A DNA stretch of 64,000 nucleotides from Streptococcus pantholopis (lineage in GTDB: Bacteria; Bacillota; Bacilli; Lactobacillales; Streptococcaceae), in assembly GCF_001642085.1 (NCBI RefSeq), contig NZ_CP014699.1, positions 806,001 through 870,000 on the forward strand, in the 5' to 3' direction. Every line of letters begins with the position of its first letter. The first letter of the stretch is position 1. Both the position numbers and the translations under genes were made by a program. The notes beneath the pieces were generated by a model. That model ran no database searches. It saw only the letters and a program-made list of their open reading frames with translations, and had not been told where the DNA came from. Of this stretch, positions 1 to 64,000 are shown piece after piece.

Positions 1-1
1 C

Positions 2-3000
2 GGTACCACAGCAACGGCCACCTACACGCCAACTGTTACTCCGGTAACACCGACCGGTGAGAATGTCACCTCAACTGGCTTGCAGGGTGCCACTCAAACG
101 GGCACACCTGTCTTCACAGCCGGTGATCCAAGTGTGCCGCTTGACGACACAGTTCCAGCTGTTTTTGATGATGGGACAACAAGCCGAACTGTTGATGGTG
201 TTGGCACTTACACAGTGGCTCCAGACGGGACAGTGACCTTCGTACCGGAACCGAGCTTTGTAGGGGAAGCCCCATCAGTAACGGTGGTCCGTCAGGATGC
301 CAACGGTACACCAGCAACAGCCACTTACACGCCAACTGTCACTCCGGTAACACCGACCGGTGAGAATGTCACCTCAACTGGCCTGCAGGGAGCTACCCAA
401 ACTGGCACACCTGTCTTCACAGCTGGTGATCCGACTGTGCCAATAGTGGGTTACCAATTGGTTGATCCAGCAAGTGGACAGGCAACGGCTTCAACAACGC
501 TTCCGGCTATGAAAGATGGTGTTCAGGTTGGGACTTATACACTTGCTCCAAGTACGGGAGAGGTCACCTTTGTGCCGAATCCGGACTTTGTGGGCACACC
601 GGATCCGATTGTTGTGGAAGCATCAGATGCCAACGGTACACCAGCAACAGCCACCTACACGCCAACCGTTACTCCGGTAACCCCAACCGGAGAAGATGCC
701 ACCTCAACTGGCCTGCAGGGAGCTACCCAAACTGGCACACCTGTCTTCACAGCCGGTGATCCAAGTGTGCCGCTTGACGACACAGTTCCAGCCACCTTTG
801 ATGATGGGACAACAAGCCGAACTGTTGATGGTGTTGGCACTTACACAGTGGCTCCAGACGGGACAGTGACCTTCGTACCGGAACCGAGCTTTGTAGGGGA
901 AGCCCCATCAGTAACGGTGGTCCGCCAGGATAGCAACGGTACTCAGGCCAGCGCCACCTACACGCCAACTGTTACTCCGGTAACACCGACCGGTGAGAAT
1001 GCCACCTCAACTGGCTTGCAAGGTGCCACCCAGACCGGTACCCCAATCTTCACAGCCGGTGATCCAAGTGTGCCGCTTGATGACACAGTTCCAGCCACCT
1101 TTGATGATGGCACAACAGAAAAAGTGGTTTCTGGTGTTGGCACTTACACAGTGACTCCAGACGGGACAGTGACCTTCGTACCGGAACCGAGCTTTGTAGG
1201 GGAAGCCCCATCAGTAACGGTGGTCCGTCAAGATAGCAACGGTACTCAGGCCAGCGCCACCTACACGCCAACTGTTACTCCGGTAACACCGACCGGAGAA
1301 GATGTCGCCTCAACTGGCTTGCAAGGTGCCACCCAAACGGGCACGCCAATCTTCACAGCCGGCGATCCAAGTGTGCCAATAGTGGGTTACCAATTGGTTG
1401 ATCCAGCAAGTGGACAGGCAACGGCTTCAACAACGCTTCCAGCTATGAAAGATGGTGTTCAGGTTGGGACATATACACTTGAACCAAGTACGGGAGAGGT
1501 CACCTTTGTGCCGAATCCGGACTTTGTGGGCACACCGGATCCAATTGTTGTGGAAGCATCAGATGCCAACGGTACACCAGCAACGGCCACCTACACGCCA
1601 ACTGTTACTCCGGTAACCCCAACCGGAGAAGATGCCACCTCAACTGGCCTGCAGGGAGCTACCCAAACGGGCACACCTGTCTTCACAGCCGGTGATCCAA
1701 GTGTGCCAATAGTGGGTTACCAATTGGTTGATCCGGCAAGTGGACAGGCAACGGCTTCAACAACGCTTCCGGCTATGAAAGACGGCGTTCAGGTTGGGAC
1801 TTATACGCTTGACCCAAGTACGGGAGAGGTCACCTTTGTGCCGAATCCGGACTTTGTGGGCACACCGGATCCGATTGTTGTGGAAGCATCAGACGCTAAC
1901 GGTACCACAGCAACAGCCACCTACACGCCAACTGTTACTCCGGTAACACCGACCGGAGAAGATGCCACCTCAACTGGCCTGCAGGGAGCTACCCAAACCG
2001 GCACACCTGTCTTCACAGCCGGCGATCCAAGTGTGCCGCTTGATGACACAGTTCCAGCTGTCTTTGATGATGGGACAACAGAAAAAGTGGTTTCTGGTGT
2101 TGGCACTTACACAGTGGCTCCAGACGGGACAGTGACCTTCGTACCGGAACCAAGCTTTGTAGGGGAAGCCCCATCAGTAACGGTGGTCCGTCAGGATAGC
2201 AACGGTACTCAGGCCAGCGCCGCCTACACGCCAACTGTTACTCCGGTAACACCGACCGGAGAAGATGTCACCTCAACCGGACTTCAGGGAGCTACTCAAA
2301 CGGGCACACCTGTCTTCACAGCCGGTGATCCAAGTGTGCCGCTTGACGACACAGTTCCAGCTGTTTTTGATGATGGCACAACAAGCCGAACTGTTGATGG
2401 TGTTGGCACTTACACAGTGGCTCCAGACGGGACAGTGACCTTCGTACCGGAACCGAGCTTTGTAGGGGAAGCCCCATCAGTAACGGTGGTCCGTCAGGAT
2501 AGCAACGGTACTCAGGCCAGCGCCGCCTACACGCCAACTGTTACTCCGGTAACACCGACCGGTGAGAATGCCACCTCAACTGGCCTGCAGGGAGCTACCC
2601 AAACGGGCACCCCAATCTTCACAGCCGGCGATCCAAGTGTGCCGCTTGATGACACAGTTCCAGCCACCTTTGATGATGGGACAACAAGCCGAACTGTTGA
2701 TGGTGTTGGCACTTACACAGTGGCTCCAGACGGGACAGTGACCTTCGTACCGGAACCGAGCTTTGTAGGGGAAGCCCCATCAGTAACGGTGGTCCGCCAG
2801 GATAGCAACGGTACTCAGGCCAGCGCCACCTACACGCCAACTGTTACTCCGGTAACACCGACCGGTGAGAATGCCACCTCAACTGGCTTGCAAGGTGCCA
2901 CCCAGACCGGTACCCCAATCTTCACAGCCGGTGATCCAAGTGTGCCAATAGTGGGATACCAATTGGTTGACCCAGTAAGTGGACAAGCGACGGCTTCAAC

Positions 3001-3418
3001 AACGCTTCCGGCTATGAAAGACGGCGTTCAGGTTGGGACTTATACGCTTGACCCAAGTACGGGAGAGGTCACCTTTGTGCCGAATCCGGACTTTGTGGGG
3101 ACACCGGATCCAATTCTTGTGGAAGCGGTAGATACTAATGGCATGACTGTTCGGGCTGCTTATAGTCCGACAGTACTACCAGTGGTACCAGAAGACAGTG
3201 ACAACAGCTCAGAACCACTTCAAGAGCCAGTGCAGACCCCACAAGGTTCAGAGCCTCATGCAGAAAAATCAGCTGTTTCACTCCAACAAAGTAAGTCTAT
3301 CTCAAAACAATCAAATGAGCTTCCAAAAACAGGAGATAATGCTAATTATTTAGCTGTCGTTGGTCTCCTCCTGCTCACTACAGCTTCAAGTCTGATTAAA
3401 CCTCGTAAGAAGCCGTAA
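2..3418 (+). CDS. LPXTG-anchored CshA-type fibrillar surface protein, 3' part
   Basis: This is the C-terminal part of a large wall-anchored adhesin; the reading frame is open at the left edge, so the true start, signal peptide and N-terminal binding region lie outside the window. It has ten full repeats of 101 or 110 residues, each opening LQGATQTGTP and closing near YTPTVTPVTPTG, then a short Ser/Gln/Glu-rich stalk, the sorting signal LPKTGD, a hydrophobic stretch and a positive tail (KPRKKP). The repeats, with GTYTVAPDGTVTFVP and VTVVRQDxNGT cores, match the CshA-type fibril repeat known from Streptococcus gordonii CshA, which forms surface fibrils for adhesion and co-aggregation. Sortase A would link the Thr of LPKTG to peptidoglycan. 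The adhesive target is not inferable. The repeats are nearly identical at DNA level, so copy number is likely to vary between strains. Confidence 0.93.
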   Translation, partial: GTTATATYTPTVTPVTPTGENVTSTGLQGATQTGTPVFTAGDPSVPLDDTVPAVFDDGTTSRTVDGVGTYTVAPDGTVTFVPEPSFVGEAPSVTVVRQDANGTPATATYTPTVTPVTPTGENVTSTGLQGATQTGTPVFTAGDPTVPIVGYQLVDPASGQATASTTLPAMKDGVQVGTYTLAPSTGEVTFVPNPDFVGTPDPIVVEASDANGTPATATYTPTVTPVTPTGEDATSTGLQGATQTGTPVFTAGDPSVPLDDTVPATFDDGTTSRTVDGVGTYTVAPDGTVTFVPEPSFVGEAPSVTVVRQDSNGTQASATYTPTVTPVTPTGENATSTGLQGATQTGTPIFTAGDPSVPLDDTVPATFDDGTTEKVVSGVGTYTVTPDGTVTFVPEPSFVGEAPSVTVVRQDSNGTQASATYTPTVTPVTPTGEDVASTGLQGATQTGTPIFTAGDPSVPIVGYQLVDPASGQATASTTLPAMKDGVQVGTYTLEPSTGEVTFVPNPDFVGTPDPIVVEASDANGTPATATYTPTVTPVTPTGEDATSTGLQGATQTGTPVFTAGDPSVPIVGYQLVDPASGQATASTTLPAMKDGVQVGTYTLDPSTGEVTFVPNPDFVGTPDPIVVEASDANGTTATATYTPTVTPVTPTGEDATSTGLQGATQTGTPVFTAGDPSVPLDDTVPAVFDDGTTEKVVSGVGTYTVAPDGTVTFVPEPSFVGEAPSVTVVRQDSNGTQASAAYTPTVTPVTPTGEDVTSTGLQGATQTGTPVFTAGDPSVPLDDTVPAVFDDGTTSRTVDGVGTYTVAPDGTVTFVPEPSFVGEAPSVTVVRQDSNGTQASAAYTPTVTPVTPTGENATSTGLQGATQTGTPIFTAGDPSVPLDDTVPATFDDGTTSRTVDGVGTYTVAPDGTVTFVPEPSFVGEAPSVTVVRQDSNGTQASATYTPTVTPVTPTGENATSTGLQGATQTGTPIFTAGDPSVPIVGYQLVDPVSGQATASTTLPAMKDGVQVGTYTLDPSTGEVTFVPNPDFVGTPDPILVEAVDTNGMTVRAAYSPTVLPVVPEDSDNSSEPLQEPVQTPQGSEPHAEKSAVSLQQSKSISKQSNELPKTGDNANYLAVVGLLLLTTASSLIKPRKKP
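80..3217 (+). repeat. Ten in-frame 303/330-bp tandem repeats in the surface protein gene
   Basis: Units begin at 80, 383, 713, 1016, 1319, 1649, 1979, 2282, 2585 and 2888. Two types alternate irregularly. Type A (303 bp, 101 aa) carries PLDDTVPAxFDDGTT and was found in units 1, 3, 4, 7, 8 and 9. Type B (330 bp, 110 aa) carries PIVGYQLVDPxSGQ and was found in units 2, 5, 6 and 10. Both share the start, the GTYT core and the end. Type A has subtypes (SRTVDG or EKVVSG) that are mixed between units, which suggests shuffling by recombination or gene conversion. Unit 10 diverges in its last third, where the repeats give way to the wall-spanning stalk. Confidence 0.95.
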
Positions 3419-3547
3419 GCATTTTATGCAAAAGGTGAGATAATGATTTGTTTTGCTGTGCTGACTAGGTTTCTTAAAAATCGAAACAGCAAAAAAAAAG
3501 TCAGTTAGCCACTGTTTTTATGCCTAGCTAGAGATGGCTTTAGCAAA

Positions 3548-3578
3548 GAAGTCTGGAATTTTTTCAGGCTTCTTTTTT
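3548..3578 (+). terminator. Terminator of the surface protein gene
   Basis: GAAGTCTG and CAGGCTTC can pair (one G-T pair) around a short loop and are followed by a run of six T, about 130 bp after the stop codon. This is a typical intrinsic terminator. Confidence 0.7.
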
Positions 3579-3592
3579 GAAAAAAGTGTAGG

Positions 3593-3760
3593 CCGTGTTC
3601 AGTTCCAACAAGATACAGAGGCCGTTAAAAACGTAAAAGGAAAATGGCGGTAAGCTAGAAATCTCTGATTTCGTCTGCGCACCCCTGCCAGAAGAGTGCG
3701 GGCGGCCGCAGGACGACAAAGCCTTCAGACGTTTACGGCTGGCGGTAACTCGGTAACGAT
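3593..3760 (-). repeat. Dispersed linker plus companion element, minus orientation
   Basis: Read on the minus strand, this stretch has the companion element (CTTCTGGCAGGGGTGCGCAG, then GAAATC-aga-GATTTC, then TAGCTTACCGCC) and ends in the linker CGGCCTCTGTATCTTG...GAACTGAACACGGCC. The same parts occur near 48.0, 53.5 and 59.7 kb. Here there is one linker, no full hairpin cassette between linkers, and the order of the companion parts is altered. No gene follows its linker end directly; it faces the terminator of the surface protein gene. The rest of 3419-3983 holds no supported gene; an 85-codon frame at 3696-3953 lies largely within the repeat. Confidence 0.75.
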
Positions 3761-3983
3761 ACAGTCTTCCAGCCCCTCACTCTCCAATTTTCAAGTTCGG
3801 GCTGAACGCATCTGCTGGCTGATGTCCTCCCCGGCTTTTAAGGAGCATGCTCAGTTTTGTTTTTGGTTAAAGTGTATTTTACTAGCTTTTTTACCAGTTT
3901 CAGGAACAAATTTTTTTGCCAGTCGCTTTTTTTTCGTTTTGGTGATAAAATAAAAAAGGAAAAAATGATTAAAGAGATTAAAG

Positions 3984-4865
3984 ATGAAGAAAAGAATTGG
4001 TATTGGCAGGGCGCACAGTAAAATTATTTTAATGGGGGAGCATGCTGTTGTATATGGTTATCCTGCCATCGCTTTGCCTTTGAAAAATATTGAAGTAGAA
4101 TGCCGCATTAAATCGGCAGAACAGCCGCTGGCTTTTGATTTTTATGACCCGCTGTCAACCGCTATATATGCTGCACTGGATTATCTTGGTAAAATTAATG
4201 AAGACACAATCGGTTATGATATTAAATCTCAAGTACCGCAGAAACGCGGTATGGGGTCATCGGCGGCGGTTTCTATTGCGGCTATTCGAGCTGTTTTTGA
4301 TTATTATGACCAGCCGCTTGAGGATAATTGTTTGGAAATTCTGGTGAATCAAGCTGAGATTATTGCGCACAACAATCCCAGCGGCTTGGATGCGAAGACC
4401 TGTTTAAGCGATACCGCTATTAAATTTATTAGAAATATTGGTTTTACTGAACTTGAGCTGAATTTGAATGCCTTTCTGATTATTGCTGATACTGGTATTC
4501 ACGGACATACGCGTGAGGCTGTGGTCAAAGTAGCGCAGTTTGAAGAAATTAACCTTCCTTATTTGGCGCATTTAGGAGAACTTACAGCAGCTGCTGAAAA
4601 ACATATTGCCGCTAAGGACCTTATGGGCCTAGGGCAGGATATGACAGAAGCACATAGCTGCTTACAGAAGATTGCTGTCAGTATCCGTTTGGCAGATTAT
4701 TTAGTACAGGAAGCTCTACAAGCTGGAGCACTCGGAGCTAAATTAAGCGGCGGCGGACTTGGAGGCTGTATTATCGCATTAGCGGAGGATGCCGGCCAAG
4801 CGCAGCACATTGAGCAAAAATTGAAAGAAAAAGGAGCGCTTCACACGTGGATCGAAAAACTGTAA
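3984..4865 (+). CDS. mvk: Mevalonate kinase
   Basis: Phosphorylates mevalonate with ATP to mevalonate-5-phosphate, the first of three ATP steps of the lower mevalonate pathway; cytosolic GHMP kinase. At 293 aa it has the usual length of streptococcal enzymes. The N-terminal region has SKIILMGEHAVVYG (about 12-25), the ATP-binding motif RGMGSSAAVS lies at about 88-97, NPSGLDAKT in the middle carries the active-site Asp, and LSGGGLGGC near residue 255 is the third GHMP motif. It heads the operon mvk-mvaD-mvaK2-fni, overlapping mvaD by 19 bp. A stronger Shine-Dalgarno (AGGA at 3957-3960) precedes an out-of-frame ATG at 3965; the chosen ATG has only a weak site. Confidence 0.96.
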   Translation: MKKRIGIGRAHSKIILMGEHAVVYGYPAIALPLKNIEVECRIKSAEQPLAFDFYDPLSTAIYAALDYLGKINEDTIGYDIKSQVPQKRGMGSSAAVSIAAIRAVFDYYDQPLEDNCLEILVNQAEIIAHNNPSGLDAKTCLSDTAIKFIRNIGFTELELNLNAFLIIADTGIHGHTREAVVKVAQFEEINLPYLAHLGELTAAAEKHIAAKDLMGLGQDMTEAHSCLQKIAVSIRLADYLVQEALQAGALGAKLSGGGLGGCIIALAEDAGQAQHIEQKLKEKGALHTWIEKL

Positions 4866-5782
4866 GTGTTAAATCATATGCCAATATTGCACTTGTTAAA
4901 TACTGGGGAAAAAAAGATGCAGCCAATATGATTCCTTCAACCAGCAGCATCTCTTTAACTCTGGAAAACATGTATACCGAAACACGGCTCTCTTTTCTGC
5001 TTAAAACAGCTGAGCATGATGAATTTTATATTGACGGAATTCGGCAGGATGCCAAAGAACAGGCTAAAATTTCTGCTGTGATTGACCAGTTTCGCAAAAA
5101 CAAGAAACAGTTTGTTAAAGTTGAAACCAGCAATAATATGCCGACGGCTGCTGGTCTGTCCTCCAGTTCCAGCGGTTTATCAGCTCTTGTTAAAGCCTGC
5201 AATGCTCTTTTTGCAGCCGGTTTGAATCAGCAGGAGCTGGCTCAAAAAGCTAAGTTTGCGTCAGGTTCCTCTGCCCGTTCTTTCTTTGGTCCGGTTGCGG
5301 CATGGGATAAGGACAGCGGCGATATTTACCGTGTTCAGACAGATTTGCAGATGGCTATGATTATGCTGGTTTTAAATGCCTCTCCTAAGCCAATTTCCAG
5401 CAGAGAAGGAATGAAGCTGACTGCTCAAACATCAACACAATTTGATCAGTGGGTGCATCAGTCTGAAAAGGACTATGCAGATATGCTGCAGTATTTAAAA
5501 AATAATGATTTCGTCAAAGTAGGTGAGTTAACAGAGCGCAACGCTCTCGCCATGCACGCAACAACAGCTGCTGCGCAGCCTCCTTTTTCCTATCTGACGG
5601 ATGCTTCTTATCAGGCTATGGATTTTGTTAAAAAGCTGCGTCAGCAGGGAGAAAGCTGCTATTTCACTATGGATGCCGGTCCCAATGTTAAGGTGCTGTG
5701 TTTGGAAAAAGACCTTGCTAGACTGTCTGAACGCTTTGCCGATAACTATCAGATTATTGTTTCACGGACAAAGGAGCTTTGA
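4847..5782 (+). CDS. mvaD: Diphosphomevalonate decarboxylase
   Basis: Converts mevalonate-5-diphosphate to isopentenyl diphosphate with ATP-dependent loss of CO2. The family motif SYANIALVKYWGK lies at residues 10-22 and the phosphate-binding loop PTAAGLSSSSSG at about 99-110; 311 aa is close to the family length. The start is GTG at 4847, chosen because AAGGAG at 4831-4836 is well placed before it and the conserved N-terminus follows at once. It overlaps the end of mvk and is followed after 1 bp by mvaK2, so it is cotranscribed and probably translationally coupled. Confidence 0.96.
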   Translation: MDRKTVSVKSYANIALVKYWGKKDAANMIPSTSSISLTLENMYTETRLSFLLKTAEHDEFYIDGIRQDAKEQAKISAVIDQFRKNKKQFVKVETSNNMPTAAGLSSSSSGLSALVKACNALFAAGLNQQELAQKAKFASGSSARSFFGPVAAWDKDSGDIYRVQTDLQMAMIMLVLNASPKPISSREGMKLTAQTSTQFDQWVHQSEKDYADMLQYLKNNDFVKVGELTERNALAMHATTAAAQPPFSYLTDASYQAMDFVKKLRQQGESCYFTMDAGPNVKVLCLEKDLARLSERFADNYQIIVSRTKEL

Positions 5783-5783
5783 A

Positions 5784-7809
<2,026 letters not shown>

Positions 7810-7810
7810 A

Positions 7811-7866
7811 AAAAACAGGTCTAAAACCATCATCATTAGCGATAAGGTTTTAGACCTGTTTTTAAA
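7811..7866. terminator. Bidirectional terminator between fni and the hemolysin III gene
   Basis: AAAACAGGTCTAAAACC and its exact complement GGTTTTAGACCTGTTTT pair around a 17-base loop, with A and T runs on the outer sides. It can serve fni on the plus strand and the convergent minus-strand gene ending at 7880. Confidence 0.92.
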
Positions 7867-7879
7867 GTCCTGTTCAGCT

Positions 7880-8536
7880 TTAGAGCATAAAATAGACAAT
7901 GCCAATATACTGTAAGGCTGAAGCGAGCAGGATAAAAAGATGCCAAATCATATGGTCATAAGGTTTTTTTCTGGCGTAGAAGAAGGCACCGACAGTATAA
8001 GCCAGCCCTCCTCCCAGCATTAAAGCCCAGAAGATAAAACCTGTTTTACTGATAATAGCTGGAATAATAAAGATGACCAGCCATCCCATCAGAAGATAGA
8101 GGAGGAGACTGAATTTTTCATTGATTTTCTTAGAAAAAATTTTATAAAGAATTCCAAAAATCGTTGTTCCCCATTGTAAAAAGATAATGAGATAGCCGAG
8201 CCAGCCCCCGACCAATGAAAGCGCGACAGGAGTATAGCTGCCGGCAATGGCAATATAAATCATACTGTGATCAATGATACGCAGAACATATTTTTGCATG
8301 GATGCATAAGCCATTGCATGGTAGATAGTAGACGACAGAAACATGAGAAAAAGGCTGATGACAAAGACTGACATGCCAACAGCTGCAGTTTGTCCAAAAT
8401 GCTGTGAACTGTAAACAGCTGTGAACGGCAGCAGAAGAAGAGCAATAACAGCTCCGACGGCATGAGTAACGCTGTTTGCTACTTCCTCCCCGAAAGAAAG
8501 CTGTTTGCTGAGTTTGTGAGTAAGACTAGGATTCAT
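7880..8536 (-). CDS. Hemolysin III / TrhA-family membrane protein
   Basis: A 218-aa polytopic protein with about seven membrane segments, of the HlyIII (PAQR-like) family. Visible family features are SVTHAVGA near the N-terminus, SSTIYHAM after the second segment, HSMIYIAIAGSYTPVAL in the middle and HMIWHLFILLASALQY near the end; these His, Ser and Asp residues form the metal-binding site in PAQR relatives. In other bacteria the family (TrhA) affects membrane energetics and fluidity; the hemolysin name comes from a Bacillus cereus protein. It overlaps the DUF1836 gene upstream by 11 bp, so the two are translated together. Confidence 0.9.
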   Translation of the reverse strand: MNPSLTHKLSKQLSFGEEVANSVTHAVGAVIALLLLPFTAVYSSQHFGQTAAVGMSVFVISLFLMFLSSTIYHAMAYASMQKYVLRIIDHSMIYIAIAGSYTPVALSLVGGWLGYLIIFLQWGTTIFGILYKIFSKKINEKFSLLLYLLMGWLVIFIIPAIISKTGFIFWALMLGGGLAYTVGAFFYARKKPYDHMIWHLFILLASALQYIGIVYFML

Positions 8537-8978
8537 TTCTACTTTCCCCTTGAAGTTCTAAAACGAGCTGATGAGTCTGCTGGTACAATTTTAAGGTCTG
8601 ACAGGCTGAAACAACAACAGCCGGAATATTTTCGCTTTTCTCGCCGTTCATACAGGCGACAAAATTGTCATACATGATTTGAGAGTGATTGTCTTGTGTT
8701 AAAATAGCCAGAGTTTGGCTGATTTCCTGAATGGAAAAAACATTTTTTAAGCTGGTTATCACAATGAGACGGGCCAATTGCCTGCGATTATACTTTTTTT
8801 TAACAGGTTTGTCGATGTGTCCGTGTTTGACATAGTTGTTGATCATTGAAGCAGTCAGTCCTTTATCATTGGCTACTCCTGCCTGTTGGCTGATTTGGTT
8901 GACATAAAGAAGAACCTGATCCAGATAGAGATCCAGATTTGGTAGTTCAGTCCATTTTGGATAAACTTGTGCTGACAA
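8526..8978 (-). CDS. DUF1836 domain protein
   Basis: A 150-aa soluble protein of the DUF1836 family, common in Firmicutes and of unknown function. The segment LTASMINNYVKHGHIDKPVKKKYNRRQLARLIVI resembles the helix-turn-helix-like core of the family and looks as if it could bind DNA, so a regulatory role is possible but not shown. It is the first gene of a two-gene minus-strand unit with the hemolysin III-type protein, which it overlaps by 11 bp. Confidence 0.82.
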   Translation of the reverse strand: MSAQVYPKWTELPNLDLYLDQVLLYVNQISQQAGVANDKGLTASMINNYVKHGHIDKPVKKKYNRRQLARLIVITSLKNVFSIQEISQTLAILTQDNHSQIMYDNFVACMNGEKSENIPAVVVSACQTLKLYQQTHQLVLELQGESRNES

Positions 8979-9060
8979 ACTGTTTTAGCCTCCTTATTAT
9001 CTAGTATCTATAACTAGATTATATAATTTTAATAACTCAATGTCAAGGAAAGAAATTGTA

Positions 9061-9086
9061 AAAAAAGGCTGGGACAAAAGCCCTGC
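9061..9086 (-). terminator. GGGAC-type hairpin, terminator of mvaS-mvaA
   Basis: On the minus strand GGCAGGGC and GTCCCAGCC pair and are followed by six T. It lies about 130 bp after mvaA. The same motif (AGGCTGGGAC...GTCCTGCC) recurs after ysxC and after thrB, as a dispersed family of terminator-like hairpins. The rest of 8979-9217 shows nothing else. Confidence 0.7.
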
Positions 9087-9217
9087 CTCCTTTCACTTTT
9101 TAGGTATATTGTCCCACTCTCTTTTGTCTTTATCAGGATACAGCAAATAATACCATTACTCTCAGGATTTTTAACTTATCAGTCTAAATCAATGAAAGCT
9201 GCTTCAAGACTGAAAAA

Positions 9218-10516
9218 CTATTTCTGTGAACTGTGGGCATTTTGCTGACGTAGATCTGACAAGATAGCTTTTGCTTTTTCAAGATTCATGGGCTTAGTTT
9301 CTATGAGCTGACTGACGACAGCAGCCACTTCACCTTCCTTTGCTCCGGCTGACAGTGCTAAAGATTTAGCTTGGAGTTTCATATGGCCAGCTTGAATGCC
9401 GGTGCTGGTTAAAGCTTTTAAGGCAGCAAAGTTTTGTGCTAAACCGACAGAAGCAATAATTTGAGCCAATTCTTTTGCGGAAGGTTCTCCCAGTAAATCA
9501 TGGGCTAAACGGACACTGGGATTAAGGCCGATTGATCCGCCTTTGGTAGCAATAGGCATTGGCAAAGTCAGCTGGCCTTTTAGACTGTTTTCATCGCTAT
9601 CATAGGTCCAAGTTGACAGGCCGCGGTATTGTCCGTCCTTGCAGGCGTATGCATGGGCTCCAGCCTCGATAGCCCGCCAGTCATTGCCGGTAGCTAAAAC
9701 GACGGCATCAATCCCATTGAAAATGCCCTTATTATGTGTACTGGCACGGTAAACATCGGCTTGTGCCAACTGGCTGGCCAGAGCTATTTTGCGGGCAAAC
9801 ACCTGGGCTTGTTCTTTATTGCGGCTGAGAAAACGCAGTTTAATCTGGCATTCAGCAGTAACAAGGGATTTAACGGCATAGTTAGAGAGCACTGCCAGTA
9901 AAGTCCGGCCTCTGGAAAGTTCTTCAAGCGGAGAAGCCAGGGCCTCTGTCATGGTATTAATGATATTGGCTCCCATCGCTTCCTTTGTGTCTACAGTAAG
10001 GTAGACAAGTATCAAGTCATCTTTGGCCTCAACAGATAAATCGCAAGCACCGCCGCCTCGCTTGACAATAGAAGGGTAGGCCTGATTAGCCAAAGATAAT
10101 AAATGTGACTTTTGTGCCAAAATAGCTTCTTGGGCCTTTTCTTTGTCAGTGACATCATAAATAGCCAGCTGACCGACCATTTGGCGGCTATGAATCCGCG
10201 CAGTAAAGCCTCCCGAGCGTTTGATAATCTGTGCAGCAAAACTGGCAGCTGCTACGACAGAAGGCTCTTCTGTGACAAAAGGAACCTGATAAACCTGGTG
10301 GTTGATAAGAAAATCAGGGGCTATGCTAAAAGGTAAAGCCAGTCTGCCAATAACATTTTCTGTGATTTGATCTGCCCGGCTTAAAGAAAGCAGTTCTTCA
10401 TCAGCCAACAGTTGCTGAGAATCATCGGAAAGGAGCTTGTGTTCCTTTAGGTAAGCTGCCCTCTCAGCAGGGGTCTTCCTAGCAAAGCCGGACCAGTTTA
10501 GTTTTTTATTCACCAT
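9218..10516 (-). CDS. mvaA: Hydroxymethylglutaryl-CoA reductase, class II
   Basis: Reduces HMG-CoA to mevalonate using two NAD(P)H; the committed step into the pathway completed by the operon at 4-7.8 kb. At 432 aa it is of class II (bacterial) size and lacks membrane segments. Visible are the N-terminal Trp/Phe helix (LNWSGFARKT), ENVIGRLALPFSIAPDF with the catalytic Glu, MGANIINTMTE (substrate and cofactor region) and NKGIFNGIDAV. ATG at 10516 is preceded by AAGGTGG and overlaps the mvaS end by 11 bp, so synthase and reductase are coupled. Confidence 0.96.
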   Translation of the reverse strand: MVNKKLNWSGFARKTPAERAAYLKEHKLLSDDSQQLLADEELLSLSRADQITENVIGRLALPFSIAPDFLINHQVYQVPFVTEEPSVVAAASFAAQIIKRSGGFTARIHSRQMVGQLAIYDVTDKEKAQEAILAQKSHLLSLANQAYPSIVKRGGGACDLSVEAKDDLILVYLTVDTKEAMGANIINTMTEALASPLEELSRGRTLLAVLSNYAVKSLVTAECQIKLRFLSRNKEQAQVFARKIALASQLAQADVYRASTHNKGIFNGIDAVVLATGNDWRAIEAGAHAYACKDGQYRGLSTWTYDSDENSLKGQLTLPMPIATKGGSIGLNPSVRLAHDLLGEPSAKELAQIIASVGLAQNFAALKALTSTGIQAGHMKLQAKSLALSAGAKEGEVAAVVSQLIETKPMNLEKAKAILSDLRQQNAHSSQK

Positions 10517-11693
10517 TGGCTGCCACCTTGCGGTAAATTCTTTGATGGCCTAGAATCTCCTTTAGAGCAAAAGGGCCGGTTTTATAGTTATCAAAAGACG
10601 CATGGCCGTTTTCATCAATCTGAGCTTCTTCAAAAAACATCTTTTCATAGTCTGTAACAGAAAGGACGGTTCGTTTTTTTAATTCCTGCAAACGGCTTTG
10701 TCCTTTGAGGAGCTGCTTTTTAAAACCTTTTGCCAAAGTTCCGGTGAAAATCTCAGCTACAGCACCGCTGCCGTAACTAAACATAGCGATTTGGTCGCCT
10801 TCCTGCAGACTTGTACTGTTTTCAAGCAAAGATAAAAGCCCTAAAAAGAGAGAGCCAGTGTAGATATTGCCGATCTGTTGGCTGTAAAGAATAGAGTGTT
10901 GAAAATTATCTTTGAGTTTTTCTTTAACAGCTTCCGGAAGCTGTTTGTCCAGAATTTTATTGAAGCCCTTAAGCGCAAGCTTTGGAAATGGGATATGGAA
11001 ACAAAAAGCGGCGAAATCTGCTAAGGATTTGTTAAAACGCTTTTGATACTCATCCCAGCTTGTCTTGAGCATATCAAGGTACTGCTTTGTTGAATACATG
11101 CCATTAACATATGGTGTCACTGAATAGTTGGGACGCCAGAAATCCATAATATCACGGGTTAAAGCCAGTGACTGATCATGCAAAACCATGATAGCAGGGT
11201 CTTTTGTCAGAAGCATAGCCACACTTCCGGCTCCTTGAGTGGATTCTCCCGGAGTGCCGATACCATATTTAGCAATATCAGAAGCAATAACCAATACCTT
11301 ACTGTCCGGATTTTTTCCGATATGAAGTTTAGCATAATCTAATGCAGCCGTTGCGCTGTAGCAGGCTTCTTTCATTTCGATACTGCGTGCAAAAGGCTGG
11401 ATGCCAAGCAGCTGATGGATATAAACTGCAGCAGCCTTGCTTTGATCGATACCTGATTCTGTAGCCACAATGACCATATCAATATTTTCTTTATCTGCCT
11501 GCGTCAGAATTTTTTGAGCCGCCGATGCTCCTAAGGTTACAATATCATCAGTAACAGGAGCGATACTTAAGGCCTGCAGAAGCAGACCTGTACTGAATTT
11601 TTCCGGATCCACACTACGGCTGTTTGCCAAATCGTCCATATTCAGCACATACTGTGCCGTTGCAAATCCTATTTTATCAATTCCGATTTTCAT
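10506..11693 (-). CDS. mvaS: Hydroxymethylglutaryl-CoA synthase
   Basis: Condenses acetyl-CoA and acetoacetyl-CoA to HMG-CoA; thiolase-fold enzyme of 395 aa. It begins MKIGIDKIGFATAQYV, the usual streptococcal start. The catalytic Cys is in EMKEACYSATAAL (about residue 110), the catalytic Glu region is in IVATESGIDQSK, and the His is in FCFHIPFPKLALK. First gene of the minus-strand unit mvaS-mvaA. A plausible extended -10 (TGGTAAAAT on the minus strand) lies in the 60 bp upstream. Confidence 0.96.
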   Translation of the reverse strand: MKIGIDKIGFATAQYVLNMDDLANSRSVDPEKFSTGLLLQALSIAPVTDDIVTLGASAAQKILTQADKENIDMVIVATESGIDQSKAAAVYIHQLLGIQPFARSIEMKEACYSATAALDYAKLHIGKNPDSKVLVIASDIAKYGIGTPGESTQGAGSVAMLLTKDPAIMVLHDQSLALTRDIMDFWRPNYSVTPYVNGMYSTKQYLDMLKTSWDEYQKRFNKSLADFAAFCFHIPFPKLALKGFNKILDKQLPEAVKEKLKDNFQHSILYSQQIGNIYTGSLFLGLLSLLENSTSLQEGDQIAMFSYGSGAVAEIFTGTLAKGFKKQLLKGQSRLQELKKRTVLSVTDYEKMFFEEAQIDENGHASFDNYKTGPFALKEILGHQRIYRKVAANGE

Positions 11694-12219
11694 GTTTACC
11701 CAGTAAACCTTTCTAATCTCTTAATGCCTAACCTTAATTTTACCATAAAGTCAATAAATAGATTCACAAAAAAATTATTTCTTTCAAATATCAAAGTAAA
11801 ATAGTCGGATTTTTTATAAAATACCATAAGACTTCAATTATCGCATAGAATATTGACATATCAAAAATAAAACTAATCAGCCTATCGCTGATTTTTCTGA
11901 TGTGACTTGAGTTTTGAGCTGGTATTTTTCAGAGAGCAATGAAAATTAAAGGGATTTCTAACTATAAATGAAATTTTTACAGGGGTAAATACTTTAAAAT
12001 AGTTTTTTTTCTCACATTTGAAAGTCGCAAAAGATAGTAGAACGATGATAAAAATGGAAAATAGAGGTTGCCTTAATGACAATCACACTGAAACATCAAA
12101 CCGCTTGATTCAATACTATCAGAAAGGCAGGCACAGTAGTAAAATATTTTAATTTATAAATTACGGCGTTACAGTTCCTAATACTTGAAAAACAATGATA
12201 GCTTTTTTGACTATTTATG
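11694..12219. other. Long A+T-rich gene-free stretch with a small orphan terminator
   Basis: No ORF here is convincing; the 66- and 90-codon minus-strand frames have no homology cue or ribosome site. The one structure seen is AATCAGC-ctatc-GCTGATT followed by T-residues at 11875-11896, an intrinsic terminator with no gene in front of it, preceded at 11853 by TTGACA. A short untranslated RNA is possible but there is no clear -10. Confidence 0.4.
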
Positions 12220-12278
12220 TTGCTAAAACAAGAGATTTGTAATATAATATGTATACAAATAATTTTTATACATATTAT
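12220..12278 (+). promoter_or_regulatory. Promoter and palindromic operator of the MarR gene
   Basis: TTGCTA (12220-12225), a 17-bp spacer and TATAAT (12243-12248) form a near-consensus sigma-A promoter. A perfect 11-bp inverted repeat (ATAATATGTAT / ATACATATTAT, 13-bp spacer, 12244-12278) covers the -10 and the expected start point, exactly where a MarR repressor would shut off its own operon. Autorepression is an inference. Confidence 0.82.
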
Positions 12279-12292
12279 ATGGGGAAGGAAAA

Positions 12293-12730
12293 ATGATGAA
12301 AATTGAAGATTCGCTAGGGTATCTGCTGAATTCGAGTGCCAAACTAATAAAAAGAACACTTGATGCACAATTAAAGATGTACGATATTACCTCTTCTCAA
12401 TGGGCTGTTTTGAGTGTGCTGTCTGTAGAAGATGAGTTATCTCAGGCCGAAGTAGCCGATAAAATTAATTCGGACAGAGCGACATGTGGCACTATTATCG
12501 ATAAATTAGTCTCTAAAAAGTTAGTCGAAAAAAAATTATCTGAAAACGACCGTAGAAGTTATAATGTAAAGCTTTTACCCAAAGCAGTGAATATTATATC
12601 TGAGGTTTCTTCAATAGCTAATAGTGTCAATGATTTAGCAGTAATAGGATTATCCGCATCGGAAATTCAAACTCTCGTTAAGTGCTTAAATATCATTATG
12701 AAAAATTTAGATGGAGGTTTGCATAAATGA
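12293..12730 (+). CDS. MarR-family transcriptional regulator
   Basis: A 145-aa winged-helix dimeric regulator. The central DNA-binding part runs TSSQWAVLSVLS, LSQAEVADKIN, SDRATCGTIIDKLVSKKLVEKK, SENDRRSYNVKL, the last being the wing with the family's DxRR motif. The start is ATG 12293 or the adjacent ATG 12296, after GGGGAAGGA. It is cotranscribed with a small membrane protein (ATGA overlap), preceded by its own palindromic operator. The ligand is unknown; MarR proteins often sense phenolics, oxidants or drugs. Confidence 0.9.
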   Translation: MMKIEDSLGYLLNSSAKLIKRTLDAQLKMYDITSSQWAVLSVLSVEDELSQAEVADKINSDRATCGTIIDKLVSKKLVEKKLSENDRRSYNVKLLPKAVNIISEVSSIANSVNDLAVIGLSASEIQTLVKCLNIIMKNLDGGLHK

Positions 12731-13107
12731 AAATGACAATGTGGATTATGTTCTTTATTGGAGTGACTGAAATGGTTGCCAATTTGTTTTTCTTGTTCAA
12801 TATCACAAAAGGAAAAGGTTTAAAAGCAGCTAAAAAATTTCATGGAGATTTTCCTGCTTATGCAACTGATAAAGCTTGGATTCTAAAAATATTAGTTTCT
12901 TTAGTATTGGGTCTTATTGCAATAGCGGCAGCTTTTTCTATATACTTCAATACAAATTCAAAGATGCTTCTGTCTGCTCTATTTGTTGGTGGCCTTTTTT
13001 CATTATGCAGTGTGCAAGCTATTTTGTATGGGAAAAAGTATATACCTGCTCGAATAAGCATTGTAGTAGCTGTTACACTTATATTATTAGTTTTTCTAAA
13101 ATTATAG
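12727..13107 (+). CDS. Small four-segment membrane protein
   Basis: A 126-aa protein with four predicted hydrophobic segments (about residues 3-23, 53-72, 80-98 and 105-125) and a cytosolic basic loop after the first (KGKGLKAAKKFH). No specific family was recognised. It starts within the stop of the MarR gene (ATGA), so the two are coupled, and it is probably the target of that regulator. A role in efflux or envelope stress would fit the context but nothing in the sequence proves it. Confidence 0.75.
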   Translation: MKMTMWIMFFIGVTEMVANLFFLFNITKGKGLKAAKKFHGDFPAYATDKAWILKILVSLVLGLIAIAAAFSIYFNTNSKMLLSALFVGGLFSLCSVQAILYGKKYIPARISIVVAVTLILLVFLKL

Positions 13108-13288
13108 CAACTAAACAATGAAAAATTGGCATTTCAAAATTTATACAGGGCGGTGATTAAAAAACAAAGTATCTTTTAAACTCTGCTCTGCTGTCGGTCT
13201 GAACGGTTTTAAGAAAAAGGTTTTTTCCTCGCTTTTTTTCGATTTTTCCGATAAAATAATAACAGCTATTTTTAGGAAGGTATGTTCG

Positions 13289-14128
13289 ATGACTAAAGCA
13301 GATCTCATTTTCAAGGATAATATTAGAAAAATCATGGACGAAGGGGTTTTTAGCGAACAAGCCCGGCCTAAGTATAAGGATGGGACAACCGCTAATTCTA
13401 AATATATTACTGGGGCTTTTGCGGAGTATGATCTGGCGAAAGGAGAATTTCCTATCACAACCCTGCGGCCTATTGCTGTAAAATCAGCCATCAAAGAAAT
13501 TTTTTGGATTTATCAGGATCAGTCAAATGACCTTTCTGTTCTTAATGATAAATATGGGGTGAAATACTGGAATGACTGGGAAGTTGGAGAGTCCGGAAAT
13601 ATCGGTCAGCGTTATGGTGCGGTTGTCAAAAAACACCGTATTATTGATACGATTTTAAAGCAGCTGGCAGATAATCCCTGGAACCGGCGCAATGTCATCT
13701 CGCTTTGGGACTACGAAGCTTTTGCAGCCAGTGACGGGCTCTACCCCTGTGCTTTTCAGACAATGTTTGATGTGAGACGGGTAGATGGTGTTATCTATTT
13801 AGATGCGACACTGACTCAGCGGTCCAATGATATGCTGGTTGCCCACCATATTAATGCCATGCAGTATGTTGCTCTGCAGATGATGATTGCCAAACATTTT
13901 GGCTGGAAAGTGGGCAAATTTTTCTATTTTGTCAACAACCTGCATATCTATGACAATCAATTTGATCAGGCGCGTGAATTGCTGCGGCGGGAGCCGTCAG
14001 ACTGCCAGCCTCAGCTCCGTTTAAAGGTTGCTGATGGTACGAATTTTTTTGCTATCAAACCAGAAGATTTTGAATTAATTGATTATGATCCGGTTAAACC
14101 GCAGTTAAAATTTGATTTAGCTATCTGA
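13289..14128 (+). CDS. thyA: Thymidylate synthase
   Basis: Methylates dUMP to dTMP with methylene-tetrahydrofolate, releasing dihydrofolate that dfrA downstream reduces again. 279 aa. The catalytic Cys is in YPCAFQTMF (about residue 153) and the phosphate-binding QRSND with AHHINAMQY follows; NNLHIYDNQ binds dUMP. The start follows AGGAAGG at 13274. Upstream, at 13229-13258, is a TCGCTTTTTTTCG...GATAAAATA stretch much like the one before mvk. Confidence 0.96.
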
Positions 14129-14162
14129 AAAATGCAGAGAATTTTTATCTCTGCATTTTTAA
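14128..14162 (+). terminator. Terminator of thyA
   Basis: AAAAATGCAGAGA and TCTCTGCATTTTT pair perfectly around a 7-base loop directly after the thyA stop, with a T-run. It will reduce read-through from thyA into dfrA. Confidence 0.92.
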
Positions 14163-14214
14163 AAGAAATCTGTTAGAATTGAAGTAAATGTGAGACCAAA
14201 AGGTAAGAGAAAAA

Positions 14215-14712
14215 ATGACAAAGCGAATCATTGCGATTTGGGCAGAAGATAAAGCCGGCCTGATTGGGGCTGATGGCAGCCTCCCTTGGCATCTGCCCAA
14301 AGAGCTGCAGCACTTTAAAAAAACGACCATGGGACAGGCTCTTTTAATGGGACGTGTGACTTTTGACGGGATGAACCGCCGGGTTTTACCGGGACGTGAT
14401 ACCTTAATTTTAACGCAGAAAACTGACATAAAGAGCCAAGAAAACCTTATTGTTGTTCATAGTGTTGCTGAGGCTTTAGAATGGTTTGCCAAACAAAATA
14501 AAAGTTTGTTTATTGTCGGCGGTGCCAGTGTTTACAAGGCTTTTTCCGAGCACTATGATGCGCTGATTAAGACAACTGTCGACGGCAGATTTACAGGAGA
14601 TACCTATTTCCCAGAACTTGATTTGTCTGATTTCCATCAGACTTCCCAAATCTTTTATACGAAAGATGATAAAAATGCTTATAATTTTTCGGTTACGGTT
14701 TTAGAAAAATAG
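14215..14712 (+). CDS. dfrA: Dihydrofolate reductase
   Basis: Reduces dihydrofolate to tetrahydrofolate with NADPH; target of trimethoprim. 165 aa. The N-terminal substrate site is IIAIWAEDKAGLIGADG, then LPWHLPKELQHFK; MGRVTFDGM and the NADPH loop IVGGASVYKAF follow in family order. It stands between thyA and clpX, the usual streptococcal order, and is followed by a small membrane-protein gene. Confidence 0.96.
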   Translation: MTKRIIAIWAEDKAGLIGADGSLPWHLPKELQHFKKTTMGQALLMGRVTFDGMNRRVLPGRDTLILTQKTDIKSQENLIVVHSVAEALEWFAKQNKSLFIVGGASVYKAFSEHYDALIKTTVDGRFTGDTYFPELDLSDFHQTSQIFYTKDDKNAYNFSVTVLEK

Positions 14713-14737
14713 GAAAGAAGGAGTTCCTTTTTACAAA

Positions 14738-14908
14738 ATGCAACGAAGTGTTTTTGGAGTATTCACTGCCTTTTTATGTGTGATTTGCGTATTGTGCGCC
14801 CTGCCTGCCTTTAAGAAAAAGCGCTATGGTTTAGGGGCTTTGCTTTTGCTGAATGCTTTTACTAATTTAGTAAATACCATTCATGCTTTTTATAACACCC
14901 TGTTTTAA
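14738..14908 (+). CDS. Small two-segment membrane protein between dfrA and clpX
   Basis: A 56-codon frame, starting MQRSVFGVFTAFLCVICVLC, with two hydrophobic segments (about 4-24 and 31-52) separated by a short basic turn (FKKKRYG). AAGGAG at 14718 lies 14 bp before the ATG, a long but usable spacing. A small ORF is often annotated at this place in streptococci. Function unknown; it is probably cotranscribed with dfrA and perhaps clpX. Confidence 0.7.
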   Translation: MQRSVFGVFTAFLCVICVLCALPAFKKKRYGLGALLLLNAFTNLVNTIHAFYNTLF

Positions 14909-14948
14909 CAAACGGTTATTTAGCTAGGATAGTCTAGAAAGAGGAATC

Positions 14949-16178
14949 ATGGCTGGAAATAGAAATAATGATGTTAAAGTTTACTGTTCTTTCTGCGGGA
15001 AAAGTCAAGATGAAGTGAAAAAAATTATTGCTGGCAACAGTGTATTTATTTGCAATGAATGTGTTGCCTTATCGCAGGAAATCATCAGAGAAGAGTTGGC
15101 CGAGGAGGTCTTGGCCGACTTAGCAGAAGTGCCTAAGCCAAAGGAACTTCTGGCTGTTTTAAATGAGTATGTGGTCGGACAGGAACATGCTAAGCGCGCC
15201 TTAGCAGTAGCTGTCTACAATCATTACAAGCGCATTTCTTTTACAGAAAGCCAAGAAGAAAGCGATGTCGATTTACAGAAGTCAAATATTCTCATGGTAG
15301 GTCCGACAGGGTCGGGAAAGACCTTTTTAGCACAGACTTTGGCTAAGACCCTCAATGTTCCCTTTGCAATTGCAGATGCGACATCGCTGACAGAAGCCGG
15401 CTATGTCGGAGAAGACGTTGAAAATATCCTTTTAAAACTGATTCAGGCTGCTGATTTCAATATTGAACGGGCCCAACGCGGGATTATCTATGTCGATGAG
15501 ATTGATAAGATTGCTAAAAAGGGTGAGAATGTCTCCATTACACGGGACGTATCCGGTGAAGGTGTTCAGCAGGCTTTGCTTAAAATTATTGAGGGGACCG
15601 TTGCCAGCGTTCCGCCGCAAGGAGGGCGCAAACATCCTAACCAAGAGATGATTCAGATTGATACCAAGAATATTCTTTTTATTGTCGGCGGAGCTTTTGA
15701 TGGTATCGAAGATATTGTCAAACAGCGTCTGGGAGAGAAGATAATCGGCTTCGGACAGAATAATAAGCTGCTGGCTGATAGTGCTTCTTATATGCAGGAA
15801 ATCATTTCCGAAGATATTCAGAAATTCGGGCTGATTCCTGAATTTATCGGCCGTCTTCCGGTAGTTGCAGCTTTGGAAGAACTGACAGCAGATGATTTGG
15901 TACGTATCCTGACTGAACCGCGCAATGCTCTTGTTAAACAGTACCAGACATTGATGTCTTATGACGGCGTTGAACTGGATTTCGATGAATCGGCTCTCAA
16001 AGCTATTGCCGAAAAAGCTATTGAACGCCGGACAGGTGCACGTGGACTTCGCTCTATTATCGAAGAAACCATGCTTGATATCATGTTTGAAATCCCAAGT
16101 CAGGAAGAGGTTAGCAAGGTACGTATTACAAAAGAAGCTGTTGAAGGAACAGATGGTCCTGTTTTAGAAACAGCTTAA
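14949..16178 (+). CDS. clpX: ClpX, ATPase subunit of the ClpXP protease
   Basis: Unfolds substrates and feeds them to ClpP. 409 aa. An N-terminal C4 zinc-binding domain (CSFCGK ... CNEC, residues 11-40) is followed by the AAA+ module: Walker A GPTGSGKT (about 118-125), pore loop GYVGED, Walker [10 protein letters not shown], the RKH loop GGRKHPN and the ClpP-docking IGF loop (EKIIGFGQ, about 263). The C-terminal sensor region has [10 protein letters not shown]. The next gene, ysxC, follows at 15 bp, a conserved pairing in Firmicutes. Confidence 0.97.
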
Positions 16179-16193
16179 GGAGGATGGGGATTA

Positions 16194-16793
16194 ATGGCGG
16201 ATTTCAGTTATTTAAATACACATAGAGCAGAAATCCTTTTAAGTGCCGCTAATAAGTCGCAGTACCCTCAGGATGATCTTCCTGAGATTGCTTTAGCAGG
16301 CCGTTCAAATGTAGGGAAATCCAGTTTTATTAACTGTCTGCTGGGGCGGAAAAATCTTGCCCGAACGTCTAGCAAACCCGGAAAAACCCAGCTCCTCAAT
16401 TTTTACAATATTGATGACAAATGCCGTTTTGTTGATGTCCCTGGTTACGGCTATGCTAAAGTTTCCAAGAAAGAACGTGCCAGATGGGGCCGGATGATTG
16501 AAGAATACCTTATCGAGCGGGATAACCTGCGGGCTGTTGTCAGCTTGGTTGATTTCCGGCATGATCCGAGTGCAGACGATGTGCAGATGTATGAATTCTT
16601 GAAATATTGCGGCATTCCTGTTATCTTGGTCGCTACCAAGGCGGATAAAGTCCCTCAGGGGAAATGGCCTAAACATGAAACTGCTGTTAAGAAAAAACTG
16701 GATTTTGATGAAACGGATGATTTTATTATCTTTTCAGCCCTTAAAGCAAAAGGTGTTGAGCAAGCGTGGGACGCAGTCCTGAAATATCTGTAA
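16194..16793 (+). CDS. ysxC: Ribosome biogenesis GTPase YsxC/EngB
   Basis: An essential GTPase that assists late assembly of the 50S subunit. 199 aa. G-motifs in order: GRSNVGKS (G1, about 31-38), a threonine-containing switch [14 protein letters not shown] (G3), TKADK (G4) and SALK (G5). A strong TAAGGAGGATG precedes the ATG. It overlaps nothing but is close enough to clpX to share its transcript; a GGGAC-type hairpin follows. Confidence 0.96.
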
Positions 16794-16850
16794 CAAACGG
16801 TTCTGCTGAGCTGAAAAAGGTATTCTGCCAGCAGCAGACATAAAGTATAA

Positions 16851-16885
16851 AAAATGAGGCTGGGACAAAAGTCCTGTCTCATTTT
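16851..16885 (+). terminator. GGGAC-type hairpin after ysxC
   Basis: AAAATGAG-gc-TGGGAC pairs with GTCCTG-t-CTCATTTT, followed by ACTTTTT. It is the plus-strand version of the dispersed hairpin seen after mvaA and thrB and should end the clpX-ysxC transcript. Confidence 0.75.
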
Positions 16886-17017
16886 ACTTTTTGAGATTGA
16901 AGAGAGGTCTTAAATCAGTTTCCTTTATAGTTTTTACCTAAGTCATCGATAGGAAAAGACTATTTTTAAGTCCATATAGAATATGATAAGATAAAACTAT
17001 CAACAAATGGAGGCCTT

Positions 17018-18394
17018 ATGGAAAATCATCGGTTTAAAAATGAAGGAACGTTCAAACGGGAGATGACCCGTCGTCATCTGCAGATGCTCTCAATAGGCGG
17101 TGTTATCGGAACTGGTTTATTCTTAAGTTCAGGATATACTATCGCTCAGTCCGGACCTCTGGGAGCAGTGTTTTCTTATTTATTCGGAGGTTTGGTCGTC
17201 TATCTGGTCATGTTTTCTTTAGGTGAACTGGCTGTTGCTATGCCTGTTACGGGCTCTTTCCATACCTATGCCAGCCGCTTTATCAGTCCTGGGACGGGTT
17301 TTGTAGTTGCATGGTCCTATTGGCTGTGTTGGGTAGTGGCTCTCGCCTCTCAGTTTTTAGGAGCTGCTATGCTCATGCAGCGCTGGTTTCCAGGAATTCC
17401 TGTCTGGTTTTTTGCTGCACTTTTTGCTGCTATAATTTTCTTTTTGAATACCTTGAGTGTCGGCTGGTTTGCTGAAACGGAGTACTATTTTTCCAGTATT
17501 AAAGTCTATGCGATTTTGGCCTTTATTCTGCTGGGATTAGGAGCTGTTTTTGGCCTGCTGCCTTTTTCTGGAACAGACCAAGCGCCTTTATTTTCTAACC
17601 TAACGGCTAATGGGTTTCTGCCCAAGGGTTGGGTCGGTCTTGTTTCTGTTATGCTTGCTGTTAACTACGCTTTTTCAGGTGTTGAAATGATCGGTATTGC
17701 AGCAGGAGAAACGGATAATCCGGAAAAGGAAGTGCCTGCCGCTATAAAATCTACTATTGCTCTCTTGATTGTCTTTTTTGCCTTAACTATCTTTGTTTTG
17801 GCCTGCTTGCTTCCTATGAAAGAAGCAGGAGTGACTGAAGCCCCCTTTGTTTTAGTTTTAGATAAAATCGGTCTGCCTTTTGCAGCCGATATTATGAATT
17901 TCGTTATCCTGACAGCCATTCTTTCAGCTTCTAATTCAGGTCTTTATGCTTCTGGACGAATGCTTTGGTCTTTGGCTAATGAAGGGATGCTCAGTAAAAA
18001 AATAGTAAAAATTAATAAGCAAGGTGTCCCGATGCGGGCAATGCTTTTATCAATGGTAGGGGTCATTTTTACACTTTTTTCCAGTATTTATGCTGCGGAT
18101 ACAATTTTTTTAGCGCTTGTTTCTATTGCTGGCTTTGCAGTAGCAGTTGTTTGGCTGTCTATCCCTATTGCCCAAATAAATTTCCGTAAAAAATGGCTGC
18201 AGGACCATACAGAAGATGAACTGACCTATAAAACACCGTTCAGTCCCGTCCTGCCTTATCTGACGAGTGCTTTGCTGCTGCTGTCCATTGTCGGGATTGC
18301 TTGGGATCCTTCACAGCGTGCCGGCCTTTATTTTGGACTTCCCTTCATGATTATTGCTTATGTCTATTACCGATTGTGGCACAAAAAATGGTAA
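17018..18394 (+). CDS. mmuP: Amino acid permease, probably for S-methylmethionine
   Basis: A 458-aa APC-superfamily transporter with about 12 membrane segments. The N-terminal MTRRHLQMLSIGGVIGTGLF with the GxxIGTGLF motif in the first segment is typical of the amino-acid-permease branch. ETDNPEKEVPAAIKS is the conserved loop after segment six. The specificity is inferred from the gene 38 bp downstream, a homocysteine S-methyltransferase that uses S-methylmethionine. The upstream 130 bp holds TATAGTTT and AAACTAT half-sites resembling the streptococcal methionine (MtaR-type) box, too incomplete to call. Confidence 0.82.
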   Translation: MENHRFKNEGTFKREMTRRHLQMLSIGGVIGTGLFLSSGYTIAQSGPLGAVFSYLFGGLVVYLVMFSLGELAVAMPVTGSFHTYASRFISPGTGFVVAWSYWLCWVVALASQFLGAAMLMQRWFPGIPVWFFAALFAAIIFFLNTLSVGWFAETEYYFSSIKVYAILAFILLGLGAVFGLLPFSGTDQAPLFSNLTANGFLPKGWVGLVSVMLAVNYAFSGVEMIGIAAGETDNPEKEVPAAIKSTIALLIVFFALTIFVLACLLPMKEAGVTEAPFVLVLDKIGLPFAADIMNFVILTAILSASNSGLYASGRMLWSLANEGMLSKKIVKINKQGVPMRAMLLSMVGVIFTLFSSIYAADTIFLALVSIAGFAVAVVWLSIPIAQINFRKKWLQDHTEDELTYKTPFSPVLPYLTSALLLLSIVGIAWDPSQRAGLYFGLPFMIIAYVYYRLWHKKW

Positions 18395-18431
18395 ACTGCC
18401 CTTTTGTATCTTAAATGGAGGTGATGATAAA

Positions 18432-19382
18432 ATGGCATTATTTAAGGATTTGCTGACTGTAAACGATTATTTGATATTGGACGGTGCTTTAGGTACAGAA
18501 CTTGAAAAAAGAGGTTTTGATGTAACTGGTAAGCTCTGGTCAGCTAAATATCTGCTGGAAAAACCCAAAGCTATCCAGGACCTCCACGAGTTATACTTAA
18601 GGACCGGCGCGGATATTCTGACAACGTCCAGTTATCAGGCGACTCTGCCAGGCCTGCAGGCTGCCGGACTGTCGGAAAAGGAAGCTTTGGATATTATTTC
18701 ATTAACTGTCCAACTAGCTAAAAATGCTCGAGATAAAGTCTGGCAGGAACTGTCTGAGGATCAAAAAAAGCAGCGGCCTTATCCGCTGATCAGCGGCGAT
18801 GTCGGACCTTATGCAGCCTATTTGGCTGATGGTTCTGAATATACCGGTGCCTACCGTTTAACTCAAGAAGAGTATAAAGCCTTTCACAGGCCGCGAATTC
18901 AGGCTTTGATAGCAGCAGATTGTGATTTACTGGGAATAGAAACCATTCCAAATGCCGACGAAGCTCGGGCGCTTCTTGATTTGTTGGCAGAGGAATTTCC
19001 TGATACTGAAGCCTATATGTCTTTTACGGCACAAGATGACGTCCATATTTCTGACGGAACAGCCATTGAAGAACTTGCTCTCATGTGTGATAAAAGTGAG
19101 CAAATTTTAGCGCTGGGGATTAACTGCAGTGCTCCGAAAGTCTTCGACGGCTTGCTCAGGCGAATACGGTCAGTCACAGACAAGCCGCTCATCACTTATC
19201 CTAACTCGGGCGAAGTTTATGACGGCACCACACAGACTTGGAAAGACTCTCCGGACCAATCGCACAGTTTGCTGGAAAATGTTCTGCGGTGGCATCAAGC
19301 AGGCGCAAAAATTGTCGGCGGCTGCTGCCGGACTGGACCGGAAGATATCAGCTATCTCTTTCAGGCAATTCGCCTAAAATAA
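18432..19382 (+). CDS. mmuM: Homocysteine S-methyltransferase
   Basis: Transfers a methyl group from S-methylmethionine (or SAM) to homocysteine, giving methionine. 316 aa from ATG 18432, chosen because GGAGGTGAT (18417-18425) lies just before it. LDGALGTELEKRG is the N-terminal substrate site; the zinc ligands are Cys in LGINCSAP and the CC pair in VGGCCRTGP near the C-terminus. Paired with the preceding permease as an uptake and use unit. Confidence 0.93.
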   Translation: MALFKDLLTVNDYLILDGALGTELEKRGFDVTGKLWSAKYLLEKPKAIQDLHELYLRTGADILTTSSYQATLPGLQAAGLSEKEALDIISLTVQLAKNARDKVWQELSEDQKKQRPYPLISGDVGPYAAYLADGSEYTGAYRLTQEEYKAFHRPRIQALIAADCDLLGIETIPNADEARALLDLLAEEFPDTEAYMSFTAQDDVHISDGTAIEELALMCDKSEQILALGINCSAPKVFDGLLRRIRSVTDKPLITYPNSGEVYDGTTQTWKDSPDQSHSLLENVLRWHQAGAKIVGGCCRTGPEDISYLFQAIRLK

Positions 19383-19390
19383 ATGAAAGA

Positions 19391-19440
19391 GACTTCCGAA
19401 AAAAGGCAGAATGACAATCCCTCTTTCTTGGAAGTCTTTT
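19391..19440. terminator. Terminator between mmuM and the convergent glycosylase gene
   Basis: GACTTCC (19391-19397) and GGAAGTC (19430-19436) pair, extended outward by AAAGA / TTTTT. It lies between convergent genes and can act for both. Confidence 0.65.
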
Positions 19441-20085
19441 TTAAAGAACTAATTGATCTCCGGCTAAAAAGCTGGACTCAAATTTTTGAGGCGGTCGGAG
19501 ATATTTTTTGCCGAATTCATCAATAAGTCCGTGAAATTCCTGAGCGTCCTGAAAGGTGAAGGGATCCGGAAGGACTGACAGTCTTTGGGCTAAGCTTTTA
19601 TAGTCTGTCAGATCCTCTATCCCGAGCTGTGTAAAAAGTGTCCTTGCGTATTTATCTGAAATAAACTGCGGCTGATCAAAAATATAGACCAGCAAAACGT
19701 CTGCTGTTTCCTGACCGACGCCATGCAGGGACAGCAGCTCTTGACGCAGATTTTTACCGTATCGCCGGATAATCTTATCCGGCTTTTTTTGGTGTTCAAG
19801 GTACCACTGTGCAATGGTTTGAATAACCTTGCTTTTATTTTTCATAAAACCGGCCGGTCTGATCCATTCCTCTAGTTCATCTTGCGGCAGTTCTGCAATT
19901 TTTTTGAAATCATAATGGTTTTTTTCTTGTAACACCTGCGAAGCACTGAGAGCATTTTTTTCAGTAGTATTTTGGATAAGAATCGCTTCAATGATAATTT
20001 GCTCTTTCGTCTCAGCCGGCCACCAATGTGTCGGTCCCATAGTGTTCAGCATTTTTTGGTATAAATCATAGAGTGTTAAATGCAT
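19441..20085 (-). CDS. HhH-GPD DNA glycosylase, MagIII-like
   Basis: A 214-aa member of the endonuclease III superfamily. The helix-hairpin-helix is SLHGVGQETADVLLVY, followed by FISDKYARTLF with the catalytic Asp. The Lys that makes endonuclease III bifunctional is a Glu here (GQETAD), and there is no four-cysteine iron-sulfur loop at the C-terminus. Both traits fit the MagIII group, monofunctional 3-methyladenine glycosylases described from Helicobacter. It would remove alkylated bases and start base-excision repair. Substrate remains an inference. Confidence 0.82.
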   Translation of the reverse strand: MHLTLYDLYQKMLNTMGPTHWWPAETKEQIIIEAILIQNTTEKNALSASQVLQEKNHYDFKKIAELPQDELEEWIRPAGFMKNKSKVIQTIAQWYLEHQKKPDKIIRRYGKNLRQELLSLHGVGQETADVLLVYIFDQPQFISDKYARTLFTQLGIEDLTDYKSLAQRLSVLPDPFTFQDAQEFHGLIDEFGKKYLRPPQKFESSFLAGDQLVL

Positions 20086-20212
20086 AAAGATCTTGGTCTT
20101 TCTTTTTTTCTAACGTTACCTTATCACAATTAGCATTATTAATCAAAAAGAAAGAAGAAGGAACCCATAGAAGGGACGGAAACAAATTTGGACAAAAGCA
20201 GGAAAGAGAGTG

Positions 20213-20243
20213 CAAAAAAGCTGGGATAGTGTTCATCCCAGCT
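20213..20243 (-). terminator. Terminator of clpL
   Basis: On the minus strand AGCTGGGAT and ATCCCAGCT pair perfectly around a 7-base loop and are followed by six T, 16 bp after the clpL stop. Confidence 0.9.
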
Positions 20244-20258
20244 ACTGGATATAAAGTC

Positions 20259-22370
20259 TTATAACGATGCTTTTCTCTCAGAAATGATGATTTGATGGTC
20301 TTTATAATCTGCCAGAAGATGCTTGCAGTCAAGATGGTCAAGATAGAAATCGGTAATTTTGTCGCGGATTTCCTGTTCAATCACTCTTCGGAGCGGTCGG
20401 GCTCCCATCGCTTCATCATAGCCAAGTTCAATGAGATGGTTTTTCGCTTGATCAGTCACTTCCAAGTCAATACCCTTTTTAGCTATTGTCTGCTGTACTT
20501 CGCTGAGCATCAGATTAACAATCTCTTTTAAGTCTTTTTTACTTAAATGTGAGAATTCAATAACACCGTTAAATCGGTTTAAAAATTCCGGACGGAAATA
20601 AGGTGCAATCCGGTCCATAATGTCCTGCCGTTCTCCTGTCTCTTCCTTGTCAGGAAGGGGGCTGCCGAAGCCGGCATTTGAGGTTGCAATAATAACTGTA
20701 TTTTTAAAATCAACGGTATTGCCTTGTCCATCTGTCAGCCGGCCGTCGTCTAAAACCTGCAGAAGCAGTGTGATAACCTGAGGATCAGCTTTTTCAATTT
20801 CATCAAGCAAGATGATGGCATAAGGATTTCGGCGGACCCGTTCAGTAAGTGTGTTGCTGTTATCATCATAGCCTACATAGCCAGCGGTCGTACCGATCAG
20901 TTTTGAAACGGCTGTACGGTCTGAGTATTCCGACATATCCAGCCTGATAATGGCATCCTTGGAACCAAACATATCAAGGGCTAGCTGTTTAGCTAATTCT
21001 GTTTTCCCTACACCTGTCGGTCCGACAAAGAGAAAACTGCCAATCGGACGATTACCTTCATCAAAACCTGCTCGATTGCGCCGGATTGCCCGAGCCACAG
21101 CGGCGACCGCTTCATTTTGCCCGATGACTTTTCCCTGCAAACGCTCACCCATTGCTTTTAATCGTTCGATGTCACTGGCTCCCATATTTGAGACAGGGAT
21201 ACCTGTCAGGCGTTCAACTGACTCAGCCACATCATTGATTGTAGCTGTTACTTTTTGGCCTTCTTTATGATTATCAATCTGCTTTTGCAAGTCCTCAATC
21301 CGTGTTTTAACAGCCAAGGCTGCTTCATAATCTTCACGGGCAGCGGCCTCTTCTTGCTTGTTTTTTTGCTGTTTGATTTCTGCTTCGAGCGTTTTGACAT
21401 CTGTGACCGGATGCTGCGCTGCTAAATGGGCAGCAGTCATATCAATAAGGTCAATAGCCTTATCCGGCAAACTGCGCTGCGGGATATACTGAATAGAATA
21501 ATCAATGGCAGCTTTTAAAACCTTATCCGGTAAAATCACATTATGATGCTGCTCATACAGTGTGCGAATTCCCATCAGAATCTGGAAAGTATCTTGGTCT
21601 GAAGGAGCATTGACCTTGACCTCATTAAAGCGGCGGGCAAGTGCAGCATTTTTCATGATGGTATTGCGGTATTCATCTTGGGTTGTTGCCCCTATGACGG
21701 TTAAATCGCCGCGAGACAGGGCTGGTTTTAAAATATCTGCCAGCCCTTTTGAGCCACTATCACCACCGGTGCTGCCGGCGCCAAGAATTTGATGGATTTC
21801 ATCAAAAAATAAAATAATATTGCCAGCATCTTTTACTTCCTGAATTAAATCTTGAATGTTTTCTTCAAAACTGCCGCGATACTGTGTGCCGGCTTCCAAG
21901 CCAGAAATATCAATCGAAATAATGTCCTTATTTTTAATTGCAGCAGGGACATCGCCATTGACAATGGCCTGAGCCAGCCCTTCAACAACAGCTGTCTTAC
22001 CCACTCCTGCATCTCCGACAAGAACAGGATTATTTTTTGTCCGGCGGGAAAGAATCTCTGCTGTTTCCTGAATCTCCTTATTACGTCCAATCACCGGATC
22101 TAAATGCGATTGACGTGCCTCTTGTGTCAGATTTGTTCCCAATTTAGCCAAAATCCCGTCTGTTTTCGGTCCAGCAGGACTTTTAGCTTTTTCTGGATTT
22201 CCGGGAAGCTTGCCGGTTGCCCTGTACTGTTCAAATTCTTCCGGCGTAATTTCCCGTCCGTTAATCAGATAGCGGCGGTTTTCAGTGTTATAACCGCCCA
22301 TATTGCCCATCAGTTGGCTGAAGATATCATCCATATTTCCAAAAGGATCACGATTAGAATAATTTGCCAT
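20259..22370 (-). CDS. clpL: ClpL, Hsp100 family ATPase/chaperone
   Basis: A 703-aa stress-induced AAA+ disaggregase with two ATPase modules. The short N-terminal region ([15 protein letters not shown], then [15 protein letters not shown]) is the ClpL type, without the ClpC N-domain. Module 1 has GDAGVGKT and [12 protein letters not shown]; a short coiled-coil middle domain ([15 protein letters not shown]...) follows; module 2 has [13 protein letters not shown] and [12 protein letters not shown]. No ClpP-binding IGF loop was seen, so it probably acts as a chaperone rather than with ClpP. A CtsR operator overlaps its promoter. Confidence 0.95.
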
Positions 22371-22502
22371 AATGCTTACCTCACTTTTATGAAAAAATAA
22401 TATTATTATATGATTTAAACTTAGAAGGTAATACAGGACTAAATAAATGAAATCCCATTAAAAAGCTTTTTAGGATTATTTTCTCAATCACCTTCTGATA
22501 CT

Positions 22503-22532
22503 ATTATACACCATTGGTCAGTGAAGGTCAAT
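22503..22532 (-). promoter_or_regulatory. clpL promoter with CtsR operator
   Basis: On the minus strand TTGACC (22531-22526), 17 bp and TATAAT (22508-22503) form a sigma-A promoter. The heptad direct repeat GGTCAGT-GAA-GGTCAAT (plus strand, 22516-22532) fits the CtsR consensus RGTCAAA-NAN-RGTCAAA and covers the -35 and spacer, so heat-shock repressor CtsR should control clpL. The leader would be about 125 nt. Confidence 0.92.
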
Positions 22533-22795
22533 ATAAAATGATACAAAACTGCGTTTTTTTTGGCAAAATATGGATATAAAATCTCTTTTTTGATATTATG
22601 ATAGGATTTTGGGAATAATATCGAATTTAAGAAGCCAAACGAGGACACTAATGATGTCTTCGATAATCGACAAGGGTAAGGACCAGTCCAAAGCTTGCTG
22701 GAATAAAAGTGGTGACAAATGACGAATTTCCTGCTACTATTTTCTTGAAGGGTTCAGTGCCTTTAGAATGGATTCTAAATTTGTGAGGGTTGAAT

Positions 22796-23251
22796 ATGAC
22801 TGTCAGGTTTGAAAAAGGGATAAATAAGGATAACGCTCTTCTTTTATGTGAATGGTCCAATAAAGAAGGAAAAGCGTTTCAGGAACAATGGATGGGGTCT
22901 CGAATTTCTTATCCTCTGAATTATGACAAGATAAAAGAACTGGAGAATATCTTTTCGATCTTCGATAAGGAGAAATTTATCGGAGTGGTACAAGAAGTAT
23001 GTATTGATAAGGATAAGATACATATAGGAAGATTTGTCATAGATCCCCGAAAAACAGGACTGGGTCTTGGAATAGAAGCGCTGAGAGAATTCATGGCCTT
23101 CATTTTTAAAGATGAGGCTATTAAAAGTATTTCGCTAACTGTTTTTGATTTTAATCAAAAGGCTAAGAAACTTTATGAGAAACTCGGATTTGAAATTGAT
23201 GAAATCATCGAGACCCCGAAGCTGAAGTATATCATGAGGAAATACAGGTAA
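22796..23251 (+). CDS. GNAT-family N-acetyltransferase
   Basis: A 151-aa acetyl-CoA-dependent acetyltransferase. Visible: the substrate-side N-terminal half with NALLLCEWSN, IGRFVIDPRKTGLGLG as beta-4 and the pyrophosphate loop (an altered R/QxxGxG/A), and LTVFDFNQKAKKLYEKLGF as the C-terminal motif. TTG 22790 is in frame, but ATG 22796 after GTGAGGG is preferred. Its substrate is unknown; both a protein and a small amine are possible. The 22571-22795 stretch before it has no other recognisable gene. Confidence 0.85.
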   Translation: MTVRFEKGINKDNALLLCEWSNKEGKAFQEQWMGSRISYPLNYDKIKELENIFSIFDKEKFIGVVQEVCIDKDKIHIGRFVIDPRKTGLGLGIEALREFMAFIFKDEAIKSISLTVFDFNQKAKKLYEKLGFEIDEIIETPKLKYIMRKYR

Positions 23252-23495
23252 ATGTCAGTTCGCATTGACCCTAACAAGTAAATAGTAGCCTCTTACCAGG
23301 TTCTTTTTGGTACATTTTAAAATAGATTGCAATGAATGATGCATTCACTACAATGGAAAAAGTCAGGATTTCCAAAAATTAAATTTATAAAGGCCAAACC
23401 AATCAAAGCAGTAAACTAGATTCCAGGACCCTGCTTTCTGTCTGGGAAACCGGGTGATTTTTATGCTTAGGTCCTGAAAAAATCGACAGTATGTG

Positions 23496-23524
23496 TTGAC
23501 AGATAAGCGATATTAGGGTATACT
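23496..23524 (+). promoter_or_regulatory. rplJ-rplL promoter
   Basis: Consensus TTGACA (23496-23501), exactly 17 bp, TATACT (23519-23524). This is one of the best promoter matches in the window, as expected for ribosomal protein genes. Confidence 0.9.
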
Positions 23525-23529
23525 AATGA

Positions 23530-23680
23530 AGGTTTTGAATAAAACTGACCTAAGACAGCAGGGGAGCTTGGCTCGTAATCTTCCTGCCGAGGCACAAAAC
23601 GTCATTAATGAATAACGTATTTGTACTTTCGTGTCTAGGTTTAGGTGCGATTTTTTTGTGCCTAGCCCAAAAATAAAAAC
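23530..23680 (+). ncRNA. Ribosomal protein L10 leader
   Basis: About 160 untranslated bases lie between the promoter and rplJ. They contain the features of the Firmicutes L10 leader: an early GC-rich stem (GCAGGGGAGCTTGG ... TTCCTGC) and a later stem near GTGTCTAGG...TGCCTAG with a T-run at 23650-23658 inside it. In Bacillus this leader binds the L10(L12)4 complex and feeds back on rplJ-rplL expression. Exact pairing was not computed. Confidence 0.75.
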
Positions 23681-23693
23681 GGAGGTAAAAGGA

Positions 23694-24194
23694 ATGAGTG
23701 AAGCCATTATCGCTAAAAAAGCTGAGCAGGTTGAACGTGTTGCCGAAAAAATGAAATCAGCAGTAAGTATTGTTGTTGTTGATTCACGCGGTCTTACCGT
23801 TGAGCAAGATACTGTTCTGCGCCGTTCTCTGCGTGAAAGCGGCGTTGAATTCAGAGTTGTTAAAAATTCTATCTTGACCCGTGCAGCTGAAAAAGCAGGT
23901 CTTGACGATCTGAAAGATATTTTTGTCGGACCGTCTGCAGTAGCTTTTTCAAATGAAGATGTGATTGCTCCGGCAAAGATCATCAATGATTTTGCAAAAG
24001 ATGCTGAGGCTCTTGAAATTAAAGGCGGTACGATTGAAGGCGCTGTTTCAACCAAGGAAGAAATCCAGGCGCTTGCCAAACTGCCAAACCGCGAAGGTAT
24101 GCTTTCTATGCTTCTTTCTGTACTGCAAGCACCAGTGCGCAATGTTGCCTATGCTGTTAAAGCAGTTGCGGAAAGTAAAGACGATGCTGCCTAA
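23694..24194 (+). CDS. rplJ: Ribosomal protein uL10
   Basis: Forms the base of the ribosomal stalk and binds L7/L12 dimers through its C-terminal helix. 166 aa. Begins [32 protein letters not shown] and [15 protein letters not shown] are the rRNA-binding domain. ATG 23694 is 8 bp after GGAGG; the frame is open 21 codons further upstream into the leader but without a start signal. Cotranscribed with rplL. Confidence 0.97.
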
Positions 24195-24267
24195 GCGTTT
24201 TGTAACATTATCTTGCAGCTAAGCTGCAAAAACATTTGATTAAACTGATAATTTGGAGGAATACACA

Positions 24268-24639
24268 ATGGCATTGAACATTGAAAACATTATTGCTGAA
24301 ATTAAAGAAGCATCAATTCTTGAACTTAACGATCTTGTAAAAGCTATTGAAGAAGAATTTGGTGTAACTGCTGCTGCACCGGTTGCTGCTGCAGGGGCTG
24401 CAGGCGGAGCTGAAGAAACTGCTGCTAAAGATTCATTTGATGTTGAATTAACTGCTGCAGGCGACAAGAAAGTTGCTGTTATCAAAGTGGTTCGTGAAAT
24501 TACAGGCGAAGGCCTTAAAGAAGCTAAAGGCCTTGTTGATAACGCACCATCTGTTCTTAAAGAAGGCGTTGCTGCTGCAGAAGCTGAAGAACTTAAAGCT
24601 AAGCTTGAAGAAGCAGGTGCTTCAGTTACTCTTAAATAA
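24268..24639 (+). CDS. rplL: Ribosomal protein bL12 (L7/L12)
   Basis: Stalk protein that recruits translation GTPases. 123 aa: N-terminal dimerisation domain ([20 protein letters not shown]), Ala/Gly-rich hinge ([16 protein letters not shown]) and C-terminal domain with [13 protein letters not shown] and [13 protein letters not shown] 24268 follows GGAGG by a normal gap, making TTG 24253 unlikely. A strong terminator follows about 100 bp downstream. Confidence 0.97.
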
Positions 24640-24736
24640 TAAGGGTATGCAATTACATTGCGAAATCCAAGCTTAGCAGGGTTTTGAGCAATGTCAAAAA
24701 GTGAAAATGAGGTGGAAAATGGTTTCATTCTCCACC

Positions 24737-24777
24737 AAAACCCCACCAAGAATCATTTCTTAGTGGGGTTTTTTTAT
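24737..24777 (+). terminator. Terminator of rplJ-rplL
   Basis: AAAACCCCACcAAGAA pairs with TTCTTaGTGGGGTTTT, followed by further T. The long stem with one mismatch and the T-tract make this a strong intrinsic terminator. Confidence 0.93.
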
Positions 24778-24789
24778 GTGACTTTCAGT

Positions 24790-24851
24790 CCGTCACGCTC
24801 CGTAGGGTGCGTGACAAATGAACCACCCGTTTGACGGGTGGTCATGATTTT
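24790..24851 (+). repeat. Two adjacent compact hairpins, possible mobile-element end
   Basis: GTCACGC...GCGTGAC (24794-24815) is followed at once by the perfect palindrome ACCACCCGT-TTG-ACGGGTGGT (24823-24843). Compact hairpins like the second occur at the ends of IS200/IS605-type elements, and the first loosely resembles a type I-C CRISPR repeat, but there is one copy only and no transposase or cas gene nearby. It marks the left edge of the accessory region. Confidence 0.4.
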
Positions 24852-24904
24852 TCTCGACGGTATAAAATCCGAATAGAAAATAATCTGATAAATTTAAGTT
24901 AAGC

Positions 24905-25027
24905 TGACAAAAATTATTGAATACGGTAAAATAGTGAAAATGATTAAATAAGGAGAATTATGCAATGCCACATTTATTGACTCAGCTTAATGATATACTT
25001 ACTGCAGGCTTCCTGACAGGTGATTAG
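24905..25027 (+). pseudogene. Truncated gene start with intact promoter and ribosome site
   Basis: CTGACA, 17 bp and TAAAAT (24905-24933), AGGAG at 24951-24955 and ATG 24965 form a complete expression start, but the frame (MPHLLTQLNDILTAGFLTGD) stops after 20 codons. No family is recognised. It looks like the 5' end of a former gene that was cut when the accessory region was acquired; a genuine 20-aa peptide is the alternative. The rest up to 25187 holds only the promoter of the AAA gene (TATAAT at 25147-25152). Confidence 0.5.
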
Positions 25028-25187
25028 GAAATTAATCATTTTTATTGTCATAACAGTTTTTGCTTCTAGTTTGCTAATATTAGACTGCAAATAAAATTGG
25101 TAAAACAATATATGGACGGTAGACGGTAAATGTCCACTCTTTATTTTATAATGGATTTATAAAATTATAAAACGAGGTGCCAGTTGA

Positions 25188-27059
25188 ATGAAATACTACC
25201 GAGTTCAAACAACTGTTGAAGGAGAATTTCGACAAGAGTTAGATGTGCATTTTTTGGAAAAATATGGTTATCTTTACTTTCCAGGGCAGGAAAGGGAAAT
25301 CTATATTGTTTCAAATGATGTGAAAAGCAGAAAAGATCTTGATTCTAGTTTAGATATCATTTATAAAAATCCAGTTGATATAATGACTTATGATAGTATT
25401 TCAGATAAAGATTTTACAACTAAAGTAGACAAAGAAAAGTTAGGTATATTTGGATACTTTTTATTAGATCGACCTGAAAGAGATGAAAAAGACGTGTTAA
25501 CAGTAGATTATGGGGTTTTCTCTGAACTAGAGACTATTGTCTCTCTAGACGATTTCAAAGAAAAAATCACACATTTAGTGACTTATCTTAACCATCAAAA
25601 TCAGATGAACACTCAAATTGAAAAAGAAGATATTTTTTTGATTTTTAATGGAGGGAATGGGACAGGTAAGAAATATGCTATCAATTTTCTCGAACGATTA
25701 TTTCATTTAACATCTGTAACAGTTGATGGAAGCCTATTCTTCTTACCTAAGATTGATGTCAAGCAGTTTCCTGTGATGGTTAACTTTTTCAAGACTAGAC
25801 CAAGAGCCAAAATTGAGTTTCTAGAAAATTTAAGATTAAAAGAATCTGCTAATATCTGTCTTATTATAGCTAATTCAGCTACAGAGGCTGAAAATATCAG
25901 GAGAGAGCTCTATCAAACTTACTATAAGATAGAAATCATTAATTTTCCTAACTATGATTTAGAAGCCTTAACCAAGATTGGCGTCAAAATGCTGACTAAA
26001 CGCTATATTTTTGTTAACAATGAAATCTTATCGGCTATAATTCGGGACGATTCAAACTGCCGTGATGCCAAGAAAATTCGGCATCTTGCTCAAGATATCT
26101 ACCATTTTGCACTTGCTAGTGATTATGACTTTTCTGATGAGTCGCTGCTTGATTTAAAATCTTTTAAACCAAGAGAAGTGAAACAGCATGTGCCCCCTCC
26201 AAACGCTCAAATAAAATTGGATGCGATGATTGGGCTTGAACGAGTAAAAAGCTTGTTAAAGCAGCAAGTTGCCTTTTCACAACTTCAAAAGTTAAGAAAG
26301 AATCAAGGTATACAAGTGGATAATTTCCATAAACATCTCGTCTTTTCTGGAAATCCAGGAACAGGAAAAACGGAAGTGGCTAGGTTATACACCGACATTT
26401 TATATCATCATGAAATCATTAGAGAAAATAAACTAGTAGAAGTTGGGAGAGCTGATTTGATTGGTGAGTACGTTGGGCACACGGCACCAAAAGTCAAAAG
26501 AGTCTTTAATTCGGCTTCTGGCGGAGTTCTCTTCATTGATGAAGCATACAGTCTTATTCCAGAAAGTGAACGAGATTTTGCAAACGAAGCTATCTCCGCT
26601 GTCATTCAAGAAATGGAAAATAGACGTGATGAAGTTTTGGTCATTTTTGCTGGATACCGAGATTTGATGAGAACGTTTATTAAGACAAATCCTGGATTGC
26701 AATCTAGAATCTCCAGAGAAATTTATTTTGAAGATTATTCGATTGACGAGCTTTATGCGATTTTCCAATTAATGCTTAGGCAGAAGTCTTACAGCTGTTC
26801 AGTAGAGTGCGGAGAACTTTTAAAAGCGCATTTTTCTCAGATTATACAGACATCACATTTTGGTAATGCTCGTTATGTTCGTAAAGTTATTGATTCTGTT
26901 GTGCAACATCAGGCGATTCGAATAATGAACCATTGCAATGCTGAATCTTTGACGAAAGAGGAATTAAATCTAATAATAGGGACAGATATTGAATTGGCTG
27001 TCCAAGATTTTTCGGATATAAATAAAAATGGAAATGTTATTGGATTTAGAATGCGTTGA
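25188..27059 (+). CDS. Double-AAA ATPase of the CbxX/SpoVK type
   Basis: A 623-aa soluble protein. Residues 1-145 match nothing recognised. A first P-loop at about 155 reads GGNGTGKK, ending in Lys where Thr/Ser is usual, so this module may bind but not hydrolyse ATP. The second module is intact: Walker A GNPGTGKT (about 388), pore-loop region VGRADLIGEYVG, Walker B GGVLFIDEAY (about 446) and an Arg finger region LQSRISREIYF. This second module is the CbxX/CfxQ AAA type, found in rubisco activases, SpoVK and EccA, and also in phage-defence islands. ATG 25188 follows GAGGTG by 8 bp. The gene is visibly more A+T-rich than the housekeeping genes. It may remodel a partner, perhaps the small frameshifted product overlapping its end. 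Confidence 0.85.
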   Translation: MKYYRVQTTVEGEFRQELDVHFLEKYGYLYFPGQEREIYIVSNDVKSRKDLDSSLDIIYKNPVDIMTYDSISDKDFTTKVDKEKLGIFGYFLLDRPERDEKDVLTVDYGVFSELETIVSLDDFKEKITHLVTYLNHQNQMNTQIEKEDIFLIFNGGNGTGKKYAINFLERLFHLTSVTVDGSLFFLPKIDVKQFPVMVNFFKTRPRAKIEFLENLRLKESANICLIIANSATEAENIRRELYQTYYKIEIINFPNYDLEALTKIGVKMLTKRYIFVNNEILSAIIRDDSNCRDAKKIRHLAQDIYHFALASDYDFSDESLLDLKSFKPREVKQHVPPPNAQIKLDAMIGLERVKSLLKQQVAFSQLQKLRKNQGIQVDNFHKHLVFSGNPGTGKTEVARLYTDILYHHEIIRENKLVEVGRADLIGEYVGHTAPKVKRVFNSASGGVLFIDEAYSLIPESERDFANEAISAVIQEMENRRDEVLVIFAGYRDLMRTFIKTNPGLQSRISREIYFEDYSIDELYAIFQLMLRQKSYSCSVECGELLKAHFSQIIQTSHFGNARYVRKVIDSVVQHQAIRIMNHCNAESLTKEELNLIIGTDIELAVQDFSDINKNGNVIGFRMR

Positions 27060-27254
27060 GGGAAAAGGAAAATATAAGAAGAAATGCAATAATGAAGATC
27101 TAATCAAAATTTCAGCTGATGATGGCAGGTTTGTGAGTAAATTTGAATTGATTAGATTATCATTGAAGCTATTAGGGATGGTACAGATGAATTACAAGAG
27201 AAGCTAGTTAAAGTGTTTGAACATTTTTTGAAAAACTGGAGGGAAAACGTCTGA
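27034..27254 (+). pseudogene. Frameshifted small gene overlapping the AAA gene end
   Basis: ATG 27034, 26 bp inside the AAA gene end, opens MLLDLECVEGKGKYKKKC and runs on to SADDGRFVSKFELIRLS before ending at 27207. A second frame with coding character, EAIRDGTDELQEKLVKVFEHF up to a TGA at 27252-27254, begins about 27160. One shift near 27150-27165 would join them into one protein of about 72 residues. This is either a recent mutation, a sequencing error or a recoding site. The gene has no recognised family; overlap with the AAA gene suggests that the two work together. 27255-27333 has nothing further apart from the next ribosome site. Confidence 0.5.
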
Positions 27255-27333
27255 GATTAGAAGTGTTTTTGATAACTTATGTGGACTTCTAAGCAAAATG
27301 GATACTTTGTAAAGACTTAAAATTGAGGGACTA

Positions 27334-28284
27334 ATGAACGATCAAGAGAGATTATTAACCATTTTTTTACGCTTACAAGCTGGAGCACACTTGTCAAAGA
27401 GACAGTTGTCAGATGAGTTTGAAGTCAGTCAGAAAACTATCCAGCGTGACTTTGCTTTGCTAGGACAATTTCTTGAGCAACAACCTATGATTGCTGCTGA
27501 GTTAGCTTATGACCATAAACACCATACCCGCTATTTTAAAGGAAAGTCTCTTTTTAATAAGAAAGATATCCTAGTCATTTCAAAGATACTCTTGGAAAAT
27601 AGGGCTTTGAACAAGGAAGAAAACGAGGCTTTATTAGATGGGTTATTAAGCTTAGTTTCTAAAGAGGAGCAAAAAGATATTTCAGCTATTATTGGCAGTG
27701 AACGCCTTCATTATACGCCGCTATTTGATACACAAGATCGTATTGACAAGATTTGGGAATGGTCAGAGGCAATACGAAAAGAGCTTGTGTTAGAGATTGA
27801 CTATCAGTCACCTTATTCCAGTCGGAAAAACTTAATTATTTTTCCTGTTTCTCTCTACTATGATGCTCATTATTTTTATAGCGTTGCCTACAATCTTAAA
27901 TATAAATCCTATATAACTTTGCGGTTGGATAGAATTATAAAATGGAAATCATCACAAGCTAAGAAACCTGGCATCTCTTATGGTAGAAAGTTTCGTGATG
28001 GTGAGATTCGTTCCAAGCATGTGGATGCATTTATGGGCAAAGAAATAACGATTAAAGTAAAATTTCGTTATGATCCAGCTATCATTATTGATCAGTTTCC
28101 AACTGCAAAGATACTTGAGACAGATTCAGATGGTACGGTATTTGAATTTCAAAGTCAAAAGACTCCTGGCCTGATGCGCTGGTTTTTGAGTCAGGCAGAA
28201 AGCTTAACAATCTTATCTCCACAATCTTTGATTGATGAAATGAGGGTATTGCTGGCAAAAATGCAAAAAAATTATAGAAATTAG
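27334..28284 (+). CDS. WYL-domain transcriptional regulator
   Basis: A 316-aa regulator: N-terminal winged helix (residues about 1-55, LSKRQLSDEFEVSQKTIQRDFALL), a WYL domain in the middle (about 140-225, FPVSLYYDAHYFYSVAYN and ITLRLDRIIKW) and a C-terminal WCX-like extension ending LIDEMRVLLAKM. This HTH-WYL-WCX layout is that of BrxR/CapW-type regulators, which repress phage-defence operons and sense nucleotides or nucleic acid fragments. It lies between the AAA gene and the DUF262 genes, on the same strand, and may control one or both. Confidence 0.88.
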   Translation: MNDQERLLTIFLRLQAGAHLSKRQLSDEFEVSQKTIQRDFALLGQFLEQQPMIAAELAYDHKHHTRYFKGKSLFNKKDILVISKILLENRALNKEENEALLDGLLSLVSKEEQKDISAIIGSERLHYTPLFDTQDRIDKIWEWSEAIRKELVLEIDYQSPYSSRKNLIIFPVSLYYDAHYFYSVAYNLKYKSYITLRLDRIIKWKSSQAKKPGISYGRKFRDGEIRSKHVDAFMGKEITIKVKFRYDPAIIIDQFPTAKILETDSDGTVFEFQSQKTPGLMRWFLSQAESLTILSPQSLIDEMRVLLAKMQKNYRN

Positions 28285-28370
28285 ATGATATAGACAAATA
28301 CTGTCTGCGGCGTCTGTTATATTAGTGATAACAAGTATTGATTTCTTAGTCTGGTAGGAAGGAGAGTGGC

Positions 28371-28499
28371 ATGATGCAAGAATGGATTGTTGTAGATCAA
28401 TTTGGTAACCAGATTGCAGGACCATTTTACGATAAAATGTCTGCGGAAATATATGCTCAAAATATTCCTAATGCAACGGTTGTTTTGAAGAATAAGTAG
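28371..28499 (+). CDS. Small 42-aa protein between the WYL and DUF262 genes
   Basis: A 42-codon frame (MMQEWIVVDQFGNQIAGPFY... ending TVVLKNK) with a strong AGGAAGGAGAG in front of it. It is soluble, slightly hydrophobic in its first half, and matches no family known to me. The good ribosome site and the placement between two islands' genes support real translation. Confidence 0.6.
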   Translation: MMQEWIVVDQFGNQIAGPFYDKMSAEIYAQNIPNATVVLKNK

Positions 28500-28594
28500 C
28501 TGATTTCATCTGCTGGCGCATCACAATGATCAGCTAAAACTTGAGGCCGAATTGTTTTTTCCTTAATTGTTTATATTAAAGACAAGCATTTACA

Positions 28595-28603
28595 TGTTAT
28601 AAT
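28595..28603 (+). promoter_or_regulatory. Extended -10 promoter overlapping the first in-frame ATG of the DUF262 gene
   Basis: TGTTATAAT (28595-28603) is an extended -10 with a weak -35 (TTAAAG, 28576-28581). It overlaps the ATG at 28602, which therefore cannot be the start on this transcript; a start about 7 bp further on leaves AAGGAGG (28623-28629) and TTG 28638 as the translation start. Confidence 0.65.
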
Positions 28604-28637
28604 GGGGTTAATGAGTTTAACTAAGGAGGTAGGTAAA

Positions 28638-29954
28638 TTGTCCTTAATTCAAGAGGAGTTAGAGATTATTAATATAAAAAAATTGATGGAATTAAATCTA
28701 AAAATTCCTGAATATCAGAGACCTTACCGTTGGTCATCACGTTCAGTGGATACTTTATTCACAGATACCTATGAAGCTTTTAAATCTAAAATTGATGAGT
28801 ATCGACTGGGTTCGGTTATTCTACATAAAGAAGAGTCTGAAACGAAGAAATATAACCCTCGCTATAATTTAGTCGATGGTCAACAACGAACAACGACACT
28901 TTCAATTTTATTGTTTGCATTGGGAGAAGATTCCCAAGCTCTTTTAAACGAAGGTTACAGCATATCCTCACGGGACTCAATTCAAAACAACTTTGCTTTA
29001 TTACAAAAACGCATTAAGGAACTTTCTGAAGATGAGAGAGATAAGTATAAACGGTTCCTTAAGGAAAATTGCAAAGTTGTAAAGATTGTTACTGATAGTG
29101 AGCAAGAGGCTTTTCAATTTTTTGATTCACAAAATTCCCGGGGGAAAGCTCTGAAACCACATGATTTATTGAAGTCTTACCATCTAAGAGAAATGACTAG
29201 GGAATCTGAACAGGAAAAAATAGCTTTAATCTCTCAATGGGAAGACACTAATCAAAATGACTTAGAAAACTTGTTTAGAACTTATTTATATCCTGTTATA
29301 CGTTGGATTAGAAATCGTGATGGGCTGAACTATTCATCAGATAAAATTCAACTTTTTAAAGGAATCGAGCCATCAAATATCTTCAATTATGCAATTTATC
29401 ATAAGGCCAGCAATATTTTTATTGAGCAAATGAATTCAAATGAATTACTTAACTTTGATGAGGTGAATCAGTTCCAATTGACGCAGCCTATTATTGCTGG
29501 GAGGCGATTTTTTGTCTGGACATTACATTATGCAGATTTACTAGACCAAGTAAAAGATAAAATTGGTAGCTACCACCATCATAATGAAGGTGAGCTGCCA
29601 AGCAGACGTACTGGCGATATTTACATTAAGCAGCTTTATGAAGCTTCCTTATTGTTTTTTGCAGATCGATTTGGATTTGAGGCTATCGATGACGGTGTTA
29701 TGCATCAGCTTTACACATGGTGCTATTCACTCAGGGTAGAGATGAAAGCCGTTTATCCGCAAACAATAAACAAATACGCTCAAGGGAAACACGAACGTAT
29801 TAATACTGGGAAGTTTGTATTTTCCTTATTAAGTGAGATGACTGATCCACAAGAGTTGAAAACTGTGATTTGGGATAGGGTTGAACTGGATAATCAAAAC
29901 AGTAAATACAAAGAAATATATGAACTAATGAAAGAGTGGAATGGGTGGCAGTGA
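28638..29954 (+). CDS. DUF262 protein, GmrS-like, without HNH domain
   Basis: A 438-aa protein from TTG 28638, which sits 8 bp after AAGGAGG; the longer frame from ATG 28602 overlaps the promoter. DUF262 motifs: IPEYQRPYRW (about 24-33), RLGSVILH, LVDGQQRTTTLS (about 77-88), and FFDSQNSRGKALKPHDLLKSYHL. DUF262 is a ParB/Srx-related nucleotide-hydrolysing domain known from GmrS, BrxU and SspE. The C-terminal half is alpha-helical in character and lacks the DUF1524 nuclease motif. The stop overlaps the start of the next gene (TGATG), so the pair is coupled. Probably the sensor/NTPase half of a restriction-like system. Confidence 0.88.
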   Translation: MSLIQEELEIINIKKLMELNLKIPEYQRPYRWSSRSVDTLFTDTYEAFKSKIDEYRLGSVILHKEESETKKYNPRYNLVDGQQRTTTLSILLFALGEDSQALLNEGYSISSRDSIQNNFALLQKRIKELSEDERDKYKRFLKENCKVVKIVTDSEQEAFQFFDSQNSRGKALKPHDLLKSYHLREMTRESEQEKIALISQWEDTNQNDLENLFRTYLYPVIRWIRNRDGLNYSSDKIQLFKGIEPSNIFNYAIYHKASNIFIEQMNSNELLNFDEVNQFQLTQPIIAGRRFFVWTLHYADLLDQVKDKIGSYHHHNEGELPSRRTGDIYIKQLYEASLLFFADRFGFEAIDDGVMHQLYTWCYSLRVEMKAVYPQTINKYAQGKHERINTGKFVFSLLSEMTDPQELKTVIWDRVELDNQNSKYKEIYELMKEWNGWQ

Positions 29955-31738
29955 TGGAAAATAGGCCAGAAAAGATACCAGTATCAAAGATTTTTTCTAA
30001 TGTACGATACGAAGTCCCTATCTATCAAAGAAATTATGCCTGGGATACTGTTCAAATAGAACAGCTGATTGAAGATATTGACAATTCTCAGGAAGATTAT
30101 TTTCTTGGCAATTTAATTGTTAATCAGAGAGATTTTGACCATTTTGAAGTTATCGATGGTCAGCAACGATTAACAACTTTGTACCTGTTGGAACGATATT
30201 TAGGTATTTCATTCAGTGAGAAAGCGCTACAATTTGAAGCGCGTGAAAAGGCAAATGGAACTTTAAAAGCTTTATCCAATTTAGACCAATTGGAGGAGAA
30301 ATTCCATTCTGATGAAATAAAATTAGGGTTTAAAATTATCGAAGATTATTTTGAGAAGACAGGACTGAAAAATCGCAAGGAAGAATTTATTCAAAGATTA
30401 GATAGAGTAAACCTTATCCGAATACAGGTACCTGATAAAATTGATTTGAACCATTATTTTGAAATCATGAATACGCGTGGCGAGCAACTAGAGATCCATG
30501 AGATTGCAAAGGCTAATTTTCTATCTAAACTTATTTCTGAAAAAGATAAGTTAATTGCCAATGATATATGGGAATATTGTTCCAATATGGATTCCTATAT
30601 CCAAATGAACTACCCACAAGAAAAACGAGATAAAATTTTTAATTCTAGCTGGAGTGCTTTATCTGACCATACTGTCAATTTTGATTCTTTAAAATCATAT
30701 TATCATGATACTAAAGAATTTGATGGAAGACTTAGTCTGTCTGAAATTATTCTTAAAGGAAAAGTTGGAAAAGCCTCTCAGGACAATCAATATAAAGATA
30801 CAGAGAATGAACGATTTGAATCAATTATTTCGTTTCCTGATTTTTTACTGCAGGTTAATGCAGCGCTGAATAGTGCAAACAGTGAAGATGATTCGAGTCT
30901 GGATGATAAAAATTTTTTAAAAACTCTTGAAAATAATTGGGAAAATGAAGCGTCAGCTAAAAAATTTTTATTTACTCTTTTAAAGGCGCGTGTTATATTT
31001 GACAAATATGTTTTGAAACGTGAGTACCTACGTGATTACAAAGAGACAGGGAAATGGTCGCTTCAAAGTCTTGAAAAATACAGTGACAGAGGCGGTGACA
31101 AGCCAAGGTATGTTAGGACTTTTAGTGGTGGAGAAGACAAGCGAAACCAACAAATTCGTGCCTTACAGTCTGCGTTACGTATTACTTACACTTCGCCTAA
31201 AACAATGCATTGGATTTCATTAATTTTATCAAGTTACCTTAATGATGCTAATTCTGATATGTTAGGAATTCTCGAGGACTATGCTCAATCTAAGATTGAT
31301 GCTTCTGGGTACCAAAAAGCCAAAGGATTTACTTTTGAAAGAATTGTATTTAGTTATTTAGATTATCTACTTTATCGAGATGGCTATTCTTATAATGGTC
31401 AAGAAATAGTAAAGCCGCTAGCTGATGATTGGCATTTCCAATTTAGAAGTTCGATTGAGCATTTTTATCCGCAGTATCCAGCTGAATGGCCTAAATGGGA
31501 TGATAATGATTTAAATTGTTTTGGGAATTTAGCTCTGATTACAGTTTCAGGTAATTCAACATTTAGCAATGCAACGCCGATAGGTAAGGCAAGTACACAT
31601 CCGGCTATCATTGAGCAGAGTTTGAAATTAAGAATTATGGCTGAAATGATGAAGCAAAATGATAATAACTGGAATCAAGATTTAGCACAAAAACATCAAA
31701 TCGAAATGTTTGAAGTCCTTGGAAAAGACTCAAACTAA
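29954..31738 (+). CDS. DUF262-DUF1524 protein, GmrSD-like
   Basis: A 594-aa protein from ATG 29954 (GTG 29936 is also open). The N-terminal DUF262 has VPIYQRNYAW (about 21-30), YFLGNLIVNQ, VIDGQQRLTTLY (about 66-77) and FEIMNTRGEQLEIHEIAKAN. The C-terminal region has IEHFYPQYP (about 501) and CFGNLALITVSGNSTFSN (about 523), matching the His and GNL-N elements of the DUF1524 HNH-like nuclease. GmrSD enzymes cut glucosylated hydroxymethylcytosine phage DNA; related DUF262-DUF1524 proteins cut other modified DNA. Here one full enzyme is paired with a nuclease-less DUF262 partner, which is not the classic GmrS plus GmrD split. Confidence 0.88.
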   Translation: MENRPEKIPVSKIFSNVRYEVPIYQRNYAWDTVQIEQLIEDIDNSQEDYFLGNLIVNQRDFDHFEVIDGQQRLTTLYLLERYLGISFSEKALQFEAREKANGTLKALSNLDQLEEKFHSDEIKLGFKIIEDYFEKTGLKNRKEEFIQRLDRVNLIRIQVPDKIDLNHYFEIMNTRGEQLEIHEIAKANFLSKLISEKDKLIANDIWEYCSNMDSYIQMNYPQEKRDKIFNSSWSALSDHTVNFDSLKSYYHDTKEFDGRLSLSEIILKGKVGKASQDNQYKDTENERFESIISFPDFLLQVNAALNSANSEDDSSLDDKNFLKTLENNWENEASAKKFLFTLLKARVIFDKYVLKREYLRDYKETGKWSLQSLEKYSDRGGDKPRYVRTFSGGEDKRNQQIRALQSALRITYTSPKTMHWISLILSSYLNDANSDMLGILEDYAQSKIDASGYQKAKGFTFERIVFSYLDYLLYRDGYSYNGQEIVKPLADDWHFQFRSSIEHFYPQYPAEWPKWDDNDLNCFGNLALITVSGNSTFSNATPIGKASTHPAIIEQSLKLRIMAEMMKQNDNNWNQDLAQKHQIEMFEVLGKDSN

Positions 31739-31918
31739 TTCCATATCACAATTAAAAATGCTATAGTGGCACGAAAGAGAGTGAGATGGTGGTGTCCCTG
31801 CGTTTGCGCCTAGACTGGGGTTATATTGACTTCCTTCAAAGATAATAACGTTAATCTTAGGGGTTAAAAGAATTATCTTCGTGGGGTTTTCTTTTTGAGA
31901 AAATGGCTTGAAGTCATA

Positions 31919-31956
31919 ATACAAAAGGGAACCGACTACTCGGTTTCCTTTTGTAT
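31919..31956. terminator. Strong terminator after the DUF262 pair
   Basis: ATACAAAAGG-g-AACCGA and TCGGTTTCCTTTTGTAT pair almost perfectly around a short loop, with T-rich arms. It lies 180 bp after the stop and should end the DUF262 transcript. Confidence 0.8.
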
Positions 31957-32397
31957 TATCAATTACTTTGTACGAAAAAATATGTATGATCTTGGTTGTA
32001 AAGGGTGTGGGAGTAGTTAAAGGGTCTGCCGTCTGTGAGCTAGGAGATTTTTTCTATGAGAAGGGCAGGACTCTGGCTGGGAAGCTGGAGCAGTTGCGCT
32101 TGGGTGTCATTTGGTATAAGAAAATCATTGCAAGTAACGGACAAATCTTGAGTGATTAAAAGATATATCTCCAGAAAGAATCTGGAGATTTTTAAGTTAC
32201 AGTGTTTTTGATGGTTATGATTTAGCTATCAGAAAAAAGCAGTTAAGAATTAATTAACAGCAGAACAGATCCCTAGTTCTCTTAGTAAGACTTGCCTTGG
32301 TGGAAATTTTTTGATTAAAAACATGGTATAATAAAGGCGGAATACAGGTTTTGCTTATTCAGAGGATTGATAGCTGCCGCAGCAGCCTTATCTTATT
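31957..32397. other. Gene-poor right edge of the accessory region
   Basis: A 63-codon frame at 31968-32159 starts with TTG without a ribosome site and matches no family. Directly after it ATCTCCAG-aaagaat-CTGGAGAT plus a T-run (32167-32193) is a terminator, so something here is or was transcribed. TGGTATAAT at 32323-32331 is a good extended -10 for the next gene. No other structure is seen. Confidence 0.5.
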
Positions 32398-33042
32398 ATG
32401 GTTTTTTTAATGGCCTTGAAGATGGATGGTTACATTAAACATTTGGAAAACGAATTCGCTTTGATAGAGTACGGCTTTAAAGCGGAAGAAAAGCAGGCTT
32501 TAGCTGATTTTAATGTTTTGGCTCCTGCCTCTGTTAAAAAGCAGGCTTTTAAAGCTTATCAATCTGCTGTCTATCAAGTCAGAATGTATGCTGTCTTTCT
32601 CTTTAGCTGTTTATCAGATGATGAGACTGTTTTAACATTCATGAGAGATGAAGTTTCTAAGGATGATAATTGGCGGGTACAGGAAGTATTAGCAAAGTCC
32701 TTTGGTACCTTTTGCCAAAAAACTGGCTATGAAACATCGCTTCTGACTATTGATGAATGGCTGAACAACAGCAATCCTAACACTAGAAGGGCGGTGACGG
32801 AGGGGGTGAGGATATGGACAAGCCGGCCTTTTTTTAAAGAAAAACCAAATGAGGCCGTCAAAAGGCTGTCGCGTTTAAAAGAAGACAGCAGTCAGTATGT
32901 CAGAAAGTCTGTGGGCAATGCTTTAAAAGATATCAGCAAAAGGTTTCCTGAACTGATTAAAACAGAAGTGGAAAGCTGGAGTTTAGAGAGCAGAGAAATT
33001 AAAGAAGTCTACAAACTAGCTAGCAAATTTTTAGAGAAATAA
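32398..33042 (+). CDS. AlkD-like HEAT-repeat DNA alkylation repair protein
   Basis: A 214-aa all-helical protein resembling the DNA alkylation repair (AlkC/AlkD) family, whose HEAT-like repeats wrap around DNA and excise positively charged alkylated purines. Helical repeats are visible, such as NWRVQEVLAKSFGTFC, NPNTRRAVTEGVRIW and SQYVRKSVGNALKDISKRFPE; Trp and Asp/Glu positions of such repeats fit the family. The start is uncertain: ATG 32398 and ATG 32410 are both in frame and neither has a clear ribosome site. Function as a glycosylase is inferred from the family only. Confidence 0.75.
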   Translation: MVFLMALKMDGYIKHLENEFALIEYGFKAEEKQALADFNVLAPASVKKQAFKAYQSAVYQVRMYAVFLFSCLSDDETVLTFMRDEVSKDDNWRVQEVLAKSFGTFCQKTGYETSLLTIDEWLNNSNPNTRRAVTEGVRIWTSRPFFKEKPNEAVKRLSRLKEDSSQYVRKSVGNALKDISKRFPELIKTEVESWSLESREIKEVYKLASKFLEK

Positions 33043-33199
33043 TCTAGTTGCGGGATGATAGTGAATGATAAGAGTATTGGTGTTAGGTTTTATCATATTT
33101 GAGATTGAGTTAATCAAATTCCATATTTATTTTAGGTTTAATATTTTCTTCAGTAAACTACTCAGTTGTTCTTTTGTCAAACTCTGCAACTGTTTTTAC

Positions 33200-33230
33200 T
33201 TGACTTGGAGTCTACTCCAAGGTGTATAAT
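33200..33230 (+). promoter_or_regulatory. MerR/NmlR-type promoter of the aldo/keto reductase gene
   Basis: TTGACT (33200-33205) and TATAAT (33225-33230) are 19 bp apart, the over-long spacing that MerR regulators correct by twisting DNA. A perfect dyad CTTGGAGTCTACTCCAAG (33204-33221) fills the spacer and matches the operator described for the NmlR/AdhR branch, which responds to aldehydes and nitrosative stress. No MerR-family gene lies in the window, so the regulator would act from elsewhere. Confidence 0.92.
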
Positions 33231-33268
33231 GAAAATATTTAAATAAGCAAAAAATAAGGAGGTCTCTT

Positions 33269-34258
33269 ATGGAATATACAAAATTGGGAAATACCGGGCT
33301 TGAAGTTTCCAAATTATGTCTCGGTTGTATGAGTTTTGGTGATGCCAGTCTGGGTTACCATCATTCCGGCTGGCTGCTTGATGAAGAAAAGTCACGTGTC
33401 ATTATAAAAAAAGCTTTAGATTTAGGCTTTAATTTTTTTGATACCGCCAATGTTTACGGCAAAGGGACAAGTGAGGAGTACCTTGGACGTGCTTTGCGTG
33501 ACTTTGCTGACCGCGACGAAGTGGTGATTGCGACCAAGGTTTTCTTTGGTGACAACTGGCTTATGGGTAAAAATCCAAGGGGCTTATCCCGTAAGGCTAT
33601 TTTCAGTCAGGTTGAAGCCAGTCTTAAACGTTTGGGAACGGACTTTATTGATGTGCTTTACATCCACCGTTGGGATTACTATACGCCCATTGAAGAAACG
33701 ATGGCTGCACTGAATGATTTAGTGCGGTCAGGCAAAGTTCACTATCTTGGTGCATCGGCTATGTACACTTGGCAGTTCCAAAAAGCGCAGTATGTAGCTG
33801 AGAAAAACGGCTGGACAAAATTTTCAGTGATGCAGAACCACTACAATATGCTATATCGCGAAGATGAGCGCGAGATGATTCCTTTTTGCAAAGATTCAGG
33901 TGTCGGATTGGCTCCTTACAGTCCTTTGGCAGCAGGACGTGTAGTGCGTGACTGGAGTGCTGATACAGCCCGCAGTAAGACAGACCAAGTCGCTAAATCA
34001 AATTATGACAGTACGGAAGCAGAAGACAGAGCTATTGTGTCGCGTGTTGCAGAAACTGCCGAAAAATACGGTGTGACACGTGCTCAGGTTGCATTGTCCT
34101 GGCTCTGGAAAAAAGGAATCGATTCGCCTATTGTCGGAGTGACCAAAGAAAAGTATTTGGATGATTTTATGGGGGCTTTTGACCTTAGCCTGACTGATGA
34201 AGATATGGCTTATTTGGATGAAAAATATCTGCCGCATAAAATTGTCGGTGCCTTATAG
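33269..34258 (+). CDS. Aldo/keto reductase
   Basis: NAD(P)H-dependent reductase of aldehydes and ketones; 329 aa, TIM barrel. The catalytic tetrad is visible: Asp and Tyr in FFDTANVYG, Lys in VIATKVFF, His in LYIHRWDY. The cofactor region is VGLAPYSPLAAGR and the C-terminal SPIVGVTKEKYLDD. AATAAGGAGG precedes the ATG. The promoter is of NmlR/AdhR type, so induction by reactive aldehydes such as methylglyoxal or formaldehyde is likely. Monocistronic; a terminator follows. Confidence 0.92.
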   Translation: MEYTKLGNTGLEVSKLCLGCMSFGDASLGYHHSGWLLDEEKSRVIIKKALDLGFNFFDTANVYGKGTSEEYLGRALRDFADRDEVVIATKVFFGDNWLMGKNPRGLSRKAIFSQVEASLKRLGTDFIDVLYIHRWDYYTPIEETMAALNDLVRSGKVHYLGASAMYTWQFQKAQYVAEKNGWTKFSVMQNHYNMLYREDEREMIPFCKDSGVGLAPYSPLAAGRVVRDWSADTARSKTDQVAKSNYDSTEAEDRAIVSRVAETAEKYGVTRAQVALSWLWKKGIDSPIVGVTKEKYLDDFMGAFDLSLTDEDMAYLDEKYLPHKIVGAL

Positions 34259-34275
34259 CCAATAAAGAAGCTGAG

Positions 34276-34315
34276 ACAGATTCCTGCAATGAAACAATCA
34301 GGAATCTGTTTTCTT
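34276..34315 (+). terminator. Terminator of the aldo/keto reductase gene
   Basis: ACAGATTCCTG and CAGGAATCTGT pair perfectly around a 12-base loop, followed by TTTCTTTT. Confidence 0.88.
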
Positions 34316-34317
34316 TT

Positions 34318-34407
34318 CACGACCGCTATAGTGCTCAGGAGCTTCTGGCCCAAAACGGTCCTACTGCTGATAATATTATCGGCCATATTCTGGCAGATTT
34401 AGTCTAA
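34318..34407 (+). pseudogene. C-terminal fragment of a lost gene
   Basis: An open frame ending in TAA reads HDRYSAQELLAQNGPTADN then IIGHILADLV. It has protein-like composition and is followed by its own perfect terminator, but has no start. It looks like the 3' end of a gene otherwise deleted between the aldo/keto reductase and the LysR gene. The parent family is not recognised. Confidence 0.5.
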
Positions 34408-34410
34408 AAT

Positions 34411-34439
34411 AAAATCAGTACTTTCGAGTACTGATTTTT
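34411..34439. terminator. Perfect TTCG-loop terminator
   Basis: AAAATCAGTACT-ttcg-AGTACTGATTTT: a perfect 12-bp stem with a stable tetraloop, A and T runs on both sides. It lies 60 bp beyond the LysR gene end and directly after the gene fragment. Confidence 0.92.
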
Positions 34440-34499
34440 AATTTTATGACTGATTTTAGGCTGAGAACAAAAACGTTTTTTAAAAGAGAAGAGCAAGCA

Positions 34500-35387
34500 T
34501 TATAAATGCAGCTGAGTTTTATCATAAAGATTTTGTAAGATATCAATGAGAACTTTGATGCTGGCTGAATGACTGCCCTTATGGATACAAAGAACGAAAT
34601 CGAAATGCTCGGGGCAGTCAAAAGGAATCCAACTGAAGGTTCCGCTGTGATCATTTAGGTAGCCAGGCGATAAGCAGATTGCTTTATCGCTGGCTACTTG
34701 AATCAAAGTAAAATCATGGGTCGGGCTGTTATAGTAGCTGATGGGAACTTGTGACAGCACTCGCTGCTGTACCTGACGCAGTGTTTTTGAAGATCCGCCA
34801 TTTATCAGGAGTGTTCGATGGGCCAAGTCTTTACTGGCAACATGGCTTTTTTGCGCTAAGGGATCCTTATTTTGACAAAGCAGATAGATGTGGCTGGTAT
34901 ATAAAGGATAAGCAGTGATACCAGTCAGTTTTTCGGCTTCTTCTTTAGGCAGCAGAATCATATCTAATTCTTTCTGGATAAAAGCAGTAATAGAGTCATT
35001 CGGTGCCTGTATTTCAGGAACGATTTGGACAGTAGGCTGTTTTTCCTCGAATTCTTTGATCGCTTGAGGGAGCAGGTAAAGAGCTGAACGTGAAGCAAAA
35101 CCAATCTTAATAGAATTTTTGTACTTCTCACCCATATTCTGAGCCTGTTCTATTGCTAACTGCCACTCAACAGAAATTCGCTGCAGGGAGCTTATCAGCT
35201 GTTGTCCTGCAGGTGTCAGCCGAATGCTTTTCCCGATTCGATCGAAAATTAAAAAGCCGACCTCTTCTTCAATAACTTTAATCTGATAGGACAAAGATGG
35301 CTGTGAGATAAATAGGTTTTCAGCAGCTCGGCTTAAATTAAGTGTTTTAGCCGTTTCAATAAGGTATTCTACTTGTTTGATATTCAT
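34500..35387 (-). CDS. LysR-family transcriptional regulator
   Basis: A 295-aa regulator: N-terminal winged helix MNIKQVEYLIETAKTLNLSRAAENLFISQPSLSYQI (HTH about 18-37), then a periplasmic-binding-like effector domain (about 90-290). It is divergent from the six-gene redox operon starting at 35494, the classic LysR layout, so that operon is the likely target. A palindromic T-N11-A type site lies between the two starts. The inducer is unknown. Confidence 0.93.
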   Translation of the reverse strand: MNIKQVEYLIETAKTLNLSRAAENLFISQPSLSYQIKVIEEEVGFLIFDRIGKSIRLTPAGQQLISSLQRISVEWQLAIEQAQNMGEKYKNSIKIGFASRSALYLLPQAIKEFEEKQPTVQIVPEIQAPNDSITAFIQKELDMILLPKEEAEKLTGITAYPLYTSHIYLLCQNKDPLAQKSHVASKDLAHRTLLINGGSSKTLRQVQQRVLSQVPISYYNSPTHDFTLIQVASDKAICLSPGYLNDHSGTFSWIPFDCPEHFDFVLCIHKGSHSASIKVLIDILQNLYDKTQLHL

Positions 35388-35403
35388 AAGTTTCTCTTAT
35401 AAA

Positions 35404-35462
35404 ATTATTTTATAAATAATAGGAATTATGTGTTGGACAATTTTATTATACGACATTATAAT
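35404..35462 (+). promoter_or_regulatory. Intergenic LysR site and promoter of the redox operon
   Basis: ATTATTT-tat-AAATAAT (35404-35420) is a perfect dyad of LysR-box form. TTGGAC (35433-35438), 18 bp and TATAAT (35457-35462) give a promoter for the plus-strand operon. The dyad sits just upstream of the -35, where an activator would bind, and overlaps the start region of the LysR gene, fitting autoregulation. Confidence 0.75.
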
Positions 35463-35493
35463 GGAAGTATCAAGTGAAGAGATAGGAGAAAGG

Positions 35494-35865
35494 ATGTCTG
35501 ACCAAGAATTGTTAAAAAAACTTTACCGCCAGGTCAATCAGGCGATGGTTGCTAAAGATACGGCTGCTTTAAGAGAGCTTCTGCAGCCCGATACGGTTTT
35601 AGTCCATATGTCCGGCTATATTCAGCCTGTATCAGAATGGCTAAATCAGATTGAGACTGGAGAAATGGTTTACTATTCTTGGAAAGAGGAGGCTATCAAA
35701 AACTTGGTTATCGACGGCAATAAGGCAAGCTTAATAGGGCAGAGCCGTGTTAAAGCTAAAGTTTGGGGGAGCGGTCCTCACACTTGGCCTTTGCAGATTA
35801 AAATGTTTTTTGAAAAAGTGGGAGAGGATTGGAAAATTACAAAACAGATTGCTTCAACTTATTAA
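35494..35865 (+). CDS. NTF2-like / SnoaL-like small protein
   Basis: A 123-aa protein of the NTF2-like fold (DUF4440/SnoaL group): N-terminal helices LLKKLYRQVNQAMVAKDTAALRELL, then the curved sheet with VLVHMSGYIQPVSEWLNQI and IGQSRVKAKVW. ATG 35494 after AGGAGAAAGG is preferred to the longer frame from 35428. The fold serves small-molecule isomerases, hydratases or binding proteins; which applies here cannot be told. First gene of the LysR-linked operon. Confidence 0.78.
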   Translation: MSDQELLKKLYRQVNQAMVAKDTAALRELLQPDTVLVHMSGYIQPVSEWLNQIETGEMVYYSWKEEAIKNLVIDGNKASLIGQSRVKAKVWGSGPHTWPLQIKMFFEKVGEDWKITKQIASTY

Positions 35866-35885
35866 AGAAAATGGAGGATATACAG

Positions 35886-36329
35886 ATGACAATGACAGCA
35901 GCAGAAGAATTAGCAGCTCGTTCAGAGCTGAAATTGTTAGTCGATCGCTATGCAAATGAGTCAGATAAAGACAATCAGGATTATTATGTTAATATTTTCA
36001 CTCCTGACTGTCAGGTCCGTGTTTACTTTAATAATGAGGTGGGTATGGAATTTGATAATGTTCAGGATTTGATTGCAGCCTATAAAAGTTTTGGTGCAGC
36101 CAAAGAGGCCTTGCATATTAACGGACAGCAAGTGGTTGAATTTCAGGATACAGAACATGCTACAGGTGTGTGCTACGGCTTGGCTCATCTGGTTAATGAA
36201 GAAGACGGAGCAGATAAAATAACAACACACGGTATTCGCTACTATGATAGCTATGTTAAACAAAACGGTAAATGGGTGATTGCTGAACGCGATCAATACT
36301 TTGTTTTTTCAAAAACTGAAGATTTATAA
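35886..36329 (+). CDS. SnoaL-like domain protein
   Basis: A 147-aa protein of the SnoaL_4 type: AARSELKLLVDRYANESDK, then DYYVNIFTPDCQVRVYF, THGIRYYDSYVKQNGKWVI. ATG 35886 follows GGAGGATAT. It is 20 bp after the first NTF2-like gene but of a different subfamily. The fold often binds or isomerises ring compounds, which with the reductases downstream suggests action on a small carbonyl compound. That substrate is not known. Confidence 0.8.
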   Translation: MTMTAAEELAARSELKLLVDRYANESDKDNQDYYVNIFTPDCQVRVYFNNEVGMEFDNVQDLIAAYKSFGAAKEALHINGQQVVEFQDTEHATGVCYGLAHLVNEEDGADKITTHGIRYYDSYVKQNGKWVIAERDQYFVFSKTEDL

Positions 36330-36365
36330 AAAGTGACAGTCGTTTAAGGCTGTCAGCAGCCATTC

Positions 36366-36402
36366 GCGGCCTTTGTATCTTATGAACTGAACACGGCCTA
36401 AG
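36366..36402 (+). repeat. Single linker of the dispersed hairpin-cassette family
   Basis: CGGCCTTTGTATCTTATG, then AACTGAACACGGCCTAAG: one copy of the linker that separates hairpin cassettes at 48, 54 and 60 kb, without a cassette. It lies inside the redox operon, before the NmrA-like gene. Just upstream GACAGtCg/GgCTGTC can form a weak hairpin. Confidence 0.7.
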
Positions 36403-36440
36403 TTTTCTTTGTTATCTTAATCAAATGGAGGTATTTTATT

Positions 36441-37028
36441 ATGGCTAAGAATGTATTAATTATTGGCGCGACAGGTTCTTTAGGTCGTGCGCTTACACAA
36501 ACGCTTCTTGAGGAAACAGATGCACAGTTGACACTGTTTTCGCGCTCGGCAAATCGTATCCCTGCAGATGATGCACGGGTAAAAAAGATTTCAGCAAGTG
36601 TTTTCGATACGGCTGAATTAAAACAAGCAGTGGCTGATCAAGATGTGATTTTTGCGGCTCTTTCCGGAGATTTACCTGCAATGGCACAAGCCATTATCGA
36701 AGCGACAGGTAACAGTGCAGAACAAAGGCTGGTTTTTGTCAGCTCTTATGGGATTTACGGCGAATTACCGGGACAAAATGGACGGGTGGATCCAGTCCTT
36801 CGCTCCTACCGTCAGGCTGCTGACCTTGTAGAAGCTTCTCATCTGGATTATACGATTCTTCGTCCGGGCTGGTTTGATAACAGCAGTGATCTCAGTTATG
36901 AACTGTTTCCAAAAGGAGAGACGATTTACGGCAATAGCATCTCGCGTCGGGCAATTGCGCAGTGTGTGAAAACAATTGTTGAAGATCCGACTTTGCACAG
37001 TCGGATGAATTTAGGAATCGTACGTTAA
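36441..37028 (+). CDS. NmrA/YwnB-like NAD(P)-binding protein
   Basis: A 195-aa atypical short-chain dehydrogenase. The cofactor motif GATGSLGRAL follows the first strand (VLIIGATGSLG, residues 5-15). FVSSYGIYGEL and DYTILRPGWFDN are the typical substrate-side motifs of the NAD(P)H-binding family. There is no classic YxxxK, so it may be a redox sensor or reductase such as quinone reductases of this group. Part of the LysR-linked operon. Confidence 0.85.
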   Translation: MAKNVLIIGATGSLGRALTQTLLEETDAQLTLFSRSANRIPADDARVKKISASVFDTAELKQAVADQDVIFAALSGDLPAMAQAIIEATGNSAEQRLVFVSSYGIYGELPGQNGRVDPVLRSYRQAADLVEASHLDYTILRPGWFDNSSDLSYELFPKGETIYGNSISRRAIAQCVKTIVEDPTLHSRMNLGIVR

Positions 37029-37054
37029 AAAGGAGCAAAGATAAGGGGATTTAA

Positions 37055-37894
37055 ATGGTAAAAGATGTTTTACTAGTAATGGGTGCTGGCCAGATTTCTA
37101 TGGCTATTGCCCGGCGTATTGGTTATGGCAAGAAAATTATTGTCGGAGATAGATCCAATGAAAATGCCCAAACTGTAACGCAAATTATGGTAGAAGCCGG
37201 ATTTGATGCTGAAAAATTTATAGTAGATTTATCTTCCCGCCAATCGATTCAGGCTTATATTGCCTTTGCAGAGACCTTTGGCCCAATCAAATATCTTGTT
37301 AATGGTGCCGGGGTATCCCCGTCTCAAGCTTCGGTTGAAACAGTTTTTAATGTTGATTTGTATGGTACGGCTGTTTTGCTGGAAGAAGTGGGTCAAGTGA
37401 TTGCTGAAGGCGGTGCCGGAGTTACAATCTCAAGTCAGTCTGGTTTTCGCATGCCGGCTTTGACACAGGAGCAGGACCGTGCTCTAGCTATGACAGAGCC
37501 TGAAAAACTATTGAGTCTGGATTTTTTACAGCCGGATCGGGTCAGAGATTCTCTTCATGCTTATCAGCTGGCTAAGCGGGCAAATGAGAAGCGCACAATG
37601 TATGAAGCCGTAAGATGGGGGGAACGCGGCGCCAGAATCAATGCTATTGCACCGGGTATTATAGTGACACCCTTAGCTTTAGATGAATTTAATGGTGTTC
37701 GCGGTGATTTTTATAAAAATATGTTTGCGAAATCTCCTGCGGGCCGGCCCGGAACAGCAGATGAGATTGCTGATATCGCTGAACTTGTGATGAGCGAGCG
37801 GGCACAGTTTATCACTGGTTCTACCTTCCTGGCTGATGGCGGTGCAACTGCTTCTTATTTTTACGGACCTCTGCAGCCGAAAACCAAAGATTAG
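37055..37894 (+). CDS. Short-chain dehydrogenase/reductase
   Basis: A 279-aa SDR. N-terminal cofactor motif GAGQISMAIA (slightly unlike the classic TGxxxGIG), NGAGVSPS after the fourth strand, catalytic Ser in ISSQSGF and YQLAKRANE giving the YxxxK pair. PGIIVTPLA and ITGSTFLADGGATAS are the conserved end motifs. An insertion between Ser and Tyr (about 50 residues) makes the active-site lid larger than usual. Substrate unknown; likely a carbonyl or alcohol processed with its operon partners. Confidence 0.9.
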   Translation: MVKDVLLVMGAGQISMAIARRIGYGKKIIVGDRSNENAQTVTQIMVEAGFDAEKFIVDLSSRQSIQAYIAFAETFGPIKYLVNGAGVSPSQASVETVFNVDLYGTAVLLEEVGQVIAEGGAGVTISSQSGFRMPALTQEQDRALAMTEPEKLLSLDFLQPDRVRDSLHAYQLAKRANEKRTMYEAVRWGERGARINAIAPGIIVTPLALDEFNGVRGDFYKNMFAKSPAGRPGTADEIADIAELVMSERAQFITGSTFLADGGATASYFYGPLQPKTKD

Positions 37895-37919
37895 TGACGT
37901 TAACAAGTGAGGGCTCAAT

Positions 37920-38477
37920 ATGGATATTTTCCAAAGAATGCATCAGGGAGAATGGATTAACCGTTTGACTGATGAAGACTATAAGACGGTTGCGGCTGAA
38001 GAAATGGCCAGAAGCCGGAAACTCTGTTTTCAGCTCAATCAGACCCCGCCGGGTGATTCAAATGAGCGTCAGCTATTAGATCAATTATTTGAGGGAAGGC
38101 TGCCGTCCACTTCAACTATTTTAACGCCTATGCAGATTGACCGCGCCAAAACCATGACAATTGGCGAACATGTCTTTATCAATCATGGTTTAACCTGTAT
38201 GAGTTCAGGCGGCATAACCATAGAAGATAATGTTATGATTGGTCCTGAAGCTGCGCTTATTACAGCCAATCATGATTTCCAAAACTTAGATGTTCTGCAG
38301 TTTAAACCTATTCACATTAAAAAAGGTGCTTGGATTGGAGCTAGGAGCATTATTTTACCAGGAGTGACCGTAGGTGAGGAAAGTGTTGTAGCTTCTGGTG
38401 CAGTAGTGACCAAAGATGTTCCTGCTAAAACGATTGTAGGCGGCAGCCCTGCTAAAAAAATTAAAATGGTTGATTAA
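37920..38477 (+). CDS. Maltose/galactoside O-acetyltransferase-like protein
   Basis: A 185-aa left-handed beta-helix acetyltransferase. It begins with the mac domain (MHQGEWINRLTDEDY...RSRKLCFQLNQT); hexapeptide repeats run from about 75 to the end, with NHGLTCMSSGGITIEDNVMIG and the catalytic His in TANHDFQ. The last coil is VVASGAVVTKDVPAKTIVGG. Acetylates sugars or related molecules from acetyl-CoA. 26 bp after the SDR gene. Confidence 0.9.
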   Translation: MDIFQRMHQGEWINRLTDEDYKTVAAEEMARSRKLCFQLNQTPPGDSNERQLLDQLFEGRLPSTSTILTPMQIDRAKTMTIGEHVFINHGLTCMSSGGITIEDNVMIGPEAALITANHDFQNLDVLQFKPIHIKKGAWIGARSIILPGVTVGEESVVASGAVVTKDVPAKTIVGGSPAKKIKMVD

Positions 38478-38520
38478 AAGAACAGCTACATTTGATATCA
38501 TAAAGAAAGTAGGTAGTGCT

Positions 38521-39480
38521 ATGACAAAGCGGAGGTTAGGAAAAAATCTCGAAGTGTCTTCTATTGGTTTTGGGATTATGGGGATGGATCACGCTTATGG
38601 TGCGCCAAAAGACAGAAAAGAAATGATAAAGCTGATTCATCAGGCATTTGACTTGGGTTGTTATTTTTTTGATACGGCTCCTGTTTATGGTGTGGCTAAT
38701 GAAATCCTGCTTGGTCAGGCTATAAAGGGGCACCCAGATGCTGTTATTGCCACTAAATTCGGGATTATCGGAATGACAGCTGTTAATGGTCTTATTAAGC
38801 AGGAATTTAACAGTTCACCTGAATCCATCAGACGGCAGGTTGAAGATTCCTTACGTCGTTTGGAGGTAGAGAGTATTGATCTGTATTATCAGCATCGTAT
38901 CGATCCTGCTGTCGAACCTGAAATCGTTGCTGATACCATGGGACAGCTAATTAAAGAGGGTAAAATCAAACATTGGGGAACGTCTAACGCTCCAATTGAT
39001 TATGTCAGAAGAGCGCATGCCATCACCCCGATAACAGCGATGGAGAACCAATACTCAATGGTCTACAGAAGCCCGGAAAAAGATGTGTTTCCTCTTTGTG
39101 AGGAGCTGGGAATCGGCTTTGTAGCTTACAGTCCGCTGGGGAATGGTTTTTTATCTGGTAGATATAGTGCAGAGACAGTATTTGAAGATGGGGATTTTCG
39201 AAATACAATGGGACGGTTTAAGGCTGAAGTTATTGCCAAAAATCAAGTATTGTTAGATTTCTTAAAGGATTTTGCCGGTCAGAAACATCTGACTCCTGCC
39301 CAGCTTGTTTTAGCTTGGGAATTGGGACAGAAAAACTACATTGTCCCTATTCCGGGAACAACAAAAAGTTATCGGCTGAAAGAAAATTTAGCTACTATGT
39401 CAGTTCAATTGACTGATGCTGAAATGGCAGAAATTAATCAAGCTTTAGATACTTTTGAAATTGATGAAACACATTTTTAA
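38521..39480 (+). CDS. Aldo/keto reductase
   Basis: A 319-aa reductase of another subfamily than the one at 33.3 kb. Tetrad: Asp/Tyr in FFDTAPVYG, Lys in VIATKFG, His in LYYQHRID. SPLGNGFLSGRY and IVPIPGTTKSYRL are the cofactor-binding end. ATG 38521 is preferred over the in-frame TTG 38470 that overlaps the acetyltransferase. Last gene of the six-gene LysR-linked operon. Confidence 0.92.
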   Translation: MTKRRLGKNLEVSSIGFGIMGMDHAYGAPKDRKEMIKLIHQAFDLGCYFFDTAPVYGVANEILLGQAIKGHPDAVIATKFGIIGMTAVNGLIKQEFNSSPESIRRQVEDSLRRLEVESIDLYYQHRIDPAVEPEIVADTMGQLIKEGKIKHWGTSNAPIDYVRRAHAITPITAMENQYSMVYRSPEKDVFPLCEELGIGFVAYSPLGNGFLSGRYSAETVFEDGDFRNTMGRFKAEVIAKNQVLLDFLKDFAGQKHLTPAQLVLAWELGQKNYIVPIPGTTKSYRLKENLATMSVQLTDAEMAEINQALDTFEIDETHF

Positions 39481-39579
39481 ATCAGAAAGTGAAACAACCT
39501 TATAACATTGGGGTGCCTATCACACTGCTTATCAGTCCTAAGTGTTTGTAGGCTTTGTATTTTTAGTAAAAAAGAGTGA

Positions 39580-40671
39580 TTATGATAGAATTGCTGAAAA
39601 ATCAAATTTAAGGATTCGGTCGACAAGGACAATATTCCAATTGTCACGGTAGGCTGATGCGGAAGATTCAAATAAGGCATAAAGTCTGTTTCCGTCTGCC
39701 CAAGTCTGTTCCAGATAAGGAGGGGCCGCTACTTTTAGGAGGGTCTCTCCCTCTTTTAAATGATTGAGTTTGTCCAGTCCGGGGTTTTTGTAAATCAGGA
39801 ACTGCGAATCTGTTTTGCCGTAAGATTGAGAAAAGATGATTTTATCCTTATAAAAAGCAATACCCTGTACTTTTTTGGGGATAGAGATGGTTTTGGCTGC
39901 ACGACTGGTCTCATAGCTGTCTAGGTCGGTTTCAAGGGGCAGACCCTCGCTGTCTAAATTATAATAGCTAAGGTGGCCGGCTTTTTGTTTGTCAAAATAG
40001 CCGACAAACAGCTTATTTTGGTAAAGTGTCATAAAAGAAGAACGCTTGATACCAGCTAAGTCAAACTTATATTCATAAGGAAGTGTTTTCTGGTTTTTAT
40101 CAAAATCATACTGCTTTATATCTGCCAGCGACAGAGCCGCCACAACTGAATGGCTCCAGCCTTTTTCAGTACTGGTAAGCCAGAGCCGCTGATGATTGGC
40201 ATCATAAGCCAAACCACCGACATGGTCTGTTCCTTCGAGGACAATTGTTTTGACAAATTTACGATTGCTCTTGTTAATAATCCAAAGAACAGAGTGAAAG
40301 GTTTTACTTTTACTGTAAGCTGAAATAATCAGATAGTCTTTTGTGACTGTTAAACCTTGGGGTGTCATATCAAGCGCATAGCCGATTTTTCCCTTTTTTT
40401 TGCCTGCAGCATAAATATTTTTGGATCTGATAAGGCCGGGTACAGCATAACTGCGGGGTTTATCAGGGCTGAGGAAAGGAGTGAGCTGAGGGTAATGAGT
40501 GTTTAGTTCATTTAAAAATGACTCGGAACTTTGAATCGCCGAATCCACATTGGTACCATTTTTGATTTTTAAATCCTGAAGTTCCAATACAAAATAATTC
40601 TGATAAAGATAATAGCCGGCTGCAGATAAGAGGAAAAGAGCTATGGTTAAAGTAATCAGTTTTTTCTTCAT
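39580..40671 (-). CDS. Membrane-anchored beta-propeller-like protein
   Basis: A 363-aa protein with one N-terminal membrane segment (MKKKLITLTIALFLLSAAGYYLY) and a large outside part. Repeats of the form YLIISAYSKS, HVGGLAYDANHQRLWLTS, NKLFVGYFDK and QGIAFYKDKIIFSQS point to a beta-propeller. No catalytic residues were recognised. ATG 40671 with GAGAGG upstream is preferred to TTG 40698. The 39481-39579 gap contains a degraded trace of the dispersed linker (GGCTTTGTAT at 39551). Confidence 0.7.
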   Translation of the reverse strand: MKKKLITLTIALFLLSAAGYYLYQNYFVLELQDLKIKNGTNVDSAIQSSESFLNELNTHYPQLTPFLSPDKPRSYAVPGLIRSKNIYAAGKKKGKIGYALDMTPQGLTVTKDYLIISAYSKSKTFHSVLWIINKSNRKFVKTIVLEGTDHVGGLAYDANHQRLWLTSTEKGWSHSVVAALSLADIKQYDFDKNQKTLPYEYKFDLAGIKRSSFMTLYQNKLFVGYFDKQKAGHLSYYNLDSEGLPLETDLDSYETSRAAKTISIPKKVQGIAFYKDKIIFSQSYGKTDSQFLIYKNPGLDKLNHLKEGETLLKVAAPPYLEQTWADGNRLYALFESSASAYRDNWNIVLVDRILKFDFSAILS

Positions 40672-40826
40672 AAACAATTGCCTCTCTGTTTCCTGCAAAA
40701 TGGTTTTTAGTGCATAAGCATTAAAAGACAGTCTTTCTTTTAATGCAATAATAAGATGAGCTTGTAAGAAGCAGCGATGCTTTTTAAAAGTGGGGCGGCT
40801 TTCTCTGTTAAAATGAGCAGCATAAA

Positions 40827-42005
40827 TTAATTTTTTTCATTATGATGATGGCGCATCTCTTTAAGGAATTTTTGACGGGGGTTAGGATGTGGGATGTTGT
40901 TCCGTTCTCGTGCTTTTTTTCGAGCAAGTAATATGATACGAGACATCCAATAATTTAAAATAACCAAAAACAAGCTAATTAAGGGGAGATGTGACCTAAA
41001 GACAACCATCAGACTACAGCAGATAACGATTGTTAAAGTCGAGTACAGAATGGTTTCTTTTTTCAGCCTGTAAAGCGGTTTATTATAGTAGTTGGTCAGT
41101 CCAACTCCCAAATAGTAGAGAATGATAGCTGAAAGTAGAAAAGTTAAACCATGAGCCCTATGTTGGGTGTCAGCTAGAAATTCCATGCCAATTGTAAAAA
41201 AATTAACCCCTATAATAATGATAATATGGGCATAAAGCAAAAAACCTCCTGAAGCATTTTGATGGTGTTCAAGGTTTAAATAAGTTTGAGACATATAGAC
41301 CATGAAAGCCAAAGACATACCGAGAAAGAACAGGATACCAGTAATTGGTACCTGCATCATTGGATAATGATTGACAATAGCTATGGCCGCCTCTCCAAAG
41401 GTTAAAATAGTCAGGAGCTGTGCCCTTTCTACTAGATGAGGAAAATTGGTGCGGAGTTTTCCGCTTTGCGGCTGATTGAAAAAAGGCAGTATGATAGGAA
41501 TCAGATAGATAAAAGACATAGTAATAGGATTGGCTGGCAGAAACTGAAAAACAAAAGGAAGGACACTGAGGGCATAAATAAGATTGTTGGCAATGCTCCT
41601 TTTGATTTCCTTATCAAAACCGAGCAGTCGTCCTTTAAGGGTATACTGCAAAGCGATGACAGCATATATTCCAAAAAGCAAAGCATTAAAGATAGTGACT
41701 TGATTCGCCGTAATCGTTTCAACCTCAAAATCAAAATATAAGGAGAGATTGCCGATGAAGTACATGAGCGGAATGATAGTGTAAATGTCAATCCTTCGCG
41801 CATCTCCGTATTGATTGAAGAAATAGACTTCATTGATCCAAATGCTTAATAGGATAATATTGGTAAAAATAAAAGAAATGACAGACGAAGCGGTCAGATG
41901 CTGGACATGGTAGAGATTGCCGTTTAACTGCCCCATAGCAATAACAAAAGCTAAATCGAAAAAAAGCTCATAATTAGAAACCCGTTTGGCTTTAATAGAA
42001 ACCAT
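40827..42005 (-). CDS. LtrA-family membrane protein
   Basis: A 392-aa protein with about ten membrane segments. The N-terminal KRVSNYELFFDLAFVIAMGQL is the hallmark of the low-temperature-requirement A (LtrA) family, named from a Listeria gene needed for growth in the cold; LLTILTFGEAAIAIV is a second conserved element. Biochemical function is not established. Alone on its transcript as far as can be seen. Confidence 0.88.
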   Translation of the reverse strand: MVSIKAKRVSNYELFFDLAFVIAMGQLNGNLYHVQHLTASSVISFIFTNIILLSIWINEVYFFNQYGDARRIDIYTIIPLMYFIGNLSLYFDFEVETITANQVTIFNALLFGIYAVIALQYTLKGRLLGFDKEIKRSIANNLIYALSVLPFVFQFLPANPITMSFIYLIPIILPFFNQPQSGKLRTNFPHLVERAQLLTILTFGEAAIAIVNHYPMMQVPITGILFFLGMSLAFMVYMSQTYLNLEHHQNASGGFLLYAHIIIIIGVNFFTIGMEFLADTQHRAHGLTFLLSAIILYYLGVGLTNYYNKPLYRLKKETILYSTLTIVICCSLMVVFRSHLPLISLFLVILNYWMSRIILLARKKARERNNIPHPNPRQKFLKEMRHHHNEKN

Positions 42006-42174
42006 CCTTGCCCTCCTCTGAAATAAGATATAAAATCATTTTGGTTTAAAATATTATACAGGAGTTTTTGGCAATTTTCAATGCAGCAGCACTCGAGCTG
42101 ATCTGCCCAAGAGAAGATGGAATTGTTATCTTAAACGGGCAGTCAAAAAAGGATGGCTCTTTGGCTGTTCTTTT

Positions 42175-43074
42175 TTAGACCGGCTCAATTCTCTTAAGCA
42201 GATTCTCTGCAGTCGTTGAAGGAAGAATGCGGATACGTTTGAGAGAAAGTAAGCCGTCGTCTGAGGAAGCTAGGCCTTCATTGGTTGTGATGCCCAGTTT
42301 GTAGGAGTGAGCAGCCTTATCGAGCGTCAGCTGACTATATTTTCCGGAAGGGTAGGCAATTGCAATGGTATCTTGAGAGAGTGCTTGGTCAAGATAGGTT
42401 TTAGCTTCGGTCAGTTCACTGGATTGTTTTTCCGGGCTACTGTCAGCCAGATTAGGATGGCTGACAGTATGAGATTGAAAGGACATACCGTTTTCTTTCA
42501 TTTCCAGCATTTGTTCCACAGTTAAACTGGCAGGATATTCTTTAGCGACATAATCTGTGATGACATTATTTGTTGCTCTAGCTTGATACTTTTTCAAGAT
42601 GGGATAGGCAACAGTATAAAAATCAGCATTGCCGTCATCAAAGGTCAGCCAGACAATTTTTTTATTATTATTAGGCAGACTGTTTTCTGTCAGAGCTTTA
42701 TGAACTTCTTCCGGACTTAAAAAATAGTAGCCCTTTTCTGAGAGCTGTTTAATATGCTCTTCAAAGACCTCAGGATCAACAATCAAATTGGCATTGGCTG
42801 CCTCAGATGCATCCATGACATGAACGGCATGGTACATTAAAATGGGAAGAGCAATTTTTTCCGCCTGAGGGACCCAGTTGGCAGTAGATTTTTCCTTGTC
42901 TGCCTTTTGTTCTGTTGTATTTTCAGAAACAGTATAGCTGCTGGAAGCTGATGAATCTTTTGGCTGATTGCTGAACTTTTGTGTTTTAAGAGTAAAAATC
43001 AGCATAGCAAAAGCAAAGCAGCAAAGACTGATTAAGATGATATTGAGAACAAACCATATCTTCTTTTTTTCCAT
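42175..43074 (-). CDS. Membrane-anchored polysaccharide deacetylase
   Basis: A 299-aa NodB-fold (carbohydrate esterase 4) enzyme. One N-terminal membrane segment (about 5-28) is followed by a Ser/Thr/Lys-rich linker and the catalytic domain: LPILMYHAVH, WLTFDDGNADF (catalytic and metal Asp), SHTVSHP (metal-binding His pair) and IAYPSGKYS. It should act outside the cell on an N-acetylated polymer, peptidoglycan or a poly-GlcNAc-type glycan. ATG 43074 has AAGGAG in front; the longer frame from 43092 is less likely. Confidence 0.9.
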   Translation of the reverse strand: MEKKKIWFVLNIILISLCCFAFAMLIFTLKTQKFSNQPKDSSASSSYTVSENTTEQKADKEKSTANWVPQAEKIALPILMYHAVHVMDASEAANANLIVDPEVFEEHIKQLSEKGYYFLSPEEVHKALTENSLPNNNKKIVWLTFDDGNADFYTVAYPILKKYQARATNNVITDYVAKEYPASLTVEQMLEMKENGMSFQSHTVSHPNLADSSPEKQSSELTEAKTYLDQALSQDTIAIAYPSGKYSQLTLDKAAHSYKLGITTNEGLASSDDGLLSLKRIRILPSTTAENLLKRIEPV

Positions 43075-43211
43075 ATGAAACTCCTTAGACATTAACGATT
43101 GTATCGGTTACCTTTATCATTTTATCATTTAGTGAAGCAGAGAACAGTCCTTATAATAAAAAATAGAAAAAAAACAGACAGGATCCGCCAAATCTGAACA
43201 GGTGGTTTCAG

Positions 43212-43241
43212 TTGTCAATTATTTAGTAAATTTGCTATAAT
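43212..43241 (+). promoter_or_regulatory. hom-thrB promoter
   Basis: TTGTCA (43212-43217), 18 bp, then TGCTATAAT with an extended -10 (TATAAT at 43236-43241). It lies 64 bp before hom. Confidence 0.85.
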
Positions 43242-43304
43242 ATTAGCGACAACGAGCAGTGACGATATGTTTACGCTTGAAACTTAAAATCAAAGGAGTG
43301 GCAC

Positions 43305-44591
43305 ATGGCTGTTAAGATTGGTCTGCTTGGCTTTGGAACGGTTGCCAGCGGGATTCCTTTTTTATTGAAGGAAAATGGTGAAAAAATTAGGGCAGCAGCG
43401 AAAGACAAGATTGAAATTGCAAAAATTCTTGTTAAGGACGATGATGAAAAAAACCGTCTGCTTGCTGCCGGCAATGATTACCATTTTGTTACAGATGTTG
43501 ATGCTATTATCAAGGATCCGGATATCTCTATAGTAGTAGAGCTGATGGGGCGTATAGAGCCCGCTAGGACTTTTATTGAAGCGGCGCTTGCAGCCGGCAA
43601 GCACGTCGTTTCAGCTAATAAGGACCTTTTGGCTGTGCATGGTGCTGAACTGCTGGCTGTTGCAAAAGAACATCGGGCCGCTCTTTACTATGAGGCAGCT
43701 GTCGCCGGAGGGATTCCCATCTTGCGGACCTTGGCCAATTCACTGACATCAGATAAAATTACCCGTATTCTGGGGGTTTTGAATGGAACGTCTAATTTTA
43801 TGATGACCCAGATGGTAGATGAGGGCTGGACTTACGAGGCTGCTTTAGCGAAAGCTCAGGAACTGGGGTATGCAGAGAGTGACCCAACAAACGATGTTGA
43901 AGGGATTGATGCTGCCTATAAAGCTGTTCTGCTCAGTCAGTTTGGTTTTGGTATGACGATTGATTTTGATCAGGTCTTGCATCAGGGGATCTCGACCATT
44001 ACGCCGGATGATGTTGCAGTTGCCCAAGAATTGGGCTATGTGATTAAATTGGTTGGAGATATTCGGGAAACGCCGTCAGGAATTGCTGCAGAAGTTTCTC
44101 CGACTTTCTTGCCCAAAGAACATCCGCTTGCCAGTGTTAACGGTGTCATGAATGCTGTTTTTGTTGAATCAATAGGCATCGGTGAGTCTATGTATTATGG
44201 TCCGGGTGCAGGGCAGAAGCCGACTGCAACCTCTGTTGTAGCAGACATTATTCGGATTGCCCGGAGGCTTCATGACGGCAATGTCGGTAAATCCTTCAAT
44301 GAGTTTGTGCGAGAAACACAGATAGCCCATCCTTCTGATGTCAAATCGGCCTATTATTTTGCTATCAGTACACCGGATAAGAGAGGCCAGCTTCTTCGCT
44401 TAGCGCAAATCTTCAATTCAGAAGCTATTTCTTTTGGTCAGGTGCTGCAGCAGAGAGCCAACGGTGATACAGCGCGTGTTGTGATTATTACCCATTCTCT
44501 GAGCAGAACCCAGCTCTCCAATGTGCTTGAAAAGCTTGAGGAAGTTGCAGACTTTGAAGTACTTAATACTTTCAAGGTATTGGGAGAATGA
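43305..44591 (+). CDS. hom: Homoserine dehydrogenase
   Basis: Reduces aspartate semialdehyde to homoserine, the branch to threonine and methionine. 428 aa. Cofactor motif [12 protein letters not shown] at 6-17; NKDLLAVHG and [11 protein letters not shown] lead to the active site; [14 protein letters not shown] region [13 protein letters not shown], and a C-terminal ACT domain ([11 protein letters not shown]...[13 protein letters not shown]) for feedback by threonine. Followed by thrB after 1 bp. Confidence 0.96.
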
Positions 44592-44592
44592 T

Positions 44593-45465
44593 ATGAAAAT
44601 TACTGTACCAGCGACCAGCGCTAATTTGGGACCGGGTTTTGATTCAGTCGGAATAGCTCTTTCTAAGTATTTATCGGTTGAAATTTTAGGAGAAGCTGCT
44701 TCTTGGGAAATTATTCATGATTTGGGAGAAAGTATCCCGACTGATGACAGCAACCTTTTGATTGCGACTGCTTTAAAAGTCAAGAGCGATCTGCCTCCCC
44801 AGCGTCTGAAAATGGATTCTGAAATTCCTCTGGCTCGCGGACTGGGCTCATCCAGTTCTGTTATTGTTGCAGGAATTGAACTGGCAAATCAGCTGGCCGG
44901 ACTGCGGCTGACTGCTGAAGAAAAACTTAAGATAGCTACTGAAATAGAAGGTCATCCTGACAATGTCGCACCGGCTATTTTTGGCAATCTGGTAATTTCC
45001 AGCTGCTTTGAAGGGACAGTCAGCAGTGTTGTGGCCGATTTTCCGGCAGATTGTTCCTTTATTGCTTTTATCCCTGATTATGAGCTAAAAACCAGCGAAA
45101 GCCGGCAGGTCCTCCCTGAGGAGCTTTCTTATAAAGAAGCAGTTGCCGCCAGTTCAATCGCCAATCTCGCCCTAGCCGGTCTTTTAACTGGTGACTTGGT
45201 CAAAGCCGGCAAGGCTATTGAATCGGATTTATTTCATGAACGGTTTCGTCAGCCTTTAGTTAAAGAATTTGCACCGATTAAGAATCTCGGCCGAACAAAA
45301 GGAGCCTATGCCACTTATTTATCGGGTGCGGGCCCTACGGTTATGCTATTAGCCCCTAAAGAAAAAGAAGAGGTTCTTTATGCTGGCCTGCAGGCTTTAG
45401 AACTTAGCGGAGATACATTTGTCCTGCAGGTTGATCAGCAGGGAGTTTCAGTGAAGCAGGACTGA
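44593..45465 (+). CDS. thrB: Homoserine kinase
   Basis: Phosphorylates homoserine, the step to threonine; GHMP kinase of 290 aa. Motifs: [16 protein letters not shown] at 4-19, [16 protein letters not shown] (ATP loop), [12 protein letters not shown], and [10 protein letters not shown] near the end. ATG 44593 follows GGGAGA and the hom stop directly. It shares the GHMP fold with the three mevalonate enzymes at 4-7 kb. Confidence 0.96.
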
Positions 45466-45581
45466 CGGCTCTAAACAATCAGTCGACTAAACGGGGAATA
45501 ACAGATTTTCTGACTGCTGAAAATACCGTCAATAATCAAAGAAGCAGTTCTATGTCTGCAATAAATACAAATGACAAAGTT

Positions 45582-45625
45582 GAGGCTGGGACCAGAGTCC
45601 TGCCTCCTTTCGCTTTTTAGGCCTA
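45582..45625 (+). terminator. GGGAC-type hairpin after thrB
   Basis: GAGGC-t-GGGAC and GTCC-t-GCCTC pair around CAGA, followed by CTTTCGCTTTTT. It is the third clear copy of the dispersed hairpin and may end hom-thrB. The remainder of 45466-45855 shows no gene or other structure. Confidence 0.65.
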
Positions 45626-45855
45626 TGAGCTTGACGCAGCAGCTGATTGGAAGTTCTTATCCTTGTCAAGAGCTAGGGATAGTACAGCTGTGACAAGATG
45701 GGACAGCAAAATCAAAATCGTTATTTTATGATGATTTACTGATTTTTGCCCCGCTCTCAACTTTTTTACAAGGCACAAAGGTTCAAGCATATTTGAGTTC
45801 CTTTGTCTCTTTACATACACGTTATAGTCATCTGTCAGATAAAATAGGAGGGGAA

Positions 45856-47112
45856 ATGAACTACCTTGAAGCTTTGAATTGGGTACAGTCCAAACTAAAA
45901 TTTGGGATTAAACCGGGTTTGGAACGAATGGCTTGGATGCTGAATGAATTGGGGAATCCTCAGCATAATCTTGCAGCGGTACACGTTGTTGGCACTAATG
46001 GCAAAGGCTCTACTGTCAGCTATCTGCAGCATATTTTCAGCTCAGCAGGTTACGATGTCGGTACCTTTACTTCCCCTTATATCGTTGATTTTAGGGAACG
46101 TATCAGCTTAAACGGTCAGATGATCTCAAAAAAAGATTTTGTAGATGTGGTCCAAAAAATTAAACCTGTTGTTGACCGTCTGCCTTTAGAAACAACTCTG
46201 GAAGCAGCTACGGAGTTTGAAGTGATTACCCTGCTGATGTTTGAATATTTTGGCCATGTGCATCCTGTTGATATTGCTTTTATTGAAGCAGGTCTTGGCG
46301 GTCAGTACGATTCGACTAATGTTTTTAAGGCCTTGGCGGTTATCTGCCCGTCTATCGGTTTGGATCACCAAGCTGTTTTAGGCAGCACACACAGAGAGAT
46401 AGCAGAACAGAAAGTCGGTGTACTCAAAGATCTGGTCCCTTTTATTTTTGCTGCTGACCGTGATGATGTCAAAACCGTTTTTTATCAGAAGGCAAAACGG
46501 ACTGGCAGCCCGGTTTATCAGGTCGGTAAAGATTTTTACAGCATTTGGCAGGGGGACTATTTTTCCTATCGGGGATTATCTGTGGAGCTCAGCCATATTC
46601 GTCTTAAACTTCCCGGACGCCACCAAGCTCTTAATGCCAGCCTTGCTATAACTGCTGCTGTCCTACTGCAAAGATGCTATCCAAAGATTACCTTAACTGT
46701 TATTAAGACAGCCTTGATGCAAACTGTCTGGGCTGGACGAACAGAATTTATTTTACCCAATCTTTTACTTGATGGAGCCCATAATCTTGAGAGCATGGCT
46801 GCTTTAATCGATGTTGTTAAAGACTTTTCAGATCAAAAAATTCATATTTTATTTGCGGCTATCAATGATAAGCCCGTCGCAGAGATGTTGAATCTCCTTG
46901 ATCAGGCAGGGACTGTAGAGGTCACTCAATTTGATTATCCTAAAGCGCTGGCCTTAAGCGATTATCCGACAAAGTATTCTCGAGTTGCGGATTGGCGCTT
47001 GTGGCTGCAGATGATTAAGAAGCAAAGCAAAGATGATTTTTACCTTGTCACTGGCTCTCTTTATTTTATTTCCCAAGTCCGCCGACAGCTTTTGTCAACT
47101 GCGTCTATTTAA
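45856..47112 (+). CDS. folC: Folylpolyglutamate synthase/dihydrofolate synthase
   Basis: Adds glutamate to dihydropteroate and to folates. 418 aa, Mur-ligase superfamily. The ATP loop is VVGTNGKGSTVSYL (about 48-61), then TSPYIVDFRERI (omega loop), FIEAGLGGQYDSTN and LLDGAHNLESM in the C-terminal domain. ATG 45856 follows AGGAGGGG; the frame is open 21 codons upstream without a start signal. First of the folate genes, in the order folC-folE-folP-folB-folK. Confidence 0.95.
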   Translation: MNYLEALNWVQSKLKFGIKPGLERMAWMLNELGNPQHNLAAVHVVGTNGKGSTVSYLQHIFSSAGYDVGTFTSPYIVDFRERISLNGQMISKKDFVDVVQKIKPVVDRLPLETTLEAATEFEVITLLMFEYFGHVHPVDIAFIEAGLGGQYDSTNVFKALAVICPSIGLDHQAVLGSTHREIAEQKVGVLKDLVPFIFAADRDDVKTVFYQKAKRTGSPVYQVGKDFYSIWQGDYFSYRGLSVELSHIRLKLPGRHQALNASLAITAAVLLQRCYPKITLTVIKTALMQTVWAGRTEFILPNLLLDGAHNLESMAALIDVVKDFSDQKIHILFAAINDKPVAEMLNLLDQAGTVEVTQFDYPKALALSDYPTKYSRVADWRLWLQMIKKQSKDDFYLVTGSLYFISQVRRQLLSTASI

Positions 47113-47262
47113 GTTATAATAGTATGGTAATGGCTGAAATAAAAAACTGATTGACAAAAACACAGCTTTTCTTCACCGAATGCAGTGACATTCGGAACTT
47201 TTTTGCCTTAACTGTCATCGGTATTTTCGGTCTTTATCAATAAGAATAAATGAGAGAAAGTC

Positions 47263-47823
47263 ATGATAAATCAAGAAAAAGTGGAAGAAGCTATCTACCA
47301 GCTGCTGCAGGCTTTAGGCGAAAATCCTGAGCGTGAAGGGCTATCAGAAACACCAAGACGTGTTGCTAAAATGTATCAAGAAGTATTTGCAGGGATAAAT
47401 GAAGATCCTAAAAACCAATTTACAGCTGTTTTTGCTGAAGATCATGAGGAAATCGTTATGGTTAAGGATATCCCTTTTTACTCAATGTGCGAACATCACT
47501 TGCTTCCTTTTTACGGGACAGCTCATGTGGCTTATCTGCCTGAACAAGGGCGGATAACCGGTCTGAGTAAGCTGGCTCGGGCTGTAGAAATGGCTGGCAA
47601 GCGTCCCCAGCTTCAGGAGCGTATGACAGAGCAAATCGCTTCAGCCCTTGATGATGCGCTCCAGCCTCGAGGTGTTTTTGTCATGGTCGAAGCCGAGCAT
47701 CTGTGTATGAGCATGCGCGGGATTAAAAAGCCCGGCAGTAAGACAGTAACGTTAGCAGCAAGAGGCCTCTTTCAGGAGGATTTTCAAAAGCGCCAGGAAC
47801 TCCTTTCTCTAATGCGGCAGTAA
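47263..47823 (+). CDS. folE: GTP cyclohydrolase I
   Basis: Converts GTP to dihydroneopterin triphosphate, the first step of folate synthesis. 186 aa. [19 protein letters not shown] is the N-terminal conserved helix; zinc ligands are in [12 protein letters not shown] and the later [23 protein letters not shown] follows. The next gene, folP, lies 760 bp away behind repeat elements, where closely related genomes usually keep these genes adjacent. Confidence 0.96.
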
Positions 47824-47857
47824 ACTTTCTTTCGGACCTACCGTCAGCCGTAGCCGT

Positions 47858-47912
47858 CTGGGAGTGGGACAGAACTTTTGTCAAGTATAAAAAGTTCGTT
47901 GCCCCACCCCCG
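47858..47912 (+). terminator. Imperfect hairpin after folE
   Basis: GGGAGTGGGAC...ACTTTT pairs imperfectly with AAAAGT...TTGCCCCACCCCC. It resembles the GGGAC hairpins but lacks a T-run, so its role as a terminator is doubtful. 47913-48026 has only short repeats of ACTAG/TCTAG type. Confidence 0.4.
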
Positions 47913-48026
47913 CAAGGCCTAGTAGGCATTTTAAAGCTTTGAAAAAGCGACTAAAATGTCACTAGACGACTAGCGTTCTGAAAAAGACTAGAACTGATTT
48001 AAAAGTTAAAGCTTTTATTGCCCCTT

Positions 48027-48186
48027 TCTAGCCGTTCTGGCAGGGGTGCGCCTACGAAATCAAAGATTTCGGACTTACTGCCAGCCGTAGACGTCTGAAG
48101 GCATTGTCGTCTTAACAGCCGACCGCACCTTTCTAGCCGTTCTGGCAGGGGTGCGCAGACGAAATCAAAGATTTCTGGCTTACCGC
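48027..48186 (+). repeat. Two copies of the companion element
   Basis: CTAGCCGTTCTGGCAGGGGT starts at 48029 and 48134. Each copy goes on with GCGC-ACGAAATCAAAGATTTC, a perfect short hairpin, and ACTTACTGCC or GCTTACCGCC; the first also has AGCCGTAGACGTCTGAAGGC. The same element is found at 3.65 kb (minus), 53.46 kb and 59.70 kb, always next to linkers of the hairpin-cassette family. Confidence 0.85.
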
Positions 48187-48209
48187 CTTTTTGCTTTGCT
48201 CTTTTAAGG

Positions 48210-48568
48210 GGCTTTGTATCTTGATGAATTGAACACGCCCTAAACGCTGCGGGAAAAAGATGTCCTGACTTAGAATCTGGCGATTCGTCAGTCAGTCCCC
48301 TATTTTCCTTTTGCGTTTTATACGGGCTTTGTATCTTGATGAATTGAACGCGCCCTAAACGCTGCGGGAAAAAGATGTCCTGACTTAGAATCTGACGATT
48401 CGTCAGTCAGTCCCCCTATTTTCCTTTTGCGTTTTATACGGGCTTTGTATCTTGATGAATTGAACGCGCCCTAAACGCTGCGGGAAAAAGATGTCCTGAC
48501 TTAGAATCTGACGATTCGTCAGTCAGTCCCCTATTTTCCTTTTGCGTTTTATACGGGCTTTGTATCTT
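48210..48568 (+). repeat. Array of three 115-bp hairpin cassettes before folP (type D-D-D)
   Basis: Linkers (TTTGTATCTTGATGAATTGAAC) start at 48213, 48328 and 48444, and the last half-linker at 48559 runs straight into the folP ribosome site. The cassettes between them (48242-48318, 48357-48434, 48473-48549) are almost identical. Each can fold as a long hairpin: outer AAACGC/GCGTTT, constant GGAAAAAGAT / TATTTTCC, inner GAATC/GATTC. Units differ by single bases and one extra C, so the array grew by recent tandem duplication. Confidence 0.93.
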
Positions 48569-48583
48569 ATATGGAGTGTGGAG

Positions 48584-49396
48584 ATGAAAATTGGTTGTCA
48601 TAATGTTTCGGGTAACGCCTGTGTCATGGGAGTGTTAAATGTTACGCCGGATTCTTTTTCGGATGGCGGGAATTATTTGAATGTGGATTCAGCATTAAAG
48701 CAAGTTCGGAAAATGCTGGAGGCCGGTGCAGCAGTTATTGATGTCGGCGGTGAGTCTACACGGCCTAAAGCTGATTTTGTATCAGCAGATGAGGAGATGC
48801 GCCGTGTTTTGCCGATTATTAAAGCCATCAAAGAAAATTTTGACTGTCTAATCAGTATTGACAGCTATAAAAGCGAGACTGCTCAGGCTGCTTTAGAGGC
48901 CGGTGCCGATATTATAAATGATGTCTGGGCCGGTCTTTACGATGGGAATATGCTGACTTTGGCAGCTCAAAAAAATGTTCCTATTATGCTGATGCATAAT
49001 CAAAAAGAGGAAATATACAGCGATGTGACACAGGATGTCTGCCGCTTTTTATCTGAACGTGCCGAAGCTGCTTTAGCAGCCGGGGTCAGTAAGGAAAATA
49101 TTTGGCTTGATCCCGGTTTTGGTTTTGCAAAAAATGTTGAACAGAATCTTGAACTGCTGAAAGGTTTAGATCAAGTTTGTCAGCTCGGTTATCCGGTGCT
49201 GTTCGGCGTTTCCCGCAAGCGGTTTGTCGACTATCTTTTAGGCGGCCAAACCAAGCCTTCTGAACGGGACATGGCAACAGCTGGCCTTTCGGCCTGGGCT
49301 TTGCAAAAAGGCTGTCGTATGGTTCGGGTGCATAATGTGGAAGCCAACCGTGATATTGTTACTGCTATCAGCCAGCTGTCTCCTTTTAAGGAATAA
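48584..49396 (+). CDS. folP: Dihydropteroate synthase
   Basis: Joins p-aminobenzoate to the pterin diphosphate; target of sulfonamides. 270 aa, TIM barrel. VLNVTPDSFSDGG at the N-terminus, VIDVGGESTRPKA, DPGFGFAKNVEQN and FGVSRKRFVDYLL are the conserved pterin- and pABA-site motifs; RVHNVEANRDIV closes the family pattern. ATG 48584 follows TGGAGTGTGGAG. The hairpin-cassette array ends 16 bp before the start, so any transcript from folE must pass through it. Confidence 0.95.
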   Translation: MKIGCHNVSGNACVMGVLNVTPDSFSDGGNYLNVDSALKQVRKMLEAGAAVIDVGGESTRPKADFVSADEEMRRVLPIIKAIKENFDCLISIDSYKSETAQAALEAGADIINDVWAGLYDGNMLTLAAQKNVPIMLMHNQKEEIYSDVTQDVCRFLSERAEAALAAGVSKENIWLDPGFGFAKNVEQNLELLKGLDQVCQLGYPVLFGVSRKRFVDYLLGGQTKPSERDMATAGLSAWALQKGCRMVRVHNVEANRDIVTAISQLSPFKE

Positions 49397-49505
49397 AGAA
49401 GGATTGGCAATTAATGGATTTTAGCGGCTGTCTGAAGTCAGATAACGGTTTATTTGCTGTTTGATGAATTATGAAGACGTCAGCTGTTTAGTTTTGAAGA
49501 GGATT

Positions 49506-49868
49506 ATGGATAAAATATACTTGCAGGGTTGCCATTTTTATGGCTATCATGGCGCCCTCACTGAGGAACAAAAGCTGGGACAGATTTTTATTGTTGACTG
49601 CACACTGTCTCTTGACTTAGAAAAGGCTTCTCAAACAGACCGTCTGACAGATACTGTTCACTATGGTATGGTGTTTGACTGTCTTAAAAAACATGTTGAG
49701 AATGAAAAATACCAGCTTCTGGAAAAATTAGCCGGTGTTATTATTGCTGACATTTTTCGGCAGTTTTTGCCAGTTCAGACGATTAAACTGACAATACGTA
49801 AGAAGAATCCGCCGATTAACGGGCATTACTCAGCTGTCGGGATTGAATTGGAACGGAGCCGGACATGA
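49506..49868 (+). CDS. folB: Dihydroneopterin aldolase
   Basis: Cleaves dihydroneopterin to hydroxymethyl-dihydropterin and glycolaldehyde. 120 aa from ATG 49506. GCHFYGYHGALTEEQKLGQ holds the conserved Glu of the active site, and the C-terminal LTIRKKNPPINGH the pterin-binding part. GAGG lies only 3 bp before this ATG; the longer starts at 49461-49464 are possible. Its stop overlaps folK (ATGA). Confidence 0.93.
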   Translation: MDKIYLQGCHFYGYHGALTEEQKLGQIFIVDCTLSLDLEKASQTDRLTDTVHYGMVFDCLKKHVENEKYQLLEKLAGVIIADIFRQFLPVQTIKLTIRKKNPPINGHYSAVGIELERSRT

Positions 49869-50362
49869 CAAGTGTTTACTTAAGTTTAGGGAGCAATTTG
49901 GGAGAGCAAAAGTCCTATCTCTGCCGTGCTCTTGCAGCATTGGATGCTTTACCGCTTACGCAGGTGACTGCCTGCTCTTCCTTTTATGAAACTGCTCCTT
50001 GGGGGAAAACAGACCAGCCTGACTTTCTCAACCTCTGCTGTAAGCTTGAAACGGATTTGCCCCCTCAAGACCTGCTGCTATCTTGCCAAAAGATTGAAGA
50101 AGATTTGGGACGTGTACGCCATGAACACTGGGGTGCACGGACGATTGACATTGATCTGCTGCTATACGGGGAAGCCACAATTGCTCAAGACAATCTTCAG
50201 ATTCCCCATCCTTACATGACAGAACGGGCCTTTGTTCTGCTGCCTTTGGAAGAGATAGCTCCTTATCTGACTTTGGAAGGGGTTCCGCTTAAAGCTTATA
50301 TAAGCGGTTTGGACGTAACTGGAGTGAAAAAAATAAGTGATCAATCATGTGATAAAGGTTAG
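49865..50362 (+). CDS. folK: Hydroxymethyl-dihydropterin pyrophosphokinase
   Basis: Activates 6-hydroxymethyl-dihydropterin with ATP pyrophosphate for folP. 165 aa. VYLSLGSNLGEQKSYL at the start, FYETAPWGKTDQPDFLNLC and GARTIDIDLLLYG (metal-binding DxD) are the family motifs. It overlaps folB by 4 bp. Confidence 0.95.
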   Translation: MTSVYLSLGSNLGEQKSYLCRALAALDALPLTQVTACSSFYETAPWGKTDQPDFLNLCCKLETDLPPQDLLLSCQKIEEDLGRVRHEHWGARTIDIDLLLYGEATIAQDNLQIPHPYMTERAFVLLPLEEIAPYLTLEGVPLKAYISGLDVTGVKKISDQSCDKG

Positions 50363-50508
50363 CATTAACCAGTAAGACCGTTTTTTGCATGAAAAAAGAA
50401 TCTTGTAACTTATTTTTAGGCTGTATCCAAACAAGGTGTTTTTTGCTATAATGATAATCGGTGATAACCAATTTTATATCGCAGCAGAAAAGTACAGAAT
50501 TGAGAAAA

Positions 50509-51408
50509 ATGTTTGATTTTTTAGAGAATGAATTAAAAGGGATAGATATCCGTGTCAACGAACCTTTAAAAAAGTATACCTACACTGAAGTAGGCGGTCC
50601 GGCTGACTTTTTAGCCTTTCCACGCAACCGCTATGAATTATCCAGAGTGGTTAAATATGCCAATCATCAAGGTATTGACTGGATGGTTTTGGGAAATGCC
50701 AGCAATATTATTGTTCGTGATGGCGGTATTCGCGGCTTTGTCATTATGTTTGATAAATTAAATACGACAACAGTTGACGGTTATATCATTGAAGCAGAAG
50801 CAGGAGCGAATCTTATTGAAACCACCCGTGTTGCAAAATTTCACAGTTTAACAGGCTTTGAATTTGCCTGTGGCATTCCGGGAAGTGTCGGCGGTGCTGT
50901 ATTTATGAATGCCGGTGCTTATGGCGGTGAGATTGCCCATATCCTTCTGTCAGCTCAGGTCCTAACTAAAAACGGAGATGTCAGAACCATTGACAATCGG
51001 GATATGCGCTTTGGCTATCGGCGCTCAGCTGTTCAGGCCAGCGGAGAGGTTGTTATTTCGGCCAAGTTTGCTTTAAAACCCGGGGACTATACGCTGATCA
51101 GTCAGGAAATGGCCCGATTAACCCATTTGCGTGAATTGAAACAGCCCTTGGAGCACCCTTCCTGCGGTTCAGTTTTTAAACGGCCTTTAGGTTATTTTGC
51201 CGGTCAGCTGATTAGCGAAGCCGGCCTTAAAGGTCATAGAATCGGCGGTGTTGAAGTGAGTCGCAAACACGCTGGGTTTATGGTTAATGTCGCTGGGGGA
51301 ACTGCTCAGGACTACGAAGATTTGATTGCTGATGTCATTGAGAAAGTGGAAGCTCATTCAGGGGTCCGGCTGGAGCCGGAGGTAAGGATTATCGGTGAGA
51401 AAAAATAG
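50509..51408 (+). CDS. murB: UDP-N-acetylenolpyruvoylglucosamine reductase
   Basis: Reduces UDP-GlcNAc-enolpyruvate to UDP-MurNAc with NADPH and FAD. 299 aa. FAD-binding motifs [23 protein letters not shown] and [19 protein letters not shown]; catalytic Ser in [10 protein letters not shown] and the Glu region [11 protein letters not shown] at the end. It lacks the extra loop of type I enzymes, as in other Firmicutes. An extended -10 TGCTATAAT (50444-50452) lies upstream, so it may have its own promoter in addition to read-through from folK. Confidence 0.95.
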
Positions 51409-51439
51409 CAGTAAATTGTCTATGGAGGAACTGTGAGAC

Positions 51440-52582
51440 TTGACTGAACCAATCATTGCTTTTAAGAATGTCACAAAAGTATTTGAGGACAGCGAAACAG
51501 TTGTTTTAAAAAATATTAATTTTGAATTGGAAAAGGGGAAGTTTTACACACTGCTTGGGGCTTCAGGAAGCGGCAAATCAACCATTTTGAATATTATAGC
51601 TGGTTTACTGGATGTGACCAGCGGCGATGTTTATCTGGACGGCCGGAGGATTAATGATGTTCCTGTGCATAAGCGGGATGTTCATACTGTTTTTCAAAAT
51701 TACGCCCTCTTTCCGCATATGACAGTTTTTGAAAATGTTGCTTTTCCCTTGAAGCTCAAAAAATTGAATAAGCAGGAAATTGCCCAGCGTGTCCAAGAAG
51801 CGCTGGAGCTGGTTCGATTGGAGGGACTGGAAAAACGACGGATTCAAAAACTATCCGGCGGACAAAGGCAGCGCGTTGCCATCGCCCGAGCGATTATCAA
51901 CCGTCCTAAAGTTGTCCTTCTGGATGAGCCTCTTTCAGCTTTGGATTTACAGCTTCGGACGGAGATGCAGTATGAGCTTAGGACCCTGCAGCAGCGTCTG
52001 GGCATTACTTTTGTTTTTGTGACGCATGATCAGGAAGAGGCACTAGCTATGAGCGACTGGATTTTTGTCATGAATGATGGCGAAATCGTTCAGGCCGGCA
52101 GTCCTGTTGATATTTACGATGAGCCTATTAATCATTTTGTGGCAACTTTCATCGGTGAATCCAATATTTTGCCGGGAACGATGATTGCTGACTATTTGGT
52201 TGAATTTAACGGTAAGCGCTTTGAAGCAGTTGATGGCGGAATGGAGCCTCAGGAAGCAGTCGAAGTGGTTATTCGGCCGGAAGATTTACAGATTACCTTG
52301 CCCAAAGCAGGGAAACTTCAGGTCAGAGTTGATACTCAACTTTTTCGTGGCGTTCATTATGAAATTATTGCCCATGATGAATTGAATAATGAATGGCTGA
52401 TTCATTCCACCCGAAAGGCTATCGAAGGCGAAGTTATCGGTCTGGATTTTCGTCCGGAAGACATTCATATTATGCGGCTTAATGAAAGCAAGGCAGAATT
52501 TGAAGCTCGGATTGAAGAGTATGTCGATTTGGATGAACATGAAGAAGGATTGCTTAATGCCATTGCGAAAGGGGAAAAATGA
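51440..52582 (+). CDS. potA: Spermidine/putrescine ABC transporter, ATPase
   Basis: ATP-binding subunit of the PotABCD importer. 380 aa. Walker [10 protein letters not shown] (about 38-46), Q-loop [11 protein letters not shown], signature [10 protein letters not shown], Walker [13 protein letters not shown], and H-loop [13 protein letters not shown]. The C-terminal part (from about 240) is the TOBE-type regulatory domain. The start is TTG 51440, 11 bp after GGAGG; the expected [11 protein letters not shown] follows. Overlaps potB by 4 bp. Confidence 0.95.
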
Positions 52583-53382
52583 AAACACGCTTTAATCTTT
52601 TTTCTTTGCCCTATTTTCTCTGGCTTTTTCTTTTTGTTTTAACACCGCTGATTTTACTGGTTTATCAGTCTTTTTTTAATGTAGAGGGGCAGTTTACTCT
52701 AGCCAATTATCAAACCTTCTTTGGATCCTGGACTTATCTCAGAATGAGCCTGAATTCCATTTTATATGCTGCCCTGATTACCTGCGCAGCCTTGCTTATT
52801 TCTTATCCGACAGCCCTGATTTTAAGGAAATTGAAACATAAGCAGCTCTGGCTGATGCTGATTGTGCTGCCGACTTGGATTAATTTGCTGCTCAAAGCCT
52901 ATGCTTTTATGGGGATTTTTGGCCAGCAGGGAGCGGTCAATGACTTTTTGACCTTTATAGGCATCGGGCCTAAGCAGCTTCTTTTTACAGACTTTTCTTT
53001 TTTATTTGTTGCGACCTATATTGAAATTCCTTTTATGATATTGCCGATTTTTAATGCTCTGGATGCCATTGATCAGGATTTGCTGAATGCCAGCAGGGAT
53101 TTAGGAGCTGATGAGCTGCAGACCTTTCGAAACGTTATTTTACCGCTGTCCCTCAATGGTGTCAGAAGTGGGATTCAGTCTGTTTTTATTCCCAGCTTAA
53201 GTCTGTTTATGCTAACCAGACTGATTGGCGGAAACCGTGTTATTACTCTGGGAACGGCTATTGAACAGCATTTTCTGACAACACAAAACTGGGGAATGGG
53301 GGCAACTATCGGTCTTGTTTTAATTCTTGCCATGGCTGCTGTCATGTGGTTGACAAGTGAACATAAAACCAAATCTAGATGA
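52579..53382 (+). CDS. potB: Spermidine/putrescine ABC transporter, permease PotB
   Basis: Inner-membrane permease with six segments, 267 aa. The EAA loop, which contacts PotA, reads [22 protein letters not shown] typical N-terminal segment ([20 protein letters not shown]) is present. It overlaps potA but is separated from potC by 830 bp of repeats; in related genomes these two overlap or abut. Confidence 0.95.
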
Positions 53383-53456
53383 AACAGCTAGATGGTTCCC
53401 TTTCCCATGCCTGCCCCGGCCTTATACAAGAGGGAGTCGGTATTTTAACTGCCCGT

Positions 53457-53577
53457 CCTAGTCGTTCTGGTAGGGGTTCGCAGACGAAATCAGAGATTTC
53501 TGGCTTACCGCCAGCCGTAAACGTCTGAAAGCTTTGTTTCCTTGACAGTAGACCGCACCTTTCTAGTCGTTCTGGCA
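53457..53577 (+). repeat. Companion element next to the potB end, 1.2 copies
   Basis: CCTAGTCGTTCTGGTAGGGG..., GAAATC-aga-GATTTC, GGCTTACCGCCAGCCGTAAACG make one copy; a second start (CTAGTCGTTCTGGCA at 53563) breaks off and leads into the cassette array. The layout is the same as before folP. Confidence 0.85.
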
Positions 53578-53600
53578 TTTACTTTGCTCTTTTAACGGGT

Positions 53601-54188
53601 TTTGTATCTTGTGAATTGAACACGGGCTAAACGCTGTGAGAAAAAGATAGCCTTCTCTTGAGTCTTTAGTGACTCAGCGGTCAGGCTTCTATTTTCCTTT
53701 TGCGTTTTTTACGCCCTTTGTATCTTGTTGTAATTGAACACGCCCTAAAATCCTAGTGAAAAAGATGGCTGTCAGCGTGATGCCAGCATCACTTGCCATC
53801 CTCTATTTTCATACGGATTTTTAGACGGGCTTTGTATCTTGATGAACTGAACACGGGCTAAACGCTGTGAGAAAAAGATAGCCTTCTCTTGAGTCTTTAG
53901 TGACTCAGCGGTCAGGCTTCTATTTTCTCTTTGCGTTCTTAACGCCCTTTGTATCTTGTGTAATTGAACACGCCCTAAGAGCTGTGCAAAAAAGATAGCC
54001 TGTCCTAGAGCTTATCAGCTCTTCGTCCAGTCTCCTATTTTTGCTTTGCTCTTTTAACGGGTTTTGTATCTTGATGAACTGAACACGCCCTAAGAGCTGT
54101 GCAAAAAAGATAGCCTGTCCTAGAGCTTATCAGCTCTTCGTCCAGTCTCCTATTTTTGCTTTGCTCTTTTAACGGGCTTTGTATCTTG
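53601..54188 (+). repeat. Array of five hairpin cassettes between potB and potC (type A-B-A-C-C)
   Basis: TTTGTATCTT linkers start at 53601, 53717, 53831, 53948, 54063 and 54178, i.e. at 114-117 bp. Cassettes: A 53629-53707 and 53860-53938 (outer AAACGC/GCGTT, inner TGAGTC/GACTCA); B 53748-53820 (outer AAATCC/GGATTT, inner GTGATGC/GCATCAC); C 53977-54053 and 54092-54168 (outer AAGAGC/GCTCTT, inner AGAGC/GCTCT). All share AAAAAGAT on the left and TATTTT on the right. Stem sequences change while pairing is kept. The last linker runs into the potC leader. Confidence 0.93.
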
Positions 54189-54212
54189 TTTTTAGAAAGA
54201 AAAGAGAAGTGG

Positions 54213-54992
54213 ATGAAGAGAGTTGCGTTTGTTTATTTAGTTTTTGTTTTTCTTCTTCTTTATTTGCCTATTTTTTATTTGATTTTTTATTCTTTTAATC
54301 AAGCTGGTCATATGAATGGTTTTACCAGTTTTACTTGGGAACATTATCGGACATTGTTGGCTGATCAGCGTTTGCTTTTAATTCTGGTGCAGACTTTCTT
54401 TTTGGCTTTTCTGAGTTCTCTGCTGGCTACAGTTGTTGGAACATTTGGTGCTATGTTTATTTGGGAAAGACGGCAAAAATATGAGAGTGCTCTTCTGTCT
54501 TTCAATAATGTTTTGCTTGTTGCTCCTGATGTGATGATTGGTGCAGCTTTTTTGCTGCTTTTTACCCGTGTTGGTTTTACGCTCGGTCTGCTTTCGGTTT
54601 TATTAAGTCATGTTGCTTTTTCTATTCCCATAGTAGTATTGATGGTACTCCCTCGTTTGAAGGCCATGGATACTGATATGATTCGGGCGGCTTATGATTT
54701 AGGAGCGACTTCCTTGCAGATGCTTAAAGAAGTCATGCTGCCTTATTTGACTCCAAGTATTATAGCGGCTTATTTTATGGCTTTCACCTACTCTTTAGAT
54801 GATTTTGCCGTCACTTTTTTTGTGACGGGTAACAGTTTCTCAACTCTGTCAGTCGAAATTTATTCACGGGCTCGGCAGGGAATTTCTCTGGAAATTAATG
54901 CGCTCTCAGGCGTTGTCTTTCTTTTCAGTATTCTTTTGGTTATCGGCTATTATTATATCTCGCAGGAAAGAGCAGGTGATGGGGATGCGTAA
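54213..54992 (+). CDS. potC: Spermidine/putrescine ABC transporter, permease PotC
   Basis: Second permease, 259 aa, six segments. EAA loop: AAYDLGATSLQMLKEVMLPYLTP. ATG 54213 follows AAAGAGAAG and the N-terminal MKRVAFVYLVFVFLLLYLP is a proper first segment; the open frame further up (54156) is repeat DNA. It overlaps potD. Expression must come through or from the cassette array directly upstream. Confidence 0.95.
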   Translation: MKRVAFVYLVFVFLLLYLPIFYLIFYSFNQAGHMNGFTSFTWEHYRTLLADQRLLLILVQTFFLAFLSSLLATVVGTFGAMFIWERRQKYESALLSFNNVLLVAPDVMIGAAFLLLFTRVGFTLGLLSVLLSHVAFSIPIVVLMVLPRLKAMDTDMIRAAYDLGATSLQMLKEVMLPYLTPSIIAAYFMAFTYSLDDFAVTFFVTGNSFSTLSVEIYSRARQGISLEINALSGVVFLFSILLVIGYYYISQERAGDGDA

Positions 54993-56052
54993 ATTGTATT
55001 CTTTTCTCTTTGGTATCTGTGCAATTGTTTTTCTGCTCTGGTCACTCTCAGTCCTAATGCAAAAACAGTCTGGTTCTGCCGCAGATAAGCTGGTTATTTA
55101 TAATTGGGGTGATTATATTGATCCAGCTTTACTGACTGCTTTTACTGAAAGAACAGGGATAAAAGTGCAGTATGAAACATTTGATTCAAATGAAGCCATG
55201 TATACCAAAATAAAGCAAGGGGGAACGACTTACGATTTGGCAGTTCCCAGTGATTATATTATTGATAAGATGATAGATGAGGAGCTTCTGGTCAAATTGG
55301 ATAAAACTAAGCTTAAGGGGCTGGATAACATTGCTCCCGAGTTTTTAGGGAAGAGTTTTGACAAAACTAACGACTACTCCATTCCGTATTTTTGGGGAAC
55401 TGTGGGCATTGTTTATAATAAAAAACTTTTGGACAGTTATCCCCAGCATTGGAATGACTTGTGGCGTCAGGAGTATCGAAATCAGATTATGCTTGTGGAT
55501 GGCGCCCGGGAGGTTCTAGGTTTTAGCTTGAACAGTCTGGGTTACAGTCTGAATACGAAAAGAAGGGCAGAGCTGCAGGAAGCTGAAAAGCATCTGCAGG
55601 CTTTGGTGCCGAATATTAAAGCCATTGTTGGCGATGAAATGAAGACTTATATGATTCAGGAAGACAGTGCTATCGGTGTGACTTTTTCAGGAGAGGCCAG
55701 TGAAATGCTGGAGGCTAATGCTGATCTTGCCTATATTGTTCCCAGTGAAGGATCCAATTTATGGTTTGATAATTTTGTTATTCCTAAAACTGCTAAGCAC
55801 TATGATGAAGCCTATGCTTTTATCAATTTTATGCTGGAGCCGGAAAATGCGGCTCAGAATGCCCAGTACATTGGTTATTCAACCCCAAATTCGGCTGCTG
55901 AAGCACTTTTGCCGGAGGCTGTTAAAAATAATCCGGCTTTTTATCCCGATAAGTCCGTTTTGAATAATCTTGAGGTTTATGACAATCTAGGTTCTGACTG
56001 GCTGGGAATTTACAATGATTTCTATCTGCAGGTAAAAATGTACCGAAAATAA
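54985..56052 (+). CDS. potD: Spermidine/putrescine-binding protein
   Basis: Extracellular substrate-binding protein of the PotABCD importer. 355 aa from ATG 54985 (ATG 54979 gives two more residues). N-terminal hydrophobic segment KLYSFLFGICAIVFLLWSL without a lipobox, so it is probably an uncleaved membrane anchor. KLVIYNWGDYIDP opens the mature domain; TFDSNEAMYTKIKQGG, YFWGTVGIVYN and TFSGEASEML line the polyamine cleft. Overlaps potC by 8 bp. Confidence 0.94.
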   Translation: MRKLYSFLFGICAIVFLLWSLSVLMQKQSGSAADKLVIYNWGDYIDPALLTAFTERTGIKVQYETFDSNEAMYTKIKQGGTTYDLAVPSDYIIDKMIDEELLVKLDKTKLKGLDNIAPEFLGKSFDKTNDYSIPYFWGTVGIVYNKKLLDSYPQHWNDLWRQEYRNQIMLVDGAREVLGFSLNSLGYSLNTKRRAELQEAEKHLQALVPNIKAIVGDEMKTYMIQEDSAIGVTFSGEASEMLEANADLAYIVPSEGSNLWFDNFVIPKTAKHYDEAYAFINFMLEPENAAQNAQYIGYSTPNSAAEALLPEAVKNNPAFYPDKSVLNNLEVYDNLGSDWLGIYNDFYLQVKMYRK

Positions 56053-56193
56053 CAGTGTTCGAAATTAATATGACTAAGGAGGCAGCAGGCTTCCTGAAAT
56101 TGGCTTATTCATTTTTGCAGTATCTTGAAAAAAGAAAGCAGATTTGCTATGATACGTATAATGTAAGTCTGAAAGGAACAGGTAAATCTTTGA

Positions 56194-57030
56194 ATGAAAA
56201 TTGAAAAGGTTTATAATAACAATGTGGTGCAAGTCCAAAGCAGCACAGGCAGAGAAATGATTGTCATGGGAAAGGGCCTCGGTTTTCAGAAAAAATCAGG
56301 ACAATCTCTTGATCCTTCTTTGATAGAGAAAAAATTCATTCTGGAAGATAATCAGCAGGCAGATGAGCTGTCCCGTGTATATGTGGACTTGAGCCCTGAG
56401 GAAACAGAGAGTGTTCTGGCTATTATTGAGCACGGTCAAGAAGTTTTAGGGACAGTCTTTGATGCTTCTTTGTATATTGCCTTAGCTGATCATTTGCATT
56501 ACACACTTCAGCGCCTCTCAGAGAATTTATCTGTTCCTAATCCTTTGTCATGGGAAATTCGCAAATTTTTTCCCAAGGAATTTCAAGTCGGACGCGATGC
56601 CTTGGATATTCTTGCCCAAAAGCTGCAGATAGAGGTTCCGGAAGATGAAGTATCTGCTATCGCCCTGCATTTCATCAACGCTCAAAAAGACTCTGACCTC
56701 TTGGCGGAAGGTCAAGAAATTACACGGCTTGTTACCGCTATTTTGGACATTGTCCGTCTGCATTACGGAAAAGTAGCCGATGAAGATACTGTCAGTTACA
56801 ACCGTTTTGTGACACATGTTCAGTATTTTGCCCAAAGAGTTGTTAGCGGTCTGGTTCAAGGTCAGAACGATGCCTTTCTTTTTCAGCAGGTTAAGCAAAA
56901 TTATCCTGAAGCATTTTTCTGTTCGGAGAAGATCAAGCATTATGTTGAAACGCGCTACGATTTTCCTATGAGCCGAGATGAGCAGGTCTATCTGACCATT
57001 CATCTTCAAAGGCTGGATACTGTTAATTAA
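56194..57030 (+). CDS. licT: LicT/BglG-type transcriptional antiterminator
   Basis: A 278-aa RNA-binding antiterminator: N-terminal CAT domain (MKIEKVYNNNVVQVQ..., with MGKGLGFQKKSGQ), then two PRD domains (about 70-165 and 175-275) with His residues in ALADHLHYTLQRL and ALHFINAQ, and LHYGK and LTIHLQRL. When beta-glucosides are present it binds the RAT element before bglP and prevents termination. Phosphorylation by the PTS switches it. Directly upstream of bglP. Confidence 0.95.
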   Translation: MKIEKVYNNNVVQVQSSTGREMIVMGKGLGFQKKSGQSLDPSLIEKKFILEDNQQADELSRVYVDLSPEETESVLAIIEHGQEVLGTVFDASLYIALADHLHYTLQRLSENLSVPNPLSWEIRKFFPKEFQVGRDALDILAQKLQIEVPEDEVSAIALHFINAQKDSDLLAEGQEITRLVTAILDIVRLHYGKVADEDTVSYNRFVTHVQYFAQRVVSGLVQGQNDAFLFQQVKQNYPEAFFCSEKIKHYVETRYDFPMSRDEQVYLTIHLQRLDTVN

Positions 57031-57048
57031 GGAAGAAGCAAAAATTAA

Positions 57049-57085
57049 AAAAAGCGCTTGCAAAAATATAAAAATCTGTTATGAT
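57049..57085 (+). promoter_or_regulatory. bglP promoter with CcpA cre site
   Basis: AAAAAGCGCTTGCA (57049-57062) is a cre site (TGCAAGCGCTTTTT on the other strand) that overlaps the -35 TTGCAA (57058-57063). After 16 bp follows the extended -10 TGTTATGAT (57077-57085). CcpA should therefore repress bglP in the presence of glucose. Confidence 0.85.
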
Positions 57086-57094
57086 AGATTGTAA

Positions 57095-59190
<2,096 letters not shown>

Positions 59191-59198
59191 ACAGAGAT

Positions 59199-59231
59199 AA
59201 AATCACTTGATCAGCCGGTCAAGTGATTTTT
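59199..59231 (+). terminator. Terminator of bglP
   Basis: AAAATCACTTGA and TCAAGTGATTTT pair perfectly around 8 bases, with T-run, 8 bp after the stop. Confidence 0.93.
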
Positions 59232-59326
59232 AAATCCCTTAGAACAAAGAGTATGGGACAAATTTTTCCTCACTCTCTAAAATTTATACAAAAGTAGGGA
59301 AAAATGATATTATCCCACGGAAAAAC

Positions 59327-59364
59327 GGTAAGCGTTTGCAAAAACAGTCTTAAAAAGCTATGAT
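59327..59364 (+). promoter_or_regulatory. CcpA-controlled promoter without an adjacent gene
   Basis: GGTAAGCGTTTGCA (59327-59340) is a cre site overlapping TTGCAA (59336-59341); after 17 bp follows TATGAT (59359-59364). The design is that of the bglP promoter. The next real start codon is 800 bp away at 60163, beyond the cassette array. 59365-59610 holds only short frames, one of them (59423-59503) of 26 codons, and an unused GGAAGGAGGG at 59488. Confidence 0.75.
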
Positions 59365-59610
59365 AAGCTTAACAGGGACAAGAAAAGAGTCAGATTTTAT
59401 TATACAGATAAAACGGTTTTAATGGCTGTCTTTGCAAACATATTGCTTTGCTTTAAACAGTCACCGGCTGTCTATGCAGAAGTAGAGGGAAGGAGGGTAT
59501 AGCAGACAAACAGAAGTAAAAAATGAAAGATAAGAAACAAGGGCTTGTTTAAAGGGCAGAACAAGGACTGCTGTCAACTATTGGCTGATCGTTTTTTTAC
59601 AATGCACTCG

Positions 59611-60149
59611 GCGGCCTCTGTATCCTGTGGATTGAACACGCTCTAAAATCCTAGTGAAAAAGATGGCATACATTATGTTTCTTGGTAATAGTGATTGATT
59701 AGACGCCGTAGCCGTCTTGGCAGAGGTGCGTCTGCGAAATCAAAGATTTCTGGCTTACCGTCATTTTTGCTTTGCTCTTTACACGGCCTTTGTATCTGTA
59801 TCTTGTTGAACTGAACACGGTCTAAAATCCTAGTGAAAAAGATGGCTGTCAACGTGATGCCAGCATCACTTGCCCTCCCCTATTTTCATACGGATTTTTA
59901 CACGGCCTTTGTATCTTGTTGGAATTGAACACGGCCTAAACGCTGCGGGAAAAAGATGTTCTGACTTAGAATCTGGTGATTCGTCAGTCAGTCCCCTATT
60001 TTCCTTTTGCGTTTTACACGGCCTTTGTATCTTGTTGGAATTGAACACGGCCTAAACGCTGCGGGAAAAAGATGTCCTGACTTAGAATCTGGCGATTCGT
60101 CAGTCAGTCCCCTATTTTCCTTTTGCGTTTTACACGGCCTTTGTATCTT
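59611..60149 (+). repeat. Cassette array before the esterase gene (degenerate B, companion element, B-D-D)
   Basis: A decayed linker and the left half of a B cassette (59611-59666) are cut by a companion element (59703-59760). Then follow a linker with a small duplication (TGTATCTGTATCTTG, 59791), cassette B (59825-59897), and two D cassettes (59938-60014, 60054-60130). Linkers start at 59908, 60024 and 60140. B equals the B of the pot array and D equals the D of the fol array except for a few bases, while the linkers here are of a local form (CGGCC...ACACGGCC). Confidence 0.92.
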
Positions 60150-60162
60150 GTTGGAGGAGAGG

Positions 60163-61671
60163 ATGATGAAGAAAGTATCGGTTATAGTTGCTTTAAGTCT
60201 ATTTGCTGTTAGTCTTTTGATGGCAGGCAGCCGAGTTTTTGCAAAGGATTTGGATGTGGAAATTACCAAGGTTTCTATTGGAGTTAAGGGCTATGAATTC
60301 GGTCCGGCTGTTCCAAGAGTTATTGTTGAATTGGATAGTGAGGTAAGCTCAGTCTCTAAAGACAACGTTAAAGTGACAACGGCGGGTGTTGACAGAAAAA
60401 TCAAGAGTGTTTATTTGTCCAATAAAAACGGGAAAAAAATTAAAAGCGGAAGCAGTCAGTATGTAACGATTCAGATGCCGGTCAGTTTTGATGCGGAAAG
60501 AAACGCAGGAGAGGCATCGCCTTTTACCTATAATATGGACATTTTTCAAAATCAATGGTCGAGTGATTATAAGGTGACAATTAAAGGTTTGGAGGTAGAG
60601 TCCGACGACCAAACAGCCAGTCTCAGTACAGAAGCTGATGCTATTAACAATCGCATTTCTCCGGAAGCTGCCGTCTTTAAAAACAGGGGAAGTTTCAGCG
60701 GAACTTATACCAATCCGATGACTGACAGTCAAGATGAATTAACCTTAAATTATGCAGCCTATGAGCCAAAAGATTTAGCTAAAGGAAAGAAGAATCCGCT
60801 GATTATTTGGCTCCATGGCCAAGGTGAAGGCGGTGAAGATCCGGATATTTCGCTTCTAGGCAATGAAGTGGTGGCCTTAGCCAGAGAAGACATCCAAAAA
60901 CATTTTACCGCCGGTAAACAAACCGGAGCTTATGTTTTAGTAGTTCAGGCCCCAACTTATTGGATGGATGAAGGTGATGGCACTAACGGAGCTGGGGCCG
61001 GTGTCTCTCGCTACACAGAAATTCTGATGGATACGATAAAGGATTATGTGGCAAATAATGCTGATGTGGATACGAGCCGGATTTACTTGGCTGGCTGCTC
61101 AAACGGCGGTTATATGGCACTTAACCTTGCAATCCATAATCCGGATTATTTTGCTGGTTTGGCTCCTTTGGCGACGGCCTATTCCTACTATGAATATGAA
61201 CGTGAAGCTGATAACAGCTACACAAGAGTACCAAGCGAAGAAAGTCTGTCAGGTACGGAAATGGTGCCTACCGAGGATGTTTATTTTGATGATGAAAAAG
61301 TAGCAGCATTAAAAGATATCCCTATCTGGTTTGTCCACTCAGCTAATGATACAACAGTAGATCCTACTGCCTACTCTCTGCCAATCTATAAAGCTTTGGT
61401 TGACAGCGGCGCTGAAAATAAATGGTTCTCTTACTATGAAACTGTTGAAGGGTCAGATATGAAAGATACGGAGTATCTCGGTCACTGGTCTTGGGTTTAT
61501 TTCTTTAATGATCAAGTAGCCGGCGTTCAAGATGCAGAAGCGGTTAAGAAAGCTGATGAGCTGACAGGCTTTAAAGCTAATAATAAGAATAAAGGCGGTT
61601 CTGCTACAGCAGAAAGCGGCGGAAAAGAATACAGCAATATCTTTGACTGGCTGAATGCACAAAGCAAATAA
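60163..61671 (+). CDS. Secreted alpha/beta-hydrolase, PHB-depolymerase/feruloyl-esterase-like
   Basis: A 502-aa exported enzyme. Residues 1-28 are a signal peptide (hydrophobic SVIVALSLFAVSLLMAG, cleavage near VFA-KD). About 30-150 form a beta-rich domain of unclear role. The catalytic domain has WLHGQGEGGED (oxyanion region, about 218), nucleophile Ser in LAGCSNGGYM (about 313), Asp in VHSANDTTVD and His in LGHWSW. This is the family of secreted peptidase/esterases with poly-hydroxybutyrate depolymerase relatives. ATG 60163 is preferred (GGAGGAGAGG in front); ATG 60166 is adjacent. Paired with a second esterase 16 bp downstream. Confidence 0.88.
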   Translation: MMKKVSVIVALSLFAVSLLMAGSRVFAKDLDVEITKVSIGVKGYEFGPAVPRVIVELDSEVSSVSKDNVKVTTAGVDRKIKSVYLSNKNGKKIKSGSSQYVTIQMPVSFDAERNAGEASPFTYNMDIFQNQWSSDYKVTIKGLEVESDDQTASLSTEADAINNRISPEAAVFKNRGSFSGTYTNPMTDSQDELTLNYAAYEPKDLAKGKKNPLIIWLHGQGEGGEDPDISLLGNEVVALAREDIQKHFTAGKQTGAYVLVVQAPTYWMDEGDGTNGAGAGVSRYTEILMDTIKDYVANNADVDTSRIYLAGCSNGGYMALNLAIHNPDYFAGLAPLATAYSYYEYEREADNSYTRVPSEESLSGTEMVPTEDVYFDDEKVAALKDIPIWFVHSANDTTVDPTAYSLPIYKALVDSGAENKWFSYYETVEGSDMKDTEYLGHWSWVYFFNDQVAGVQDAEAVKKADELTGFKANNKNKGGSATAESGGKEYSNIFDWLNAQSK

Positions 61672-61687
61672 TTTTTTAGGAGATGCT

Positions 61688-63379
61688 ATGAAAAAACTCT
61701 ATTTAGTCCTGCTGGCTGTTTTGCTTGGGTTTTCCTTGACTGCTTGTAACAATAATAACAGCAAAAAGTCTGGTGCAGATTTCAACCAATCGTTAACACA
61801 AACTGTTGCTGCAGGTAAGGTTAAAGGCTCTAGAGATAAAGAAAATAAGGCCATGCAGTGGTTAGGTATCCCTTATGCTCAGGCACCGGTCGGCCAGCTC
61901 CGCTGGAAAGAGCCGCAAAAAGCAGAGAGCTGGGATGGAACATTTAAAGCCGATGAATACGGCAATACAGCTGTTCAACTGTCAGACGGTGAAGTTGTTG
62001 GGTCAGAAGACGCGCTGAATTTAGATGTTGTCCGACCGGACAGCAAGGAAGCAGACCTGCCTGTTGTGGTCTACATTCATGGTGGCAACAATCAGACAGG
62101 AAGTTCTCAGGAAATCAAGGGCAACAGTTTTGTTAATGATTTAAACGCTGTCTATGTTTCTGTCAACTACCGGCTGGGAGCACTGGGTTTTAATCCTCTG
62201 CAAGCCTTGAAAAATGGCAATGATAATGAAAATTCGGGCAATTACAGTCTCTTGGATATCGCTGCTGCCCTAGATTGGGTAGAAGAGAATATTGCTGCCT
62301 TTGGCGGCGATAAAAACAATGTCACTCTAGCCGGTTTTTCTGCCGGCGGCCGCGATGTCATGGCCAGTCTGATTTCCCCTTTATTTGCTGGAAAATATCA
62401 GAAAGCCATTTCTTTCAGCGGCGGTATGACACTGGCTGATGAGACAGAAAGCCAAGACATATTTGCCGAAGCGCTTGCTCCCCTTGTTGTTGAGGATCAG
62501 GTGAAAGAAACCGAAACTGAAGCTAAATCTTGGCTGCTGACAGCTGACAGCCAAGTAACTGACTATCTTTACGGCTTGTCTGCTGAGCGGCTGGCCGGGC
62601 TGATGGGCAACGCAGCGATTCGTATGCGCGTTTTCCCGCATCTCTATAAGGACGGTAAGGTGCTTCCGACGGAAGGATTTGAAACGGACCAATACAATGA
62701 TGTTCCCTTATTGTTGATTTCAGGAACCAGTGAGTTTTCACTTTTTGCAGCCTATGATGAGCGCTTTGCAGCTGACTTTAGCGATAAGTCTCTTTTTGAT
62801 GATAAGCAAAAGACAGCTGAGTTTAATTATGTTAAAAAGTACGGTGGCCAGCTTTACCGCTTATCTAATACAGTAGAGAGCGCCCGCATACTGGGAGACA
62901 GCTATGATTCACCTATTTATATCGGGGAGATTTCATATGGTGATGACCAAGAAATAACACCTGATTTGGCTGAAACGTTTGGTGCCTTTCATGGTATCTT
63001 TGAGCCGCTTTTGCAGACTCCGTCTAATTATGAGAGCATCATTGGCAAAGCTTTTGATGGACAAGGAGCCAAAGACTTATCTGCGGATTTCAAGGCTTAT
63101 CTCAAGAACTTTTTGCACTCTGATAATCCAAATGGTGATGACCTGACTAAGTGGTTACAGTGGAGTCCGAAAAGTGAGTCAGTTTTATCTCTGTCAGCAG
63201 ATAAAAAAGGTGCCCTCATCGAAGCCACTGCAGATACAGAAGATGCTCAGCTGATTCTGGATAAAATGGCCAAAGACAGCAGCCTTTCGGACGATGTGAA
63301 AGAAGAACTCAACAGCACTGTCCTTAATGGCCGCTGGTTCAGCAGCCTGCTTGATGAGCAGACAGGAGCCGGCAACTAG
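61688..63379 (+). CDS. Carboxylesterase type B lipoprotein
   Basis: A 563-aa extracellular lipoprotein: lipobox LTAC with Cys 20 after a short hydrophobic signal. Carboxylesterase B features: WLGIPYAQAPVGQLRWKEP, SEDALNLDVVRP, VVYIHGGNNQTGS (oxyanion hole), the nucleophile elbow AGFSAGGRDV (usually GESAGG, here Phe for Glu), and GAFHGIFEPLL with the catalytic His. The Glu-to-Phe change before the nucleophile is unusual but such variants can be active. It forms an operon with the preceding secreted hydrolase; both may cleave esters of plant or host polymers. Confidence 0.92.
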   Translation: MKKLYLVLLAVLLGFSLTACNNNNSKKSGADFNQSLTQTVAAGKVKGSRDKENKAMQWLGIPYAQAPVGQLRWKEPQKAESWDGTFKADEYGNTAVQLSDGEVVGSEDALNLDVVRPDSKEADLPVVVYIHGGNNQTGSSQEIKGNSFVNDLNAVYVSVNYRLGALGFNPLQALKNGNDNENSGNYSLLDIAAALDWVEENIAAFGGDKNNVTLAGFSAGGRDVMASLISPLFAGKYQKAISFSGGMTLADETESQDIFAEALAPLVVEDQVKETETEAKSWLLTADSQVTDYLYGLSAERLAGLMGNAAIRMRVFPHLYKDGKVLPTEGFETDQYNDVPLLLISGTSEFSLFAAYDERFAADFSDKSLFDDKQKTAEFNYVKKYGGQLYRLSNTVESARILGDSYDSPIYIGEISYGDDQEITPDLAETFGAFHGIFEPLLQTPSNYESIIGKAFDGQGAKDLSADFKAYLKNFLHSDNPNGDDLTKWLQWSPKSESVLSLSADKKGALIEATADTEDAQLILDKMAKDSSLSDDVKEELNSTVLNGRWFSSLLDEQTGAGN

Positions 63380-63405
63380 CTAAGAATAACTTTGGCAACA
63401 TAAAG

Positions 63406-63442
63406 AAAAGACTGAAAAAAGAATCATTTTTTTCAGTCTTTT
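63406..63442. terminator. Terminator between the esterase operon and the AraC gene
   Basis: AAAAGACTGAAAAAA and TTTTTTTCAGTCTTTT pair around GAATCA. It is symmetric and serves both convergent units; it overlaps the end of the AraC gene. Confidence 0.9.
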
Positions 63443-64000
63443 CGCTGATTTCTTGCTGACTTAATTGGGGTCGGATGGCCTTTGGCTTTACTGAATTGTT
63501 TACGGTATTGGCTGGGAGTGACATGGAAATAATTCTTGAATTGGCGGTTAAAATTGGACAGATTGTTAAAGCCAACGCTGCTGGCTATCTCTAAAATCGG
63601 ATCTGCTGTGTTAAGCAGCAGATCGCTGGCTTTATTCAGTCTAATCTGAATGATAAATTCCGTACAGGAGGTACCAGTTTGCTGTTTAAAGACTGTCATG
63701 AAATGTGTTTTGCTGTAGCCCATAAAATCAGCTAGATAGCTGATTGAAAGATTATGCTGATAATTATGGTTAATGAAGTCAATCAGTTCCCGGATACGTT
63801 CATTTTTACGGTAAGTATCATCTGTGTTTTTTTTCAGGACATAATGGTGGTAATAGAGCAGATAAATCAATTCGTTGAGTCTGGCCTTGAGAAGAATTTC
63901 AAAATGCCGCCCCTCATTGCGGGAAAGACTGAAAATTTGAAAAAGAGCCTCTTTAATTTCTTCATAACCGGCCATATCGGGCTGAATTCTGGGAACAAAT
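63433..64000 (-). CDS. AraC-family regulator, 3' part
   Basis: The C-terminal 189 residues or so of an AraC/XylS-type activator; the frame is open to the right window edge, so the N-terminal cupin-type sensor is missing. Two HTH motifs: LSISYLADFMGYSKTHFMTVFKQQ and ILEIASSVGFNNLSNFNRQFK, followed by VTPSQYRKQF, the family signature. Its convergence on the two esterase genes suggests that it might control them, or sugar genes beyond the window; not shown. Confidence 0.92.
   Translation of the reverse strand, partial: FVPRIQPDMAGYEEIKEALFQIFSLSRNEGRHFEILLKARLNELIYLLYYHHYVLKKNTDDTYRKNERIRELIDFINHNYQHNLSISYLADFMGYSKTHFMTVFKQQTGTSCTEFIIQIRLNKASDLLLNTADPILEIASSVGFNNLSNFNRQFKNYFHVTPSQYRKQFSKAKGHPTPIKSARNQRKD

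Follow-up and report, generated by a model that had tools for sequence, protein, structure and literature searches.

The window, that is, the whole stretch of 64,000 nucleotides analysed here, covers positions 806001-870000 of a chromosome that is a single contig of 2,241,302 bp, placed in Streptococcus by the named relatives of its PotC, and carries a potABCD operon in which an array of hairpin-forming units separates potB from potC, as listed in Table 1. The identities of the four genes are supported by their best NCBIfam matches, three of which lie under the curated cut-off. The gap runs from the stop side of potB at 53382 to the start of potC at 54213, and five complete units together with the closing end of the last occupy 53601-54187, each linker start coinciding with the start of a unit in Table 1. 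A sequence-only reading had counted five units of 114-117 bp between the two genes, and sequence and repeat finding bear this out; the filters of the covariance-model list for the window retained three of the five, with units 2 and 4 dropped. The 218 bp that precede unit 1 contain, by eye, the same inner block as long units elsewhere, and the covariance model gave no full-unit match within them (53383-53600). The 3' end of potB is, on comparison by eye, unlike that of relatives, in which potB abuts or overlaps potC.

Table 1. Positions of the pot genes, of the array units and of further copies of the element in the window.
Feature	Position	Strand	Basis and remarks
potA, ATP-binding protein	51440..52582	+	start per ORF listing; NCBIfam TIGR01187 355.7 bits, cut-off 355.6
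potB, permease	52579..53382	+	best NCBIfam match PotB, 176 bits, below curated cut-off 348
decayed long-variant unit, 5' half gone	53383..53600	+	inner module GCAGACGAAATCAGAGATTTCTGGCTTACCGCCA...
unit 1, type AACGC, basal GGGC/GCCC, 116 bp	53601..53716	+	sequence, repeat finding, model match
unit 2, type AATCC, basal GCCC/GGGC, 114 bp	53717..53830	+	sequence, repeat finding; outside filtered model-match list
unit 3, type AACGC, basal GGGC/GCCC, 117 bp	53831..53947	+	sequence, repeat finding, model match
unit 4, type GAGC, basal GCCC/GGGT, 115 bp	53948..54062	+	sequence, repeat finding; outside filtered model-match list
unit 5, type GAGC, basal GCCC/GGGC, 115 bp	54063..54177	+	top model match of the window, 144.1 bits
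closing 3' end of unit 5, TTTGTATCTT	54178..54187	+	sequence, model match
Shine-Dalgarno-like AAAGAGAAG of potC	54201..54209	+	13 nt past closing end; sequence
potC, permease	54213..54992	+	best NCBIfam match PotC, 204.1 bits, below curated cut-off 326
potD, substrate-binding protein, start approximate	54976..56052	+	best NCBIfam match PotD, 284.4 bits, below curated cut-off 582
second array, 3 full units	48213..48568	+	ends just 5' of Shine-Dalgarno site/start of folP-like gene (named by eye)
third array, 1 long and 3 short units	59616..60149	+	ends 13 nt 5' of ATG (TATCTT-GTTGGAGGAG)
apparent hairpin-deleted remnant, TGCCC then TTTGTATCTT	18397..18412	+	directly 5' of Shine-Dalgarno site
partial copy, single end-to-start junction	36366..36400	+	5' of gene start
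partial copy with long module	3588..3900	-	

Among the further copies in the window, the second array has decayed long modules lying upstream of it, and the nearest relative (G130) carries an array at the place where the window has the hairpin-deleted remnant. A recurrent block was seen to swap for the apical part of some units, at L113:13870-14130, L114:7150-7420, L113:5655-6420 (minus strand) and in the partial copy on the minus strand of the window (3588-3900), with the palindrome GTGAAATCATCCAGTGGATGATTTCA at three of these four places, and this block may be another repeat nested in the element family. A tandem repeat of 303 bp in 7.4 copies, probably in a surface-protein gene, occupies 650-2946 of the window, and a matching repeat region is present in G130.

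In 38 of the 39 other genomes read at this place (29 of the 117 other genomes plus 10 more), potB either abuts or overlaps potC, and neither an insert nor a model match lies between them, in keeping with the earlier expectation that the two genes normally abut, from which it follows, as had also been reasoned, that the array must be either read through or supply its own promoter. The region 53300-54300 contains no promoter-like sites, against 1.1 expected in shuffles, and terminator-like sites show no excess in the array; a promoter or a terminator within the array was rejected as neither is in excess, and potC and potD are therefore probably expressed by read-through.

The five units exhibit three types of outer stem, AAACGC/GCGTT in units 1 and 3, AAATCC/GGATTT in unit 2 and AAGAGC/GCTCTT in units 4 and 5, and all the stems named in the sequence-only reading are present, including the inner TGAGTC/GACTCA, GTGATGC/GCATCAC and AGAGC/GCTCT. 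The basal GGGC/GCCC helix also covaries, its sides reading GGG-CCC, CCC-GGG, GGG-CCC, CCC-GGG and CCC-GGG in units 1 to 5, and a terminal helix is formed by the start GAACA and the end TGT-A-TC around a single bulged A. The description of a linker that alternates with cassettes had to be given up, as the linker is the paired tail of one element followed by the head of the next; one element spans approximately RTGAAYTGAACACG to TTTGTATCTT, about 115 bp. From the outside inwards its helices are the terminal helix with the bulged A, the basal helix of 4 bp, the type-specific helix of 5 bp and a helix rich in A whose internal mismatch is conserved; the apical part is variable and can accommodate an additional module of about 100 nt. 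The unit lengths fall into classes of about 115, 170-180, 210-230, 260 and >290 bp, the inner block being repeated at times. When folded singly, four of the five array units reach z scores of -2.7 to -3.3 against dinucleotide shuffles, and DNA folding of both strands of two units yields similar hairpins with z scores of -3.0 to -4.5.

To assess the covariation, 76 units taken from many genomes were aligned with MAFFT, no structure being supplied. Of the 1741 cells of the 23-pair structure, 98.2% are paired, compared with 82.8% in shuffles, none of the 500 shuffles reaching 98.2%, and when the partners were slid by one to three columns as a control at most 62.3% were paired. Changes on both sides were observed in 14 of the 23 pairs (260 cells). 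The aligned units were collected with a model that holds most of the tested structure, which gives some bias toward that structure, and the slid controls fall so far below the observed pairing that such a selection is an unlikely source of the covariation. The proposal that the cassettes are one folded family is upheld, the covariation staying strong on a genus-wide, structure-free alignment. The conserved mismatches, the bulged A and the blocks TGAACACG, AAAAAGAT, TATTTT and TTTGTATCTT persist throughout the genus. A subfamily adjacent to rpsO in other species, with the ends GAGCTC...TTAGCATC, retains the terminal helix and the bulged A with different letters (both by eye).

The array had been taken as a feature of the pot operon, and it turns out to be one copy among the very many of a dispersed family. 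The exact linker pattern occurs 278 times in the chromosome, 140 times forward and 138 times reverse, with 0 occurrences of a reversed-pattern control, and the 100 linkers listed of the 278 fall in 46 clusters, so that at least 46 places are occupied. A sample of 464 kb contains 139 units that make up 4.5% of its sequence, a share that overestimates the whole genome since the sample consists of the window and 20 stretches picked around arrays; 94 of these units belong to the 110-119 bp class, the remainder being mostly longer variants of 160-380 bp, and the number of complete units per site ranges from one to six or more. Only G130 (PotC 89% identical) among the 39 other genomes has an array between potB and potC, and its units are different, long ones included. 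This array of other units at the same place, together with the 278 exact linkers against none in the control, makes it unlikely that the array is an assembly artefact, an objection that had been raised in advance.

Streptococcal genomes were searched, as the sequence-only reading had suggested, with a covariance model made from 19 units at a match threshold of E up to 0.001, and 192 of the 197 Streptococcus genomes match. In the family-level draw of 245 genomes 187 match, all of them Streptococcus, with 0 matches in the nine other genera drawn from Streptococcaceae, and in the order-level draw of 198 genomes 35 match, 27 of them Streptococcus and eight of one other family; the genus, family and order scans score at most 14-17 candidates per genome, so that these match numbers are not copy numbers. 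The matches in the eight genomes outside Streptococcaceae (G343, G356, G459 and five more) are weak, with a best E of 3.3e-5 and nine in one genome, and are possibly distant relatives of the element; because of them the limit to the genus may not be sharp. Rfam gave no match over the array at the gathering score, and a single chance-level match (E 0.29) in 47800-54300. No description of the element was found among the matches listed in openly licensed full text, and it may be described elsewhere. The element represents a large, apparently unnamed dispersed family in nearly all sampled streptococcal species.

Differing contents at shared sites were observed by eye when syntenic gaps of this genome (G000) and G130 were compared, with L132:18453-18849 filled in G000 only and other sites filled in G130 only; sites can thus persist while units come and go. 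In G130:1371000-1379000 the gaps measure about 1.5 and 1.8 kb, one of them with array copies, and in the window at 38451-42225 they measure 222 and 83 bp. A clean empty site at which both boundaries could be read was looked for and not found, the potB-potC place being too diverged. The rpsO locus was rejected as an empty site since it swaps with other hairpin modules, and an ABC permease locus was rejected since its copies look decayed or hairpin-deleted. Differing hairpin modules were observed downstream of rpsO (L146-L175) in 30 genomes with closely similar rpsO, the element being present by a script rule in seven of the 30 loci, one of them hairpin-deleted, and other repeats in the rest, as if the modules had been swapped between relatives. 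As some sites look inherited, namely rpsO and an ABC permease locus, the current mobility of the element is something that we infer. The left and right flanks of first units share, by eye, no repeat that would represent a target-site duplication. The junction spacers of arrays sometimes copy the spacer that precedes the Shine-Dalgarno site, and the spacer GGTTTAA occurs at three junctions and in the flank of one array. A -10-like promoter lies directly 5' of 11 of the 27 first units, against 21% in the background, and no conclusion is drawn from this.

The position of the arrays relative to Shine-Dalgarno sites was recorded by a rule that requires, after the 3' end of the array, a Shine-Dalgarno-like core and then a start codon that opens a frame of 50 codons or more. 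The rule holds for 54 of the 63 array 3' ends in this genome, for 20 of the 24 in the G130 stretches and for 31 of the 87 in other genomes, compared with 1047 of 33,600 random positions (3.1%) and 4449 of 113,710 intergenic non-element positions x strands (3.9%), and these ends are not independent, the stretches having been picked around arrays and several of the other-genome ends representing one inherited site (rpsO, ABC permease). The set from other genomes at first held 95 ends including eight from G130, seven of them placed at a Shine-Dalgarno site, and was reduced to 87 when these were split off; the flank survey comprised 70 clusters, several of which are chance matches inside genes. 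Between TATCTT and the core there are mostly 3-7 nt, with a mode of 5 nt, and between TATCTT and the start codon mostly 13-20 nt, the potC copy representing the loose end of the range with its start codon 25 nt past the closing end. Copies were also observed inside operons, between potB and potC and 5' of tsf, dltC and atpD (genes named by eye). Among the nine misses in this genome, another unit comes next in two cases, an opposite stop codon lies near in two, and two show a Shine-Dalgarno site by eye (L117, L128). Another unit follows 13 of the 87 other-genome ends, and 43 are neither placed by the rule nor followed by a unit; 13 of these 43 lie at most 12 nt from the stop codon of an opposite-strand gene, and about four have a Shine-Dalgarno site by eye (L036, L037, L040, L222), L040 being counted among the 13 as well. 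This lineage shows a strong bias toward Shine-Dalgarno sites, the genus as a whole a partial one.

Such a position, with its sense orientation and tight spacing in this genome, in G130 and in the placed copies elsewhere, is what would be expected of a portable cis-acting leader RNA, the fold of which, 5' of the Shine-Dalgarno site, would control translation or a processing that separates the expression of cistrons, with selection keeping such copies. The intra-operon copies and the ability of AAGATA within the unit to pair with TATCTT at the unit end speak for the same explanation. Against it, many copies in other species do not lie 5' of a Shine-Dalgarno site and some lie antisense at gene ends, the number of units per site varies, no gene partner is fixed at potC and no Rfam match was obtained. 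The composition of the stems also bears on this explanation, since a fold seen by selection as RNA would be expected to show common G.U and rare A.C, and the stems of the element fail this expectation. Over all pairs, 29 of the 1741 cells hold G.T, 18 of these at a single pair, and 13 hold A.C, an excess that favours RNA somewhat (p 0.02), yet without the one wobble-rich pair the counts are 11 to 13 (p 0.84). The L10 ribosomal leader of the same genus, which served as the RNA control and is represented in the window at 23531-23665 (RF00557, 91.6 bits), shows 118 G.T and 0 A.C in 558 cells, in a set of 31 rows from 30 distinct loci, the leader of the window being entered twice, where many wobbles are fixed pairs. 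The difference in wobble between the element and the L10 leader has p 5.8e-9 over all pairs and p 2.9e-12 without the wobble-rich pair, values that serve as a guide and not as proof since the cells within each set are not independent. With these points on both sides, the leader RNA, the chief competitor of a mobile DNA element, is regarded as a rather unlikely explanation.

A constraint at the level of DNA fits the sequences better than one at the level of RNA, if indirectly. The sequence-only reading had held that the folded form matters, as RNA or as single-stranded DNA; the fold itself stands, and the few wobbles narrow the choice toward DNA. Stems with Watson-Crick pairs only could also stem from template switching between the arms of imperfect palindromes in an ordinary decaying repeat, by which covariation would arise without selection. 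The few wobble or mismatch intermediates on either strand would agree with this, and so would the apparent deletions of whole hairpins with the ends kept, which were observed at 18397-18412 of the window and, in relatives, at the loci of rpsO and of the permease, and which suggest pairing of the arms in DNA. Palindromic DNA loses its hairpins with the ends kept during replication. Template switching should nevertheless erase conserved mismatches, yet the mismatches, the bulged A and the sequence blocks are retained across the genus, and it leaves the spread of the element and its position at Shine-Dalgarno sites unexplained, so that it is considered improbable. An integron-like system, in which a tyrosine recombinase would join folded single-stranded sites in tandem at a fixed attachment site, resembles the element in its same-orientation arrays of unlike units, its bulged base in the folded site and some polarity of the arrays, but the many separate chromosomal sites with no single attachment site leave it very improbable.

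The element is probably, if far from certainly, a non-autonomous, BOX-like mobile DNA element with a bias of target or retention for Shine-Dalgarno sites, and it would be passively transcribed. Under this mobile-element reading, the folded DNA strand would be the form that an enzyme acting in trans recognises, moves or copies, and the element would land, or be tolerated only, directly 5' of an AGGAG-like sequence, which in intergenic DNA would usually be a Shine-Dalgarno site. Tandem duplication and the arrival of new units at the same place would lengthen the arrays while the older 5' units decay, which would explain unlike units with a common junction spacer and the 5' excess of long, older-looking units. 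Arrays co-transcribed in leaders and between cistrons would represent structured spacer RNA without a promoter of its own. Long variants were observed in 14 of the 37 first units compared with 5 of the 37 last units, and the 3'-most unit has the higher motif score in 15 arrays and the lower one in eight (p 0.025, exploratory), so that the polarity of the arrays is suggestive only. A more far-reaching form of this reading is rather unlikely: insertion would be aimed at the Shine-Dalgarno sequence itself and would rewire the leaders and intercistronic gaps of probably >100 genes per genome, growing polar arrays by means of an enzyme new to such elements.

Y1_Tnp, the only transposase family searched, is present in 77 of the 118 genomes, and among the 20 listed of the 41 genomes without it 19 have matches to the element. 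At L031 (G000:37663-38019) a single IS200-like Y1 transposase gene lies about 600 bp before an array; it was rejected as the source since Y1_Tnp is missing from genomes that carry the element.

REP sequences and REPINs with their RAYT transposases resemble the element in their many folded intergenic copies, which are likely moved in trans. They differ in that REP sequences are 20-40 bp long in the part of the source used (PMC3733652), with element units of about 115 bp, and in that no Y1 transposase is common to the element-bearing genomes; a RAYT-type Y1 transposase was not found, the single Y1_Tnp of G000 being IS200-like. As in MITEs, the element is short and non-coding, with paired ends and a high copy number, and it differs from them in that no parent insertion sequence was found, the transposase search covering Y1_Tnp, and that no target-site duplication was seen by eye. 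ERIC/IRU, STAR and SPRITE sequences are intergenic and structured, like the element. Within the part of PMC3049150 drawn upon they are likewise presented as intergenic and structured, and by description they are set apart from the element in size and placement; SPRITE resemble terminators, whereas the arrays of the element exhibit no terminator excess.

In build the element comes close to BOX of the pneumococcus, which in the sections of PMC3049150 used here comprises short dispersed streptococcal intergenic repeats with terminal inverted repeats and a middle module that is absent or repeated, a strong predicted fold and an orientation that mirrors coding bias. The element shares the modular build of ends and a variable inner module, and its covariance model matches no BOX sequence in the ten BOX loci examined. 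The sole exception is L244 around 1386-1560, where a BOX lies inside or directly beside a copy of the element family. When at most 2 mismatches were allowed, the boxA sequence (BOXA1R primer site) was found 0 times in G000 and G130, and 88 of the 197 Streptococcus genomes carry this primer sequence. Membership in BOX was rejected since the primer site is absent from G000 and G130 and the model does not match BOX in the ten loci. According to those sections, BOX, RUP and SPRITE are almost wholly missing from other streptococci except relatives of S. suis and are overrepresented between convergent genes (PMC3049150), whereas the element matches nearly all of the Streptococcus genomes searched and, in this genome, lies 5' of start codons. 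The known repeats covered in the parts consulted of PMC3049150, PMC2828477 and PMC2267715 are BOX, RUP and SPRITE, the BOX-type repeats of S. suis and the stem-loop families of 40 genomes, the table of which lists BOX, RUP and a family Stre-1 marked G for S. pneumoniae; the element is not described in those parts.

Matches to the family turn up in almost all species sampled from a genus that has been heavily studied, and Rfam contains no match to it. If the bias toward Shine-Dalgarno sites represents targeting, a mobile element would be making an unusual choice of site, one that leads directly to altered leaders and altered operon spacing. The mechanism can be tested, since close relatives differ at many sites.
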